DNA of 64,000 nucleotides, taken from the NCBI RefSeq assembly GCF_002846495.1, contig NZ_PJNE01000001.1, positions 3,224,001 through 3,288,000 on the forward strand, written 5' to 3'. Under the pieces are notes generated by a model. It saw only the letters and a program-made list of their open reading frames with translations, was not told the DNA's origin and searched no databases. This DNA is from Phycicoccus duodecadis. GTDB taxonomy: Bacteria; Actinomycetota; Actinomycetes; Actinomycetales; Dermatophilaceae. Below, piece by piece: positions 1-64,000 of the stretch (position 1 is its first letter; the number at the start of each line of letters is the position of its first letter). The translations under genes were made by a program, and so were the position numbers.

Positions 1-2
1 AG

Positions 3-839
3 TCCTCCGGTAAGACGACCGTCGCGCTGCACGCGGTGGCCAACGCCCAGCGGGCCGGCGGCATCGCGGCCTTCATCGACGCCGAGCACGCGCTCGACCC
101 CGAGTACGCCAAGGCCCTCGGCGTCGACACCGACGCCCTGCTGGTCTCCCAGCCCGACACGGGGGAGCAGGCGCTCGAGATCGCCGACATGCTGATCCGC
201 TCCGGCGCCCTCGACATCATCGTCATCGACTCCGTCGCGGCCCTGGTGCCCCGGGCCGAGATCGAGGGCGAGATGGGCGACAGCCACGTCGGCCTACAGG
301 CCCGCCTGATGTCGCAGGCGCTGCGCAAGATCACCGGTGCCCTCAACACCACCGGCACCACCGCGATCTTCATCAACCAGCTGCGCGAGAAGATCGGCGT
401 GATGTTCGGCTCGCCCGAGACCACCACGGGTGGCAAGGCGCTGAAGTTCTACGCCTCGGTCCGCCTCGACGTCCGCCGTATCGAGACCCTCAAGGACGGC
501 ACCGACGCGGTCGGCAACCGCACCCGCTGCAAGGTCGTCAAGAACAAGGTGGCCCCGCCGTTCAAGCAGGCCGAGTTCGACATCCTCTACGGGCAGGGCA
601 TCTCCCGCGAGGGCGGCCTCATCGACATGGGCGTCGACCACGGCTTCGTGCGCAAGGCCGGCGCCTGGTACACCTACGAGGGCGACCAGCTGGGCCAGGG
701 CAAGGAGAACGCCCGCCAGTTCCTCAAGGACAACCCCGAGCTCGGCGTCGAGCTCGAGAAGAAGATCAAGGAGAAGCTCGGCATCGGGGTCCCGCGCCCC
801 GAGGAGCCGGTCGCGGCGGACGTCGCCGTCGACTTCTGA
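3..839 (+). CDS. recA: RecA recombinase, 5'-truncated by window edge
   Basis: RecA binds single-stranded DNA, catalyses ATP-driven strand exchange in homologous recombination and activates LexA self-cleavage. The window opens inside the Walker A motif (SSGKTT are the first six readable residues), so roughly 70 N-terminal codons lie outside; 278 residues are visible. Seen: the Walker B-like run [12 protein letters not shown], the loop around the conserved [13 protein letters not shown] segment, and the acidic end typical of actinobacterial RecA ([12 protein letters not shown]). Frame 3 is open from base 3 to the TGA at 837-839. recX follows after 10 bp, the usual order and probably one transcript. 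The promoter and any SOS box are outside the window. Confidence 0.97.
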
Positions 840-849
840 GCCGAGCAGC

Positions 850-1443
850 GTGGCGTTCGCCGACGGCACGGCCCCGCCGCCCTCCTGGGCGGCGGGGCCG
901 ACCCCGTCCCCTGCACCCGGGCCCGACCCCGAGAGCGACCCCCGCACCCGCGGTGAGGCCGTCGACCCGCACGACTGGGCCCGCCAGATCGTCCTGCGCC
1001 AGCTGACGGCCGCACCACGCAGCCGGGCCCAGCTCGAGCAGGCCCTCCGCCGCAAGCAGTGCCCCGATGACGTCGCGACCGCGGTGCTCGACCGGATGGA
1101 GGAGGTCGGCCTGGTCGACGACGAGGCCTACGCCGGGATGCTCGTGCGCAGCCAGCAGGCCGGCCGCGGCCTGGCCCGCCGGGCGCTGCGCCAGGAGCTG
1201 CGCAAGAAGGGGGTCGACGACGAGACGGCCCAAGCGGCCCTCGACGCGCTCGACCCGCACGCCGAGGAGGAGCGCGCCCGCGAGCTCGTGGCCAAGAAGC
1301 TGCGCACCCTGCACGGCCTCGAGCCGGTGGTGCAGACCCGGCGCCTCGCCGGCCTGCTGGCGCGCAAGGGCTACGACGGCGAGCTGGCGATGCGGGTGGT
1401 CCGCGACGCCGTGCGCGACGCGCCCGAGCACCGGCGCGACTGA
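850..1443 (+). CDS. recX: RecX, regulatory protein of RecA
   Basis: RecX caps growing RecA filaments and inhibits strand exchange and ATPase activity. The 197-residue product has a Pro/Ala-rich N-terminal extension of about 40 residues. Then come the repeated three-helix RecX modules: the first carries ARQIVLRQLTAAPRSRAQLE, the second RRALRQELRKKGVD, and the third TRRLAGLLARKGYDGELAMRVV. Start GTG at 850, 10 bp after the recA stop; a later start near the ARQIV module cannot be excluded because the N-terminal stretch is low complexity. Operon position directly after recA supports the call strongly. Confidence 0.9.
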   Translation: MAFADGTAPPPSWAAGPTPSPAPGPDPESDPRTRGEAVDPHDWARQIVLRQLTAAPRSRAQLEQALRRKQCPDDVATAVLDRMEEVGLVDDEAYAGMLVRSQQAGRGLARRALRQELRKKGVDDETAQAALDALDPHAEEERARELVAKKLRTLHGLEPVVQTRRLAGLLARKGYDGELAMRVVRDAVRDAPEHRRD

Positions 1444-1450
1444 CGGCCCA

Positions 1451-1478
1451 GGTCGGTGGTCGCGGGTCGGTGGTCGCG
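1451..1478. repeat. two tandem 14-bp direct repeats after recX
   Basis: The unit GGTCGGTGGTCGCG occurs twice head to tail in the 130-bp gap between recX and the ABC exporter genes. No promoter in this gap could be assigned with confidence. The repeat may be incidental in such GC-rich sequence. Confidence 0.5.
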
Positions 1479-1573
1479 GAGCGGCCCCGCAAAGGCGTGG
1501 CCCCTGTCAGCGGTCTCTCTTAGAGTTCCCTCAGGCGTCGAGCCACCGGCGCCGTCACAGGGAGGGGTGCACC

Positions 1574-2626
1574 GTGTCCGACGCGGTCGTGGCCGAAGGG
1601 CTCACGAAGGTCTACGGCAAGGGCGAGGGGCAGGTGCGCGCCCTGGACGGGCTCGACCTCACCGTCGCCGAGGGCACGGTGGTCGGCCTGCTGGGGCCCA
1701 ACGGGGCGGGCAAGACGACCACCATCAAGGTCCTCACCACCTTGCTGGTCCCCGACGGGGGCCGGGCGCGCGTGCTGGGCACCGACGTCCTGGCCGACCC
1801 GGCGACGGTCCGCTCCACCATCGGCGTCAGCGGCCAGTACGCCGCGGTCGACGAGTACCTCACCGGCTTCGAGAACCTCGACATGGTCGGGCGGCTCTAC
1901 CACCTGGGTGCGAAGGCGTCGCGGGTGCGGGCGCGTGAGCTGCTCGAGCAGTTCGACCTCGCCGACGCCGCCGACCGTCAGGTCAAGGGGTACTCCGGGG
2001 GGATGCGTCGCCGCCTCGACCTCGCGGGCGCCCTGGTGGCCCACCCGCCGATCCTCTTCCTCGACGAGCCCACCACGGGCCTCGACCCGCGCTCACGGCT
2101 CGGGATGTGGGCGGTCATCGGCGACCTCGTGCGCGGCGGCACCACGCTGCTGCTCACGACGCAGTACCTCGAGGAGGCCGACCAGCTGGCCGACCGCATC
2201 GCCGTGATCGACCACGGCCGCGTCATCGCCGAGGGCACCGCCGACGAGCTCAAGGAGCAGGTGGGCGGTGAGCGGGTCGAGGTCGTGGTGGCTCACGAGG
2301 CCGACCGCGAGCGGGCCCGGGAGGTGCTCTCGGGTGTCGGCATCGGTGCGCCCGTCCTCGAGCGGCGCGGGCGGCGCATCACGGTGCCGGTCAGCGGGGG
2401 AGCCGGGGTGCTGGTCGAGGTCGTCCGCCGCCTCGACGACGCCTCGGTGCCGGTCTCCGACCTGGCGCTGCGCCGGCCGACGCTCGACGACGTGTTCCTC
2501 AGCCTCACCGGGCACGCCTCCGCGAGCCCCGACGACGCGGACCCCGACGACGCCGGCGACCCGGGCGGCGGGGCCGGGCACCGCGCAGACCCCGAACCCA
2601 CCCCCTCCGGAAGGGGCAAGCGATGA
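1574..2626 (+). CDS. DrrA-type ABC exporter ATPase
   Basis: Predicted cytoplasmic ATPase of an ABC-2 type exporter, 350 residues, of the daunorubicin-resistance (DrrA) family. Walker A GPNGAGKT is at residues 41-48, the Q-loop near 88, the signature [15 protein letters not shown] from about 140, Walker B LFLDEP at 161-166, and the family-typical DPRSR just after. The C-terminal 100 residues form the usual DrrA accessory domain, followed by a low-complexity Asp/Pro tail. GTG 1574 is chosen because it follows GGAGGGGTGC and begins the [15 protein letters not shown] alignment; longer upstream reading is not coding. The end overlaps the permease by 4 bp (ATGA), so the two are translationally coupled. 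The substrate (drug, lipid or polymer) cannot be read from sequence. Confidence 0.93.
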
Positions 2627-3432
2627 GCACCCTCGGGCACACCGTCGGCGACGCCGTCACCGTCACCCGGCGCAACCTCATCAAGATCAAGCGGGTCCCC
2701 GACCTCCTGGTCTTCACGACGCTGTCGCCGATCATGTTCGTCCTGCTGTTCGCCTACGTCTTCGGCGGCGCCATCGGGTCGCAGAACACCGGTGTCGACT
2801 ACAAGGAGTTCCTCATCGCGGGGATCTTCGCCCAGACCGTCGTGTTCGGCAGCACCTTCACCGGCTTCAGCCTGGCCGAGGACCTGCAGAAGGGCGTCAT
2901 CGACCGCTTCCGCACCCTGCCCATGGCGCCGTCGGCGATGCTCTTCGGGCGCACCCTGTCCGACGTCGTCAACAACGTCATCAGCCTCGTCGTCATGGGC
3001 CTGACCGGCCTCCTGGTCGGCTGGCGCATCCGCAGCAACCCGCTCGACGCCCTGGCCGGGGCCCTGGTGCTGCTGTTCTTCGCCTACGCGATCTCCTGGA
3101 TCATGGCCTACGTCGGGCTCATCGTCCGCACCCCGGAGGTCGTCAACAACGCGAGCTTCATCGTGATCTTCCCGCTGACCTTCATCGCCAACACCTTCGT
3201 CAGCCCCGAGTCGCTGCCCACCGTGCTGCGCGTCTTTGCCTACTGGAACCCGGTCTCGAGCGTCACCCAGTCGGCGCGCGAGCTGTTCGGCAACACCAAC
3301 CCGGCCTTCCCACCGCCGCAGGTGTGGCCGCTGCAGCACCCGGTGCTCTACTCGCTCCTGTGGTCGGTGGCCGTGCTCGTGGTCTTCGTGCCCCTGTCGA
3401 TCCGGCAGTACCAGCGCACCACCTCGCGCTGA
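2623..3432 (+). CDS. ABC-2 type exporter permease (DrrB-like)
   Basis: Integral membrane half of the exporter encoded just upstream, 269 residues. About six hydrophobic helices are visible: [20 protein letters not shown], the [16 protein letters not shown] region, [53 protein letters not shown], and [16 protein letters not shown]. The motifs [16 protein letters not shown] and [21 protein letters not shown] are characteristic of the DrrB/ABC2 membrane family. Its ATG overlaps the ATPase stop. miaB begins 80 bp downstream and is probably a separate function. Confidence 0.92.
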
Positions 3433-3512
3433 GCCTGGCGAGGGTCGCGGCGGCGCCCGCGGCGGCGGGTGCGTTTCGCCGCGCCGCCGGGCCCGCCTAC
3501 CCTGGAGCGGCC

Positions 3513-5030
3513 ATGACTGCAGCCAAGACCTACGACGTGCGCACCCACGGGTGCCAGATGAACGTCCACGACTCCGAGCGCCTGGCGGGACTCCTCGAGA
3601 CCGCCGGCTACGTCGACCTCGCCAGCATCCCGGCCGGTGAGCGCCCCGACGTCGCCGACGTCGTGGTGTTCAACACCTGCGCGGTGCGCGAGAACGCCGA
3701 CAACAAGCTCTACGGCAACCTCGGGCAGCTGCGCCCGGCCAAGACCGCCAACCCCGACCTGCAGATCGCCGTCGGGGGCTGCATGGCCCAGAAGGACCGC
3801 GAGACCATCGTGCAGCGGGCCCCCTGGGTCGACGTCGTCTTCGGCACCCACAACATCGGCAGCCTCCCGGCCCTGCTCGACCGCGCCCGCCACAACAAGC
3901 GCGCCGAGGTCGAGATCCTCGAGCCGCTCGAGACCTTCCCCTCGACCCTGCCGACGCGGCGCGACTCCGCGTTCTCGGGCTGGGTGTCGATCTCGGTGGG
4001 CTGCAACAACACCTGCACCTTCTGCATCGTGCCGAGCCTGCGCGGCAAGGAGCAGGACCGCCGCCCCGGCGAGATCCTGGCCGAGGTCGAGGCCCTCGTG
4101 GCGCAGGGCGTCGTCGAGGTCACCCTGCTGGGGCAGAACGTCAACGCCTACGGCGTCGAGTTCGGCGACCGGCTGGCCTTCGGCAAGCTGCTGCGGGCCT
4201 GCGGCGACATCCAGGAGCTCGAGCGGGTCCGTTTCACCAGCCCCCACCCGGCCGCGTTCACCGACGACGTCATCGCTGCCATGGCCGAGACGCCGAACGT
4301 CATGCCCAGCCTGCACATGCCGCTGCAGTCCGGCTCCGACCGCGTGCTCAAGGCGATGCGGCGCTCCTACCGCGGCGAGAAGTTCCTCGGGATCATCGAC
4401 AAGGTCCGCGCGGCCATCCCCGATGCCGCCATCACCACCGACCTCATCGTCGGGTTCCCCGGCGAGACCGAGGAAGACTTCGCCGAGACGCTGCGCGTGG
4501 TCGAGGCGTCCCGGTTCTCCAGCGCCTTCACCTTCCAGTACTCCATCCGCGCCGGCACGCCCGCTGCGACGATGCCGCACCAGGTACCCAAGGCCGTGGT
4601 GCAGGAGCGCTTCGACCGCCTCATCGCGCTCCAGGAGCGGGTGTCGTGGGCGGCGAACCGCGAGGTCGAGGGTCGCGAGGTCGAGGTCCTGGTCGCACCC
4701 GGCGAGGGGCGCAAGGACGGCGAGACGTCGCGGATGAGCGGGCGCGCCCGCGACAACCGGCTGGTGCACTTCGCCGTGCCCGACGGGGCCGAGCGTCCAC
4801 GCCCGGGCGACGTCGTGACCGTGGGCGTCACCTACGGGGCTCCCCACCACCTGGTCGCCGACAGTGGCGTCACGGGAGGGACCTACGAGGTGCGACGCAC
4901 CCGGGGCGGCGAGGCGTGGGAGTCGCTGCAGGGGGCGGCGGTGCCGGGCAAGCCGGCCGTGTCGCTCGGGATGCCCGCGGTGGGCCGTCCCGCCGCGGTG
5001 GCGCCGTCGGCGCCGTCCTGCGCGGTCTGA
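3513..5030 (+). CDS. miaB: tRNA 2-methylthio-N6-isopentenyladenosine-37 synthase MiaB
   Basis: Radical-SAM methylthiotransferase that adds the 2-methylthio group to i6A37 of tRNAs reading UNN codons. 505 residues. The N-terminal UPF0004 domain carries the three auxiliary-cluster cysteines (HGCQMN with Cys14, [18 protein letters not shown]). The radical SAM core has [11 protein letters not shown], and a TRAM domain lies near [26 protein letters not shown] 3513 begins the conserved [12 protein letters not shown] start; the open frame extends far upstream but antiparallel-like composition there is not coding. A Gly/Ala/Pro-rich tail of about 60 residues follows the TRAM domain. miaA, which makes its substrate, is 1.4 kb downstream. 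Confidence 0.96.
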
Positions 5031-5045
5031 CCGCGCGCGCGGGGC

Positions 5046-5249
5046 TCAGGCCGCGAGGGCCAGGGCGCCCATGACCATCGCGGCGAGGGCGACCAGGCCC
5101 AGGACGGCGAGGATGGGACGCAGGAAGGTGCGGCGGCGCGTCTCGATCTCCTGGCGCTCACGGTTGGTCTGCTCGACGGCCTCGTACAGCGGGGTCGGGT
5201 CGAACGGGGTGATGTCGAGCTTGGGGAGCCCAGAGGTCCAGTGCGACAC
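5046..5249 (-). CDS. small single-pass membrane protein, unknown
   Basis: A 67-residue product with a GTG start at 5249 preceded by GGAAGG. The N-terminal half is polar (SGLPKLDITPFDPTPLYEA, then a charged helix QTNRERQEIETRRR). The C-terminal 25 residues are one hydrophobic segment (PILAVLGLVALAAMVMGALALAA), so it should be a tail-anchored membrane protein with the N-terminus in the cytoplasm. I do not recognise the family. Its stop is 15 bp from the convergent miaB stop. Sensible ribosome site and domain-like layout support a real gene. Confidence 0.6.
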   Translation of the reverse strand: MSHWTSGLPKLDITPFDPTPLYEAVEQTNRERQEIETRRRTFLRPILAVLGLVALAAMVMGALALAA

Positions 5250-5383
5250 GGGTTCGTCCTTCCGGGTGGAGCGGTGCGAGATTCCGTCACCGTAGTGACG
5301 CGCTGCCCCCGGCCGCAGCGGAAACGCCGCCCCGCCGCGAGCCCGGGCCGAACGCGGGCGGCATCGTGTCCGAACGGACGAGA

Positions 5384-5409
5384 CCCCCGACCGGTCGTCC
5401 GGTCGGGGG
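5384..5409 (-). terminator. hairpin terminator after the MT0933-like gene
   Basis: Perfect 11-bp stem, CCCCCGACCGG / CCGGTCGGGGG, with a 4-nt loop, 19 bp downstream of the minus-strand gene at 5429-5620. No clear U-run, as is usual in this GC range. Confidence 0.6.
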
Positions 5410-5428
5410 CCTCGGTGCCGGGGCGCGC

Positions 5429-5620
5429 TCAGCGCTCGCCGACCGCCTCGTCGGCGCGGAGCTGGGCTCCGTCGACCTGGTCGGCGTACTGACCACCCGT
5501 CACTCCGTCGACGGCGTCTCCGCCGCGCTGGATGGCCTGGTCGCTCAGCGACTCGACCTGGTCCGGGTGCTGCTCGGCGAGCTCGGTGAGCTTGTCCTTG
5601 GCACTGTCGAGAAAACCCAT
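5429..5620 (-). CDS. MT0933-like small antitoxin-family protein
   Basis: 63 residues, ATG at 5620 with GGAGGTGG upstream. The pattern MGFLDSAKDKLTELAEQHPDQ, then QAIQRGGDAVDGVTGGQYADQVD, matches the short helical proteins of the MT0933/Rv0909-like antitoxin family, which are proposed partners of cognate toxins in mycobacteria. No toxin gene is adjacent: the neighbours are a small membrane protein and divergent def. It may be a stress-related, CsbD-like helical protein rather than a working antitoxin. Family call fairly sure, function open. Confidence 0.65.
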   Translation of the reverse strand: MGFLDSAKDKLTELAEQHPDQVESLSDQAIQRGGDAVDGVTGGQYADQVDGAQLRADEAVGER

Positions 5621-5767
5621 CGGCCACCTCCTTCGGTTCGGGGACGTCGGTCCGCTCCCCGGGGGGAGCGCCTCCAGTCCACACCCGTCGGGCCGTCCGC
5701 GCCACCCCTTTCTCGTGGGTCCGTGCCCGGGGGCGGACGGCTCGGCGGTTCTGGAAGAATCCCGCCC

Positions 5768-6373
5768 ATGGCCATCCGTCCCATCACGATCACCGGGGAA
5801 CCCGTCCTCCACCGCCGCGCCCTGCCGGTCGAGGTCATCGACGACACGGTGCGTGAGCTCGTCGCCGACATGTTCGAGACGATGGACGCCGCCCGGGGCG
5901 TGGGCCTGGCCGCCCCGCAGGTGGGGGTGGGCCTGCGGATCTTCACCTGGCAGCTGGCGAACGACGACGGCATCCCGCCGCGCGGGGTCGTCATCAACCC
6001 CTACGTCGCCGCGGCCAAGCCCCTGGTCGGCGACCCCGACCCGCACGAGGAGTCCGAGGGCTGCCTGTCGGTGCCGGGGGAGTCCTTCCCGCTGCGCCGT
6101 GGCGCCTCGGCCGTCCTCACCGGGCAGGACCTCGGCGGCAACGAGCTGCGCTACGAGGCGACGGGATGGTTCGCCCGGATGCTCCAGCACGAGTACGACC
6201 ACCTCAACGGCTTCCTCTACGTCGACCGGCTCGACGGCAAGTGGGCGCGCAAGGCCAAGAAGGCCGTCCGGGCCAACGGCTGGGGCACCCCCGGGCAGAC
6301 CTGGATGCCGGGCGAGGACCGCGACCCGTTCGGGCACGACGACGAGACCCCCGACGACGAGCGCTCCGACTGA
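5768..6373 (+). CDS. def: peptide deformylase
   Basis: Removes the N-formyl group from nascent proteins; Fe2+/Zn2+ metalloenzyme. 201 residues with all three signature motifs: GVGLAAPQVG (motif 1), ESEGCLSVPG (motif 2, cysteine metal ligand) and QHEYDHLNG (motif 3, HExxH-type with two His ligands). ATG 5768 starts MAIRPITITGEPVL, the normal N-terminus. A charged C-terminal tail of about 30 residues follows KAKKAVRANGWG. miaA begins 11 bp after the stop, so the two are likely cotranscribed. Confidence 0.97.
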   Translation: MAIRPITITGEPVLHRRALPVEVIDDTVRELVADMFETMDAARGVGLAAPQVGVGLRIFTWQLANDDGIPPRGVVINPYVAAAKPLVGDPDPHEESEGCLSVPGESFPLRRGASAVLTGQDLGGNELRYEATGWFARMLQHEYDHLNGFLYVDRLDGKWARKAKKAVRANGWGTPGQTWMPGEDRDPFGHDDETPDDERSD

Positions 6374-6384
6374 GCGCCGCACCC

Positions 6385-7362
6385 GTGGACCCGCTCCAGG
6401 AGAGCCGCCGGGGGCCGGCCCGGCCCGCGCCCGGGGTCGTCGTCGCCGTCGTGGGGGCCACCGCCACCGGCAAGTCCGACCTCGCCGTCGCGCTCGCCCG
6501 GCGGTTCGACGGTGAGGTGGTGGGGGCCGACGCCTCCCAGCTCTACGCCGGGATGGACATCGGCACGGCCAAGCTCACCCCGGCCGAGCGCGCCGGCGTG
6601 CCGCACCACCAGATCGACGTCCTCGAGGTGACCGAGGAGGCGACGGTCGCCGCGTACCAGCGGCACGCCCGGGCCGACGTCGAGGGCGTGCTGGCCCGCG
6701 GCCGCGTGCCCGTCGTCGCGGGTGGCTCGGGCCTCTACGTGCGGGCGCTGCTCGACCGCCTCGAGATCCCGCCCACCGACCCGGCGGTGCGCGCCCGGCT
6801 CGAGGCCCGTCTCGCCGACGACGGGCCGGCCGTCCTGGTCCGTGAGCTGGCCGCGGCCGACCCCGTGGCCGCCGCCGCCATCGAGCCCGGCAACACCCGC
6901 CGCGTCGTGCGGGCCCTCGAGGTCATCGAGCTCACCGGGCGGCCGTTCAGCGCCACCATGCCCACCCGCGAGCTCCTGCGCCCGACGGTGCTGGTGGGGC
7001 TGCGGCTCGAGCGCGACGTCCTCGACCGCCGCATCGAGCGCCGGACCCGGGCCATGTTCGACGCCGGACTGGTCGAGGAGACCCGGGCCCTGGTCGACCT
7101 CGGCCTGCGGGAGGGGCGCACGGCCAGCCGGGCGGTGGGGTACGCCCAGGCCCTCGGCGTCATCGACGGGCGGTGGGGGGTGGACGACGCGGTGGCCGAC
7201 ACCGCGCAGCGCACCCGGCGGCTGGTCCGGCGGCAGGAGTCGTGGTTCGGGCCCGACCCCCGCATCCACTGGGTCGACGCCGCCGCTCCCGACCTGGTCG
7301 AGCGGGCCGCCGCCTTCGTCGCCGAGCACCCGCCGCCCCCGGCCGCGTCGGCTGTTCGCTAG
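6385..7362 (+). CDS. miaA: tRNA dimethylallyltransferase MiaA
   Basis: Transfers dimethylallyl from DMAPP to A37 of tRNA, giving i6A, the substrate of MiaB. 325 residues. The P-loop GATATGKS is at 24-31, followed by DASQLYAGMDIGTAK and HHQIDVLEVTEEATVAAYQ, VAGGSGLYVRALLD, and the insertion GNTRRVVRALEVIELTGRPFS. The C-terminal RQESWFG motif is also present. GTG 6385 was chosen because it lies in the 11-bp gap after def and gives a normal N-terminus. The stop TAG overlaps the stop of the convergent LuxR-type gene in the shared CTAG at 7359-7362. Confidence 0.96.
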   Translation: MDPLQESRRGPARPAPGVVVAVVGATATGKSDLAVALARRFDGEVVGADASQLYAGMDIGTAKLTPAERAGVPHHQIDVLEVTEEATVAAYQRHARADVEGVLARGRVPVVAGGSGLYVRALLDRLEIPPTDPAVRARLEARLADDGPAVLVRELAAADPVAAAAIEPGNTRRVVRALEVIELTGRPFSATMPTRELLRPTVLVGLRLERDVLDRRIERRTRAMFDAGLVEETRALVDLGLREGRTASRAVGYAQALGVIDGRWGVDDAVADTAQRTRRLVRRQESWFGPDPRIHWVDAAAPDLVERAAAFVAEHPPPPAASAVR

Positions 7363-9044
7363 ATCAGGCCGTCGCGCACCGCGCGCAGGGCGGCGGCCCC
7401 GCGGGTCGGTTCGCCGAGCCGGGTCAGGATGTTCGCCACGTGCCGGTGCACGGTGTGCTCACTGACGACCAGCTCGCGCGCGATCCGGGCGTTGCTGGCC
7501 CCGGTGGCCACCAGCCGCAGCACCTCGACCTCGCGGGGGGTGAGCACCGGTGACGGCGTCGGGCGCGCCGACCCGTCGACGGCGGGTCCCCCGCCACCCA
7601 GCATCCCCCGTGCCTGCGCCAGCAGCTCCGGCGCCTCCACCGCCTCGAGGGTGGTGACGGCCCAGCGCACCTCGTCGGCCGCCGACCCCGGTTCGTCCGC
7701 GGCCAGCAGCCGGGCCAGCGCGAGGTGGGCCTCGGCGGCCTCGACCGGCAGCGCCGCGGCGTGGAAGGACCGGGCCGCCGCCCGCCACGCGCTGCGCGCC
7801 GCGTCGGCTCCGGCCGGGCCGCTCGCCCCGCCCGACGCCGCCACGAGCGCGCGCGCCACCGCGGCCGCCCCGTGGGCCGCCTCGGTCCCCAGCTGTGCGG
7901 AGAGCTCGGCCAGCTCGGCGGCGCCCCGCTCGGCCTCCTCGGGCCGGCCGGCGGCGACCGCGCACCGCACCACCGGCAGCAGCACGGCGGCCCGGGTCAT
8001 CAGGTCGGTCGGCGCGACGTCCTCGAGGAGGTCCGCCACCAGGGCCCAGGCCGGCGCGGTCTCGCCCCGGGCCAGGCGGACCAGGGCCCGGCCGACCAGC
8101 GCGGCGGGGGCGTACCCGGCCTGCACGTACAGCGCCTCCGCCTCGGGGAGGCGGCCCTGGCGCCGGCGCAGGTGCCCCAGCTGGACCACCGCATCGGTGC
8201 GAGTCGCCCGCCGGGAGTCGCGCATGCGCTCCAGCGCGGCGACCAGCTCCACCTCGGCGTCGAGCCAGTGGCCGCCGGCCAGCCGCACCGAGGCGTACTG
8301 GATGCGGCAGGCCGTGAACAGGGGTGCCAGGTCACGCTCGCGGCACAGCGCGTCGACCCGCTCGCACCACTCGACCGCCCGGGCCAGGTCCTGGGCCTCG
8401 CGGCAGGCCCCCACCAGCCAGCAGCACACCTTGCCCACCCACATGACGTCGCCGACCTCGCCGCTCAAAGCGCCGGCCACCGCGGCGTCGAGCAGCTCCA
8501 TCCCCTCGTCGACCCGGCCGCGGGTGACCTCGACCAGGCCGAGCAGCCCCAGGCCGACGTGCTCGATGTCGGTGCGTCCCAAGGAACGTGCCACGGCGAC
8601 CGCCTCGGTGGCGGCCTCGTGGGCGGTGTCGGGCCGATGCGTCACCTGGAGGGCCAGCTCGGCCTCGCGCACCGCCAGCCAGCCGTGCTCGGGCAGCGGT
8701 CCGTCGACCTCCGCGAGGAGCCGGCGGGCCCGGGCCAGCCACCCGGAGGCGACGGACGCCCCCTGCCCGAAGAGGGCCGCGTCGTAGCCGAGGGCCGTCG
8801 CGGCCGCGGCAGCACCGCGCACGTCGCCGGACTCCCGGTGCAGGCGGTAGGCCGTCTCGCGCGCGGCCAGGCAGGCGCTGCCGTCGTCCAGCCACCAGGC
8901 GGCCTCCGCCAGCAGCTCCCACGCCGGGGCGCCCTCGACCTCCACCTGTTCTCGCAGCAGGTCCCGCGCCCGCGCCCACTGCGCGTCGTCCAGCGCCCGA
9001 CGCGCGGCGGCGAGGGCGCGGGGGCCGGGCGGGGGCGGACGCAT
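7359..9044 (-). CDS. TPR-like LuxR-family transcriptional regulator
   Basis: 561 residues, ATG at 9044. Residues 1 to about 490 are Ala/Leu/Arg-rich paired helices resembling tetratricopeptide-type repeats (for example ARARDLLREQVEVEGAPAWE, and ATALGYDAALFGQGA). The last 65 residues are a LuxR/GerE helix-turn-helix, LTPREVEVLRLVATGASNAR followed by IARELVVSEHTVHRHV. Unlike MalT/LAL regulators it has no P-loop ATPase domain; the repeats probably sense a protein or small ligand directly. Tail to tail with miaA, with overlapping stop codons. Targets unknown. Confidence 0.85.
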   Translation of the reverse strand: MRPPPPGPRALAAARRALDDAQWARARDLLREQVEVEGAPAWELLAEAAWWLDDGSACLAARETAYRLHRESGDVRGAAAAATALGYDAALFGQGASVASGWLARARRLLAEVDGPLPEHGWLAVREAELALQVTHRPDTAHEAATEAVAVARSLGRTDIEHVGLGLLGLVEVTRGRVDEGMELLDAAVAGALSGEVGDVMWVGKVCCWLVGACREAQDLARAVEWCERVDALCRERDLAPLFTACRIQYASVRLAGGHWLDAEVELVAALERMRDSRRATRTDAVVQLGHLRRRQGRLPEAEALYVQAGYAPAALVGRALVRLARGETAPAWALVADLLEDVAPTDLMTRAAVLLPVVRCAVAAGRPEEAERGAAELAELSAQLGTEAAHGAAAVARALVAASGGASGPAGADAARSAWRAAARSFHAAALPVEAAEAHLALARLLAADEPGSAADEVRWAVTTLEAVEAPELLAQARGMLGGGGPAVDGSARPTPSPVLTPREVEVLRLVATGASNARIARELVVSEHTVHRHVANILTRLGEPTRGAAALRAVRDGLI

Positions 9045-9076
9045 ACCTCGATGGTGGCCCGTCCCCGCCCGCGGCA

Positions 9077-9301
9077 CTAGACCTGGGCGCCGGCCGCCAG
9101 TGCCTTGACGTCGGCGGTCGTCAGCGGGTTGCCGGCGATGGCCCAGTCCCCCGAGCGCACCTCCTCGATGACGCACCACGTGACGGGCCGCATCGCCTCA
9201 CCCTCGACGCGGACCATGGCGTCGGTGAGCTCGCGCACGATCTGGCCCTTCTGCTCGCTGCTGAACACGTTCTCGATCACCTTGACCTGGATGAACGGCA
9301 T
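9077..9301 (-). CDS. 4-oxalocrotonate tautomerase family protein
   Basis: 74 residues, with AAGGAG before ATG 9301. It begins MPFIQVKVIENVFSSEQKGQ: after methionine removal Pro is residue 1, the catalytic base of the tautomerase superfamily. The following beta strand and helix (IVRELTDAMVRVEGEAMRP) and VTWCVIEEVRSGDWAIAG fit the small 4-OT fold, slightly longer than the classic 62-residue enzyme. Probable cytoplasmic keto-enol tautomerase; substrate unknown. Its stop is 32 bp from the start of the LuxR-type gene on the same strand, so they could share a transcript. Confidence 0.85.
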   Translation of the reverse strand: MPFIQVKVIENVFSSEQKGQIVRELTDAMVRVEGEAMRPVTWCVIEEVRSGDWAIAGNPLTTADVKALAAGAQV

Positions 9302-9470
9302 GTCGACCCACTCCTTCTGACGGTGTCCGCCGCGGCTGCGGGGACTGCTCCCAGGCTCGGGGACGGCACCGAGGACCCGCATCGCCCTGACGGGCCATCT
9401 CGCGGACGGCCCGGCGCGACCCGTCCGGGCCATGGCGGCCGGTGCCGGGCGGGATGGGACGATGGGGCGC

Positions 9471-10349
9471 ATGGCTGACGTGCTGGCGTTCACGAAGGGG
9501 CACGGGACCGAGAACGACTTCGTCCTCGTGCCCGACCTCGACGGCACCCTCGGGCTGTCGCCCGCCCGGGCGGCGTTCCTCGCCGACCGCCGCGCCGGCA
9601 TCGGGGGTGACGGGGTCATCCGCGTCGTGCCCACCGCGCACGCCGACGAGGACGACGTGCGGGCCCAGGCCGAGCAGGCCCGCTGGTTCATGGACTACCG
9701 CAACGCCGACGGATCGGCGGCCGAGATGTGCGGCAACGGGACCCGCGTGTTCGCCGCGTACCTGCGCCGCGAGGGGCTCGAGAGCGCCGACGAGTTCGTG
9801 ATCGCCACCCGCGCCGGGGCCAAGCGGGTGCGCGCCGACGGTGACGGCTGGGCGGTCGAGCTCGGCCCCTGGAGGCTGACCGACCCCGCCGCCTCCGAGC
9901 GCGACGGCGTCGACGCCCTCGTGCACCTGGGCGAGGGCGACCCGTACTCGGCGGTGTCGGTCGACCTCGGCAACCCGCACACGGTCGTGGCCCTGCCCGA
10001 GGAGGTCGACCTCGAGAGCGTCGACCTCAGCCGCCCCCCGGTGGTGCGCCCCGAGCCCCCGCACGGCACCAACGTCGAGGTCGTCCGTCCGATCGGGCCG
10101 GGGCACATCGCGATGCGCGTCCACGAACGGGGCGTCGGTGAGACCCGGTCCTGTGGCACCGGTGCCTGTGCCGCCGCGGTGGCCACCAGCTTCTGGGCGG
10201 GCTCCCTCGACACCGGCTCGACGTGGACGGTCGACGTCGCGGGTGGGCGCCTCACGGTGCGGCTCCTGGCGGACCACGGTGTCGAGCTCGCCGGGCCGGC
10301 CGTGCTGGTCGCCGACGGCACGCTCCCCCTGGCCACGCTCCCGGCCTGA
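9471..10349 (+). CDS. dapF: diaminopimelate epimerase
   Basis: Converts LL- to meso-diaminopimelate for lysine and peptidoglycan synthesis. 292 residues. The two catalytic cysteines are in place: Cys87 in SAAEMCGNGTR and Cys228 in ETRSCGTGACAAA; the N-terminal FTKGHGTENDFVL signature is present. ATG 9471 is preferred over in-frame upstream ATGs because it gives the conserved N-terminus MADVLAFTKGHG. Convergent with the methyltransferase gene, 24 bp apart. Confidence 0.97.
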   Translation: MADVLAFTKGHGTENDFVLVPDLDGTLGLSPARAAFLADRRAGIGGDGVIRVVPTAHADEDDVRAQAEQARWFMDYRNADGSAAEMCGNGTRVFAAYLRREGLESADEFVIATRAGAKRVRADGDGWAVELGPWRLTDPAASERDGVDALVHLGEGDPYSAVSVDLGNPHTVVALPEEVDLESVDLSRPPVVRPEPPHGTNVEVVRPIGPGHIAMRVHERGVGETRSCGTGACAAAVATSFWAGSLDTGSTWTVDVAGGRLTVRLLADHGVELAGPAVLVADGTLPLATLPA

Positions 10350-10373
10350 ACCGAGCCCGTACCGGCGGGTGCC

Positions 10374-10982
10374 TCAGCCGTGGTGGGTCACGGCGAGGAC
10401 GCGGAAGCCCTTGACCGACGTCAGCCGCTCACACCGCATCCCGAGGTCGGCCTCGACCCACCGCTGGAGCGAGTCCGACCCGAGGTTCTTCTGCACCACC
10501 AGGTACGCCGCACCCCCCGGCGCGAGCCGGGGGAGCCAGGTCGCCAGCAGCTCGTGCAGGGCCGCCTTGCCGACGCGGATGGGGGGGTTGGACCAGATGA
10601 GGTCGAACCGCGTCCCGTCCGGTACGTCAGCGGCGACCCCCGCCCGCACGCCGTCGAGCCCGAGGGCGGCGGCGTTGCGCCGGCACAGGTCGATGGCGCG
10701 CTCGTTGACGTCGACGGCCCACACCGTGGCCCCGGGCGAGCGCAGCCCCAGGGTCAGGGCCACCGGGCCCCATCCGCACCCGAGGTCGAGGAACGTGCCC
10801 GACGCCGGGGGAGCGGGGGCCTGCGCCAGCAGCACCGCCGTCCCCTTGTCGATGCTCCCCGGGGAGAAGACGCCGCGGGCCACCTCGACCTCGACGGTGC
10901 GCCCCGCGAGCCGCACCCGCAGGGGGCGCCGCTCGCCGTCGCTGGCCGGCGCGGCGGTGAAGTAGTGGTCGGGGTCGCTCAT
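10374..10982 (-). CDS. RsmC-like class I SAM methyltransferase (MTS domain)
   Basis: 202 residues. The SAM-binding motif I is FLDLGCGWGPVAL (about 64-76). Then come the acidic loop AVDVNERAIDLCRRN and the NPPI motif (FDLIWSNPPIRVGKAAL), which marks amino-group methylation of nucleic acid bases. The upstream segment YFTAAPASDGERRPLRVRLAG with VFSPGSIDKGT fits the C-terminal MTS domain of RsmC/RlmG rRNA guanine methyltransferases, without their N-terminal pseudo-domain. Likely an rRNA m2G methyltransferase; target base not determinable. Divergent from hflX, 92 bp apart. Confidence 0.85.
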   Translation of the reverse strand: MSDPDHYFTAAPASDGERRPLRVRLAGRTVEVEVARGVFSPGSIDKGTAVLLAQAPAPPASGTFLDLGCGWGPVALTLGLRSPGATVWAVDVNERAIDLCRRNAAALGLDGVRAGVAADVPDGTRFDLIWSNPPIRVGKAALHELLATWLPRLAPGGAAYLVVQKNLGSDSLQRWVEADLGMRCERLTSVKGFRVLAVTHHG

Positions 10983-11074
10983 CGCACGGAAGGCTATCGG
11001 GCGCCGACCCGAGCTTCGCTCACGGAAGAATCCGGTCGCCCCGGCGCGTTGACCAGTGAGACCCTAGGGAGAAC

Positions 11075-12535
11075 ATGACTGCACGCGACTTCCTCTCCGG
11101 GCGGGCCGAAGCGCTCGCCGACGCCCCGCTCGACGACTCCGGCTTCGTGCTGGACGACGACCCCCTCGCCTACGACGGTGACCAGCTCGACCGCGAGGAG
11201 CGCGCGTCCCTGCGCCGCGTCGCCGGGCTCTCCACCGAGCTCGAGGACGTCACCGAGGTCGAGTACCGCCAGCTGCGGCTCGAGCGCGTCGTGCTCGCCG
11301 CCGTGTGGTGCGAGGGCACCGCCGAGGACGCCGAGAACTCGATGCGCGAGCTCGCGGCACTGGCCGAGACCGCCGGCTCCGAGGTCCTCGCGGGCGTCGT
11401 CCAGCGGCGCGCCAACCCCGACCCCGCCACCTACCTGGGCAAGGGCAAGGCCGCCGAGCTGCGCGACATCGTCGTCGCCGAGGGCGCCGACACCGTCATC
11501 TGCGACACCGAGCTCGCCCCCAGCCAGCGCCGCGCCCTCGAGGACGTCGTCAAGGTCAAGGTCATCGACCGCACCGCGCTGATCCTCGACATCTTCGCGC
11601 AGCACGCCAAGAGCCGCGAGGGCAAGGCCCAGGTCGAGCTGGCCCAGCTGCAGTACCTGCTGCCCCGCCTGCGCGGCTGGGGCGAGTCGATGTCGCGCCA
11701 GGCCGGTGGCCAGGCCGCCGGCGGCCAGGGCATGGGCTCGCGTGGCCCCGGTGAGACCAAGATCGAGCTCGACCGGCGCCGCATCAACACCCGGATGGCC
11801 AAGCTGCGCCGCGAGATCAAGGACATGAAGACCGTCCGCGACACCAAGCGGGGCGGCCGCAAGGCCAACCAGGTGCCCAGCGTCGCGATCGCGGGCTACA
11901 CCAACGCCGGCAAGTCGAGCCTGCTGAACCGGCTCACCGGCGCCGGCGTCCTGGTCGAGAACCAGCTCTTCGCGACCCTGGACCCCACCGTGCGCCGGGC
12001 CGAGACCCCCGACGGCCGCCTCTACACGCTGGCCGACACCGTGGGGTTCGTCCGCCAGCTGCCGCATCAGCTGGTCGAGGCCTTCCGCTCCACCCTCGAG
12101 GAGGTGGCCGAGGCCGACCTGCTGCTGCACGTGGTCGACGGCTCGCACCCCGACCCCGAGGGCCAGATCTCCGCCGTCCGGTCCGTCCTCGCCGACGTCG
12201 AGGCCACCGACGTCAAGGAGGTCATCGTCATCAACAAGGCCGACCTGGCCGACCCCGAGGTCATCGACCGGCTGCGGCGGCACGAGAAGCACTCGATCGT
12301 CGTCTCGGCCCGCACCGGCGAGGGGATGGAGCAGCTGCGCGCCCTCATCGGCGACGAGCTGCCGCAGCCCGACATCGACGTCGACGTCCTGGTGCCCTAC
12401 GACCGCGGCGACCTCGTGAGCCGCGTCCACGAGACCGGCGAGGTCCTCACCAGCGAGCACGTGGCGGAGGGCACCCGGCTCACCGCACGGGTCGACGCCG
12501 AGCTGGCCGACGACCTGTCGGCGTACGCCGTCTGA
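11075..12535 (+). CDS. hflX: GTPase HflX, ribosome-associated
   Basis: HflX binds the 50S E-site region and splits stalled 70S ribosomes under stress. 486 residues: an N-terminal HflX domain (PATYLGKGKAAELRDIV, then DRTALILDIFAQHA), a glycine-rich linker (GGQAAGGQGMGSRGPGETKI), and the G domain with G1 GYTNAGKS at 274-281, G3 DTVGFVRQLP and G4 NKAD. ATG 11075 follows AGGGAGAA. The 92-bp upstream gap shared with the methyltransferase holds both promoters; no confident -35/-10 pair was found. Confidence 0.96.
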   Translation: MTARDFLSGRAEALADAPLDDSGFVLDDDPLAYDGDQLDREERASLRRVAGLSTELEDVTEVEYRQLRLERVVLAAVWCEGTAEDAENSMRELAALAETAGSEVLAGVVQRRANPDPATYLGKGKAAELRDIVVAEGADTVICDTELAPSQRRALEDVVKVKVIDRTALILDIFAQHAKSREGKAQVELAQLQYLLPRLRGWGESMSRQAGGQAAGGQGMGSRGPGETKIELDRRRINTRMAKLRREIKDMKTVRDTKRGGRKANQVPSVAIAGYTNAGKSSLLNRLTGAGVLVENQLFATLDPTVRRAETPDGRLYTLADTVGFVRQLPHQLVEAFRSTLEEVAEADLLLHVVDGSHPDPEGQISAVRSVLADVEATDVKEVIVINKADLADPEVIDRLRRHEKHSIVVSARTGEGMEQLRALIGDELPQPDIDVDVLVPYDRGDLVSRVHETGEVLTSEHVAEGTRLTARVDAELADDLSAYAV

Positions 12536-12545
12536 CCCCGGCCGG

Positions 12546-13646
12546 ATGGCACCGAGCCCCCGCACCGTCACCACGGCCCGCCTCCGAGTACGCCCGCTGA
12601 CCGACGCCGACCACGACCTCTGGGTCCGGCTGCACACCGACCCGGCCCAGTACCCCTTCGCCCCGTGGGCGGTCGCCCCGGACGCGGCGACCGCCGAGGG
12701 GATGCTCGAGCGGGCGCTGACGCACTGGGCCGAGCACGGCTTCGGCTACGGCGTCGTCGAGGACCGGGCGAGCGGCGAGGCCCTGGGCGTCGCCGGCCTC
12801 ATCCACGGGCGCGAGCGCGAGCACCTGAACCTCTACTACCGCTTCGACCGGCCGCACCACGGCCGCGGGCTCGGCCCCGAGGTCGCCCGCGCCCTGGTGG
12901 CCGACGCCATCGAGCACGGGCCCGGGCTCCCGATAACCGCCACCGCGCGCCCCGACCACCGCGCCTCCATCCGCACCGCCGAACGGGCGGGGCTGACCCT
13001 GCTGGGCGCCGCCAAGCCCGACGTCGTCTTCCCGGGCGTCCCTCGCGCGGTGGCCGAGCGGGCCCGCGCCGCCGACCCGGCCGACGTCCCGGCCCCGGTC
13101 GTGCTGCTCGCGCCGTCGGTCGAGGTGCACCGCGAGCCCTTCGACGCCCCGACCCGCGAGCAGGTCCTCGACCTCTGGTGTGCCACCAACGACGCCGGCG
13201 GCGCGGTCGGCTTCGTGCCCGGGGCCCCGCGGTCCGCCGTGTCGGCCGCCCTGGCGGCCCACGAGGAGCAGATGGGGGCCGGGCGCGCCGTCGCAGTGCT
13301 GCTGCGCGGCGCGGACCGCTCCGTCGTCGCGCTCGCCTGGTGGGGCGGCGACGCCAACCCGCTCCGGGCCCACCGCCGCACGGCCTACCGCGTGATGACC
13401 GACCCGCAACGGCGGGGCCGCAACCTGGGCCGCCTGCTCATGGCGGCGATGCACCGGGTCGGGCGCGAGGACGGCGTGGCCCTGGCCGAGCTCACCGTCC
13501 GCGGGGGCACCGGGGTCGAGGCCTTCTACGCCGGCCTCGGGTACACCGAGGTGGGCCGCCTGCCCGGCGGCATCCGGCTGTCCGAGGACGACGAGCGTGA
13601 CGAGATCCGGATGGCGCGGCGGCTCGACGGGCGCCCGCTCAGCTGA
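12546..13646 (+). CDS. tandem GNAT acetyltransferase
   Basis: 366 residues with two GNAT folds. The N-terminal copy resembles RimJ/RimL-type N-acetyltransferases ([18 protein letters not shown], then [21 protein letters not shown] as the acetyl-CoA loop). The C-terminal copy has [20 protein letters not shown] with [13 protein letters not shown]. Two fused domains occur in mycothiol synthase-like proteins, but the first half is RimJ-like, so a small-molecule or protein N-acetyltransferase is equally possible. ATG 12546 is 10 bp after hflX. It overlaps the convergent fhs gene by 8 bp. Confidence 0.8.
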
Positions 13647-15342
13647 GCCCCACGATCCGCCCGTCGTCGTCGACGTCGATACGGCTCGCGGCGGGCTCTC
13701 TGGGCAGCCCCGGCATCGTCAGCACGCTGCCGGTGATGGCGACGACGAACCCGGCACCGGCCGAGAGTCGTACCTCCCGCACGTCGACGGTGTGCCCCTC
13801 GGGGGCGCCGCGCAGCGTCGGGTCGGTCGAGAACGAGGACTGGGTCTTGGCGATGCACACCGGCAGCCGCCCGTGCCCCTCGGCCTCGATCCGGGCCAGC
13901 GCCTTGCGGGCGGCCGGGGCGAAGGTGACGCCGTCGGCGCCGTACACCGCCGTGGCGACGGCCTCGACCTTGTCGGCCAGCGGCAGCTCGTCGGGGTAGA
14001 CGAAGGTCATCTCGGAGGTCCCGGCGGCCACGGCGTCGACCACCCCGCGGGCCAGCGCCTCGGCTCCGGCGCCGCCGTCGACCACGTGGGTGGCCGCGTA
14101 GGCCGCGACCCCCTCGTCGCCGGACATCCGGACCACGGCGTCGACCTCGGCGTCGGTGTCGGTGGGGAAGCGGTTGACCGCCACCACGGGGGTGAGCCCG
14201 AAGACGTCGCGGACGTTGTGCAGGTGCCGGCGCAGGTTGGCCATCCCCTTCTCGAGGGCGCCGAGGTCCTCGACGGCCAGGTCGCCCACCGCCACACCGC
14301 CGTGGTACTTCAGCGCCCGTACGGTGGCCACGACGACCACCACGTCGGGGCGCAGGCCCGAGAGCCGGCAGGTGATGTCGACGAACTTCTCGGCGCCCAG
14401 GTCGGCACCGAAGCCCGCCTCGGTGACGACCCAGTCGGCCAGCCCGAGCGCGGCCCGGGTGGCCATCACCGAGTTGGCTCCGTGGGCGATGTTGGCGAAC
14501 GGCCCGCCGTGCACGAAGGCCGGGGTGTGCTCCAGGGTCTGCACCAGGTTGGGCGCCAGGGCGTCGCGCAGCAGCACCGTCATCGAGCCCTCGGCGCCGA
14601 GGTCGCGCGCGGTCACGGGCGCGCCGGCGCGGGTGTGCGCCACGACGACGTCGCCGAGGCGGCGCTTGAGGTCGGCCAGCGACGAGGCGAGGCAGAGGAT
14701 GGCCATCACCTCGGACGCCACCACGATGTCGAAGCCGTCCTCGCGGGGCACGCCGTTGCCGGTGCCTCCGAGGCCGATGACGACCTCGCGCAGGGCCCGG
14801 TCGTTGAGGTCGAGCACCCGCTTCCAGGTGACGGTGCGCGGGTCGATGTCGAGCGCGTTGCCGTGGTGCAGGTGGTTGTCGAGCAGCGCCGACAGCAGGT
14901 TGTTGGCCGCCGCGATGGCCGCGAAGTCACCGGTGAAGTGCAGGTTGATGTCGGTCATCGGCACCACCTGGGCGTAGCCGCCGCCGGCCGCGCCCCCCTT
15001 GATGCCGAAGACCGGGCCCATCGACGGCTCGCGCAGGGCCACCACGGTGCGCTCGCCGAGGCGCGACAGCCCGTCGGCCAGGCCCACCGAGGTGGTCGTC
15101 TTGCCCTCCCCGGCCGGCGTCGGCGACATCGCCGTGACCAGGACCAGGCGGCCCTGTGGCCGGTCGGCCAGCGAGGCGACGAACGGCAGCGAGACCTTGG
15201 CCTTGGTGTGGCCGTAGGGCACGAGCGCGTCGGCGGGGATGCCGAGCCGGTCGCGGGCGAGATCGGCGATCGGCAGGATCTCCGCCGCCTCGGCGATCTC
15301 GATGTCGGTGGGGAACGGGGTGCGCTCGAGGTCGGAGGTCAC
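13639..15342 (-). CDS. fhs: formate-tetrahydrofolate ligase
   Basis: Makes 10-formyl-THF from formate, ATP and THF, feeding one-carbon metabolism. 567 residues, close to the family's ~557. The P-loop [11 protein letters not shown] lies at 75-85. Other family signatures seen are [43 protein letters not shown], the [13 protein letters not shown] motif and a C-terminal [20 protein letters not shown] 15342 is chosen; the open frame runs 48 bp further but the added residues do not look like this protein. Tail to tail with the GNAT gene. Confidence 0.95.
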
Positions 15343-15413
15343 CGCCCCATCGTGCACCCTCGCCCGGCACGCCGGAGGGCAGGACGACACGGCCGAACGC
15401 CTAGGCTGCTCCG

Positions 15414-17672
15414 GTGCCCTCCCTCGACGACCTGCTCCACGCCGCGGTGGCCTCGGTGGGCGGCACCGAGCGGCCGGGGCAGGTCGAGATGGCCCACGCC
15501 GTGGCCGACGCCGTCGAACGCGGCGAGCACCTGCTGGTGCAGGCCGGCACCGGCACCGGCAAGTCGCTGGCCTACCTCGTGCCGGCGGTGCAGCACGCGA
15601 TCGACACCGGCCGCCCGGCGGTCGTGGCCACCGCGACGCTGGCGCTGCAGGCCCAGATCGTCGACCGCGACATGCCGCGCCTGGCCGAGGCCCTGACCCC
15701 CGTCCTCGGCCGCCGGCCGACGTACGCGCTGGTCAAGGGCCGGCGCAACTACGTGTGCCTGCACAAGCTCGAGGGCGGCTTCCCCGACGACGACGCCGAC
15801 ACCCTGATGACGGTGGGCGACGTCGACCGGGCCGCCTCCCGCCTGGGCCAGGAGGTCGTACGGCTGCGCGAGTGGGCCGCCTCCACCGAGTCCGGCGACC
15901 GCGACGAGCTGGTGCCCGGCGTCTCCGAGCGCGCCTGGCGGCAGGTGTCGGTGAGCGCCCAGGAGTGCCTCGGGTCGCGCTGCCCGATGGCGGCCGAGTG
16001 CTTCGTCGAGCGCTCACGGGAGGCCGCGCGCGACGTCGACGTCATCGTCACCAACCACTCCTTCATGGCCATCGACGCCTTCGAGGGCCGCCAGATGCTG
16101 CCCGAGCACGACGTCCTGGTGGTCGACGAGGGGCACGAGCTGGTCGACCGCGTCACCTCGACCATCACCGACGAGCTGACCCCTGGCACCGTGCGCGCCG
16201 CGGCCAAGCGGGCGGGCCGCCAGGCCGACGCCGCCGACGCCCTCGACGATGCCGCCACCCTGCTGGAGTCGGTGCTCGAGCCGATGCCGGAGGGCCGGCT
16301 CACCGGCGTGCCCGACGCCCTCGCCACCGCGCTGGGCCGGATCCGCGACGTCGCCCGCGCGGCCCAGACCGAGCTCAAGCCGCAGCAGGGCGAGGAGCCC
16401 GACGCCGGCCGCCAGGTCGCGCGGGCGGCGGTCGACGAGCTGTTCGAGAGCGCGGCCCGGATGCTCGAGGAGCGCGAGCTCGACGTCGTGTGGCTCTCGA
16501 AGGACCCCCGGCGCGGGCCGGTGCTGCGGGTGGCGCCGATGAGCGTGGCGATGATGGTGCGCGACAAGGTCTTCGACGACCGCACGGTCGTCATCACCTC
16601 GGCCACCCTCGAGCTGGGCGGCACCTTCGACGCCGTGGCCGGCACCATCGGGCTGCGGGGCGAGGGGGCCCCGGCGTGGCGCGGGCTCGACGTCGGCAGT
16701 CCCTTCGACTACCCGAAGCAGGGGATCGCCTACGTGGCGAGCCACCTGCCGCCCCCCGGCCGGGACGGGACCGCGCCGCAGACCCTCGACGAGATCGAGG
16801 CCCTGGTGCGGGCCGCCGGCGGGCGCACCCTCGGCCTGTTCTCGTCGATGCGGGCGGCGAAGGAGGCCACCGAGGTGATGCGCGAGCGCCTCGAGGACAC
16901 CGACATCGTCGTGCTCTGCCAGGGCGAGGACCAGATCTCGACGCTGGTGCGCGAGTTCGCCAAGGACCCGGCCACCTGCCTGTTCGGCACGCTGTCGCTC
17001 TGGCAGGGCGTCGACGTCCCCGGGTCGTCGTGCCAGCTGGTGATCATCGACCGCATCCCCTTCCCGCGCCCCGACGACCCGCTGGCCTCGGCGCGCTCGC
17101 AGGCCATCGCCCGCATGGGCGGCAACGGCTTCATGGCGGTCTCGGCGACCCACGCGGCGCTGCGGCTGGCCCAGGGCGCCGGGCGGCTCATCCGCCGGTC
17201 CGACGACCGCGGCGTGGTCGCGTTCCTGGACTCGCGGATGATGTCGGCGCGCTACGCCGGGTTCCTGCAGCGCTCGCTGCCGCCGTTCTGGCCCACCGCC
17301 GACCGCGCGATGGTGCTCGGGGCGCTGGCGCGCCTCGACGAGACCGCGCCGCCGCCGCTGCCGGTGGCCGAGCCGGCGCTGCGCGGGCTCACCGGGGCGG
17401 TCGCGGGCGCCACCATGGTCGAGGCCACCCCGACGCCGGACGAGCGGCCGGTCGCCCACCCGCCGCCGCCCCCGGAGTCCTCGCGCACCGCGGTCACCCA
17501 GGGCCACGCGTGGACGACCCAGGAGGACGAGGAGCTGCGCGACGGCGTCGAGCTCGGCCTCTCGCTCGCCGAGCTGGCCGAGTCGATGGAGCTGCCCGGT
17601 GAGGTCGTGCAGGCGCGGCTGAAGGGCCTCGGCCTCGAGGCCGGCCGCGGCCCCACCCTCACCTTCGACTGA
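15414..17672 (+). CDS. DinG/YoaA-type ATP-dependent DNA helicase
   Basis: 752-residue XPD-like superfamily 2 helicase (DinG/YoaA group) that unwinds DNA 5'-3' during repair and replication-transcription conflicts. Seen: motif I AGTGTGKS at 44-51, four cysteines fitting an Fe-S cluster (YVCLHKL, then [13 protein letters not shown]), the DEGH box at 238-241 in place of DEAH, and motif VI-like [19 protein letters not shown]. The last ~90 residues ([20 protein letters not shown] and a small helical end) are an actinobacterial extension. GTG 15414, divergent from fhs. Not assigned dinG by name because YoaA-type paralogues cannot be separated here. Confidence 0.92.
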
Positions 17673-17703
17673 CGTCCCGCGGCGGCCCGGGTAGCCTCGG
17701 CGG

Positions 17704-18954
17704 GTGCGGATCGGGCGGCTCGGGGCGGAGGGCGCCCGCGACGCCCGACTGATGCTCTCGGCCTCGGCGCTGACCGCCCTCGGGGCGCTGCCGCCGTTCC
17801 TGCTGGGGGCGCAGGCGGTGCGGGTACGACCCGAGCTCGGCATCGGCCTCGGGGTGCTGGGGGCCGCCGTCAGCACCTTCTTCGCGGCCGCGGCGCTGGG
17901 CTCGTTCGCGGCCGGCCCGGTCTTCGACCGCACCGGGCGCCGCGTCGCGGTGGCGGCCGCCGGCGGGTTCGTGGCGCTCGGCGGCGGGCTGATGGCCGCG
18001 CTGGTGCGCGGGCCCGTCTCGCTGCTGGCGACCATGGTCGTGCTCGGGCTCGGCAACGCCTGCTGCCAGAGCGCGTCGAACAGCTCGATGGCGCGGGCGC
18101 TGGCGCCGTCGCGGCGTGGCCTCGGCTTCGGGGTGAAGCAGTCCGCGGTGCAGTTCGCGATCATGGTCGGCGGCGTCGCCGTGCCGACGCTGGGGCGCTG
18201 GCTGGGCTGGCGCAGCACCTTCGCGACCTCGGCCGCGGTGGGGGCCCTGGTGGTGGCGCTGGCGCTGGTGCGCGTCCCGGCCGGGCGCGCTGCCCCGGTG
18301 GCCGCCACCGGGGCCGTCGACCGCCCGCCGTGGGCGCCCCTGCTGGTCAGCGGGGTCGCCATCATGTTCGCCAGTGCGGCGGCCAACTTCATCGGGTCGT
18401 TCATCGCCTCGTGGGGCTTCGAGGTCGGCCTCTCCACCACCGCGACGGGCCTGCTCATGGCGGCCGGTTCGGCCGCGTCCATCGCCGTACGGGTCTTCGC
18501 CGGATGGCGGGCCGACCGGCGGCACGGAGCCAACCTGCCGCGGGTGGCGGCCCAGATGTTCGCCGGCGCGCTCTGCCTGGTGGGCGTGGCGTGGGGGGTG
18601 CCCTGGGCCGTCGTGGTGTTCGGCTTCCTGGCGTTCGCGGTGGGCTGGTCCTGGCCGGGGCTGCTGCTCTTCGCCGTGGCCCGGGTGGGGCGCGACAGCC
18701 CGGCGCAGGCGTCCGGCGTCATCCAGGCCGGGGCGTTCGTCGGGGGCGCGGCGGGTCCCCTGCTGCTCGGCACGATGGCGGGCGCCGTGGGGTTCCGGCC
18801 CACCTGGCTGGTGGCGGCCGGGCTGTTCGTCGTGGCCGGGGTGCTGGTGCTGGTGTCGCGTCGCGGGTTCCGCGCCGACCTCGTGGCGCGGCCACCCCGG
18901 GAGCCGCTGACCTGGGGCGGCGGCCGGGTCGAGCCGTCGGGCCCGCGGGGCTGA
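17704..18954 (+). CDS. MFS transporter
   Basis: 416 residues with about 12 hydrophobic helices and the MFS loop 2-3 signature GPVFDRTGRRVAVAAAGG. Other helices include LLVSGVAIMFASAAANFIGSF and GLLMAAGSAASIAVRVFAGW, the latter ending in the WRADRRHG cytoplasmic loop between repeats. GTG 17704 lies 31 bp after the helicase stop. Substrate unknown. The gap to holA is only 26 bp. Confidence 0.88.
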   Translation: MRIGRLGAEGARDARLMLSASALTALGALPPFLLGAQAVRVRPELGIGLGVLGAAVSTFFAAAALGSFAAGPVFDRTGRRVAVAAAGGFVALGGGLMAALVRGPVSLLATMVVLGLGNACCQSASNSSMARALAPSRRGLGFGVKQSAVQFAIMVGGVAVPTLGRWLGWRSTFATSAAVGALVVALALVRVPAGRAAPVAATGAVDRPPWAPLLVSGVAIMFASAAANFIGSFIASWGFEVGLSTTATGLLMAAGSAASIAVRVFAGWRADRRHGANLPRVAAQMFAGALCLVGVAWGVPWAVVVFGFLAFAVGWSWPGLLLFAVARVGRDSPAQASGVIQAGAFVGGAAGPLLLGTMAGAVGFRPTWLVAAGLFVVAGVLVLVSRRGFRADLVARPPREPLTWGGGRVEPSGPRG

Positions 18955-18980
18955 GCGCGCTGTCCGGGCGGGATGGCAGC

Positions 18981-19985
18981 ATGGCGCCCATGACCGAGGA
19001 CCTGGTGGACGTCGCCCACGGCGTGCCGCCCTACGTCCTGGTGTCCGGCCCCGAGTCCGTCCTCGCCGAGCGCGGGCTGGCCGAGGTGCTCGACCGGCTC
19101 CGGGTCGCCCAGCCGGGGCTCGAGGTCATCCGCCTCTACGCCGGCACCTACGAGGGTGGCGAGCTGGTGCTGCACACCAGCCCCTCGCTCTTCGGCGGCG
19201 CCAAGTGCGTGGTGGTCCACGACGTCGACGAGGCGAGCGACGAGCTCCAGGCCGACCTGCTGGCCTGCATCACCGACCCGCCCGAGCCCGACCTCACCCT
19301 CGTCGTGCTGCACAGGAGCGGCCAGCGCGGCAAGCGGGTCCTCGACGCCCTGCGCGCCGCCCGGGCCCGCGTCGTCGACGCCCCGGCCGTCAAGACCGAC
19401 CGCGACAAGACCGACTTCGCCGCCCACGAGTTCCGCCGGGCGCGCCGCAAGGCCACGCCGGAGGCCGTGCACGCCCTCGTCGAGGCGGTGGGCAAGGACG
19501 TGCGCGAGCTGGCGGCGGCCTGCCAGCAGCTGGTCGACGACACCACCGGCGTCATCGACGAGAACACGGTGCTCACCTACCACGGGGGCAAGGTGGAGGC
19601 GACCGGCTTCCGGGTGGCCGACGCCGCCCTGTCCGGCGACACCTCCGAGGCGCTGCGGCTGCTGCGGCACGCCATCGGCGTGGGTGTCGACCCGGTGCCC
19701 ATCGTCGCCGTGCTGGCCCAGCAGGTGCGCCAGCTCATCCGCGTCGGGTCCGCGGGGCGGGGGAGGTCGGCCGACATCGCCCGCGACGTGGGGATGGCGC
19801 CCTGGCAGGTCGACCGCGCCCGCCGGGCTCTCGCGGGCTGGAACGGCGAGACCCTCGCCGTGTGCCTCCAGGCGCTCGCCGCCGCCGACGCCGAGGTCAA
19901 GGGTGGGGGCCGCGACCCGGTCTATGCGGTCGAGCGCGTGGTCCTCACCATGACCCGCCAGCACGGCCGCCACCGCGAGGGCTGA
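18981..19985 (+). CDS. holA: DNA polymerase III delta subunit
   Basis: Clamp-loader subunit that opens the beta sliding clamp. 334 residues: an AAA+-like N-terminal domain (PYVLVSGPESVLAERGLAEV, the strand KCVVVHDVDEASDEL), a middle helical part (FAAHEFRRARRKATPEAVHA, then VRELAAACQQLVDD), and the collar domain (RLLRHAIGVGVDPVPIVAVL, ending DAEVKGGGRDPVYAVERVVL). ATG 18981 has a GGGCGGGA site about 8 bp upstream; ATG 18990 (331 residues) is an alternative. Synteny holA-rpsT-lepA is standard in actinobacteria. Confidence 0.94.
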   Translation: MAPMTEDLVDVAHGVPPYVLVSGPESVLAERGLAEVLDRLRVAQPGLEVIRLYAGTYEGGELVLHTSPSLFGGAKCVVVHDVDEASDELQADLLACITDPPEPDLTLVVLHRSGQRGKRVLDALRAARARVVDAPAVKTDRDKTDFAAHEFRRARRKATPEAVHALVEAVGKDVRELAAACQQLVDDTTGVIDENTVLTYHGGKVEATGFRVADAALSGDTSEALRLLRHAIGVGVDPVPIVAVLAQQVRQLIRVGSAGRGRSADIARDVGMAPWQVDRARRALAGWNGETLAVCLQALAAADAEVKGGGRDPVYAVERVVLTMTRQHGRHREG

Positions 19986-19994
19986 CCCGCCGTT

Positions 19995-20023
19995 TTGGCT
20001 GCCCCCGCGAGCGCTGGTACCTT
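19995..20023 (+). promoter_or_regulatory. putative rpsT promoter
   Basis: TTGGCT (19995-20000), a 17-bp spacer, and TACCTT (20018-20023) lie just after the holA stop and about 140 bp before rpsT. This fits a sigma-A-type promoter and implies a long 5' leader on the S20 mRNA, where autogenous control would be possible. Confidence 0.4.
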
Positions 20024-20164
20024 TGTCGATTGCATGCGCGTGTGGTCGCGCGCGCACGAGCAGCACCCAGCGCGAGTCAACCACGGGCCCCCCACGCTCG
20101 GTCCCGACCCGCGACTGCCGCCCTCTAACGGCAACCGAACCGACGACCGAAGGCATACGAACCA

Positions 20165-20425
20165 GTGGCGAACATCAAGTCCCAGCTCAAGCGCATCAAG
20201 ACCAACCGGCTCGCGACCGAGCGCAACAAGGCGGTCAAGTCCGAGGTCCGCACCTCGATCCGTCGCTTCCGCGAGGCCGCGGCCTCCGGTGACGCCGACC
20301 AGGTGGCCTCGGCCCTCAAGACCGCGACGACCAAGCTCGACAAGGCCGTGAGCAAGGGCGTCATCCACAAGAACCAGGCCGCGAACAAGAAGTCCGCGAT
20401 GGCCAAGAAGGCCGCTCAGCTCTGA
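20165..20425 (+). CDS. rpsT: 30S ribosomal protein S20
   Basis: 86-residue basic protein of the 30S body, early 16S rRNA binder. It has the expected [20 protein letters not shown] start, the three-helix pattern and the C-terminal [23 protein letters not shown] 20165, as in many high-GC S20 genes. It stands alone, flanked by its own promoter and hairpin terminator. Confidence 0.98.
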
Positions 20426-20439
20426 GCCGAGCCGCACCC

Positions 20440-20476
20440 CGAGGGCCCGTCACCGCACACCGGTGACGGGCCCTCG
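20440..20476. terminator. strong hairpin terminator between rpsT and the MazF-like gene
   Basis: Perfect 16-bp stem (CGAGGGCCCGTCACCG and its complement) with a 5-nt loop CACAC, 14 nt after the rpsT stop and 11 bp from the stop of the opposing gene. It can serve both strands. Confidence 0.85.
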
Positions 20477-20487
20477 TGCGTGCGGGC

Positions 20488-21018
20488 TCAGCCGCCGCGG
20501 ACCGCGGCGGCGACCTCGTCGAAGCGCTCGCGGGCCAGGACCGCCCCCTCGCGGCGCACGGCGGCGGGGTCGACCCGGATGACGCGGTTGACGCGCACCT
20601 CGCTCGGGCGCCCGCGCGAGTCCCACGGCCCGGAGCCGACCTCGACCCAGCGGCGCCCCGCGCGGCGCTCCTGCTCGGCGTCGCGGTCGTGGTCCTTGCT
20701 GGTCAGCTGCAGCGCCAGCAGCCAGGGGCCGTCGCGGCCGACGAGCAGCACCGGGCGGTCCTTGCCGCGGGTGTGGTCCTCCTCGTAGGGCACCCAGGTC
20801 CACACGATCTCGCCCGGGTCGGGGCGGCCGTCGGGGTGCGGGGCGTAGACGGGCTCGAGCGGCCCGGTCCAGTCGCCGGGGTAGTCGGCGCCGGCCGGCG
20901 GAGCGGTGGCGGTGTCGCGCGCCGTCCCTCCGCGGGGGCGGCCCTGCCGGCTCAGGGCGCGGCCGACCTCGCGCACGGCGGTCTCGACGAGGGGGCGCAG
21001 GACGCGCTGCCAGTTCAT
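20488..21018 (-). CDS. PemK/MazF-like protein with N-terminal extension
   Basis: 176 residues. The C-terminal ~110 residues match the PemK/MazF fold: [20 protein letters not shown] with [20 protein letters not shown], then [13 protein letters not shown]. MazF toxins cut mRNA at short motifs, but here an extra ~65 N-terminal residues precede the fold, and the usual GDI-W-V opening is changed to [12 protein letters not shown]. No antitoxin gene lies beside it. The same stand-alone gene beside lepA is common in actinobacteria, so a housekeeping or lost-toxin role is likely (inference). Divergent from lepA by 107 bp. Confidence 0.75.
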
Positions 21019-21125
21019 CCCCCGACCCTACTGACGCGCGGTCCGAGCGGTTCGGGGACGCGGCGCGGTCGTGGGAGAATGGCCGGCAGTGCCCTGACCG
21101 CCCCGATCCCGAGGAACCGTCACCC

Positions 21126-22978
<1,853 letters not shown>

Positions 22979-22982
<4 letters not shown>

Positions 22983-24208
22983 CGGCGGCCCCCACCACCG
23001 CCGTCATCGCCGACGCACCCCCGACCCGGAGCCTGCTCCAGGGGTCGGCCCTGCTCTGGGGCACCCAGTTCGCCTTCCTGAACCCCGCGATCGGGCTGCT
23101 CCTGGTCACCCTCTACGACGCCACGCCGGTCCAGGTGGGGCTGGCGCTGGCGGCCTACAACGCCAGCGGCCTGGTCTCGACGCTCGTCGTGCCCACCCGG
23201 GCCGACCGCTCGGGCGACTACCTCCGCCCGCTGATGTGGTGCGGGGCCTTCACCATCGCGCTCACCACGGCCCTGGCGCTGGCGACGACGCTCCCGCTCG
23301 CGGTGCTGGCCCTGGTGGCCCTCGGTGGCCCGGCCGGCGTCGGGATCGGGCTGATCTTCGCCTACCAGCGCTACACCGGCGCCACCTCCTCCCAGATCAT
23401 GCGGACGCGGGCGGTGGTCTCGTTCGCGTGGGTCGGCGGGCCGCCGCTCGCGGCCTTCCTGATGGGCTTCTTCGGCAGCCGCTCGATCCTCTGGGCGGTG
23501 GCGGGCATCGGGGTCGTCGGGCTGCTGCTGACCCGGGCCCTGGTGCGTGCGCACGCCCGCTCCGCGCACCCCTCGGCCGGAGCCCCGCGCGGCGACCGGA
23601 TGACCGTGGCCCTGCGCCGGCCCGACGTCGTGCTGCTCCTGGTCACGTTCGTGGCGCTCGGGGCGGCGGTCAGCGCCCAGGTCTCGGCGATGCCGCTGTT
23701 CGTCAGCCAGCGCCTCGGGCTCGGGGTCGAGTGGAGCGGGGTGGCCCTCGGCACCTGCGCGGCCCTCGAGATCCCGATCCTCATCGCGCTCGGCCGGCTC
23801 GTGGCCCGCTTCGGGCCGCGCCGCCTCGTGGCCATGGGCAGCGTGGCGGGTGTGTGCTACTACGGCCTGCTGACCGTGGTGCACGGCCCGGTGCTGCTGG
23901 TCGCCGCCCAGGTGCTGAACGCCCCCTTCATCGCCACCATGTCGGGGGTCGGGCTGACGCTGTTCCAGGACGTCATCGGACGCCCCGGCCTGGCGTCGGC
24001 GCTGTTCATGAACACCACCCGCGTCGGGGCCGTCGTGGCCGGGCCGGTGGTGGCGGTCGGCGGGATGACGAGCCTCGGCTACGCGGGCGTGTTCGCCGTG
24101 TGCGCGGGGCTGGTGGCCACCGGGCTCGCGGTGCTGGTGGGGGCCCGGCTCGGTCCGCTCAGCCGGCGGCCGGCGCGGCCAGTAGGTGGGCGTCGCCGCG
24201 CACCGTGA
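22979..24208 (+). CDS. MFS exporter of the sugar efflux (SET) type
   Basis: 409 residues, ~12 helices. The pattern [20 protein letters not shown], then [18 protein letters not shown] and [20 protein letters not shown], resembles SetA-like efflux carriers. GTG 22979 overlaps the lepA stop. The last 50 bp overlap the convergent ATPase gene; the tail residues ([19 protein letters not shown]) are low complexity. Substrate unknown; neighbouring iron genes on the other strand might hint at siderophore or metabolite export, but that is speculation. Confidence 0.82.
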
Positions 24209-25208
24209 CCGACACGGCCTCGCCCGCCACCGGCGGTGAAGTGCCGGTGAGGCGGGCCCGCAGGACCGGCGCCCCGTCACCGTCGAGGCGCAGCTCGACG
24301 AGGGCGTCATGACCGAAGTACTCCGTGCGCGTCACGACACCGTGCGCGGTGCCGGGGGCCACCGGGCCGAGGACCAGCTGCTCGGGGCGCAGCACGACCT
24401 CGCACGGCCCCGACCCCGAAGCGCCGGGGGCGGTGAGGCGGCCGAGGGCGCAGCGGACCGCGCCGTCCTCGAGGACCCCGGGCAGGAAGCATGCCTCACC
24501 GAGCGACACGGCCGAGCGGCGGTCGGACGGGGTGGTGTAGACCTCTGAGGGCGCGCCCACCTGCACCAGCCGGCCGCCGTGCATCACCGCCACCTGGTCG
24601 GCGAAGGACAGGGCCTCGGCGTGGTCGTGGGTGACCAGGACGACGGTGGCCTGCTCGTGGCGCAGCGCGGTGGCGACGGCGTCGCGGGTCGCGACGCGCA
24701 GCTCGGGGTCGAGGGCCGAGAAGGGCTCGTCGAGCAGCACGATGCGGGGGCGGCGGGCCAGCGAGCGGGCCAGCGCGACCCGCTGCTGCTGCCCGCCCGA
24801 GAGCTGGTCGGGGCGGCGGCGGCCGAGGTCGGCGGGCAGGCCCACGACCTCGAGCAGCTCGGCCACCCGGGCGTGCCCGCGGCGCTCGGCCCGCGGCAGG
24901 CCGTAGGAGATGTTCGCGGCGACGTCGAGGTGCGGGAAGAGGTTGCCCTCCTGCGCCACGTAGCCGAAGCCGCGGCGCTCGGGCGGCACCCAGGTGCCGG
25001 GGCCCGCCACGACCTCGTCGCCGAGCCGCACCGTGCCGGCGTCGGGGCGCATGAAGCCGGCGACGACCCGCAGCAGCGTCGTCTTGCCGCAGCCCGACGG
25101 GCCGAGCACGGCCGTGGTCGTGCCCGACGCGACGGTGAGGTCGATGTCGTGCAGCACCGGCGTCCGGGGGTGGGACGCGCTGATGCCCTCGAGCCGCAGG
25201 GTGGTCAT
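24159..25208 (-). CDS. ferric-type ABC importer ATPase (FbpC-like)
   Basis: 349 residues. Walker A GPSGCGKTT at 36-44, signature LSGGQQQRVALARSLARRP, Walker B IVLLDEPFSALDP and the H-loop VTHDHAEAL. A C-terminal TOBE-type regulatory region follows (LRPEQLVLG and GVVTRTEYFGHDALVELRL). This is the FbpC/PotA-like architecture of ferric ion importers. ATG 25208 overlaps the permease stop by 4 bp. With the permease and lipoprotein genes upstream it forms one operon, probably iron-regulated from the box at 27862-27880. Confidence 0.9.
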   Translation of the reverse strand: MTTLRLEGISASHPRTPVLHDIDLTVASGTTTAVLGPSGCGKTTLLRVVAGFMRPDAGTVRLGDEVVAGPGTWVPPERRGFGYVAQEGNLFPHLDVAANISYGLPRAERRGHARVAELLEVVGLPADLGRRRPDQLSGGQQQRVALARSLARRPRIVLLDEPFSALDPELRVATRDAVATALRHEQATVVLVTHDHAEALSFADQVAVMHGGRLVQVGAPSEVYTTPSDRRSAVSLGEACFLPGVLEDGAVRCALGRLTAPGASGSGPCEVVLRPEQLVLGPVAPGTAHGVVTRTEYFGHDALVELRLDGDGAPVLRARLTGTSPPVAGEAVSVTVRGDAHLLAAPAAG

Positions 25209-26791
25209 GGGCGGGGCTCCTCGTGGCCGCTGCGCAGCAGCAGCCAGGTCAGGGGGGCGGACAGGAGGACGAGCGCGGCCGCGAAGGGCGCCGCGGCGGC
25301 GTAGTCGAGGGAGGCGCTGGCGTCCCAGAACGCCGTGGCGAGGGTGCGGGTGCCGGTGGGCGCCAGCAGGAGGGTGGCGGTGAGCTCGGTGGTGACGGCG
25401 ATGAAGACCAGCGCCGTCCCCGCCAGGGTGCCGCGCAGCATCAACGGAGCCTGCACCCGCACGAAGGTGCGCAGCGGCCCGTCGCCCAGGGCCCGGGCGG
25501 CGTCGGCCAGCTCGGGGCGGACGGCGGCGATGGCGGCGCGGGTCGACACCATGGCGCGCGGGATGAAGAGCACGACGTAGGCCACGACCAGGGCCGCGGT
25601 GGTCTGGTAGAGCGGCCGCACGAAGCCGATGGTCAGCGTGATGAGCGCCAGGGCGACCACGACCCCCGGCAGGGACGCGGCCAGGTAGGTGACGCGCTCG
25701 AGCAGCAGCGCGACCCGAGACCGGCTGCGGGCCACCAGCCAGGCGGCCGGGAGGGTGGCGGCGGTGGTGAGCAGGGCGGCGCCGACACCGAGCGCCAGGG
25801 TGGAGCGCAGGGCCGGGCCGAGGGCGACCGGCTCGAGCGCCTGGTCGGCGCGCCCCAGCCACGTGCCGATGCTCCACAGCGGCACCCCGAGGGCCAGCAC
25901 GGCCAGCGCGACCAGGCCGAGCAGGGCCGGCAGGGTGGCGCGGCCGAGCGGGGCGCGGGGCGGGCGGCGGGACGCCCCGGAGCCGACGGCGACGTAGCGG
26001 GTGCGGCCCCGGGCCAGCACCTCGAGGGTGAGCAGCAGGGTGGCCAGCCCGATGAGCACCATCGCCAGCACGCTGCCCGAGCGGCTGTCGAAGGCGACCT
26101 CGAACTGGTCGAGGATCGCCGTCGTGAAGGTGGGGAAGCGCAGCATCTCGAGGGCACCGTACTCGGCCAGCAGGTGCAGCGACACGAGCAGGACCCCGCC
26201 CAGCAGCGCCGGGCGGACCTGCGCCAGGCCGACCCGGGCGAAGGTACGCCACGGCCCGTGCCCCAGCGCCCGTGAGGCCTCCTCGAGGCCGGGGTCGGTG
26301 GAGCGCAGCAGGGCCGCGACCGGGAGGAACACGAAGGGGAAGTACGACAGCGTGGTGACGATGACGGCGCCGGCCAGCCCCTCGAACCCGGGGACGAGCG
26401 AGGACCACGCGAAGCTGTTGACGAAGGCCGGCACGGCCAGCGGGGCCACGAACGCCACCCGCCACAGCCCGGCCCACGGCACCGCGGTGCGCTCGACCAA
26501 CCAGGCGGCACCGACCCCGAGCACGGTCGACAGCCCCCCGGTGAGGGCGACCAGCGAGAGGGTGTTGCGCATCAGCTCGCCGACCCGCGGGCGCCACACC
26601 AGCGAGAAGGCCTCGCCGGCACCGGACTCCAGCGCCTTGACCAGGACCACGACCAGCGGCATCAGGCACAGCAGCGCCACCACGACGGCCGCCGCCTGCA
26701 GGGCGCGCGGGCCGCGAGGGGCCCTCGTGGGCGCCGACGAGGGCGCCGTCCCGAGGGGGGCCGGCGCCGTCGTCGTCGGGGTCGCGGTCAC
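25205..26791 (-). CDS. ferric-type ABC permease, two fused halves (FbpB-like)
   Basis: 528 residues with ~12 helices. It contains two copies of the binding-protein-dependent permease EAA loop: EEASRALGHGPWRTFARVGL in the first half and ADAARALGDGPLRTFVRVQA in the second. Such internally duplicated permeases are typical of FbpB/ThiP ferric and thiamine importers. GTG 26791 immediately abuts the stop of the solute-binding protein gene. Confidence 0.92.
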   Translation of the reverse strand: MTATPTTTAPAPLGTAPSSAPTRAPRGPRALQAAAVVVALLCLMPLVVVLVKALESGAGEAFSLVWRPRVGELMRNTLSLVALTGGLSTVLGVGAAWLVERTAVPWAGLWRVAFVAPLAVPAFVNSFAWSSLVPGFEGLAGAVIVTTLSYFPFVFLPVAALLRSTDPGLEEASRALGHGPWRTFARVGLAQVRPALLGGVLLVSLHLLAEYGALEMLRFPTFTTAILDQFEVAFDSRSGSVLAMVLIGLATLLLTLEVLARGRTRYVAVGSGASRRPPRAPLGRATLPALLGLVALAVLALGVPLWSIGTWLGRADQALEPVALGPALRSTLALGVGAALLTTAATLPAAWLVARSRSRVALLLERVTYLAASLPGVVVALALITLTIGFVRPLYQTTAALVVAYVVLFIPRAMVSTRAAIAAVRPELADAARALGDGPLRTFVRVQAPLMLRGTLAGTALVFIAVTTELTATLLLAPTGTRTLATAFWDASASLDYAAAAPFAAALVLLSAPLTWLLLRSGHEEPRP

Positions 26792-27823
26792 CTAGAGCAG
26801 ACCCGCCTTGGTCATCAGGTCGATGACCTTGGGGCCGTTGAGGGTGAACGGGTCGATCTCGGGCGCCTCGAGCGAGTCCAGCGGAGGCAGGGCGGGGTCG
26901 GAGGCCGAGCCCCTGCCCACCGCGTACTCCTTGACGTCGGTGGTGCGCAGCATCTTCTGGCCCTGGGGGCCGGTGACGAACGCGAGGAACTTCTGGGCGT
27001 CGGCGGCGTGCTTGCTGCTCTTGAGGACCCCGCCCCCGCTGAGGCTGACGAAGGCGCCGGGGTCCTGGTTCTTGAAGTAGTGCAGCTTCGTGTTGCCGCT
27101 GCTGCTCTTCTGGAGGGCCTGGTCGCGGTACCAGTAGTAGTGGTAGATGACCCCCATCGCCGACTGCCCGGCGTTGACGGCCTTCATGGTCGCGATGTTG
27201 TTCTGGTAGACCTTCGCGTTCGACTTCAGGGCCCGTAGCCAGGCCTCGGTCCGCTGCTCGCCCTCCTGCGCCAGGACGGCCGAGACGATGGCCTGGAAGT
27301 CGGCGCCCCCGGCGGCCGCACCCCACTGGCCGGCGTACCTGGGGTCGGCGAGGTCCATCAGCGAGGCCGGGAGGTCGGCCTCCTTGATCTTGCCCGGGTT
27401 GTAGACCAGCACCGTCGCGCGCGCCGCGATGCCGACCCAGTCCTTCGACGAGGGCACGTACCGGGCCCCGACCTGGGCCACCGTGGCGGGGTCGACCGGC
27501 GCCAGCAGCCCGGCCTGCTCGACGGTGGTCATCGCGGGGGAGTTCTCGGTCAGGAAGACGTCGGCGGGGGAGCCCGCGCCCTCCTCGACGATCTGCGCGC
27601 CCATCGAGGAGTCGTTGCCGTAGCGGATCTGCACCTGGATGCCGGTCTCCTTCTGGAACTCCTCGCCCCAGGCCTGCGTGAGGTTCTTGTGCTGCGCGCT
27701 GTAGATCGTCAGCTTCGAGCCGTCGAGACTGCCGGTGGCCTCGAGGCTGCCGTCACCACAGGCGGAGAGCCCGAGGGTGGCGGCGGCCACCGCCGCGGCG
27801 ATCAGGGTGGTGCGTCGTCTCAC
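26792..27823 (-). CDS. ferric iron-type solute-binding lipoprotein (FbpA-like)
   Basis: 343 residues. Signal peptide with lipobox LSAC, so Cys22 is lipidated and the protein is anchored outside the membrane. The body is a FutA/FbpA-type extracellular binding protein: KLTIYSAQHKNLTQAWGEEF, ENSPAMTTVEQAGLL, and the tyrosine-rich YHYYWYRDQ region near where ferric-binding proteins place their Fe-coordinating tyrosines. GTG 27823 with GGAGAA 7-12 nt upstream. First gene of the importer operon, divergent from the ligase-carrier-AT3 fusion; the 143-bp gap carries two iron boxes. Confidence 0.92.
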   Translation of the reverse strand: MRRRTTLIAAAVAAATLGLSACGDGSLEATGSLDGSKLTIYSAQHKNLTQAWGEEFQKETGIQVQIRYGNDSSMGAQIVEEGAGSPADVFLTENSPAMTTVEQAGLLAPVDPATVAQVGARYVPSSKDWVGIAARATVLVYNPGKIKEADLPASLMDLADPRYAGQWGAAAGGADFQAIVSAVLAQEGEQRTEAWLRALKSNAKVYQNNIATMKAVNAGQSAMGVIYHYYWYRDQALQKSSSGNTKLHYFKNQDPGAFVSLSGGGVLKSSKHAADAQKFLAFVTGPQGQKMLRTTDVKEYAVGRGSASDPALPPLDSLEAPEIDPFTLNGPKVIDLMTKAGLL

Positions 27824-27858
27824 GAGGTTCTCCGGCTCCGGTCGGGGTCACAGGGCGA

Positions 27859-27887
27859 AGGGAAGGCTTGCCTAACTCCTGGGTCAA
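27859..27887 (-). promoter_or_regulatory. putative iron-regulated promoter of the importer operon
   Basis: Read on the minus strand: TTGACC (27887-27882), 17 bp, TTCCCT (27864-27859). The spacer contains AGTTAGGCAAGCCTT. The interval 27862-27880 matches the DtxR/IdeR consensus at 10-11 of 19 positions, centred on the same TTAGGC core as the stronger box 60 bp away. A repressor bound here would cover the -10 region. Confidence 0.45.
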
Positions 27888-27930
27888 CGGTAGCCCACCC
27901 GGCCCGGTGCGCCACATCCGGGTCCTGCAG

Positions 27931-27958
27931 TTGCATTAGGTGTGCCTAACCTTATTTA
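27931..27958 (+). promoter_or_regulatory. DtxR/IdeR iron box inside a putative leaderless promoter
   Basis: The 19-mer TTAGGTGTGCCTAACCTTA (27936-27954) matches the DtxR/IdeR consensus TTAGGTTAGGCTAACCTAA at 15 positions, 16 when read as its reverse complement. It sits between TTGCAT (27931-27936, -35-like) and TATTTA (27953-27958, -10-like). The expected transcription start falls at about 27965-27967, exactly at the GTG start, so the mRNA is probably leaderless. Fe2+-bound repressor would block this promoter, so expression is expected in iron starvation. Confidence 0.7.
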
Positions 27959-27966
27959 CTGCCTCC

Positions 27967-30648
27967 GTGACCGCGACCGTGGATGCCCCGCTGCGTGCCC
28001 CGGCCCTGCCGTGGGTGGCCCGGCTGACCGCTCACGGCGCACGCCCCGCCCTGCACACGCCGGCGGGCACCGTCACGCACGCCGAGCTGGCCGCACGGGT
28101 GGCCGCGGCGGCCGCGCGGCTGGCCGGCCCGCGCCGCCTCGTGCTGGTCGAGGGGTCGGGCACGCTCACGGGAGTGGTCTCGCTCCTGGCGGCCCAGGCC
28201 GCGGGCCACGTGGTGCTGCTGGTCCCGCCCGGGGCCTCGGCCGCCGCCCTGCGCGCCGCCTACCCGCCCGACGTCGTGGTGGGCGCCACCGGCGAGGTCG
28301 AGGTGCTGCGGGCGGAGCCCGCCCACGACCTCCATCCCGACCTCGCCCTGCTGCTGAGCACCAGCGGGTCCACCGGCGCGGCCAAGCTGGTGCGGCTCTC
28401 GGCGGCCAACCTGGTCGCCAACACCGAGCAGATCACCGAGGCCCTCGGGGTGCGCCCCGACGACTGTGCCGCGCTCACCCTGCCGCTGACCTACTGCTAC
28501 GGCCTGTCCGTCCTGACCACGCACCTGGCCGCGGGGGCCTCCCTGCTGCTCACCGACACCTCGGTGGTCGACGAGTGCTTCTGGCGGGCGGCGGCCGCCG
28601 CCGGGGTCACCACGCTGCCGGGTGTGCCGCACACCTTCGAGCTGCTCGAGCGCAGCGGGTTCGCCGAGCGCGACCTGCCCCGGCTGCGGACCCTCACCCA
28701 GGCCGGGGGCCGGATGGACCCCGAGCGGGTGCGCCGCTTCGCCGAGCTCGGCCGCCGGCGCGGGTTCGACCTCGTGGTGATGTACGGCCAGTGCGAGGCC
28801 ACGGCACGGATGACGGTGCTGCCGCCCGCGCTGGCCGCGTCCCACCCCGACACCGTGGGTCACCCCGTGCCCGGCGCCAGCATCGACCTCGACGACGGCG
28901 AGATCGTCTTCCGCGGCCCCAACGTGATGCTCGGTTACGCGCACAGCCCGGCCGACCTCGCGCTCGGGCGCACCGTCGAGGTGCTGCGCACCGGCGACCT
29001 GGGCGAGCGCACCCCCGAGGGGCTGCTGCGGGTCGTCGGTCGCCGGGCGCGCTTCGTCAAGGTGCTCGGCCACCGGGTCGACCTCGACTGCCTCGAGCAG
29101 CGGCTGCGCGACGGCGGGATGGACGCGCGCTGCGCCGGGCGTGACGGGCTGGTGGTCGTGGGGGCCCGTGGGGTGTGCGGGGTCGCGGAGGCCGAGCGGG
29201 TGCGCCGGGCAGCCTCGGTGCGCTCGGGCGTGCCGCGCGACGCGGTGCAGGTCGTGCCGGTCGAGGAGCTGCCGCTGCTCGAGAACGGCAAGCCCGACGC
29301 CGCCGCCCTGCTCGGCCTGGCCGAGTCCACCGACGGCCTCGCCGCCGGGGGCGACGCCGTCGGCGTGGCCGCGCTCTACGGCGACCTGCTCGGCGGCCCG
29401 GTGGGCCCGGGCGCCACCTTCGTCTCCCTGGGCGGCGACTCGCTGTCGTACGTCGAGGTGTCCATCCGGCTCGAGGAGCTGCTCGGGCGGCTGCCGACCG
29501 GGTGGCACCGGATGCCGGTGACCGAGCTCGAGGCGCTGCGCGACGACGCGCGGCGCCCCCGCCGTTGGGTGACCCTCGAGACCAGCATCTGGCTGCGGGC
29601 GCTGGCCATCGTGCTGGTCGTCGGCACCCACGCCCACCTGTTCACGATGCAGGGCACGGCCAACGCCCTGCTGGTCCTGGCCGGCTTCCAGCTGGCCCGG
29701 TTCCAGCTGGCGGGTACCGACCCGGTGCTCCGCTCGCGCCGGGTGCTGGGGGCGGCGGTGCGGGTCGCGGTGCCGAGCCTCGTCGTCATCGCGGTGGCGT
29801 ACTTCGTCGGCGGCTACTACGAGCCGCGCAACCTGCTGCTGGCCAACTGGGTGCTGGGCGAGGCGCGGCTGGGACCCCCCTGGCGGTTCTGGTTCGTCGA
29901 GGCACTGGTCTTCGCGCTCGTCGTGGTGGCCCTGCTGGCCCGCAGCCGGGTGGGCGCGCGGCTCGACGCGCGCTTCCCCTTCGCCCTGCCGCTGGCCCTC
30001 TGCGGGGCTGCGTTCGTCGCGTTCCGCATCCCCTGGGTCCCGCTCCCGGTGCCGCGGATGCAGGGCTCGGCCCTGGTCGTCCTGCACCTGTTCCTGCTCG
30101 GCTGGGCGCTGGCCCGAGCCCGCGGGCCGCGGCAGCGGCTGGTGGGCAGCGCGGTCGTGCTGCTCATGGTCGGCACCTTCTCGGGCAACCACCTGCGCGA
30201 CGGGCTCACCATCGCCGTCGTCCTGACGCTGCTGTGGCTGCCCACCTCGCGGGTCCCCGCCGTGGTGGTCCCGGTGGTGCGGGTGCTGGCGGCCGCGTCG
30301 CTCTACGTCTACGTCATCCACTGGCAGGCGCTCGAGCTGCTGTGGGGGCATCCGGCCGCGGCCTTCGCCGGCTCGCTCACCCTCGGCGTCGCCTACTGGT
30401 GGGTGTGGACCCGGTGGGTCACGCGCGCCGCCCGAGCGGTGACCGCCCGGTGGCGGGCTCAGAGGGGGACCGAGGACTCCTCGACGCGCGGGCCGCGCAG
30501 CGCGCCGCCGGCCCAGTCCTCCGGTCGCTCCACGAGGTCGAGCAGCGCGAGCACGTCGGCGGGCCAGATCTCGTCGGTGGTCCCGGCGAGCTCGGCCCGG
30601 GTCCACCAGCGCGTCTCGGCGATGCAGAGCCGCTCCTCCTCGGTGTAG
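27967..30648 (+). CDS. fused adenylating ligase - carrier domain - AT3 membrane acyltransferase
   Basis: 893 residues, three modules. (1) ANL adenylation domain, ~1-445: P-loop STSGSTGAAKLV near 130, YGQCEATARM, GDLGERTPEG, FVKVLGHRVDLDCLE and the A10 lysine in LLENGKPDAA. The amino acid-type FDxS motif is replaced by YGLS, so a non-amino carboxylic acid is the likelier substrate (inference). (2) Carrier domain with the phosphopantetheine site GGDSLSYVEV, Ser492. (3) Polytopic AT3-type acyltransferase from about residue 540, ~10 helices, opening with the family R-x10-H motif in LRALAIVLVVGTHAHLF. The predicted chain is: activate an acid, load the carrier, transfer at the membrane. GTG 27967 is chosen as leaderless start; the GTG at 27940 lies inside the iron box. 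The last ~62 residues run antisense through the NUDIX gene and look unnatural. Confidence 0.82.
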   Translation: MTATVDAPLRAPALPWVARLTAHGARPALHTPAGTVTHAELAARVAAAAARLAGPRRLVLVEGSGTLTGVVSLLAAQAAGHVVLLVPPGASAAALRAAYPPDVVVGATGEVEVLRAEPAHDLHPDLALLLSTSGSTGAAKLVRLSAANLVANTEQITEALGVRPDDCAALTLPLTYCYGLSVLTTHLAAGASLLLTDTSVVDECFWRAAAAAGVTTLPGVPHTFELLERSGFAERDLPRLRTLTQAGGRMDPERVRRFAELGRRRGFDLVVMYGQCEATARMTVLPPALAASHPDTVGHPVPGASIDLDDGEIVFRGPNVMLGYAHSPADLALGRTVEVLRTGDLGERTPEGLLRVVGRRARFVKVLGHRVDLDCLEQRLRDGGMDARCAGRDGLVVVGARGVCGVAEAERVRRAASVRSGVPRDAVQVVPVEELPLLENGKPDAAALLGLAESTDGLAAGGDAVGVAALYGDLLGGPVGPGATFVSLGGDSLSYVEVSIRLEELLGRLPTGWHRMPVTELEALRDDARRPRRWVTLETSIWLRALAIVLVVGTHAHLFTMQGTANALLVLAGFQLARFQLAGTDPVLRSRRVLGAAVRVAVPSLVVIAVAYFVGGYYEPRNLLLANWVLGEARLGPPWRFWFVEALVFALVVVALLARSRVGARLDARFPFALPLALCGAAFVAFRIPWVPLPVPRMQGSALVVLHLFLLGWALARARGPRQRLVGSAVVLLMVGTFSGNHLRDGLTIAVVLTLLWLPTSRVPAVVVPVVRVLAAASLYVYVIHWQALELLWGHPAAAFAGSLTLGVAYWWVWTRWVTRAARAVTARWRAQRGTEDSSTRGPRSAPPAQSSGRSTRSSSASTSAGQISSVVPASSARVHQRVSAMQSRSSSV

Positions 30649-31031
30649 CCCGAGCTGTCGACCTCGAACGGCGGTAGGCGCACCGCGAAGAACACCTCGG
30701 TCTGGTCGACGACCTTGTCGCTGTAGCCGTGCACCACCTGGCGCTCCAGCAGCGGCCCGCGCACGGCGGCGCGGTCGACGAGCTGCCCGGTCTCCTCGGC
30801 CAGCTCGCGCACCACGGCGTCGAGGTCGTCCTCGCCCGGGTCGACCCCGCCGCCGGGGGTGTCCCACCAGTGCGCGACCGGGTCCAGGCCCAGGTCGGAG
30901 TCGAGGAAGAGCAGCAGGCGGTCGTCCTCGTCGAGCACCAGGACCCGGACGGCGCGGCGGGCGAACCGCTGTCGGTCCTCGGGCGCCGGGACGACGAAGC
31001 CTGGCTGCCCGGGCAGGGGAGGGGTGGCCAT
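30459..31031 (-). CDS. NUDIX hydrolase
   Basis: 190 residues. The Nudix box is seen as GGGVDPGEDDLDAVVRELAEE followed by TG, with the catalytic REL-EE core intact, preceded by the strand LLLFLDSDLGLDPVAHWWDT. Such proteins hydrolyse nucleoside diphosphates linked to another moiety. ATG 31031 is preferred to GTG 6 bp upstream. The 3' 190 bp are overlapped by the opposite-strand AT3 fusion reading frame. Confidence 0.88.
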   Translation of the reverse strand: MATPPLPGQPGFVVPAPEDRQRFARRAVRVLVLDEDDRLLLFLDSDLGLDPVAHWWDTPGGGVDPGEDDLDAVVRELAEETGQLVDRAAVRGPLLERQVVHGYSDKVVDQTEVFFAVRLPPFEVDSSGYTEEERLCIAETRWWTRAELAGTTDEIWPADVLALLDLVERPEDWAGGALRGPRVEESSVPL

Positions 31032-31053
31032 GCCCACACGCTAGCCTCGCGAG

Positions 31054-32570
31054 ATGCGCGAGACCCTGTGGCTCGGCCCGGCCTGGTGCCCCGAGCAGGG
31101 CCGGCTCGGCGCCGTGCTGGCGGTGGACGGCCGCATCGCCGCCGTGGGGGATGCCGCGGCCGCACGCGCCGGTGAGCCCGGGGTCGAGGTCGTCGACGTC
31201 GGCGACGGGGTCCTGCTGCCGGGCTTCGGCGACGGCCACGCCCATCCGCTGTTCGGGGGGCTCGAGGCCGAGGGGCCGGCGGTGAGCGGGCTCACGAGCG
31301 TCGAGGCCGTGGTGGCCGAGGTCGCGCGCTGGGCGGCCGAGCACCCCGAGGCGGCGTGGGTGCAGGCGGCGTCCTACGACTCGACCCTGGCCCCCGACGG
31401 GCTCTTCGACGCCCACTGGCTCGACGCCGCCGTGCCCGACCGGCCGGTGATGCTGCGGGCCGGCGACTACCACACGGCGTGGGTCAACAGCCGGGCCCTC
31501 ACGCTGGCCGGCATCGACGCGACCACGCCCGAGCCCGAGCTCGGCGAGATCCCGCGCCGGCCCGACGGCACACCGCTGGGCACGCTGCGCGAGTGGGGGG
31601 CCGTCGACCTGGTGGCCGCCGTCGCGCCGGGGCACCCGCTCGACGTACGGGTGGGCGCGCTGGCGCGCGCCACCCGGCACCTGGCCGGGCTCGGCGTCAC
31701 GTGGGTGCAGGACGCCTGGGTCGAGGCCGGCGACGTCGAGACCTACCTCGCGGCGTCGGCGCGGGGCGCCCTGCACTGCGCGGTCAACCTGGCGCTCTAC
31801 GCCGACCCGCGGCGCGGCCTCGACCAGGTCGGGGCGCTGGTGCGGCTGCGCGAGCGGGTCCGGGCCCACGGCGACCCGCTGCTCACGGCCGAGACCGTCA
31901 AGCTCTTCGCCGATGGGGTCGTCGAGGGCGGCACCGCGGCGCTGCTCGAGCCCTACGTAGGGCCCGGCTGTACCCACACCGGGATGCTGGTCTGGGCGCC
32001 CGACGAGCTCGCCGCCGTCGTGACGGCGCTCGACGCCGAGGGCTTCCAGGCCCACGTGCACACCATCGGCGACCGGGCGGTGCGGGTGGCCCTGGACGCC
32101 CTCGAGCACGCGGCGCGGGCCAACGGGCCGCGGGACCGGCGCCCGGTGCTGGCCCACCTCCAGCTCGTCGCCGAGGAGGACCGGCCGCGACTGGCCGCGC
32201 TGGGGGTCGTCGCCAACGCCGAGCCGCTCTGGGCGCAGCTCGACGCCGTGATGGAGGACCTCACCGTGCCGCGCCTCGGTGCCGAGCGGGTCGCGGCGCA
32301 GTACCCCTGGGCCACCCTCACCGCGCTGGGCACGGCCCTGTCGTTCGGGTCCGACTGGCCGGTGAGCTCGGCCGACCCCCTGGAGGGCATCGCCGTCGCG
32401 TGCTCGCGCCAGACCGGCGGGCCGGCACCCTGCGGGTCGGCGACGACGCCGACCTGGTGCACCTCGACCGCGACCCCTTCGCCGTGGCCGACCCCCGCGA
32501 CCTCGACGCCGTGCGCGTCAGCGCCACCTGGCTGCGCGGCGTGCGGGTGGGGGCCGTCAGGGGCGGGTGA
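31054..32570 (+). pseudogene. YtcJ-type amidohydrolase broken by internal deletion/frameshift
   Basis: Member of the metal-dependent amidohydrolase superfamily, YtcJ group. The first part is intact: LLPGFGDGHAHPLFGG (HxH metal ligands), KLFADGVVEGGTAALLEPYV, HVHTIGDRAVRVALDALEHA, AHLQLV and FGSDWPVSSADPLEGIAVAC up to ~32415. Then the frame changes: the conserved end (AGTLRVGDDADLVHLDRDPF with VAVSATWLRG-like tail) continues in a different frame from ~32421 to 32570. About 40 residues (the usual LDLATALxAYT segment) are missing between. Either a real inactivating deletion or an assembly error in GC-rich DNA. Read straight through, the first frame would run to 33390 across the phosphatase gene, which is not credible. 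Confidence 0.8.
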
Positions 32571-33351
32571 GCCGGGCCCGCAGGCCCTCGACCTCGTCCT
32601 CGCTCCAGCCCTGGTCGCGCAGCCAGCCCGGAGCCCCGCCCCAGCCGTCGGCGACGGCGTCGAGGATGGCCTCCATGGTCTCGGCCCGGGGGGTCTGGTC
32701 GGCCACGGCCTGCTTGGCCAGCCACGGGCCGTGCGAGTCGGTACCGGCGATGCGGGCGATGATCGCCTCGATGCGCTCGGCCGAGAGGGCGTAGTCCTCG
32801 ACGATCGCCTCGCGGGGCACGCCGGCCACGTCGAGGGCCATCGCCACCACGGTCCCGGTGCGGTCCTTGCCGGCCGCGCAGTGCACGACGGCGGCGCCGC
32901 GCGCCTGCGCGACCACGCGGAGGGCCGCCGACACCGAGTCGGGGCGCTGGTCGAGGTAGCCCAGGTAGTGCCGTGCCCAGAAGGTCGCGTCGCGCGCCTC
33001 CTGTTCCTCGCGCGCCGGCAGGGCCAGGGCCCGGGCGGCGATCTCGTCGGCCGACTCCGGTGCGCGTGGGGGCAGCAGCGAGTGGTGGTGGTGGGTCAGC
33101 GCGTCGACGCGGCGCAGCGGGCCCTCGCCCTCGAGGTGCAGCTCGGTCTCGGTGCGCAGGTCGATGATGTCGGTGACCCCGAGCTCCTCGACGACGCGGG
33201 TGACGTCGGCGTCGGTGAGGTCCTGCAGGTTGTCCGAGCGGATGAGGCGCCGGGGCACCACGGTGCCGCCCCCGCGGGTGGGCAGGCCCCCCAGGTCGCG
33301 CATGTTGACGAGGCCGTCGAGGTCGATCCAGCGTTCCGTCACGGGCTCCAT
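32557..33351 (-). CDS. tyrosine-protein phosphatase (PtpB-like)
   Basis: 264 residues. The P-loop HCAAGKDRTG gives the CX5R signature, Cys158 and Arg164; the N-terminal NMRDLGGLPTRGGGTVVPRR and LIRSDNLQDLTDAD are characteristic of the tyrosine phosphatase family that includes mycobacterial PtpB. The AGKDR loop is shared with that group, which can act on phosphotyrosine, phosphoserine or phosphoinositides. ATG 33351; 14-bp overlap with the broken amidohydrolase. Divergent from hemW by 49 bp. Confidence 0.9.
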   Translation of the reverse strand: MEPVTERWIDLDGLVNMRDLGGLPTRGGGTVVPRRLIRSDNLQDLTDADVTRVVEELGVTDIIDLRTETELHLEGEGPLRRVDALTHHHHSLLPPRAPESADEIAARALALPAREEQEARDATFWARHYLGYLDQRPDSVSAALRVVAQARGAAVVHCAAGKDRTGTVVAMALDVAGVPREAIVEDYALSAERIEAIIARIAGTDSHGPWLAKQAVADQTPRAETMEAILDAVADGWGGAPGWLRDQGWSEDEVEGLRARLTRP

Positions 33352-33400
33352 GGTAGGAGCCGGGCGCGGGACGTCCGGCGGCGGGCGTGACAATGGGACG

Positions 33401-34621
33401 GTGCCCCGACTCCCCGACGGCGACCCCGCGCCGCTGAGCGGCGAGCTGCCGCCCGACGCCCTCGCCCGGCTCGGCGACGGCGCCTTCGGCATCTACCTGC
33501 ACGTGCCCTTCTGCGCCGTGCGCTGCGGCTACTGCGACTTCAACACCTACACCCTCCCCGAGCTCGGCCCCGGCGCGTCGACCGACGACTTCGCCGACAC
33601 CGCCCTGCGCGAGGTCGACCTCGCCCGTCGGGTGCTGGGCGACGCCGCCCCGGTCGTCGACACCGTCTTCGTGGGGGGCGGCACCCCCACCCTGCTGGCC
33701 GCCGCCGACCTGGTCCGCCTGCTCGACGGCGTGCGCGAGCGGTTCGGCCTCGCGCCCGGCGCCGAGGTGACCACCGAGGCCAACCCCGACTCGGTCGCGC
33801 CCGCCTCGCTCGAGACCCTGGCCGCCGGCGGCTTCACCCGGGTGAGCATCGGGATGCAGTCGGCCGTGCCCCACGTGCTGGCCACCCTCGACCGCACCCA
33901 CGACCCGGCGCGGGTCGGCGCCGCCGTCGCCGCCGCCCGCGCCGCCGGGCTCGCGACCAGCCTCGACCTCATCTACGGGACGCCGGGGGAGTCCCTCGAC
34001 GACTGGCGCACCAGCCTCGAGGCGGCCCTCGCGCACGAGCCCGACCACGTGTCGGCCTACGCGCTGGTGGTCGAGGAGGGCACCCGGATGGCGGTGCAGG
34101 TGCGGCGCGGCGAGCTGCCGATGCCCGACGGGGACGACGAGGCCGAGAAGTACGAGCTGGCCGACACGCTGCTGGCCGCGGCCGGCTACGGCTGGTACGA
34201 GGTCAGCAACTGGGCCCGCACCCCCGCCGACCGCTGCCGCCACAACGAGGGCTACTGGCGGGGCGGCGACTGGTGGGGCGTCGGGCCCGGCGCGCACGGC
34301 CACGTCGGCGGCGTCCGCTGGTGGAACGTCAAGCATCCGCGCGCCTACGCCGCGCGGCTGGCCGCGGGGGAGTCGCCGGCCGCGGGCCGCGAGGTCCTGA
34401 CCGCCGAGCAGCGCCTCGACGAGGACGTGCTGCTCGGGGTGCGCCTGCGGGAAGGGCTCGACCTGGCCCGGCTCGAGGACGCGGGGCGCCTGGCCGTGGC
34501 GGGGCTGGTGGCCGACGGCCTGCTCGACGGTGCGGCCGCCGTGCGGGACCGCCGCGCCGTGCTGACCCGGCGGGGCCGGCTGCTCGCCGACACCGTCGTG
34601 CGCCGGCTGCTCGGCCTCTGA
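33401..34621 (+). CDS. hemW: radical SAM heme chaperone HemW
   Basis: 406 residues, coproporphyrinogen oxidase-like but with the HemW pattern: the CxxxCxxC cluster site is Cys38, Cys42, Cys45 in VPFCAVRCGYCDF, and the extra Cys that marks true HemN is absent. Family signatures VDTVFVGGGTPTLL, TRVSIGMQSAVPHVLATLDR and SLDLIYGTPGESLDDW follow. HemW binds and transfers heme. GTG 33401 with GGGACG just upstream. Close to lepA, hrcA and dnaJ, as in many bacteria. Confidence 0.94.
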   Translation: MPRLPDGDPAPLSGELPPDALARLGDGAFGIYLHVPFCAVRCGYCDFNTYTLPELGPGASTDDFADTALREVDLARRVLGDAAPVVDTVFVGGGTPTLLAAADLVRLLDGVRERFGLAPGAEVTTEANPDSVAPASLETLAAGGFTRVSIGMQSAVPHVLATLDRTHDPARVGAAVAAARAAGLATSLDLIYGTPGESLDDWRTSLEAALAHEPDHVSAYALVVEEGTRMAVQVRRGELPMPDGDDEAEKYELADTLLAAAGYGWYEVSNWARTPADRCRHNEGYWRGGDWWGVGPGAHGHVGGVRWWNVKHPRAYAARLAAGESPAAGREVLTAEQRLDEDVLLGVRLREGLDLARLEDAGRLAVAGLVADGLLDGAAAVRDRRAVLTRRGRLLADTVVRRLLGL

Positions 34622-34664
34622 GGGTCGGCAGCCGGCGCACGGGGCGGTGCGGAGAAGCGCTCGG

Positions 34665-35264
34665 TCAGCGCACGAACGTCGGGACCAGCGGCGGGTTCCA
34701 CCACTCGCCGTTGTTCGCCTTGACCGCACCGAGCACGTGCAGGATGAGCGCGCCGACGAAGACCACGATCAGGATCGGGATGCCGATGAGGGCGCCGATG
34801 ATCGTGATCGTGAGGATCCAGCCGATGACCGAGCCGATGAAGGCCGCGATCTGCACGTTGAGCGAGTTCGCCGCGTGGGCCCGCACGAAGGGGCCGCGGT
34901 CCTTGTACATCACGTAGATGACGAGGCTGCCGACGAACCCGAGGAAACCGGCCGAGGCGACCATCGCGACGGCGCCGATGACGTGGCTGAGCATCCCCCA
35001 GGTCTTCTCCTCCTGCGGGGAGAGCGGGGCGGCCGCGGGCGGGCCGTAGGCCGGCGGCGTGGCCGGCGGCGGGGGCGGGAGCTGGCCGCTCGGGTACGGC
35101 GGCGGGGGAGGGGTGGCGTCGGTGGGCGCCGCGAAGGGCGGCGGCGGGGGTGTGTCCGTGGTCTTGCCGAGCTCCACCCGGTCGGATACGGGCGGGGGCG
35201 GCGGGGTCACGACCTCGGTGGGCTCGCCCTGGGGGCGGTCGTCGTGCGGCGTGGTGTCGCTCAT
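34665..35264 (-). CDS. DUF4870 membrane protein with proline-rich N-terminus
   Basis: 199 residues, AGGAGG before ATG 35264. Residues 1-85 are charged and strongly proline-rich (runs of P5). The remainder is the DUF4870 fold: EEKTWGMLSHVIGAVAMVAS, FLGFVGSLVIYVMYKDRGPF, FVRAHAANSLNVQIAAFIGS and a glycine/isoleucine-rich last helix. Three to four membrane helices. Function unknown; related proteins are widespread in Gram-positives. Single gene, facing hemW. Confidence 0.85.
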   Translation of the reverse strand: MSDTTPHDDRPQGEPTEVVTPPPPPVSDRVELGKTTDTPPPPPFAAPTDATPPPPPYPSGQLPPPPPATPPAYGPPAAAPLSPQEEKTWGMLSHVIGAVAMVASAGFLGFVGSLVIYVMYKDRGPFVRAHAANSLNVQIAAFIGSVIGWILTITIIGALIGIPILIVVFVGALILHVLGAVKANNGEWWNPPLVPTFVR

Positions 35265-35352
35265 GTGTTCCTCCTGGAAGGGGTCTGGACCCATCACACA
35301 CCCGACGCGCACCGTCCGGTGGCGGTTCCGGGGGCGCGTCGGGGTCGGGCTC

Positions 35353-35375
35353 GGGGTCGGGTCAGGGCCGACCCC
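35353..35375 (-). terminator. hairpin terminator after the DUF3097 gene
   Basis: GGGGTCGG and CCGACCCC pair in an 8-bp stem with a 7-nt loop, directly beyond the stop codon of the minus-strand DUF3097 gene (first stop base pairs at 35375). A second upstream GGGGTCGG (35341-35348) could compete. Confidence 0.5.
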
Positions 35376-36247
35376 TACTCAGGGGCGGTCACGAAGTCGA
35401 TGAGCTCCTCGACCCGACCCAGCAGCTCGGGCTCGAGGTCGGCGTAGGAGTCGACCGAGGCCAGGATGCGCTGCCACGCCCTCGCGACGTCGGCCTGGGT
35501 GCGGTGCGGCCAGCCCAGGTGGGCGCAGATCCCGTGCTTCCACGAGGTGCCGCGCGGGATGACCGGCCAGGCGTCCATCCCGAGCCGCTGCGGCTTCACC
35601 GACTGCCACACGTCGACGTAGGGATGCCCGACGACCAGGACGTGGTCGGCGTACGGCCGTACCCGGCGGGCCTCGTCGACGACCCGCGACTCCTTGGTGC
35701 CCGGTACGAGGTGGTCGACGAGCACGCCCATCCGGCGGCCGGGCTCCGGCGCGACCTCGCGGATGACGGCGGCCAGGTCGTCGACGCCGTCGAGCATCTC
35801 GACCACCACCCCCTCGACCCGCAGGTCGTCGCCCCAGACCTTCTCGACCAGCTCGGCGTCGTGCCTGCCCTCGACGTACAGGCGCGACCCACGAGCCACC
35901 CGGGCCCGGGCCCCGGCGACGGCCACGGAGCCGCTGGCGGTGCGGGCCGACGCGGCCCGGGCGATGGCCAGCCGCGCCTCGGCGGCGACCCGCGGTGGCA
36001 CCAGCCTGACGGGCGCGCCGTCGACCAGGAAGCCCGGCCCGAGGGGGAAGCCCTTGAGCCGGCCGCGCCGGTCCTCGAGGTGCACCACGTGCACCCCGCC
36101 GGCCTTCTCGACGCGCACCACGGCCCCGACCCAGCCCGTCTCGACGTCCTCGACGACCGTGCCGGGCTCGGCCGCGAGCTCGACCGAGCGCCCGCGCGGG
36201 GGCCGCTTCCAGTCGCCCGAGAGCACGTCGGAGCCGTACCTGTCCAC
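35375..36247 (-). CDS. DUF3097 family protein
   Basis: 290 residues, actinobacterial family of unknown function. It starts VDRYGSDVLSGDWKRPPRGR, continues with a small beta-rich part (GWVGAVVRVEKAGGVHVVHL) and then LYVEGRHDAELVEKVWGDDL, ending in LDGVDDLAAVI. The E-G-x-x-D then acidic D-x-D layout resembles a TOPRIM fold (inference). The end has WPVIPRGTSWKHGICAHLGW. GTG 36247 chosen; GTG 36250 directly before is equally possible. Divergent from hrcA across 189 bp that hold the CIRCE. Confidence 0.85.
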   Translation of the reverse strand: MDRYGSDVLSGDWKRPPRGRSVELAAEPGTVVEDVETGWVGAVVRVEKAGGVHVVHLEDRRGRLKGFPLGPGFLVDGAPVRLVPPRVAAEARLAIARAASARTASGSVAVAGARARVARGSRLYVEGRHDAELVEKVWGDDLRVEGVVVEMLDGVDDLAAVIREVAPEPGRRMGVLVDHLVPGTKESRVVDEARRVRPYADHVLVVGHPYVDVWQSVKPQRLGMDAWPVIPRGTSWKHGICAHLGWPHRTQADVARAWQRILASVDSYADLEPELLGRVEELIDFVTAPE

Positions 36248-36341
36248 CACGGCGGCGACGCTAGTGCGTGACGGGGTCGGCGCCGGGGAGCGGCACGCGC
36301 TCCTCGACGGCTTTCGCGTTGTCGGGGGTGGAGTCGTAGGA

Positions 36342-36368
36342 TTGGCACTCGGGCCACGAGAGTGCCAA
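36342..36368. promoter_or_regulatory. CIRCE element, HrcA operator
   Basis: TTGGCACTC, 9 bp, GAGTGCCAA: a perfect 9-bp inverted repeat matching the CIRCE consensus TTAGCACTC-N9-GAGTGCTAA with one symmetric change per arm. It lies 68 bp before hrcA, so HrcA should repress its own operon with dnaJ. Confidence 0.92.
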
Positions 36369-36436
36369 CGCGAGTGCCGCCGCGCACCCGAGGCCCCGCC
36401 AGCCCCGACGGACCCGACCGGGAGGAGTACCCACCG

Positions 36437-37468
36437 ATGACCGAGGACCGCCGGCTCCGGGTGCTCCGGGCCATCGTGCAGGACTACGTCGAGACCTCCG
36501 AGCCCGTGGGCTCCAAGTCGCTCCTCGAGCGCCACCACCTCGGCGTCTCGGCCGCCACCGTGCGCAACGACATGGCCGCCCTGGAGGAGGAGGGGCTCAT
36601 CGCCGCACCGCACACCAGCGCCGGCCGCATCCCCACCGACGCCGGCTACCGCGTCTTCGTCGACCGGCTCAGCCAGATCAAGCCGATGACCCCCGCCGAG
36701 CAGCGCGCCATCGGCCACTTCCTCGAGGGCGCGGTCGACCTCGACGACGTCGTCGACCGCACGGTGCGGCTGCTGGCCTCGCTGACCCGGCAGGTCGCGG
36801 TCGTGCAGTACCCGTCGCTGTCGCGCTCGTCGGTGCGCCACGTCGAGCTCGTCCCGATCGGGGGGCCGCGCCTGCTGGTCGTGCTCATCACCACCACCGG
36901 GCGGGTCGAGCAGCGCGTGGTCGACGCCGGCTGCGACCTCCTCGACGAGGCCGGCGAGGCCACCCTGGCCGCGCTGCGCACCGAGCTCAACGCCGCCACC
37001 GCCGGCCGCACCCTGGCCGACGCGTCCACCGAGCTGGCCGCCGTGCCCGACCGGGTCGACCCCAGCCGCCGCGAGATCGTCCGGGCCGTGGCCGCCGCGC
37101 TCGAGGAGTCGCTCGACGAGGAGCGCGAGGAGCGCGTGGTGCTGGCCGGCACCGCCAACCTCGTGAAGTCCGGCGGCGACTTCACCGCCAGCATCGCGCC
37201 GGTCCTCGAGGCCCTCGAGGAGCACGTGGTCCTGCTGAAGCTGCTCGGCACGGTCGCCGAGCAGGGCGGCACCCTGGCCGTGCGCATCGGCGCCGAGAAC
37301 CCCTACGCCGGGCTGCGCTCGACCTCGATGGTCACCACCGGCTACGGCGCCGGCAGCGACCTCGTCGCCGGCCTGGGCGTCGTCGGCCCCACCCGGATGG
37401 ACTACGCGGGGGCCATGGCCTCCGTGCGGGCCGTCGCCACCTACGTCTCCCGGATCCTCGCGGACTGA
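36437..37468 (+). CDS. hrcA: heat-inducible transcription repressor HrcA
   Basis: 343 residues. The N-terminal winged helix has [20 protein letters not shown] followed by [20 protein letters not shown], and [20 protein letters not shown]; a GAF-like dimer domain follows, ending [20 protein letters not shown] and [20 protein letters not shown]. It represses chaperone genes through CIRCE and needs GroEL for activity. ATG 36437 follows GGAGGAGTAC. dnaJ starts 53 bp after the stop. Confidence 0.97.
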
Positions 37469-37521
37469 CCGCGAGCGACCCCCCGCCCACCGACCCACCC
37501 CTGCCGGAGGACCCACCACCC

Positions 37522-38649
37522 GTGAACGACTACTACGCCGACCTCGGGGTCGCCCGTGACGCGAGCCCCGAGGACATCAAGCGCGCCTACCGCAAGGCCG
37601 CCCGGCGCCTGCACCCCGACGTCAACCCGGGCGCCGAGGCCGAGGAGCAGTTCAAGAAGGTCTCCCAGGCCTACGACGTCCTCTCGGACGCCGAGAAGCG
37701 CCGCGCCTACGACCTGGGCGCCGACCCCTACGCCGGGGCGGCTGCGGGCTTCGGCCAGGGCTTCTCGTTCAGCGACATCATGGACGCCTTCTTCGGCGGC
37801 CAGGGCGGCCCCGGGGGGCCCGGCCCGCGGTCGCGCCAGACCCGCGGCCAGGACGCCCTGGTGCGCCTCGACATCGACCTCGCCGACGCCGCCTTCGGGG
37901 CCGAGAAGCAGCTCACCATCGACACCGCGGTGGCCTGCGGCACCTGCCACGGCGAGGGGATGCAGCCCGGCACCTCGACCCGCACCTGCGACGTGTGCGA
38001 GGGCCGCGGTGAGATCCGCCAGGTGCAGCGCAGCTTCCTCGGCAACGTCATGACCAGCCGGCCCTGCATGACCTGCCAGGGCTTCGGCCAGGTCATCACC
38101 GACCCCTGCTACGAGTGCTCGGGCGACGGCCGGGTCCGCACCCGCCGCACCCTGACCCTCAAGGTCCCGGCGGGCGTCGACACCGGCACCCGCATCCAGC
38201 TGGCCGGTGAGGGCGAGGTCGGCCAGGGCGCCGGCCCGGCGGGGGACCTCTACGTCGAGGTGTCGGTCCGCAAGCACCCCACCTTCCAGCGCCGCGGCGA
38301 CGACCTGCACGCGACCATCGAGGTGCCGATGACCGCGGCCGCGCTGGGCGCGAACCTCGCCATGGAGACCCTCGACGGCAGCCGGGACCTCGACATCGCG
38401 CGCGGCACCCAGTCGGGCGACACCATCACCCTGCGCGGCCTGGGCGTCACCCACCTGCGCGGCGGCGGGCGCGGCGACGTCATCGTGCACACCATGGTGC
38501 AGACGCCCACCAGGGTCGACGCCGAGCAGGAGGAGCTGCTGCGGCGGCTCGCGGCCCTGCGCGGCGAGGAGCGCCCGGAGGGCCGGCTCGCCAACCCCGG
38601 CGACGGCTCGCTGTTCGGCAAGCTGCGCGACGCCTTCAAGGCCCGCTGA
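37522..38649 (+). CDS. dnaJ: chaperone DnaJ (HrcA-linked paralogue)
   Basis: 375 residues. J domain with HPD at 31-33, G/F-rich linker ([26 protein letters not shown]), then four CxxCxGxG-type zinc motifs: [24 protein letters not shown] and CYECSGDG. The C-terminal peptide-binding domain has [20 protein letters not shown]. Co-chaperone of DnaK. This is the copy linked to hrcA (often called dnaJ2) rather than the one in the dnaK-grpE operon. GTG 37522 after GGAGGACCCACC. Confidence 0.96.
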
Positions 38650-38658
38650 GGCCCGGCC

Positions 38659-39402
38659 GTGACGCTGCCCGTCCACCTCGTGCCCGCGGCCGTGCTCGCC
38701 GGGCGGCACGCCGGTGACACGGTGCGCCTCGACGGCCCCGAGGGCCGGCACGCCGTCGCGGTGCGGCGCACCCGGGTGGGGGAGCGGCTGGTCCTCGCCG
38801 ACGGCGCCGGCCGGGCGGTCGAGGGCGAGGTGGTGGCCGTCGGCCGTGACGAGCTCGACCTGCGGGTGGATGCCGTGCGCGACGAGCCCGAGCCCAGCCC
38901 GCGGTTCGTGCTGGTGCAGGCCCTCGCGAAGGGTGGGCGCGACGACCAGGCGGTCGAGGCGGCCACCGAGTGCGGGGTCGACGAGGTCGTGCCCTGGCAG
39001 GCCTCGCGCAGCATCGTCCAGTGGCGCGGCGAGCGGGGCGAGAAGGCCCGGCGCGGGTGGGACGCCGTGCTGGTCGCCGCCACCAAGCAGTCGCGCCGCG
39101 CCCGGCGGCCGGTGCTGGCCGCCACCGCGTCGACCGCCGACCTGGTCGAGCGGGTGCGGGATGCCGCCGCGGCGTACGTGCTGCACGAGGACGCCAGCGA
39201 GCCGTTGGCCGGCGTCGCGCTGCCCGCCACGGGCGACGTGGTCCTCGTGGTCGGGCCCGAGGGCGGCATCGCGCCCGAGGAGGTGGCCGCGCTCGAGGCG
39301 GCCGGGGCACGCGCCGTGCGGCTGGGGGCTACCGTGCTGCGGGCGTCGAGCGCGGGGCCGGCCGCGCTGGCGGTCCTCAGCGGGATGGGCCGCTGGCGCT
39401 GA
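38659..39402 (+). CDS. rsmE: 16S rRNA m3U1498 methyltransferase RsmE
   Basis: 247-residue SPOUT-family methyltransferase. N-terminal PUA-like part (GPEGRHAVAVRRTRVGERLV), catalytic part with QALAKGGRDDQAVEAATECG, VDEVVPWQASRSIVQWRGER, and the knot signature VVGPEGGIAPEEVAALEAAG followed by LGATVLRASSAGPAALAVL. GTG 38659, 9 bp after dnaJ; same transcript likely. Confidence 0.95.
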   Translation: MTLPVHLVPAAVLAGRHAGDTVRLDGPEGRHAVAVRRTRVGERLVLADGAGRAVEGEVVAVGRDELDLRVDAVRDEPEPSPRFVLVQALAKGGRDDQAVEAATECGVDEVVPWQASRSIVQWRGERGEKARRGWDAVLVAATKQSRRARRPVLAATASTADLVERVRDAAAAYVLHEDASEPLAGVALPATGDVVLVVGPEGGIAPEEVAALEAAGARAVRLGATVLRASSAGPAALAVLSGMGRWR

Positions 39403-39423
39403 GTCGGCGCGCCGGGGGCGCGG

Positions 39424-40479
39424 TCAGCGCACGGTGAAGGACACGACGTCGGAGGCCGAGGCGGAGCCGTCCTTCGGGCTGAGGGCGACCACCCGGACGG
39501 AGTACGACCCGGCCGCGAGCCGCCCGAGGTCCACCGAGTAGGTGCCGCGGGCGGGGGCCCCCGCCGACGCCGTGACCGGGATGGGTCGCGGCAGCGGGAA
39601 GGCCTGCGAGTGGTTCGGCACCACCGTCACCGACAGGGACGCCTCGAAGACCGAGGCCTCACCACGGACGACGACCGGGCGGCCCGCCGGTACGACGGCC
39701 CCGGCGGTCGGGCTGGTGATCCACACGTCGGCGAGGACCGTCCACCACTGGTCGGCCGGGGGACGGGTGACCACCCGCAGCACCTGCCCGCCTGCACGTA
39801 CCGTGACCGGGAGGTTGCCGCGGCCGAGCACCGCCTGGGCGGTCCACCCCACCTGGTCGAGGGCGAGGGAGTCGACGGCGCTCGAGACGGGTTGCGCGGG
39901 GCCGCTCAGGTCGACGGTGACGCCGCTCGCGGTCACCCGCACCCGCGAGACGTCGACGCCCTCCCACGGCGGGGTGTCGACGAGCGGGACCGGGGCGTCG
40001 AGCGCGGCGTCGACGGCGACGCGGACGCGCTGGTCCGCTGCCGTGGCGGCGGTCGCGACCCAGGCGCGGCGCAGGCCGAAGCGCCCGTCGGGGACGTCGA
40101 CGACCTCGGAGCCGACCACGTAGACGGGAACGGGGCCGCCCGCAGCGACGACGGACGGGGCCGGGGAGGTGCTCGGCGTGGCGGTCGGGATCGACGTGGT
40201 GCTGGCCGACGGTGCGGGCGACGACAGGGGCGATGCCGACGGCAGCGGCATCGCGGGGGTGGCCGCCCGCTCGGTGCCGAACGGGTGCACGACCCACACC
40301 CCGCCGACCACCGCGGCCACGGCGGCGGCGGCCACGAGCGGGGCCCACCGCCGAGCCCGCCGGGAGCGTGCGACCTCGAGCACGTCGTCGAGGCGGTCGG
40401 GCGGGTCGACCAGGTGGGCCCGCCCGCGCAGCGCGGCGCGCAGCCGCTCCTCGTCGCGTGAGGTGGTCATCGGGTCCAT
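39424..40479 (-). CDS. membrane-anchored GerMN/Gmad2-domain protein
   Basis: 351 residues. A cytoplasmic part of ~45 residues (RAALRGRAHLVDPPDRLDDV, of the kind found in sigma-factor partners), one membrane helix (WAPLVAAAAVAAVVGGVWVV), then a Ser/Pro/Thr-rich linker. A GerMN-like domain follows, then a C-terminal immunoglobulin-like Gmad2 domain (ITSPTAGAVVPAGRPVVVRG to the end). These domains are named from spore germination in Firmicutes, but spores are not expected here; an extracellular sensing or binding role is inferred. Its ATG overlaps the sigma factor's TGA by one base, so the two are coupled. A membrane anti-sigma role is plausible. Confidence 0.8.
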   Translation of the reverse strand: MDPMTTSRDEERLRAALRGRAHLVDPPDRLDDVLEVARSRRARRWAPLVAAAAVAAVVGGVWVVHPFGTERAATPAMPLPSASPLSSPAPSASTTSIPTATPSTSPAPSVVAAGGPVPVYVVGSEVVDVPDGRFGLRRAWVATAATAADQRVRVAVDAALDAPVPLVDTPPWEGVDVSRVRVTASGVTVDLSGPAQPVSSAVDSLALDQVGWTAQAVLGRGNLPVTVRAGGQVLRVVTRPPADQWWTVLADVWITSPTAGAVVPAGRPVVVRGEASVFEASLSVTVVPNHSQAFPLPRPIPVTASAGAPARGTYSVDLGRLAAGSYSVRVVALSPKDGSASASDVVSFTVR

Positions 40480-41003
40480 CACCGCTCCTGTCCGGCCCGC
40501 AGCGCGGCGAGGCCGCGGTGGGCGTGGGTCTTGACCGAGCCCGGCGAGATGCCCAGGGCGTCGGCGATCTCGGCCTCGGAGAGGTCGAGGTAGTAGCGCA
40601 GGACGAGCACCTCGCGCTGGCGCTGCGGCAGGCGGGTCAGCGCGCCCACGAGCTCGTCGCGCTGCTCGGCGGCCACCACGGTGTCGGACGGGGAGAGCGC
40701 CAGCACGACGCGCTCCGCCGCCAGGGCCGCGGCGTAGCGCTGGCGGACCCCGCGCCGGCGCAGGGCCGACCGGGCACCGTTGACCACCGAGCGCCGCAGG
40801 TAGGCCGCCGCCGCGGCCGGGTCGTCGAGGCGCCCCCAGCGCCGGTGCAGCGAGACGTAGGCGTCCTGCACCACCTCCTCGGCGTCCTGCTCGTCGTGCA
40901 GCAGCAACCAGGCGAGGCGGACCAGGCCGCGCGCGTGCGCGGCGTACAGGTCGCCGATCGCGAGGTCGAGCCCGCGGCGCTGGTCCACGGCTGCCATTGT
41001 CAT
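40479..41003 (-). CDS. ECF-type (SigE-family) RNA polymerase sigma factor
   Basis: 174 residues. Region 2: LYAAHARGLVRLAWLLLHDE and QDAEEVVQDAYVSLHRRWGR. Region 4: ALTRLPQRQREVLVLRYYLD and EAEIADALGISPGSVKTHAH. The layout matches the small SigE-type family common in actinobacteria. ATG 41003 chosen; ATG 40997 is an alternative, and both lack a strong ribosome site, so a leaderless message is possible. Coupled to the GerMN/Gmad2 membrane protein gene. Confidence 0.9.
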   Translation of the reverse strand: MTMAAVDQRRGLDLAIGDLYAAHARGLVRLAWLLLHDEQDAEEVVQDAYVSLHRRWGRLDDPAAAAAYLRRSVVNGARSALRRRGVRQRYAAALAAERVVLALSPSDTVVAAEQRDELVGALTRLPQRQREVLVLRYYLDLSEAEIADALGISPGSVKTHAHRGLAALRAGQER

Positions 41004-41078
41004 ACCCCACAGACGCGTGGCGCGGACATCCGGTTGACACGGGGTGGCGCGGCACCTCCTGGGCCCTAGGGTCGGGGG

Positions 41079-41429
41079 ATGACCGAGACCGTCGCCGACT
41101 GCCTGTTCTGCCGGATCGTCGCGGGCCAGATCCCCGCCACCGTCGTCGCCGAGACTGAGCACTCGCTCGCCTTCCGCGACATCGACGGCCAGGCCCCCAC
41201 GCACGTGCTGGTCGTCCCGCGCCGGCACGTGCCCGACGCCGTCTCGCTGGCCACCGCGTCGGCGCGCGAGCTCGCCGACGTCGTCACGCTCGCGGCGCGG
41301 GTGGCCGCGGAGGAGGGGCTCGAGGGCTACCGGCTCGTCGCCAACACCGGAGCCGCGGCCCAGCAGTCGGTCTTCCACGCCCACCTGCACGTCCTGGGCG
41401 GTCGGGAGCTCACCTGGCCCCCCGGCTGA
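41079..41429 (+). CDS. HIT-family nucleotide-binding hydrolase (HINT-like)
   Basis: 116 residues. Starts CLFCRIVAGQIPATVVAETE, with the histidine triad HAHLHVLGG: His100, His102, His104. HINT-type proteins hydrolyse nucleoside phosphoramidates and acyl-adenylates. ATG 41079 with TAGGGTCGGGGG upstream. phoH follows after 55 bp; this HIT-phoH-ybeY order is conserved in actinobacteria. Confidence 0.95.
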   Translation: MTETVADCLFCRIVAGQIPATVVAETEHSLAFRDIDGQAPTHVLVVPRRHVPDAVSLATASARELADVVTLAARVAAEEGLEGYRLVANTGAAAQQSVFHAHLHVLGGRELTWPPG

Positions 41430-41484
41430 CCGTGCCGTTTCCCGGATGTCCGGCGTCGGTGCCGCCCCGTAGACTGGGCGCACG

Positions 41485-42590
<1,106 letters not shown>

Positions 42591-42594
<4 letters not shown>

Positions 42595-43058
42595 GCATCG
42601 ACGTCCTCAACGAGACCGAGTTCGTCCTCGACGAGCTCGAGCTCGTGGCGTGTGCCCGGTACGTGCTCGAGTCGATGAAGGTCCACCCCCAGGCCGAGCT
42701 GTGCCTGCGGCTGGTCGACGAGCCGGCCATGGAGACCCTGCACGTGCAGTGGATGGACCTGCCCGGCCCCACCGACGTCATGAGCTTCCCAATGGACGAG
42801 CTGCGCCCGGGGCGCGACGGCGTCCCCCCGCAGGAGGGCGTCCTCGGCGACATCGTGCTGTGCCCCAGCGTCGCGGCCGCACAGGCCCGCGAGGCCGGCC
42901 ACGCCACCGAAGAGGAGCTGCTGCTGCTGACGACGCACGGCATCCTGCACCTCCTGGGCTTCGACCACGCCGAGCCCGACGACGAGAAGGAGATGTTCGA
43001 GCTGCAGCGCCAGCTCCTGCTCACCTTCCTCGCCACCCGCGGCCGCCCGGGCGCCTGA
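42591..43058 (+). CDS. ybeY: endoribonuclease YbeY
   Basis: 155-residue single-domain metallo-RNase needed for 16S rRNA 3' maturation and ribosome quality control. The zinc site is HGILHLLGFDH: His116, His120 and His126; PTDVMSFPMDE and GVLGDIVLCP precede it. GTG 42591 overlaps phoH. Confidence 0.96.
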
Positions 43059-43065
43059 GCGCGTC

Positions 43066-44361
43066 GTGATGGTCCGCTTCGTCCTGGCGGCGCTGCTCGC
43101 CACCGTGCTGGCCTTCCTCATCTCGATGGCCGAGTCGGCCTTCCAGCGGATGTCGCGGGTGCGCGCCGAGGAGCTCGAAGACGAAGGACGCCCCGGTGCC
43201 ACCGCCCTGGTGCGCGTCGTCGGCGACACCGCGGCCTACCTCTCGGTGCTCTCGTTCCTGCGCGTCATCGCCGAGTCCACGGTGGCCGTCATGGTCACGC
43301 TGGCGGCGGTCGACGCCGTCGAGGGCACGACCCTGCCGTTCCTGGTAGCCATCGGCGTCATGGCGCTGATCTCGTTCGCGATCGTCGGGGTCTCGCCGGG
43401 CACCCTGGGGCGCCAGCACAGCACGCGGGTCGCGCTGCTGGCCGCGCCGGTCGCCATCTGGCTGCGCCGCGTGCTGGGGCCGTTCTCGCGCCTCCTCATC
43501 GCCCTCACCAACGCCGTCACCCCCGGAACGGGCTTCCGTGACGGGCCGTTCGAGAGCGAGTCCGAGCTGCGCGACCTGGTCGACGTCGCCCGCGACAACC
43601 GGCTCATCGAGGCCGACGAGCGCGCCATGATCCACAGCGTCTTCGAGCTCGGCGACACCTACACCCGCGAGGTCATGGTGCCGCGCACCGACATGGTCGC
43701 CATCGAGGACGACCGGCTGCTGCGCCAGGCGATGAGGCTATTCCTGCGTTCGGGGTTCTCGCGCATCCCCGTGGTCGGCGAGAGCGTCGACGACGTGGTC
43801 GGCATCCTGTACCTCAAGGACGTCATCGAGCGCACCAACGCCGACCCCGAGGCCGAGACGCTGCCGGTCACCGAGCTGATGCGGCCGGCGCGCTTCGTGC
43901 CGGACAGCAAGCCCGTCGACGCACTGCTGCGCGAGATGCAGCTCGAGCAGACCCACCTCGGCGTCGTCGTCGACGAGTACGGAGGCACCGCCGGCATCGT
44001 GACGATCGAGGACATCATCGAGGAGATCGTCGGCGAGATCACCGACGAGTACGACCGCGAGGCGCCCGAGGTCGAGGTGCTGCCCGACGGCCGCACCCGG
44101 GTCGCGGCCACGATGCACGTCGACGACCTCGTCGAGCTGTTCGGGGTCGACCTCGACGAGGACGAGGTCGACACCGTCGGCGGCCTCATCGGCAAGACCA
44201 CCGGCCTAGTGCCGATCCTGGGCTCCACCTGCGAGGTGGCGGGGCTGCGGCTCACCGCCGAGCGGATGTCCGGGCGGCGCCACCGGGTGGCGACCGTGCT
44301 CGTCGAGCGCGTCGTGGCCGAGCCGGCCGAGAACCACGAGCTCGAGGAGCGGGTCGGATGA
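43066..44361 (+). CDS. CNNM/CBS-domain hemolysin-family membrane protein (CorC-like)
   Basis: 431 residues. A DUF21/CNNM transmembrane domain (FVLAALLATVLAFLISMAES, then helices around FLVAIGVMALISFAIVGVSP), a CBS pair beginning TREVMVPRTDMVAIEDDRLL, and a C-terminal CorC/HlyC domain (DEYGGTAGIVTIEDIIEEIV, then VDTVGGLIGKTTGLVPI). Thought to take part in Mg2+/Co2+ efflux. GTG 43066 or ATG 43069. The stop overlaps era (ATGA). Confidence 0.92.
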   Translation: MMVRFVLAALLATVLAFLISMAESAFQRMSRVRAEELEDEGRPGATALVRVVGDTAAYLSVLSFLRVIAESTVAVMVTLAAVDAVEGTTLPFLVAIGVMALISFAIVGVSPGTLGRQHSTRVALLAAPVAIWLRRVLGPFSRLLIALTNAVTPGTGFRDGPFESESELRDLVDVARDNRLIEADERAMIHSVFELGDTYTREVMVPRTDMVAIEDDRLLRQAMRLFLRSGFSRIPVVGESVDDVVGILYLKDVIERTNADPEAETLPVTELMRPARFVPDSKPVDALLREMQLEQTHLGVVVDEYGGTAGIVTIEDIIEEIVGEITDEYDREAPEVEVLPDGRTRVAATMHVDDLVELFGVDLDEDEVDTVGGLIGKTTGLVPILGSTCEVAGLRLTAERMSGRRHRVATVLVERVVAEPAENHELEERVG

Positions 44362-45311
44362 GCAGCCACGACACATCGGTCGGCGACGGCCCCGGAGGCA
44401 GCGGCTACCTGGCGGGGTTCGCCTGCCTGGTGGGGCGCCCCAACGCGGGCAAGTCGACCCTCACCAACGCCCTGGTGGGGCACAAGGTCGCGATCACCTC
44501 GAGCAAGCCCCAGACGACCCGGCACACCATCCGCGGCATCGTCAGCACCGCGGGCAGCCAGCTGATCCTGGTCGACACCCCCGGGCTGCACCGCCCGCGG
44601 ACCCTGCTGGGCGAGCGGCTCAACGACCTGGTGCGCGCGACGCTGCTCGAGGTCGACGTCATCGGTTTCTGCCTCCCGGCCGACCAGCGGGTGGGGCCGG
44701 GCGACCAGTACATCGCGGCCGAGCTGGCCGAGCTGCAGCGGGCGAAGCGCACCCCGGTCGTCGCGCTCGCCACCAAGTCCGACACCGTGTCGAAGCAGCG
44801 CCTGGCCGAGCACCTCATCGCCCTCGACCGGCTGGGTACCTGGGACGCGATCGTCCCGTGCTCCGCGACCCAGGACGACCAGGTCGACGTCGTCGCCCGG
44901 GTGCTGTCGGGCTACCTGCCGCCCTCGCCCGGCCCGCTCTACCCCGACGGCGTGCTCACCGACGAGCCCGAGGCCGTCATGGTCGCCGAGCTGGTGCGCG
45001 AGGCCGCCCTCGAGGGCGTGCGCGACGAGCTGCCGCACAGCCTGGCCGTCGTCGTCGACGAGATGGTGCCGCGTGAGGGGCGCCCGGCCGACGACCCCCT
45101 GCTCGACGTGCGGGTGCACGTCTTCGTCGAGCGCGACAGCCAGAAGGCCATCGTCATCGGCCGGGGCGGGTCGCGGCTGCGCGAGGTCGGCACCAACGCC
45201 CGGCACGGCATCGAGGCGCTGCTGGGGCAGCGGGTCCACCTCGACCTGCACGTCAAGGTCGCCAAGGACTGGCAGCGCGACCCCAAGCAGCTGCAGCGCC
45301 TCGGGTTCTGA
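44358..45311 (+). CDS. era: GTPase Era
   Basis: 317 residues; Era binds the 3' end of 16S rRNA and checkpoints 30S assembly. G1 GRPNAGKS at 26-33, switch region TTRHTIRGIV, G3 DTPGLHRP, G4 TKSD, and a C-terminal KH domain (SQKAIVIGRGGSRLREVGTN). The start ATG overlaps the upstream gene. The convergent LuxR-type pair begins 12 bp after the stop. Confidence 0.97.
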   Translation: MSSHDTSVGDGPGGSGYLAGFACLVGRPNAGKSTLTNALVGHKVAITSSKPQTTRHTIRGIVSTAGSQLILVDTPGLHRPRTLLGERLNDLVRATLLEVDVIGFCLPADQRVGPGDQYIAAELAELQRAKRTPVVALATKSDTVSKQRLAEHLIALDRLGTWDAIVPCSATQDDQVDVVARVLSGYLPPSPGPLYPDGVLTDEPEAVMVAELVREAALEGVRDELPHSLAVVVDEMVPREGRPADDPLLDVRVHVFVERDSQKAIVIGRGGSRLREVGTNARHGIEALLGQRVHLDLHVKVAKDWQRDPKQLQRLGF

Positions 45312-45322
45312 GGCCCGCAGGG

Positions 45323-46021
45323 TCAGTGCGTGCCGCCGCCGATGAGGGCGATGGCGTGCGACCGGTTGCGGGCCCCGAGCCGTCGGACGATCTCGGCGAC
45401 CTCGGCCGAGACGGTGCGGGCCGAGACGGCGAGCTCGCGGGCGATCTCGGCGTCGGTGGCACCGTCGGTGAGCAGGAAGCCGATGTCGACCATGCGGGGA
45501 GTGAACGTGGGCTCCTCGCCCGGCTCGTGCACCGCCGCGGACTCGGCCCACATGGCTTCGAAGCAGGTGGCCGCAGCACCGACCACCGCCGGGGAGGTGC
45601 TGCGCCATACCTGGCCGGCCTGCTGGTCGCCGTGCGGGGCGCCAACGAACACCAGCCGGGTGTCGACCAGGAGCAGGGGGCCGACCACGTGGGCCACCCG
45701 TCCCTGCGGATGCAGGCCCGCCAGCATCGGCAGCCGGGTCAGGCTGCGCGGGTCGGTGACGTAGCGGGTGTCGAGGTCACGACGGCGCTCGAGAGCGGCC
45801 AGGCTGCGGGCTGCGCGCGCCTCCTGCCAGTGCGGAACCCGGGTCACGTGCCACAGGCTGCGACGGACGGACGCGGCCAGGGCCTCGGCCCCCTCGGTGA
45901 GGGACTCCTGGACCGAGCCGAGGCGGACGAATCGCTCGTCGCCGGCGAGCAGCCGGGCGTGGACCCAACGGAAGAAGTCGCGCTGGCTGCCGGGGGTCGC
46001 CGCAGTGCTGCCGGGGCTCAT
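45323..46021 (-). CDS. LuxR-type HTH protein, downstream member of a tandem pair
   Basis: 232 residues. The C-terminal ~60 residues are a LuxR helix-turn-helix (MVDIGFLLTDGATDAEIARE, LAVSARTVSAEVAEIVRRLG, ending RNRSHAIALIGGGTH). The N-terminal ~165 residues are an unrecognised helical/mixed domain that starts SQRDFFRWVHARLLAGDERF. It is not a receiver domain. ATG 46021 overlaps the stop of the upstream paralogue by 4 bp. The two share start-region and HTH motifs, pointing to duplication. Confidence 0.8.
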   Translation of the reverse strand: MSPGSTAATPGSQRDFFRWVHARLLAGDERFVRLGSVQESLTEGAEALAASVRRSLWHVTRVPHWQEARAARSLAALERRRDLDTRYVTDPRSLTRLPMLAGLHPQGRVAHVVGPLLLVDTRLVFVGAPHGDQQAGQVWRSTSPAVVGAAATCFEAMWAESAAVHEPGEEPTFTPRMVDIGFLLTDGATDAEIARELAVSARTVSAEVAEIVRRLGARNRSHAIALIGGGTH

Positions 46022-46707
46022 CCGCTGCCGCCGACGAGCACCGCGATGGCGTGGCCCCGGCTGCGGGCCCCGCACCACTGGATGATCCGGCGGACCTCGG
46101 CCGACGTGGTGCGAGCCCCGATGCCGAGCTCCTCGGCGATCTCACGGTCGCTGCTGCCGTCGGCCAGCGCCAGGGCGACGTCGAGCAGGCGGGCGGTGAG
46201 CAGCGGGCGGGTCGTGACGTCGGTGACGGGGCGGGCGGCGTGCCAGGACAGGAGGAACACCTCCCGCGCGCACGCGACGAGCGTGGGGTCGGTGGTCTCC
46301 CAGAGGGTGGGGGCGAGCCAGGAGCCGGGGGGGCCGGTGAGGAAGGCGTGCTGGTCGTCGGTGATCACCATGGGTCCGGGCGCGGGGCCCACCCGGGCGC
46401 CGGGGACGAGGCTGGCGAGCAGCGGGCACAGCCGCTCGGCGCGGGGCGAGAAGACGTGGCGGTGCTCGGGGACGGGGTGGAGCCGGGCCGCCTCGCGCCC
46501 GGACCGCAGGCCGTTCAGCGTCGTCTCGGTGTGGAGGCTCCACACCCGCGTGGTCACCTGGCTCGCCCTCCGCAGGATGAGCTCGTTCGCGTCGACGGAC
46601 GACCCGAGCAGCCGGAAGCGGTCGTCGCCGGCGAGCATGAGGTCGGCCACGCGGTGGAGGAACGTCGCGGCGTCCACGCTCCGCGACCCCTGACGCGCCG
46701 TCGACAC
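46018..46707 (-). CDS. LuxR-type HTH protein, upstream member of a tandem pair
   Basis: 229 residues, start GTG 46707 chosen because AGGAGG lies 6 bp upstream; GTG 46710 is too close. N-terminal domain opens AATFLHRVADLMLAGDDRFR, matching SQRDFFRWVHARLLAGDERF of its neighbour, so both contain the same unrecognised sensory domain. HTH at the end: LLDVALALADGSSDREIAEE, LGIGARTTSAEVRRII, then SRGHAIAVLVGGSG. No receiver aspartate or ATPase. Coupled by ATGA to the next gene; the proteins may act as a heterodimer (inference). Confidence 0.8.
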   Translation of the reverse strand: MSTARQGSRSVDAATFLHRVADLMLAGDDRFRLLGSSVDANELILRRASQVTTRVWSLHTETTLNGLRSGREAARLHPVPEHRHVFSPRAERLCPLLASLVPGARVGPAPGPMVITDDQHAFLTGPPGSWLAPTLWETTDPTLVACAREVFLLSWHAARPVTDVTTRPLLTARLLDVALALADGSSDREIAEELGIGARTTSAEVRRIIQWCGARSRGHAIAVLVGGSG

Positions 46708-46783
46708 CACTGACCTCCTGGCTGCTCCGCGCCCGGCGCGGTCCGGCCGCCACTGTAACGGGAAGCACCGACGGCCGGGCCTC

Positions 46784-46799
46784 TTGCGAGTTCTCGCAA
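46784..46799. promoter_or_regulatory. palindrome TTGCGAG-TT-CTCGCAA
   Basis: Perfect 7-bp arms separated by 2 bp, 77 bp upstream of the LuxR-type pair and 206 bp from asd. It is the only clear structure in the 298-bp intergenic stretch 46708-47005. A likely dimeric-regulator operator; regulator not known. Confidence 0.45.
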
Positions 46800-46963
46800 T
46801 GTCGCTGGCGTGGCGCCCGCCCGGGAGTGCACTGTGGTGGCGCGCGGCGGCCAGGTGGCCGTCGGCACGCCGTGGACTCCGGGGCGGAGGGCAGGCGTGG
46901 CCGGGCAGGCTGTCCAGGGGTGGGAGCAGCCCGGCCACGCCAGGTCGGGTGCCCGGATCGTGA

Positions 46964-48074
<1,111 letters not shown>

Positions 48075-48075
<1 letters not shown>

Positions 48076-51000
48076 CACCCTCCGCGAGGGAGGTCCTGGG
48101 CCAGCCCCGCGAGGCGCTCCTCGGCCCGCCGCAGCCACGGCAGGATGCCGGCGCGTCGGTTCGTCTCGACCGCCAGGCGGTACGCCGCCGCGGCCGCCTC
48201 GCGCTCGCCGAGGGCCTCACGGCCACGCCCGACGAAGTAGGCCACCGACCCGGCGCAGTCATTGGACCCGTAGCTGACGATCTCGTCCTGCCAGGGCTCG
48301 ACGCGCTGCAGGACGGCCCGTGCCCCCTCGGTGTCCCCGACCATGGCCAGGACCTCGAGCTGCAGACACTCCCCGTAGAGGGACGCGTAGTGCCACGCGC
48401 CGGCGGGGACCGGGTCGGCGAGCAGCGCCAGCGCCACCGAGAGCTCGCCCCCGGACTCCACGAGCGCGTGGGCGACGACGTTGCGCAGCACGGTGTTGGA
48501 GTGCGCCTGGGCGAGCCGGACGATGTCGTCCGGTACGGCTGCGCCGAGGCCGGTGCTGCGCAGGGACGCCAGGGCGAGGAGCTCGTCGAGGCCCACGAGC
48601 GAGCTGCGGGCGTGCGCCCTCGCCGCTCGCTCCCCGAGCGCGGCGGCCTCGGGGCCCTCGCGCGAGAGGGCCCGGTAGAACAGGAACCACGCGATGGGGA
48701 CGTCGACGCCGGTGTGCCGTAGCCGCCGGGCCAGCTCGACCGCACGCGCCATCTGGCGGTCGGCGGTGTCGGCGTCACCGGCCTGCAGGTGCGCCACGGC
48801 GGCGCCGAACCGGGCGTGCAGCTCCTGCTCCTGCGTCAGCGGGAGCGCGAGCAGCTCCTCGGCCAAGCCGATCCGCTCCGCGGCCGCCCCGGGCCGACCG
48901 AAGATGAGCAGCTCGCGCAGCCCGATCACCGACGAGAGCAGGTCCTGGTCGCCCACCCCGCGGGCCACCTCGACCGCGCGGGCGGAGTAGCCCTCGGCCT
49001 CGGCCAGGCGCCACTCGTAGGCCATCTCGAGGCTCAGGCTCGCGAGCACCTTGGCCTGCAGGGGGCCCGGTCCGAGCTGCGTGAGGCACTCGACGAGGGT
49101 GGCGATCATGTCGCGGTCGCTGGTCCCGAACTCCCGCCAGTGCCAGACGCCGGCCCCCCGGAAACTCGTCGCGGCGTCGGCCACGAGCTCCACGTCGCCC
49201 AACGCCGACCCGAGGGCGACGGCGGCGTCCAGCGCCGTGCGAGCCCCCACGACGTCGCCGGTGCGGTAGCGGGCCATGGCCAGTCCGAGGAGGAGACCGA
49301 ACCGGCGCCGCTCGTCCTGCTCGGGGCTTCGGTCGTCGGCCGCGAGGGCCTCTTCCCAGTGGGTGCGGGCACGGTCGAAGGCTCCGCGGCCCTCCGCGAT
49401 GCGCGCCGCCGCCACCGAGTGCCGGATGGCGCCGGCCGCCAGCTCGGGGCGCACCACGCTGCCCAACGAGAGGTGGTGTGCGACATCGGCGACGAGGTCC
49501 GGTTCGGCGGCGAGGCGGCCCTCGAGGACCTCGCCCCAGGCGCCGTGCAGGCGCCCGCGGCGGGTCTGGCTGAGCCCGGTGTACAGCGTCTCGCGCACCA
49601 GCGCGTGGATGAACCGGTAGCGGCCCGCCCCGTCGTGCTCCTCCACGATCCGTGCCTCCAGGGCGAGGTCGAGGAGCTCGAGCGCGGCGTCGGGCTCCAC
49701 TCCCGCCACCGTCGAGACCTGGTCGAGCCGGAACTCCCGCCCGCACACCGACGCGTAGGCCAGCAGTGCCCTCAACCCCTCCGGGAACCGTGCGATGCGC
49801 AGGCGCAGCACGTCCTCGACCCCGTGGGGGACGGACATCTCGCGTGCCGCCTCGGGGGTCAGGGTCCCCTCGGCGTCCAGGAACCGCACCAACTCGATGA
49901 CGAAGAACGGGTTGCCGTCGGTGCGGTCCGCGACGACGGCGCCCAGCTCGTCGGTCATCTCCGGGCCGGCCAGCCCGGCGACGAGTGCCTGCACCTGGTG
50001 CGGAGCCAGCCCCTCGAGGTGGACGCGACGCGCGGAGCACCGGGCCAGCGCGGCGAGGCAGGCGCGCAGACCGGGCGGTGCCTCCTCGGGGATGCGCACC
50101 GAGGCCAGCAGCAGGACGCGAGCGGATCGCAGTGCGTCACCGGCGTAGGCCAGCAGCTGGAGGGACGCGGTGTCCGCCCAGTGCAGGTCCTCGAGGATCA
50201 CCATCAGCGGTTGTTCGTCGGCGCTGTCGGCCATCAGCCGGCAGACGGCGTCGTAGGTGCGCAGGGCCGCCGACGGGGCGTCCGTCGTGGCCCCGACCGT
50301 CGCCGTGCCCAGCAGGGCCGCCACTTCCGGTGACGGATGGGTGCCCGCGAGCGCCCGCACCACGGGGACCCAGGGCCAGTAGGCCGGAGAGACGTCCGCC
50401 TCGTGACACCGCCCCCAGAGGACGCGGACGCCGAGCTGCTCGGCCTCCTCCGCCGCGGCGAGCAGGACGCGGGTCTTGCCGATCCCCGCCTCCCCGGTGA
50501 CCACGGCGACGGAGCCCCGGCGAGCGGCCAGCAGGGCGACCTGGTCCCGGACCAGCGCGAGGACGTCCTGCCTCCCGACCAGACCGCTCGCCTCCGCCGC
50601 CACGGCCGGGTCCTGCGCGAGGGGTGCGGCGGGGCCGGCCAGGGTCGGCGCCTGGGCCAGGAGGTCGAGCTCCAGCTGTTGCAGCTCGGGGGAGAGGTCG
50701 ACACCGAGCTCACCGACCAGGACGTCGCGGGCGCGGCGCACCGCGGCGAGGGCGTCGGCCTGCCGACCGGTGCGGTAGAGGGCGACGGCGAGCAGCTTCC
50801 ACGCGCCCTCCCGGAACGGGTGCTCGGCCAGCAGGGTCTCGAGCTCACCGGTGACCAGGGGAGCTCGTCCCAGAGCCAGCATCGCCTCGGCCCGTGTCTC
50901 CACGAGGGCCCAGCGCAGCTCGCCCAGCCGAGCGGCAGCGGCCTGGACCACGGCGCTCCCGGAGACCTCGGCGTACGGCGTGCCGGCCCACAGGCCGAGC

Positions 51001-51407
51001 GCCTCGTCGCAGGCTCGCAGAGCGCGCTCGCTCTCGCCTTCGCGCACCAGCTCGAGGGCCTGGGCCACGAGGAGGGCGAACCGGCCGGCGTCGAGCACCT
51101 CCGGGCCGACTCGGAGGCAGTAGCCGTTCGCCGAGCTCACCAGGACGGTGGGCGGCGCGCCGGTGGCGCGCCCCGGTTCCAACACCGCGCGCAGCCGCGA
51201 GACGGCGACCTGCAGGGAGGCCCGCGCCGACTCGGGCGGCCGCTCCCCCCACACCTCATCGATGAGCCTCTCGGCGGAGACCACCTGGCCTCGCAGCGCG
51301 ACGAGCACGGCCAGGACGGCGCGTTCCCGGCGTCCGCGCAGATCCTGCTCGACGCCGTCCTGCCGCACCGAGACCCGGCCCAGCACACAGAGGGACAGGC
51401 TCGTCAC
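48075..51407 (-). CDS. SARP-type regulator with BTAD, AAA-ATPase and TPR parts
   Basis: 1110 residues. 1-98: OmpR-type winged helix (RRERAVLAVLVALRGQVVSA, then ERLIDEVWGERPPES). 105-250: BTAD (DAGRFALLVAQALELVREGE, YRTGRQADALAAVRRARDVL). ~275-560: NTPase, Walker A TGEAGIGKT at 304-312, Walker B VILEDLHWAD. The rest is TPR-like helices. This is the large AfsR/SARP architecture that activates antibiotic or secondary-metabolite genes in actinobacteria. GTG 51407. Divergent, 138 bp from the secreted-protein gene; it is the natural candidate to control that gene and the FAD oxidase. Confidence 0.92.
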
Positions 51408-51507
51408 GAGCGCCGAAGATACCGGACGGGCGCCGGGGGGTCACCGGTTGGCGAACGGTAAGCACGGGCCCCGACAGGGACAGAGGTCGATAAGCGGGGG
51501 CGGCCAG

Positions 51508-51525
51508 GGTTCGGGAATCCGAACC
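51508..51525. promoter_or_regulatory. inverted repeat GGTTCGG-N4-CCGAACC before the secreted-protein gene
   Basis: 7-bp arms with loop GAAT, 20 bp upstream of the start at 51546 and inside the divergent region. It may be an operator or an mRNA hairpin close to the ribosome site. SARP regulators usually bind direct repeats, so this may belong to another regulator. Confidence 0.4.
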
Positions 51526-51545
51526 ACCTACCGCTGGAGCCCACC

Positions 51546-52139
51546 ATGAACCGCACGACCCACACCACCCCCCGCCCCGGCCTGCTGCGCCTGGCCGTCG
51601 CGTCCACGCTCGGTGTCGCCCTGCTGGCGGCCTCCGCCGTCGCCGGGGTCCCGGCGATGGCGCACGACGCCGAGGCGACGCCGACCGGATCCTCCGCCCA
51701 CTCCCGCGACGGGGCCGGCGCCCAGCTCGCGGCGCTGAAGAAGTCCCTCGCCGTCTACCAGGACGTGACCGCGGCGACGGCGGCCGGCTTCATCCCCGTC
51801 TCGGAGTGCACCGTCTCCGACGCCGGCGGCATGGGGGTGCACTACCTCAACCCCGCCCTCGCCGCTCAGGCGCCCGACCCCGCCCGTCCCGCCATCCTGC
51901 TCTACGCCCCGACGAGCACCGGCGGCCTGCGCCTGCTGGGTGCCGAGTGGTTCCAGGCGGACGCGGACCAGGACCTCAGCACCGACGCCGACCGTCCGAG
52001 CCTGTTCGGCCAGCCGTTCAACGGCCCGATGGCGGGGCACGACCCGATGATGCCCGTCCACTACGACCTGCACGTCTGGCTCTACGACAGCAACCCGGAC
52101 GGCGTGTTCGCCCCCTGGAACCCCTCGGTCCACTGCTGA
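51546..52139 (+). CDS. secreted protein of unknown function
   Basis: 197 residues with a typical signal peptide: basic start, hydrophobic LAVASTLGVALLAASAVAGV and a VPAMAHD cleavage region. The mature part has conserved-looking aromatic and Gly motifs: FIPVSECTVSDAGGMGVHYL, PARPAILLYAPTSTGGLRLL, FGQPFNGPMAGHDPMMPVHY, then DLHVWLYDSNPDGVFAPWNP with a terminal HC. The pattern with invariant-looking YLNP, LLY and HVWLY recalls a family of uncharacterised secreted proteins; His and Cys residues could bind metal (inference). Probably cotranscribed with the FAD oxidase 88 bp downstream. Confidence 0.75.
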   Translation: MNRTTHTTPRPGLLRLAVASTLGVALLAASAVAGVPAMAHDAEATPTGSSAHSRDGAGAQLAALKKSLAVYQDVTAATAAGFIPVSECTVSDAGGMGVHYLNPALAAQAPDPARPAILLYAPTSTGGLRLLGAEWFQADADQDLSTDADRPSLFGQPFNGPMAGHDPMMPVHYDLHVWLYDSNPDGVFAPWNPSVHC

Positions 52140-52227
52140 GCACCGGCAGCCGACCCCTCATCCCGACCTCTCATCCGACCCCCAACTCGCAACCGACCCC
52201 GATCCGGACCTCAGAAAGGCCATCGCC

Positions 52228-53649
52228 ATGACCGACATCGACACCCGTCCATCCCTCACGACCGACCGACCGCCGGCGGGGGGCCCCGCCCCGGGGCCGG
52301 AGACCGCGCTGTGCGAGCTCGAGGCCGTCCTGCCCGGGCAGGTGCTCCGGCCGGGCGGCCCCGGCTGGGAGTCGGCCCGCCGCGGCTGGGCCGTCAACGT
52401 CGACCAGCAGCCCCTGGCCGTCGTCACCGTGCAAGACCCGGAGGACGTCGTCGCCGCCGTCCGGTGCGCCGGCCGGCACGGCCTCAGCGTCTCCACCCAG
52501 CCCGTGGGGCACGGAGCGACGACCGCCCTCACCGGAACCGTCCTGCTGCGTACCGGCGCACTGCAGGACCTCGACGTCGACGTCGAGCGACGCGTCGCCC
52601 GCGTGGGTGCCGGGGTCAAGTGGGGCACGCTGCTCGCCGCCCTGGAGCCCACCGGCCTGACGGCCCTGGCCGGCAGCAGCCCCGACCCCAGCGTGGTCGG
52701 GTTCACCCTCGGCGGCGGGCTCAGCTGGTTCAGCCGCGCGCTCGGGCTGTGCGCGCACAGCACGGTCGCCTTCGACCTGGTGGACGCCCGGGGCGTGCGT
52801 CGACGCATCTCGGCGGCCAGCGACCCCGACCTGTTCTGGGCCCTGCGGGGTGGCGGAGGTGACTTCGGCGTCGTCCTCGCCGTCGAGGTGGCGCTGCACG
52901 AGGCCGGCCCGCTCCTCGGCGGTCGCCTGCTGTGGCCCCTGGAGATGGCCCGCCCGGTGCTGCAGGCGTTCCGGCGCATCACCGCCGAAGCCCCCGACGA
53001 GCTCAGCCTGTGGGCGCACCTGTTCCGCTTCCCCCCGTTGCCGGAGCTCCCCGAGCTGCTGCGCGGTCGCGCCTTCATCTCGGTGGACCTGACCTTCCTC
53101 GGTGCGCCGGCGGAGCTCGACGGCCTGCTCGCACCCCTGCGGCAGCTGCCGGTGCTCGTCCTGGACACCGTTGGCCGCGTGCCGCTGTCCGAGCTCGGCG
53201 GCATCGCGGCCGAACCCGTCGACCCGATGCCGACGCAGGAGTACTCCGAGCTGCTGCGGACACTGGACGCCGCCACCGTGGACCGCCTCGTCGACGCTGC
53301 GGGTGCCGGTGTCGAGCTCCCCCTCGCCGTCGTGCAGATCCGCCACCTCGGTGGCGCGCTCGCGCGAGCCACCACGGAGGACGGGCCCAACGGGGCCGTA
53401 CCGGAGGAGTACTCCGTGTTCTGCCTCGGCGTCCCGGTGGCGCCCGGCCTGCCGGAGGCGATCGACGCCGCCTTCGACACCGTGCGGGCCGCCCTCGGCG
53501 AACAGCGCGCCGGACGGGCCTTCTTCAACTTCCTGGGGCACGAGTCCGACCTCGGCTCCACCTTCAGCGCACCCGCCCGCGAGCGGCTGCGCCGGGTGAA
53601 GGCCGAGACCGACCCCTCGGGACTCTTCCGCAGCAACCGCCCGGTCTGA
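52228..53649 (+). CDS. FAD-linked oxidase (PCMH/BBE-like)
   Basis: 473 residues. FAD-binding PCMH domain with QPVGHGATTALTG (His95 where berberine-bridge-type oxidases carry covalent FAD), VGAGVKWGTLLAALEPTGLT, VVGFTLGGGLSWFSRALGL, and FWALRGGGGDFGVVLAVEVA. The C-terminus ends DPSGLFRSNRPV, typical of these oxidases. No signal peptide, so cytoplasmic. Substrate unknown; in this family sugars, alkaloids, polyketides and other secondary metabolites are oxidised. Followed by a strong terminator, closing a two-gene unit with the secreted protein. Confidence 0.87.
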   Translation: MTDIDTRPSLTTDRPPAGGPAPGPETALCELEAVLPGQVLRPGGPGWESARRGWAVNVDQQPLAVVTVQDPEDVVAAVRCAGRHGLSVSTQPVGHGATTALTGTVLLRTGALQDLDVDVERRVARVGAGVKWGTLLAALEPTGLTALAGSSPDPSVVGFTLGGGLSWFSRALGLCAHSTVAFDLVDARGVRRRISAASDPDLFWALRGGGGDFGVVLAVEVALHEAGPLLGGRLLWPLEMARPVLQAFRRITAEAPDELSLWAHLFRFPPLPELPELLRGRAFISVDLTFLGAPAELDGLLAPLRQLPVLVLDTVGRVPLSELGGIAAEPVDPMPTQEYSELLRTLDAATVDRLVDAAGAGVELPLAVVQIRHLGGALARATTEDGPNGAVPEEYSVFCLGVPVAPGLPEAIDAAFDTVRAALGEQRAGRAFFNFLGHESDLGSTFSAPARERLRRVKAETDPSGLFRSNRPV

Positions 53650-53659
53650 CGAGGGAGGT

Positions 53660-53684
53660 GGCCCCCGTGCCTGGCACGGGGGCC
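53660..53684 (+). terminator. hairpin terminator after the FAD oxidase
   Basis: 11-bp perfect stem GGCCCCCGTGC / GCACGGGGGCC with a 3-nt loop CTG, starting 10 bp after the stop codon. Confidence 0.8.
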
Positions 53685-53713
53685 CTGTCGGTGGTCGCGT
53701 CTAGGTTTGGTCC

Positions 53714-55144
53714 ATGGAGGGGATCCGCAGCGCAGGGCTCGACCGGGGGACGGTCGAGGGTTCCACGTGCGTCGCGGTGGGGCAGGTGGCGCGGTTCCGG
53801 GAATCGTTGGCGGACATCGACATCCGCACGATGAGCGACCACGACCGGTTGGCGTTGGTGGCGGAGCTGGAGCGGTTGAAGGGCAGCGCCAGCGCGTGCC
53901 AGATGCGCGCCACGGATGCGGTCCGGGTGTCCCGCGAGGAGTCGTCTCCGCAGGACGCGGGCAGGTCGGTGGGGTCCGAGGTGGCGCTCGCGCGGCGGGA
54001 GTCGCCGAGTCTGGGGGATCGGTTCGTGGGGGTGTCGCGGGCGTTGGTGGAGGAGATGCCCGAGACGCTGGGGGCGCTGGGGCGGGGCGAGATCGTGGAG
54101 CGGCACGCGGTGGAGCTGGTGCGGGAGACCGCGACGTTGTCGCGGGAGGACCGGGTGGAGGTCGACCGTCGGCTGGCGGGGGTGCTGCCACGCTTGGGGT
54201 GGCGGGCCGCCGGGCGGGCTGCTCGCCGGGTGGCCGCGGAGCTGGATGCGGCGAGCGTGGTGCGGCGGATGGAGACGGCGGCGCGCTCGCGGCGGGTGTC
54301 GGTGCGACCGGCGCCCGACGGGATGGCGTACCTGACCGTCCTGGGCCCGCTGCGGGAGGTCGTGGGGGCGTACGCCGCGGTGCAGGCCCGGGCCCGGGCG
54401 GTCGTCGGGGGGCAGTGCGAGGACGAGGGTGCGGACGGTCGCGGGGTGGGTGCGGTGGCCGCCGACACGGCGCTGCGGCTGATGGCGGGTCTGGCACCGG
54501 GGCAGGTGCAGCCGGTGGAGGTGCAGCTGGTGATGACCGACCGGGCGTTGCTGGGCACCGGCGACGGTGCGAGGTCGGTGTTCGAGCCGGCGCGGGTCCC
54601 GGGGCAGGGGAGCGTGCCGGCGCCGGTGGCGCGGTCGTGGGTGCGGGATGCCGGGCCGGCGTCGGTCTGGGTGCGCCGTCTCTACACCTCGCCGGGCGGT
54701 CGGGATCTGGTGGCGATGGACTCGCGGCGGCGGCTCTTCGGCGGTCTGCTGCGGCGGATGCTGGTCCTGCGTGACGACGTGTGCAGCACCCCGTGGTGTG
54801 ACGCGCCGATCGTGCACGCCGACCACACGCACCCGGTCCGCGCGGGTGGTGTGACCAGCTTCGGCAACGGCGGCGGCCGATGCGCCCGCTGCAACGGGGT
54901 CAAGGAGGCCGACGGGTGGCGCGTGCGCGTGGTGAAGAGCCCGGTAAGGGGGTCGCCGCTGGTCCTGGAGACCGTGACCCCGAGCTGCCACCGCTACCGG
55001 TCGACCTCGCCGCCCCTGCTCGGCTGGGGCAGCGACTCACCGAAGCTCGCGACGAACGCCCCGCCACCACCGACCCGGCGCGGAGCGGACCCACCGACCC
55101 CGTCACCGCTGGAACGACATCTCGAGGCGCTCCTGGGCGCCTGA
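53714..55144 (+). CDS. DUF222 protein with HNH endonuclease domain
   Basis: 476 residues. The N-terminal two thirds match the helical DUF222 region of the 13E12-type repeat proteins (SDHDRLALVAELERLKGSAS, then VERHAVELVRETATLSREDR). The C-terminal HNH nuclease (DDVCSTPWCDAPIVHADHTH, GGRCARCNGVKEADGW) has two CxxC-type pairs for a structural zinc and the HxxH metal site. These are abundant, often multicopy, in actinobacteria and may belong to mobile or defence modules. The tail is proline-rich. Function not known. Confidence 0.88.
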   Translation: MEGIRSAGLDRGTVEGSTCVAVGQVARFRESLADIDIRTMSDHDRLALVAELERLKGSASACQMRATDAVRVSREESSPQDAGRSVGSEVALARRESPSLGDRFVGVSRALVEEMPETLGALGRGEIVERHAVELVRETATLSREDRVEVDRRLAGVLPRLGWRAAGRAARRVAAELDAASVVRRMETAARSRRVSVRPAPDGMAYLTVLGPLREVVGAYAAVQARARAVVGGQCEDEGADGRGVGAVAADTALRLMAGLAPGQVQPVEVQLVMTDRALLGTGDGARSVFEPARVPGQGSVPAPVARSWVRDAGPASVWVRRLYTSPGGRDLVAMDSRRRLFGGLLRRMLVLRDDVCSTPWCDAPIVHADHTHPVRAGGVTSFGNGGGRCARCNGVKEADGWRVRVVKSPVRGSPLVLETVTPSCHRYRSTSPPLLGWGSDSPKLATNAPPPPTRRGADPPTPSPLERHLEALLGA

Positions 55145-55176
55145 GGGGACGAGGGGAGCGGGCCTACAGTGGCGGC

Positions 55177-55434
55177 ATGACCACCGAGGACGAGTTCCGG
55201 GCTGCGGTCGCGTCGGTCTCCGGGCTGACCCAGGACCCCGGCAACGACACCAAGCTGCGCCTGTACGCGCTCTACAAGCAGGCCACCGAGGGCGACGTCA
55301 CCGGCGACCGTCCCGGCTTCATCGACTTCGTCGGCCGCGCCAAGTACGACGCGTGGGCCGGCGTGCGCGGGATGGACGCCGAGGCTGCTCGGGCCGGGTA
55401 CGTCGACCTGGTGGCGGGACTCACCCGGGCCTAG
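55177..55434 (+). CDS. acyl-CoA-binding protein
   Basis: 85 residues. The ACBP four-helix signature is present: FRAAVASVSGLTQDPGNDTK, LRLYALYKQATEGDVTGDRP, and AKYDAWAGVRGMDAEAARAG. It carries long-chain acyl-CoA in the cytoplasm. ATG 55177 with GGGGAGCGGG upstream. It is tail to tail with the double GNAT, the two stop codons directly abutting. Confidence 0.95.
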   Translation: MTTEDEFRAAVASVSGLTQDPGNDTKLRLYALYKQATEGDVTGDRPGFIDFVGRAKYDAWAGVRGMDAEAARAGYVDLVAGLTRA

Positions 55435-56397
55435 TCAGGCGGGGGAGGGCCCGTCCGCCGCCTCGTGGTCGTGCACCAGGTGCACCCAGGTGGCCGCGAC
55501 CCGCATCCCCACGCGTTGGTAGAGGCCCAACGCCCCGGTGCGGCTGTCGGTCGACAGCTCACTGCGCACCGCGCCGTGCTCGCGCGCGCCCCGGAAGCCG
55601 TCGGCCAGCAGCGCCTGCGCGAGCCCGCGCCCCCGGTGCTCGCGCGCCACCGCCACCTGGCCGATGAAGCCACACCCGCGTTCGTCGACGACGGTGAAGC
55701 AGGCCCCCACCACCGCGTCCTGGACGACCACCACCCGCAGGTTCCACGGCTCGAATCCCGGCCGGCGCACCGTCCCCGCGGCCCACTCGTCGAACGTCTC
55801 ACCGGTGCGGTCCGACCACTCCGCGAACGCCGTCTGGATGACCTCGTACGCCCCCTCCAGGTCGCGCGACGTCTCGGCCATGCGCACCGAGTACCCCACG
55901 GGCAGCGCGCGGTCGGTGATCTCGGCCCCTTCCGGCAGCTCGAGCACCCACGACGTCCACCCGGGTCGGTACCCGCGCCCCTCGAGCAGGCGCTGCCCGG
56001 CCGAGCCCCGGGGCACGGTCTGCCCCACCGAGGCCGCGCCGACCGCCGCCGACCGACGCTCGGCCCACCCTGCCAGCCACGTCCCGACCCCGAGCCCCCG
56101 TGCGGCCCGCGTCACCGCCGCCTCGGCCCGCGTCCCCCGCCGCGCCACCTCGACCGCCCCCACCAGCACCCCTGCGGCGTCGAGCACCCCCACCGTGTCG
56201 TGCGCCAGGTCCATGCTCGGCCGCGACCAGTCGGCCTCGATGTCGGCCCGCTCGAGCGCGACCATCCCGCTGTCCGCGACCTGCGCCGCCGCGTAGACCG
56301 CGTACGCGGCGTCGAGGTCGGCGAGCCCGAGCGGACGGGCGGTGTATCCGGCGGGCAGGGCGTCGCTCAGCGCGTGGGTCGGGTCGCTCACGCGCAC
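55435..56397 (-). CDS. double GNAT acetyltransferase (mycothiol synthase-like)
   Basis: 320 residues with two GNAT folds. The second is well formed: CGFIGQVAVAREHRGRGLAQ as the acetyl-CoA loop, then SELSTDSRTGALGLYQRVGM. The first (ARPLGLADLDAAYAVYAAAQ, RAARGLGVGTWLAGWAERR) is weaker. Two fused GNATs resemble mycothiol synthase (MshD), but mshD cannot be asserted without comparison. GTG 56397, or GTG at 56391. Divergent from the ACC deaminase gene (58 bp). Confidence 0.75.
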   Translation of the reverse strand: MRVSDPTHALSDALPAGYTARPLGLADLDAAYAVYAAAQVADSGMVALERADIEADWSRPSMDLAHDTVGVLDAAGVLVGAVEVARRGTRAEAAVTRAARGLGVGTWLAGWAERRSAAVGAASVGQTVPRGSAGQRLLEGRGYRPGWTSWVLELPEGAEITDRALPVGYSVRMAETSRDLEGAYEVIQTAFAEWSDRTGETFDEWAAGTVRRPGFEPWNLRVVVVQDAVVGACFTVVDERGCGFIGQVAVAREHRGRGLAQALLADGFRGAREHGAVRSELSTDSRTGALGLYQRVGMRVAATWVHLVHDHEAADGPSPA

Positions 56398-56455
56398 CAG
56401 CGTGGCGGACGGCGGCCCGGCCCCGCATCCCCATTACCGGTGGTAGACCAGCACC

Positions 56456-57481
56456 ATGCGCCTGCCCGAGATCCCCCGGTACCCTCTCACCTTCGGCCCC
56501 AGCCCGGTGCATCCCCTGAAGCGGCTGAGCGAGCACCTGGGCGGCGCGCAGGTCTGGGCCAAGCGGGAGGACGTCAACAGCGGCCTCGCCTTCGGCGGCA
56601 ACAAGGTGCGCAAGCTCGAGTACATCGTCCCCGACGTCCTCGCCAGCGGCGCCGACACCCTGGTCTCCATCGGCGGCTACCAGTCGAACCACACCCGCCA
56701 GGTGGCCGCCGTGGCCGCCCACCTCGGCCTGAAGTGCCGCCTGGTGCAGGAGAAGTGGGTCCCCTGGGACGACCCGGTCAACGACAAGGTCGGCAACATC
56801 CTGCTGAGCCGGATGATGGGCGCCGACTCCCGGCTCGACCCGGCCGGGTTCGACATCGGCATCCGCGACTCGTGGAAGGACGCCCTCCGCGAGGTCGAGG
56901 AGGCCGGCGGCACCCCGTACGCCATCCCGGCCGGGGCCAGTGAACACCCCCTCGGGGGAGTGGGTTTCGCGAACTGGGCCTTCGAGGTCGCCGAGCAGGA
57001 GAAGGCACTCGGCGTGCACTTCGACACCATCGTGGTCTGCACCGTCACGTGCTCGACCCACGCGGGGATGGTCGCCGGGTTCGCGGCGCTCGAGGACCTC
57101 ATCGGCGTGCGTCGCCGCGTCATCGGCATCGACGCCTCGGCCACCCTCGAGAAGACCCGTGCGCAGCTCGAGCGCATTGCCCGCCGCACCGCCGAGGTCA
57201 TCGAGCTCGGCCGTGAGCTGCGCGAGGACGAGCTCACCCTCCTGCCCGACTGGGCCGGCGACCGGTACGGCATCCCCGTCGACTCGACGATGGAGGCCAT
57301 CCGCCTCGGCGCCGAGCTGGAGGCGATGATCACCGACCCCGTGTACGAGGGGAAGTCGCTGGCCGGGCTGGTCGACCTCGTCCGCAGCGCCGACATCCCC
57401 AAGGACTCCACCGTCCTCTACGCCCACCTCGGCGGCCAGCCCGCGATCAATGCCTACCACTCGCTGTGGCCGGGCCGGTGA
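56456..57481 (+). CDS. acdS: 1-aminocyclopropane-1-carboxylate deaminase
   Basis: 341 residues, PLP fold type II. It cleaves ACC, the ethylene precursor, to ammonia and 2-oxobutyrate. Starts [20 protein letters not shown], with catalytic Lys50 in [11 protein letters not shown] and Ser77 in SIGGYQSN. The residues that separate true ACC deaminase from D-cysteine desulfhydrase are the ACC type: Tyr297-Glu298 in DPVYEGKS and Leu325 in LYAHLGG. Only 49 bp separate its stop from the leuA promoter, but a hairpin (CCGGGC-N4-GCCCGG at 57512-57527) may end its transcript. Suggests plant association (inference). Confidence 0.93.
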
Positions 57482-59437
<1,956 letters not shown>

Positions 59438-59438
59438 G

Positions 59439-60065
59439 TCAGCGGACGCCGCGGACGCGGAACTGGATGCTGATGCGCGGGCCGACCGACCTGGCCGTCT
59501 TCGGCACGCAGTGGTCCCAGGTGCGCTGGCACGAGCCGCCCATCACCACCAGGTCGCCGTGCCCGGCCGGCACCCGCACCGACTCCCCGCCCTCGCGCGG
59601 GCGCAGCAAAAGGTCGCGGGGCGAGCCGACCGAGAGGATGGCGACCATCGTGTCCTGCTCACGGCTGCGCCCGATGCGGTCGCCGTGCCACGCCACCGAG
59701 TCCTGCCCGTCGCGGTAGAGGCACAGCCCGGCGGTGACGAACGGCTCGCCGAGCTCGGCCGCGTAGTGGGCCGAGAGGGCGTCGCGGCACTCCTCGAGCG
59801 CCAGGTGCGGGAGCGGGTCGCCCTCACCGTAGAAGCTGAGCAGCCGCGGCACGTCGACGATGGAGTCGTACATCTGGCGACGCTCCGCGAACCACGGCAC
59901 GTCACGGCGCAGCGCCTCGTACAGCTCGTCGGCGCCGCCCACCCAGGCCGTGCGCTGGTCGACCCAGGCGCCGTGCGTCAGATCGCGCCGGGTGACGGTG
60001 GCGCCGAGGGGACGCACCTCGATCCCGTCGGCGAGGTCGAGGAGGGAGCCCTGGAGGACGGCCAT
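59439..60065 (-). CDS. AlkB-like Fe(II)/2-oxoglutarate dioxygenase
   Basis: 208 residues. Iron triad His127, Asp129 (WHGDRIG) and His185 (WDHCVP); the 2OG/DNA-binding RxxxxxR is Arg197-Arg203 in RISIQFR. It demethylates alkylated bases (1-methyladenine, 3-methylcytosine) in DNA or RNA. ATG 60065. Tail to tail with leuA. A 10-bp-spaced palindrome lies just upstream. Confidence 0.9.
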   Translation of the reverse strand: MAVLQGSLLDLADGIEVRPLGATVTRRDLTHGAWVDQRTAWVGGADELYEALRRDVPWFAERRQMYDSIVDVPRLLSFYGEGDPLPHLALEECRDALSAHYAAELGEPFVTAGLCLYRDGQDSVAWHGDRIGRSREQDTMVAILSVGSPRDLLLRPREGGESVRVPAGHGDLVVMGGSCQRTWDHCVPKTARSVGPRISIQFRVRGVR

Positions 60066-60085
60066 GCCCCCACCGTACGGGGGAA

Positions 60086-60107
60086 TCGAACGTCTGTCCA
60101 GGTTCGA
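60086..60107. promoter_or_regulatory. inverted repeat TCGAAC-N10-GTTCGA upstream of the AlkB-like gene
   Basis: The arms equal those of the actinobacterial LexA box (TCGAAC-N4-GTTCGA), but the spacer is 10 bp rather than 4, so a standard LexA box is not met. It lies 21 bp before the AlkB-like start and 65 bp before the SDR start. May bind another damage regulator. Confidence 0.35.
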
Positions 60108-60171
60108 CGGCGCGCCGGCCCAGCCGCCGGTACGGGGCTCGGGGGAGGCGGCCGCGCGATGGAGTGGCCCC

Positions 60172-60858
60172 ATGAGCGCACACCCGCTGTCCGGAGCCGT
60201 CGTCGCCGTGGTCGGAGCCTCGGGGGTGCTGGGCTCGCACCTCGCGCGCGGTGCCGCCGCCCGCGGCGCCTCCGTCGTCCTCGTGGGGCGCGACGGGCAG
60301 CGGCTGCGGGCGGTGCTCGACGGCGCGGAGGTCGTCGTGGGCGAGCTCGCCGACGCCACCCTGGGCGAGCGGCTGGTCGAGACCGCCACCCGCGCGCACG
60401 GCCGCCTCGACGGCGTCGTGAACGCCGCCGGGGTCGCGGCCTTCGGGGCGCTGGTGGACACGCCGGACGCCGTCGTCGAGGAGCTCTTCCTCACCAACGT
60501 CGTCGGCCCGCTCTTCCTCGCGCGCCGGGTCGTGCCCGCCCTCGCGCGGAGCCGGGGCTTCCTGGTGAACCTCAGCGCCGTCCTGGCCGAGCAGCCGATG
60601 GCCGGGATGGCGGCCTACTCGGCGACCAAGGCCGCCCTGACGGCGGCCGACCGCGCCCTCGTGAAGGAGCTGCGCCGCACGGGCGTCGACGTCATCGACG
60701 TGCGGCCGCCCCACACCGAGACCGGGCTGGTCGGGCGCGGCCTCTCGGGCGAGGCGCCGCGCCTGCCCCAGGGCCTCGAGCCGTCGGTCGTGGCCGAGGC
60801 GGTACTCGACGCGGTCGAGGCGGGCACCCGCGAGCTGGCCTCGACCGACTTCGGCTGA
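60172..60858 (+). CDS. short-chain dehydrogenase/reductase
   Basis: 228 residues. NAD(P) site GASGVLG at 15-21, NAAGV, and catalytic Tyr149 and Lys153 in AAYSATKAAL, with the preceding serine in VNLSAVL. Substrate unknown. ATG 60172. Divergent from the AlkB-like gene, and 41 bp before the AlkA-like gene on the same strand; it may be cotranscribed with it. Confidence 0.88.
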   Translation: MSAHPLSGAVVAVVGASGVLGSHLARGAAARGASVVLVGRDGQRLRAVLDGAEVVVGELADATLGERLVETATRAHGRLDGVVNAAGVAAFGALVDTPDAVVEELFLTNVVGPLFLARRVVPALARSRGFLVNLSAVLAEQPMAGMAAYSATKAALTAADRALVKELRRTGVDVIDVRPPHTETGLVGRGLSGEAPRLPQGLEPSVVAEAVLDAVEAGTRELASTDFG

Positions 60859-60899
60859 CCGCCCGCGGTCCCCGCGCGGGCATCCGGTTGGATGGCGCC

Positions 60900-61781
60900 G
60901 TGGCGACGACGCGGACGGGGACGGTGGAGGACCAGGTCGACGTCGCCCTCGACCTGGCCGGCGTGCGCGCCTGGCTGGTCGCACACGCGGTCCCCGGGGT
61001 CGACGCCGTCGCCACCGACCCGGATGGCGGGACGCGGCACCGTCGCCCGGTCTCGACCTGTGAGGGAAGGGCCGCCCTCGAGGTCGTGCTGCCGGCCGCC
61101 GGGACGGCCACCCTGCGCGCGAGGGGGGCCGGTGCCGAGGCGGCGCTCGCCGCAGGACGGCGCTGGCTGGGTCTCGATCTCGACCCTCGGCCCGCGGCGG
61201 CGACCCTGGCCGGCGACCCGGACCTGGGTCCCCTCGTCCGCGCCCGCCCCCTGCTGCGCGTGCCGGGGGCGCCGGACCCGTTCGAGGCGGCCGCCGACGT
61301 CGTCGTGGGGCAGCACGTCTCGGTCGCCGCAGGGCGCGTCTTCGCCGGGCGGCTGGCCGCCGTCGCCGGCGTGGACCGTGGCCCGGCCGAGGCCGGTCGG
61401 GTGGCCGCCCTCGACCCCGACGACCTCCAGCGGGCGACCGGCGTCACCGGCGCGCGGGCCCGAACCCTCGTGGCCCTGGCCCGCGCGGTGGCCGACGGGC
61501 TCGACCTCGGCCCGTCCCCGGACGACGACGCCCGCGCCGCCACTCGGGCGGCCCTGCTGGCGCTGCCCGGCGTCGGTCCCTGGACCGCCGACCTCGTGGC
61601 GATGCGCTGCCTGCGCGACCCCGACGTCTTCCTGCCCGGCGACCTGGTGCTGCGCCGCGCCATGGGCGGCGTCACGGCCGCCGAGGCCGGCCGGAGGGCG
61701 CGGGCCTGGGCGCCGCACCGCAGCCTGGCGGTGGTGCACCTCTGGACCCACCACGCCCTCGACCCACCGGCCGCGCGTTGA
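60900..61781 (+). CDS. DNA-3-methyladenine glycosylase II-like protein (AlkA-like)
   Basis: 293 residues. The C-terminal HhH-GPD domain has LLALPGVGPWTADLVAMRCL, then the catalytic Asp248 in FLPGDLVLRRAM, and VVVGQHVSVAAGRVFAGRLA on the N-side. It removes alkylated purines from DNA. GTG 60900 follows the SDR. Paired with the AlkB-like gene 0.8 kb away, giving two different alkylation-repair routes in one small region. Confidence 0.88.
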   Translation: MATTRTGTVEDQVDVALDLAGVRAWLVAHAVPGVDAVATDPDGGTRHRRPVSTCEGRAALEVVLPAAGTATLRARGAGAEAALAAGRRWLGLDLDPRPAAATLAGDPDLGPLVRARPLLRVPGAPDPFEAAADVVVGQHVSVAAGRVFAGRLAAVAGVDRGPAEAGRVAALDPDDLQRATGVTGARARTLVALARAVADGLDLGPSPDDDARAATRAALLALPGVGPWTADLVAMRCLRDPDVFLPGDLVLRRAMGGVTAAEAGRRARAWAPHRSLAVVHLWTHHALDPPAAR

Positions 61782-61829
61782 GCGGCGGGGGAGCACCGCG
61801 TTGTCGGCCCCGCCCCCGACAATGGGTCC

Positions 61830-62555
61830 GTGCCCCTCTACCGCGACGAGGCGATCGTCCTGCGCACCCACAAGCTGGGTGAGGCCGACCGCATCGTCAC
61901 CGTCCTGTCGCGCCGCCTCGGCAAGCTGCGGATGGTCGGCAAGGGCGTGCGACGCACCAAGTCACGCTTCGGCGCGCGGCTCGAGCCGGGGATGCACATC
62001 GACGTCCAGTGCTACGAGGGCCGCAACCTCGACACCGTGACCCAGGTCGAGACCCTCGACTCCTGGGGCGAGACGATCTCGCGCGACTACCGGTCGTGGA
62101 CCTCGGCGGTCGCGGTCCTCGAGACCTGCGACCGGCTCACCGAGGAGCGCGAGCCGGCGCTCCAGCAGTACCTGCTGCTGGCGGGCGCCCTGCGCTCGAT
62201 GGCCGACCGCGACCACGACGCCGGGCTGGTCCTCGACGCCTACCTGCTGCGGGCGATGGCCATCGGCGGCTACGCCCCGAGCTTCCACGACTGCGCCAAG
62301 TGCGGGGCGCCCGGGCCGCACCGCGCCTTCCACGTCGCGGCCGGCGGTGTGGTGTGCCCCGTCTGCCGCCCGCCCGGCTCGGCCGCCCCGGCCCCCGAGA
62401 CGCTGCGCCTGCTCGCCGCGCTGCTGGCCGGCGACTGGGCTCCGGCCGACGCCTCCGACGACCGGCACCGCCACGAGGGCAGCGGCCTGACCGCCGCGTT
62501 CCTCCAGTGGCATCTCGAACGCGGCATCCGCAGCCTCCGTATGGTGGAGCGGTGA
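61830..62555 (+). CDS. recO: DNA repair protein RecO
   Basis: 241 residues. RecO anneals DNA and loads RecA onto SSB-coated DNA in the RecFOR pathway. The N-terminal OB-fold ([40 protein letters not shown]), a helical core, and a four-cysteine zinc site (CAKCG, then CPVC). GTG 61830. The stop overlaps the uppS GTG. Confidence 0.95.
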
Positions 62556-63346
62556 GCGGCCCCACCCCCTACGCGCGCCCCTTCCCGCACCCCAGCGGCG
62601 CCGTGGCTCCGGTCGTCGACGCCGCGAAGCTCCCGCGGCACGTGGCGGTCGTCATGGACGGCAACGGCCGCTGGGCCAACCAGCGCGGCCTGCCCCGCAC
62701 CAAGGGGCACGAGGCCGGCGAGGCCGCCCTGCTCGACGTCGTCGCGGGCGCCATCGAGGTGGGGGTCACGCACCTGTCGGCCTACGCCTTCAGCACCGAG
62801 AACTGGAAGCGCAGCCCCGACGAGGTGCGCTTCCTCATGGGCTTCAACCGCGACGTCATCCGCCGCCGCCGCGACCACCTGCACGAGTGGGGGGTGCGGA
62901 TGCGGTGGGTCGGGCGCCGCCCGCGGCTGTGGGGCTCGGTCATCAAGGAGCTCGAGACGGCCCAGGAGCTCACCCGGCACAACACCGGCCTGACGCTCTA
63001 CTTCTGCGTCAACTACGGCGGCCGGGCCGAGATCGGCGACGCGGTGGGGCGCATCGCCCACGACGTCGCGGCCGGCCGGCTCAAGGCCTCCAGCGTCGAC
63101 GAGCGCACCGTGGCCCGCTACCTGCCCGAGCCCGACATGCCCGACGTCGACCTCTTCGTGCGCTCGTCGGGTGAGCAGCGCACCAGCAACTTCCTGCTGT
63201 GGCAGAGCGCGTACGCCGAGATGGTCTTCCAGAACCGGCTCTGGCCCGACTACGACCGGCGCGACCTCTGGGCCGCCGTGCAGGAGTACGTCGACCGCGA
63301 GCGCCGCTACGGCGGGGCCGTCGACGCTCCTACCGCGGGTCCCTGA
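62552..63346 (+). CDS. uppS: isoprenyl transferase (undecaprenyl diphosphate synthase-type)
   Basis: 264 residues; cis-prenyltransferase making the lipid carrier for cell-wall synthesis. Catalytic Asp36 in [20 protein letters not shown], then [20 protein letters not shown] and the C-terminal [23 protein letters not shown] 62552 overlaps recO; the last 17 bp overlap the convergent zur gene. recO-uppS is a conserved actinobacterial pair. Confidence 0.96.
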
Positions 63347-63749
63347 CGGCGCAGGCGGCGCAGAGACCGTCGATCTCGAGGGTGTGCCGTACGTGGCTGA
63401 AGCCGTGGTCGCGGGCGACCGCCTCGGCCCAGCGTTCGACGGCGTCGCCGGTGACCTCGACCGTCAGCCCGCAGCCCCGGCAGACGACGTGGTGGTGGTG
63501 CTGCTCGCTGGCGCAGGCCCGGTAGACGGACTCTCCCTCGGTGGTACGGATGACGTCGACCTCACCGTCGGCCGCCATCGCCTGCAGGTTGCGGTAGACG
63601 GTGGCCAGCCCGACCCGGGTGCCGGACGCCGACAGCGAGGCGTGGATGTCCTGGGCCGAGCGGAACTCGGCGGTCCCGGCCAGCTCGTCGCTGAGCGCCG
63701 CGCGTTGGCGGGTGGGGCGCCGCTCGGGGCGGGTGCTCGCGTCGGTCAT
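63330..63749 (-). CDS. Fur-family regulator, probably Zur
   Basis: 139 residues. Winged-helix start ([20 protein letters not shown]), [22 protein letters not shown] recognition part, the metal region [11 protein letters not shown], and a CAAC pair near the end ([10 protein letters not shown]). The context, next to a zinc-transport-type gene upstream and uppS convergent, favours the zinc regulator Zur over Fur. ATG 63749 overlaps the upstream stop (TGATG-type, 4 bp), so both are coupled. Confidence 0.88.
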
Positions 63750-64000
63750 CGCGTCCCCACCTCCTCGTGCTCGCCGTGCTCGTCGTAGTGCTCTTCGTGG
63801 GCCGCGTGGCGGTGCCCGTCGTGCAGGTAGTCGACGTGGTCGCCGTGCTCGACCGCCGCGTGCCCGCACACCGGGCCGTGCTCGTGGTCGTGCCGCTCGG
63901 CCCGGGCGTGGGCGGCGCGCCGCAGCCGCGCCACGACGGTGGCGCCGAGGTTGACCACGAGGAACGCCGCGATGGCGAGCAGCACGATGGTGCCGCCCGA
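63746..64000 (-). CDS. C-terminal part of zinc permease-type protein with His-rich tail
   Basis: 84 residues, 5' end beyond the window. It begins SGGTIVLLAIAAFLVVNLGA, a hydrophobic last helix as in the end of a ZnuB-type ABC permease, then a cytoplasmic basic stretch and a His/Asp/Glu-rich tail (HDHEHGPVCGHAAVEHGDHV, LHDGHRHAAHEEHYDEHGEH). The tail is likely to bind zinc. The complete gene would show whether it is the permease itself. Confidence 0.65.
   Translation of the reverse strand, partial: SGGTIVLLAIAAFLVVNLGATVVARLRRAAHARAERHDHEHGPVCGHAAVEHGDHVDYLHDGHRHAAHEEHYDEHGEHEEVGTR

Follow-up and report, generated by a model that had tools for sequence, protein, structure and literature searches.

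A putative iron-repressed, self-charging transmembrane acyltransferase fusion encoded next to a ferric importer in Phycicoccus duodecadis

In the Dlt layout, an acid is adenylated by a ligase (DltA), passed to a carrier (DltC) and delivered to a membrane acyltransferase of the MBOAT type (DltB). Single-chain proteins in which adenylation and carrier domains precede membrane helices are represented by Pls and PosA, the products of which are poly-amino acids. The membrane acyltransferases of the TmAT type that are known act on glycans or lipids. The usual donor of AT3/TmAT enzymes is acyl-CoA (PMC9558356, PMC12423673), and the acyl-CoA site of TmAT holds its most conserved residues, including an Asp in TMH1, a Phe in TMH2 and the first Arg of an RxxR motif in TMH3 (PMC12423673). 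A further class of adenylating ligase is encoded in ACP-SDR-ligase-LuxE-LuxC operons, which have been described in the flagellin glycosylation islands of Aeromonas (PMC7874193). A search of open-licence PMC full text returned no paper on a fusion of adenylation, carrier and AT3 domains, which is not proof that none exists.

Such a fusion (A-T-AT3) is encoded by a single open reading frame of 893 codons (27967..30648, + strand) in the window, the 64,000-nucleotide stretch of P. duodecadis DNA analysed here. The translated product comprises an ANL adenylation domain (about residues 15-455; 28009..29331, + strand) with the A3, A5, A7, A8 and A10 core motifs, a carrier domain (about residues 465-530; 29359..29556, + strand) and a TmAT/AT3 membrane domain (about residues 534-835; 29566..30471, + strand) with an R-x10-H motif. 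Pfam scanning of the protein yielded an AMP-binding match (E 2.9e-38), a carrier-domain score below cut-off and an Acyl_transf_3 score of 21.5 bits, below the 31-bit gathering cut-off; Acyl_transf_3 is part of the precomputed annotation of many fusion homologues, and no NCBIfam family scored above cut-off among the best 25 matches listed. An alignment of 144 fusions was constructed (A3), incorporating 116 of 127 homologous proteins (P0003-P0129, with 11 fragments excluded) and 27 of 33 fusion loci (excluding L007, L023, L025, L028, L029 and L031). The A10 lysine (Lys442), the attachment serine in the carrier helix (Ser492, 29440-29442, + strand) and both residues of the R-x10-H motif (Arg544, 29596-29598, and His555, 29629-29631, + strand) are invariant in 144/144 sequences. 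The domain scans and this alignment establish that the three-part fusion noticed in the first-pass annotation is real and conserved. The possibility raised there, that the ligase and AT3 domains are a misjoined neighbour pair, is rejected because 116 database proteins and 27 loci of the alignment have the same domain order, and it fails also on the invariance of Ser492, Arg544 and His555. The fusion is probably functional up to about residue 835 (30471). A NUDIX gene (30459-31037, - strand) converges on it with an overlap of 190 bases at its 3′ end, such that the last ~57 residues of the fusion are encoded antisense to the NUDIX gene.

The spread of the fusion was assessed in a one-genome-per-species scan on the basis of the best 80 of 530 confirmed relatives, among which 33 loci (L007-L039) carry the fusion, complete or truncated. 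The hosts belong to the Dermatophilaceae/Intrasporangiaceae, Micrococcaceae, Microbacteriaceae, Nocardioidaceae, Streptomycetaceae, Micromonosporaceae, Pseudonocardiaceae and Acidimicrobiia, together with one Caulobacteraceae MAG. These loci and the window constitute the 34-locus set considered below, which includes one locus in which the contig ends after the adenylation domain (L031) and one in which it starts inside the gene (L029). A split form is present in Rhizobium sp. RM (L040:8868-11605), where an AT3 gene (E 5.5e-35) is followed 32 bases on by an adenylation-carrier gene. Adenylation-only relatives (L041-L059) occur in several phyla, including in Mycobacterium sp. and Amycolatopsis, alongside a small ACP-like gene, an SDR and LuxE/LuxC-like genes, and the nearest of them are located in ACP-SDR-ligase-LuxE-LuxC operons, as judged from a Pfam scan of one locus (L057).

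The adenylation pocket was read by way of an alignment with LgrA and is numbered here after PheA, with Arg281 (28807-28809, + strand) taken to correspond to position 331. At position 235, where α-amino-acid-activating NRPS domains have Asp, 138 of the 144 fusions have Cys, five have Ser and one has Thr, in agreement with the earlier observation that the amino-acid-binding motif is missing. Position 331 is Arg in 144/144. In the aligned adenylation-only relatives Arg281 is likewise retained, and Ser or Ala stands where the fusions have Cys. The replacement of Asp235 and the invariance of Arg281 argue against an α-amino acid; the loaded acid is probably a small one with an additional acidic or polar group, which would be held by Arg281.

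The membrane domain has the ten-helix TmAT fold, and a fold search with it returned HGSNAT at ranks 1-8. Along with the R-x10-H motif in TMH1, the Ser and His of TMH9 are present in 144/144 fusions, and the TmAT residues Gly573, Gly712, Ser778, Tyr782 and His785 are likewise retained throughout. Three acyl-CoA-linked features are absent from all 144 sequences, which are related, so that these losses do not represent independent events: the TMH1 Asp is replaced by Val or Ile in 141 and by Leu, Ala and Met once each, the TMH2 Phe by Leu in 144/144, and the first Arg of the TMH3 RxxR by Ala, Ser or Gly in 144/144. In these alignment columns the fusions lack both the RxxR and the Phe of canonical acyl-CoA-using AT3 enzymes, whereas AT3-only controls (11 genomes, same family; 28 of 31 fetched loci, excluding L090, L111 and L118) have the TMH2 Phe in 27/28 and the RxxR in 26/28 sequences. 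A looser pattern count finds RxxR-P in four to five of the 144 fusions, with at least four of those rows anchored too early. Arg595, which adjoins the lost RxxR Arg, is present in 71/144 fusions and might substitute for it. The split AT3 of Rhizobium, as read by eye, retains the TMH2 Phe and has Lys at the first RxxR Arg position, and the loss of CoA contacts is therefore not uniform among carrier-paired AT3s. The retention of the catalytic residues and the loss of the three acyl-CoA-linked features are compatible with an acyl group offered by the attached carrier, and from these alignments we infer that the phosphopantetheine arm of this carrier may be the acyl donor. With respect to priming of the carrier, AcpS was found in the genome of the window, while a search for Sfp-type enzymes and 4PPT_N matches in the same genome found none, a result that counts against the proposed self-charging.

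The fusion is flanked by divergently oriented genes for a putative ferric importer, namely an fbpA-like ferric-iron-binding protein (26792..27823, - strand), an fbpB-like permease with two BPD_transp_1 stretches (25205..26791, - strand) and an fbpC-like ATPase with a TOBE domain (24159..25208, - strand; start Met chosen by hand). As no NCBIfam family scored above cut-off for the three genes (best 25 matches listed for the ATPase), the identity of FbpA rests on a search of solved structures, in which SfuA, YfuA and HitA are nearest. All three FbpABC genes adjoin the fusion in 19 of the 34 loci (tblastn; loci from the best 80 of 530 relatives), and the importer previously noted beside the fusion is accordingly a real and recurrent neighbour. 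The arrangement is divergent in nine of the 19 loci, co-directional in nine, with the fusion downstream of the ABC genes, and convergent in one, with 12-420 bases between matches. FbpABC is not adjacent in 15/34 loci from the same best 80 relatives, and linkage is patchy, requiring at least seven changes on a 30-row tree (the window and 29 of 33 loci) compared with a mean of 10.0 in shuffles, of which 25/500 were as low. Beside the adenylation-only relatives, tblastn detected FbpABC in 0/20 loci and no FbpA match. Elsewhere in the window, a PemK/MazF-like toxin gene (20488-21018, - strand) adjoins lepA.

Two DtxR/IdeR-like iron boxes are located between fbpA and the fusion, where shuffles expect 0.00. 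One adjoins the fusion start (27936..27954, + strand) and has two mismatches to TWAGGTWAGSCTWACCTWA, while the other adjoins fbpA (27857..27875, - strand) and has three. These are the only two sites with ≤3 mismatches in the 3.5 Mb genome, a reversed-pattern control giving 0, and the genome encodes one DtxR-family repressor, so that a promoter iron box and a cognate repressor gene, the components of a DtxR/IdeR regulon, are both present. With a limit of five mismatches, fixed after a first look at the data, a box is found 5′ of the fusion or of fbpA in 28/34 loci (from the best 80 of 530 relatives). Across the 34 loci there are 36 sites in 18,326 nt of upstream DNA, overlapping matches in L015 and L034 being counted singly, versus 0 in 653,299 nt elsewhere. 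When the fusion upstreams are shuffled, a box turns up in 0.02 loci, and these controls and the whole-genome scan rule out chance boxes. The low-iron control that had been suggested from the window is thus borne out by predicted sites in the genome and in the majority of these loci. A box is present in 18/19 FbpABC-linked loci; in those with the fusion trailing the ABC genes in the same orientation, it often occurs only 5′ of fbpA (L014, L022, L024, L026, L028 and L031). It is also present in 10/15 loci without adjacent FbpABC, which argues that iron control follows the fusion itself. No box with ≤5 mismatches was found in six of the 34 loci, comprising three Acidimicrobiia, L025, L033 and L029, the contig of which starts inside the gene. 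Upstream of the adenylation-only relatives there are 0 boxes in 20/20 loci, with three sites elsewhere.

No gene in the scanned neighbourhoods names the acceptor, and in scanned loci without FbpABC the other neighbours of the fusion are unrelated. The Caulobacteraceae fusion (L033:2283-8765) has an exosortase and a polysaccharide flippase encoded nearby, and its contig shows no FbpABC match. The closest adenylation-only relatives are located in loci for surface sugars, of a described operon type (PMC7874193). These surroundings of L033, together with the action of AT3 enzymes on surface glycans (PMC9558356, PMC9833829), suggest an envelope glycan or lipid as a first guess for the acceptor.

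We propose, with a probability of about 60%, that the fusion is a self-charging transmembrane acyltransferase, repressed by iron, with an extracytoplasmic product that aids FbpABC. The adenylation domain would activate a small non-α-amino acid, with Arg281 probably holding its second acidic or polar group, and load it onto the phosphopantetheine arm of the carrier in the same chain. Instead of soluble acyl-CoA, the loaded arm would then enter the TmAT domain at its cytoplasmic mouth, and the acyl group would cross the membrane to reach an acceptor outside the cytoplasm, most likely an envelope glycan or lipid. In iron plenty a DtxR/IdeR-type repressor would shut off both the fusion and fbpABC, and this joint repression suggests that the product most likely helps Fe(III) to reach FbpA. 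The sequence comparisons give good support to the predicted iron control and the self-loading architecture; the donor acid, acceptor and product we infer. A bolder reading, to which we give a low probability, is a siderophore-free iron trap, in which the acyl group added to the envelope at low iron would bind metal (it could be a hydroxy- or dicarboxylic acid that Arg281 grips while it is loaded), and Fe(III) caught at the surface would be passed to FbpA.

The iron boxes and the ferric importer alongside, combined with NRPS-like adenylation and carrier domains, would also suit the synthesis or tailoring of a small released iron binder, such as a siderophore or an acyl-polyol, with the TmAT domain coupling acylation to export. 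This appears unlikely, as the known TmAT enzymes modify glycans or lipids, no siderophore biosynthesis family is present among the scanned neighbours and the partner importer is of the FbpA type, not one with a siderophore-type binding protein. Alteration of the envelope for defence or charge control, with low iron as a cue for competition or stress and FbpABC as a regulon neighbour instead of a partner, is a rather poor fit to the persistence of FbpABC adjacency in divergent, co-directional and convergent layouts and to the nine loci in which the fusion comes after the ABC genes in the same orientation, even though envelope protection is a common role of AT3 and Dlt-type enzymes (PMC9558356) and FbpABC is not adjacent in 15 of the 34 loci (from the best 80 of 530 relatives).

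An AT3 domain that is still dependent on acyl-CoA, with the adenylation-carrier half serving another enzyme or a regulatory role, seems very improbable. Arg599 (137/144) and Arg578 (144/144) could bind the CoA phosphates; however, the three CoA-linked features are gone, the domain order is fixed in one chain and no other carrier-using enzyme recurs among the neighbours.

If the carrier-fed AT3 proposed here is correct, the donor rule would change for a large family thought to take acyl-CoA, a one-gene system would become available for studying activation, loading and transmembrane transfer together, and the iron responses of Actinomycetota would gain an unrecognised iron-repressed modification of the envelope or of a metabolite. 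The iron trap, if true, would represent a tethered, self-loaded counterpart to siderophore uptake, and its enzyme would be the first AT3 to receive the acyl group from its own carrier rather than from acyl-CoA.

Among described systems, the DmdR1/IdeR regulon of Streptomyces coelicolor features the same type of iron box and repressor, and section 3 of PMC12161575, where this regulon is described, names no A-T-AT3 protein. The ligase of the flagellin-glycosylation operons is the nearest adenylation-only relative and has pocket residues around Y176-S181, T244-A246 and R281 in common with the fusion; these operons differ in their separate ACP, in the absence of an AT3 from the scanned L057 operon and in the lack of an upstream iron box in 20/20 loci. 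Unlike Pls and PosA, the fusion has a TmAT domain as its membrane part and lacks the amino-acid Asp. The Dlt system follows the same logic of activation, carrier and membrane transfer, and DltA is found at rank 45 among the structural matches; the fusion, however, is one chain instead of separate MBOAT transferase and D-alanine ligase genes, has a TmAT in place of an MBOAT domain, lacks the amino-acid Asp and is preceded by iron boxes. With the AT3/TmAT enzymes OafB, OatA and HGSNAT the fusion shares the ten-helix fold, R-x10-H, the TMH2 and TMH6 Gly and the TMH9 Ser/Tyr/His, but it has lost the TMH1 Asp, the TMH2 Phe and the first Arg in TMH3 and has adenylation and carrier domains in addition.
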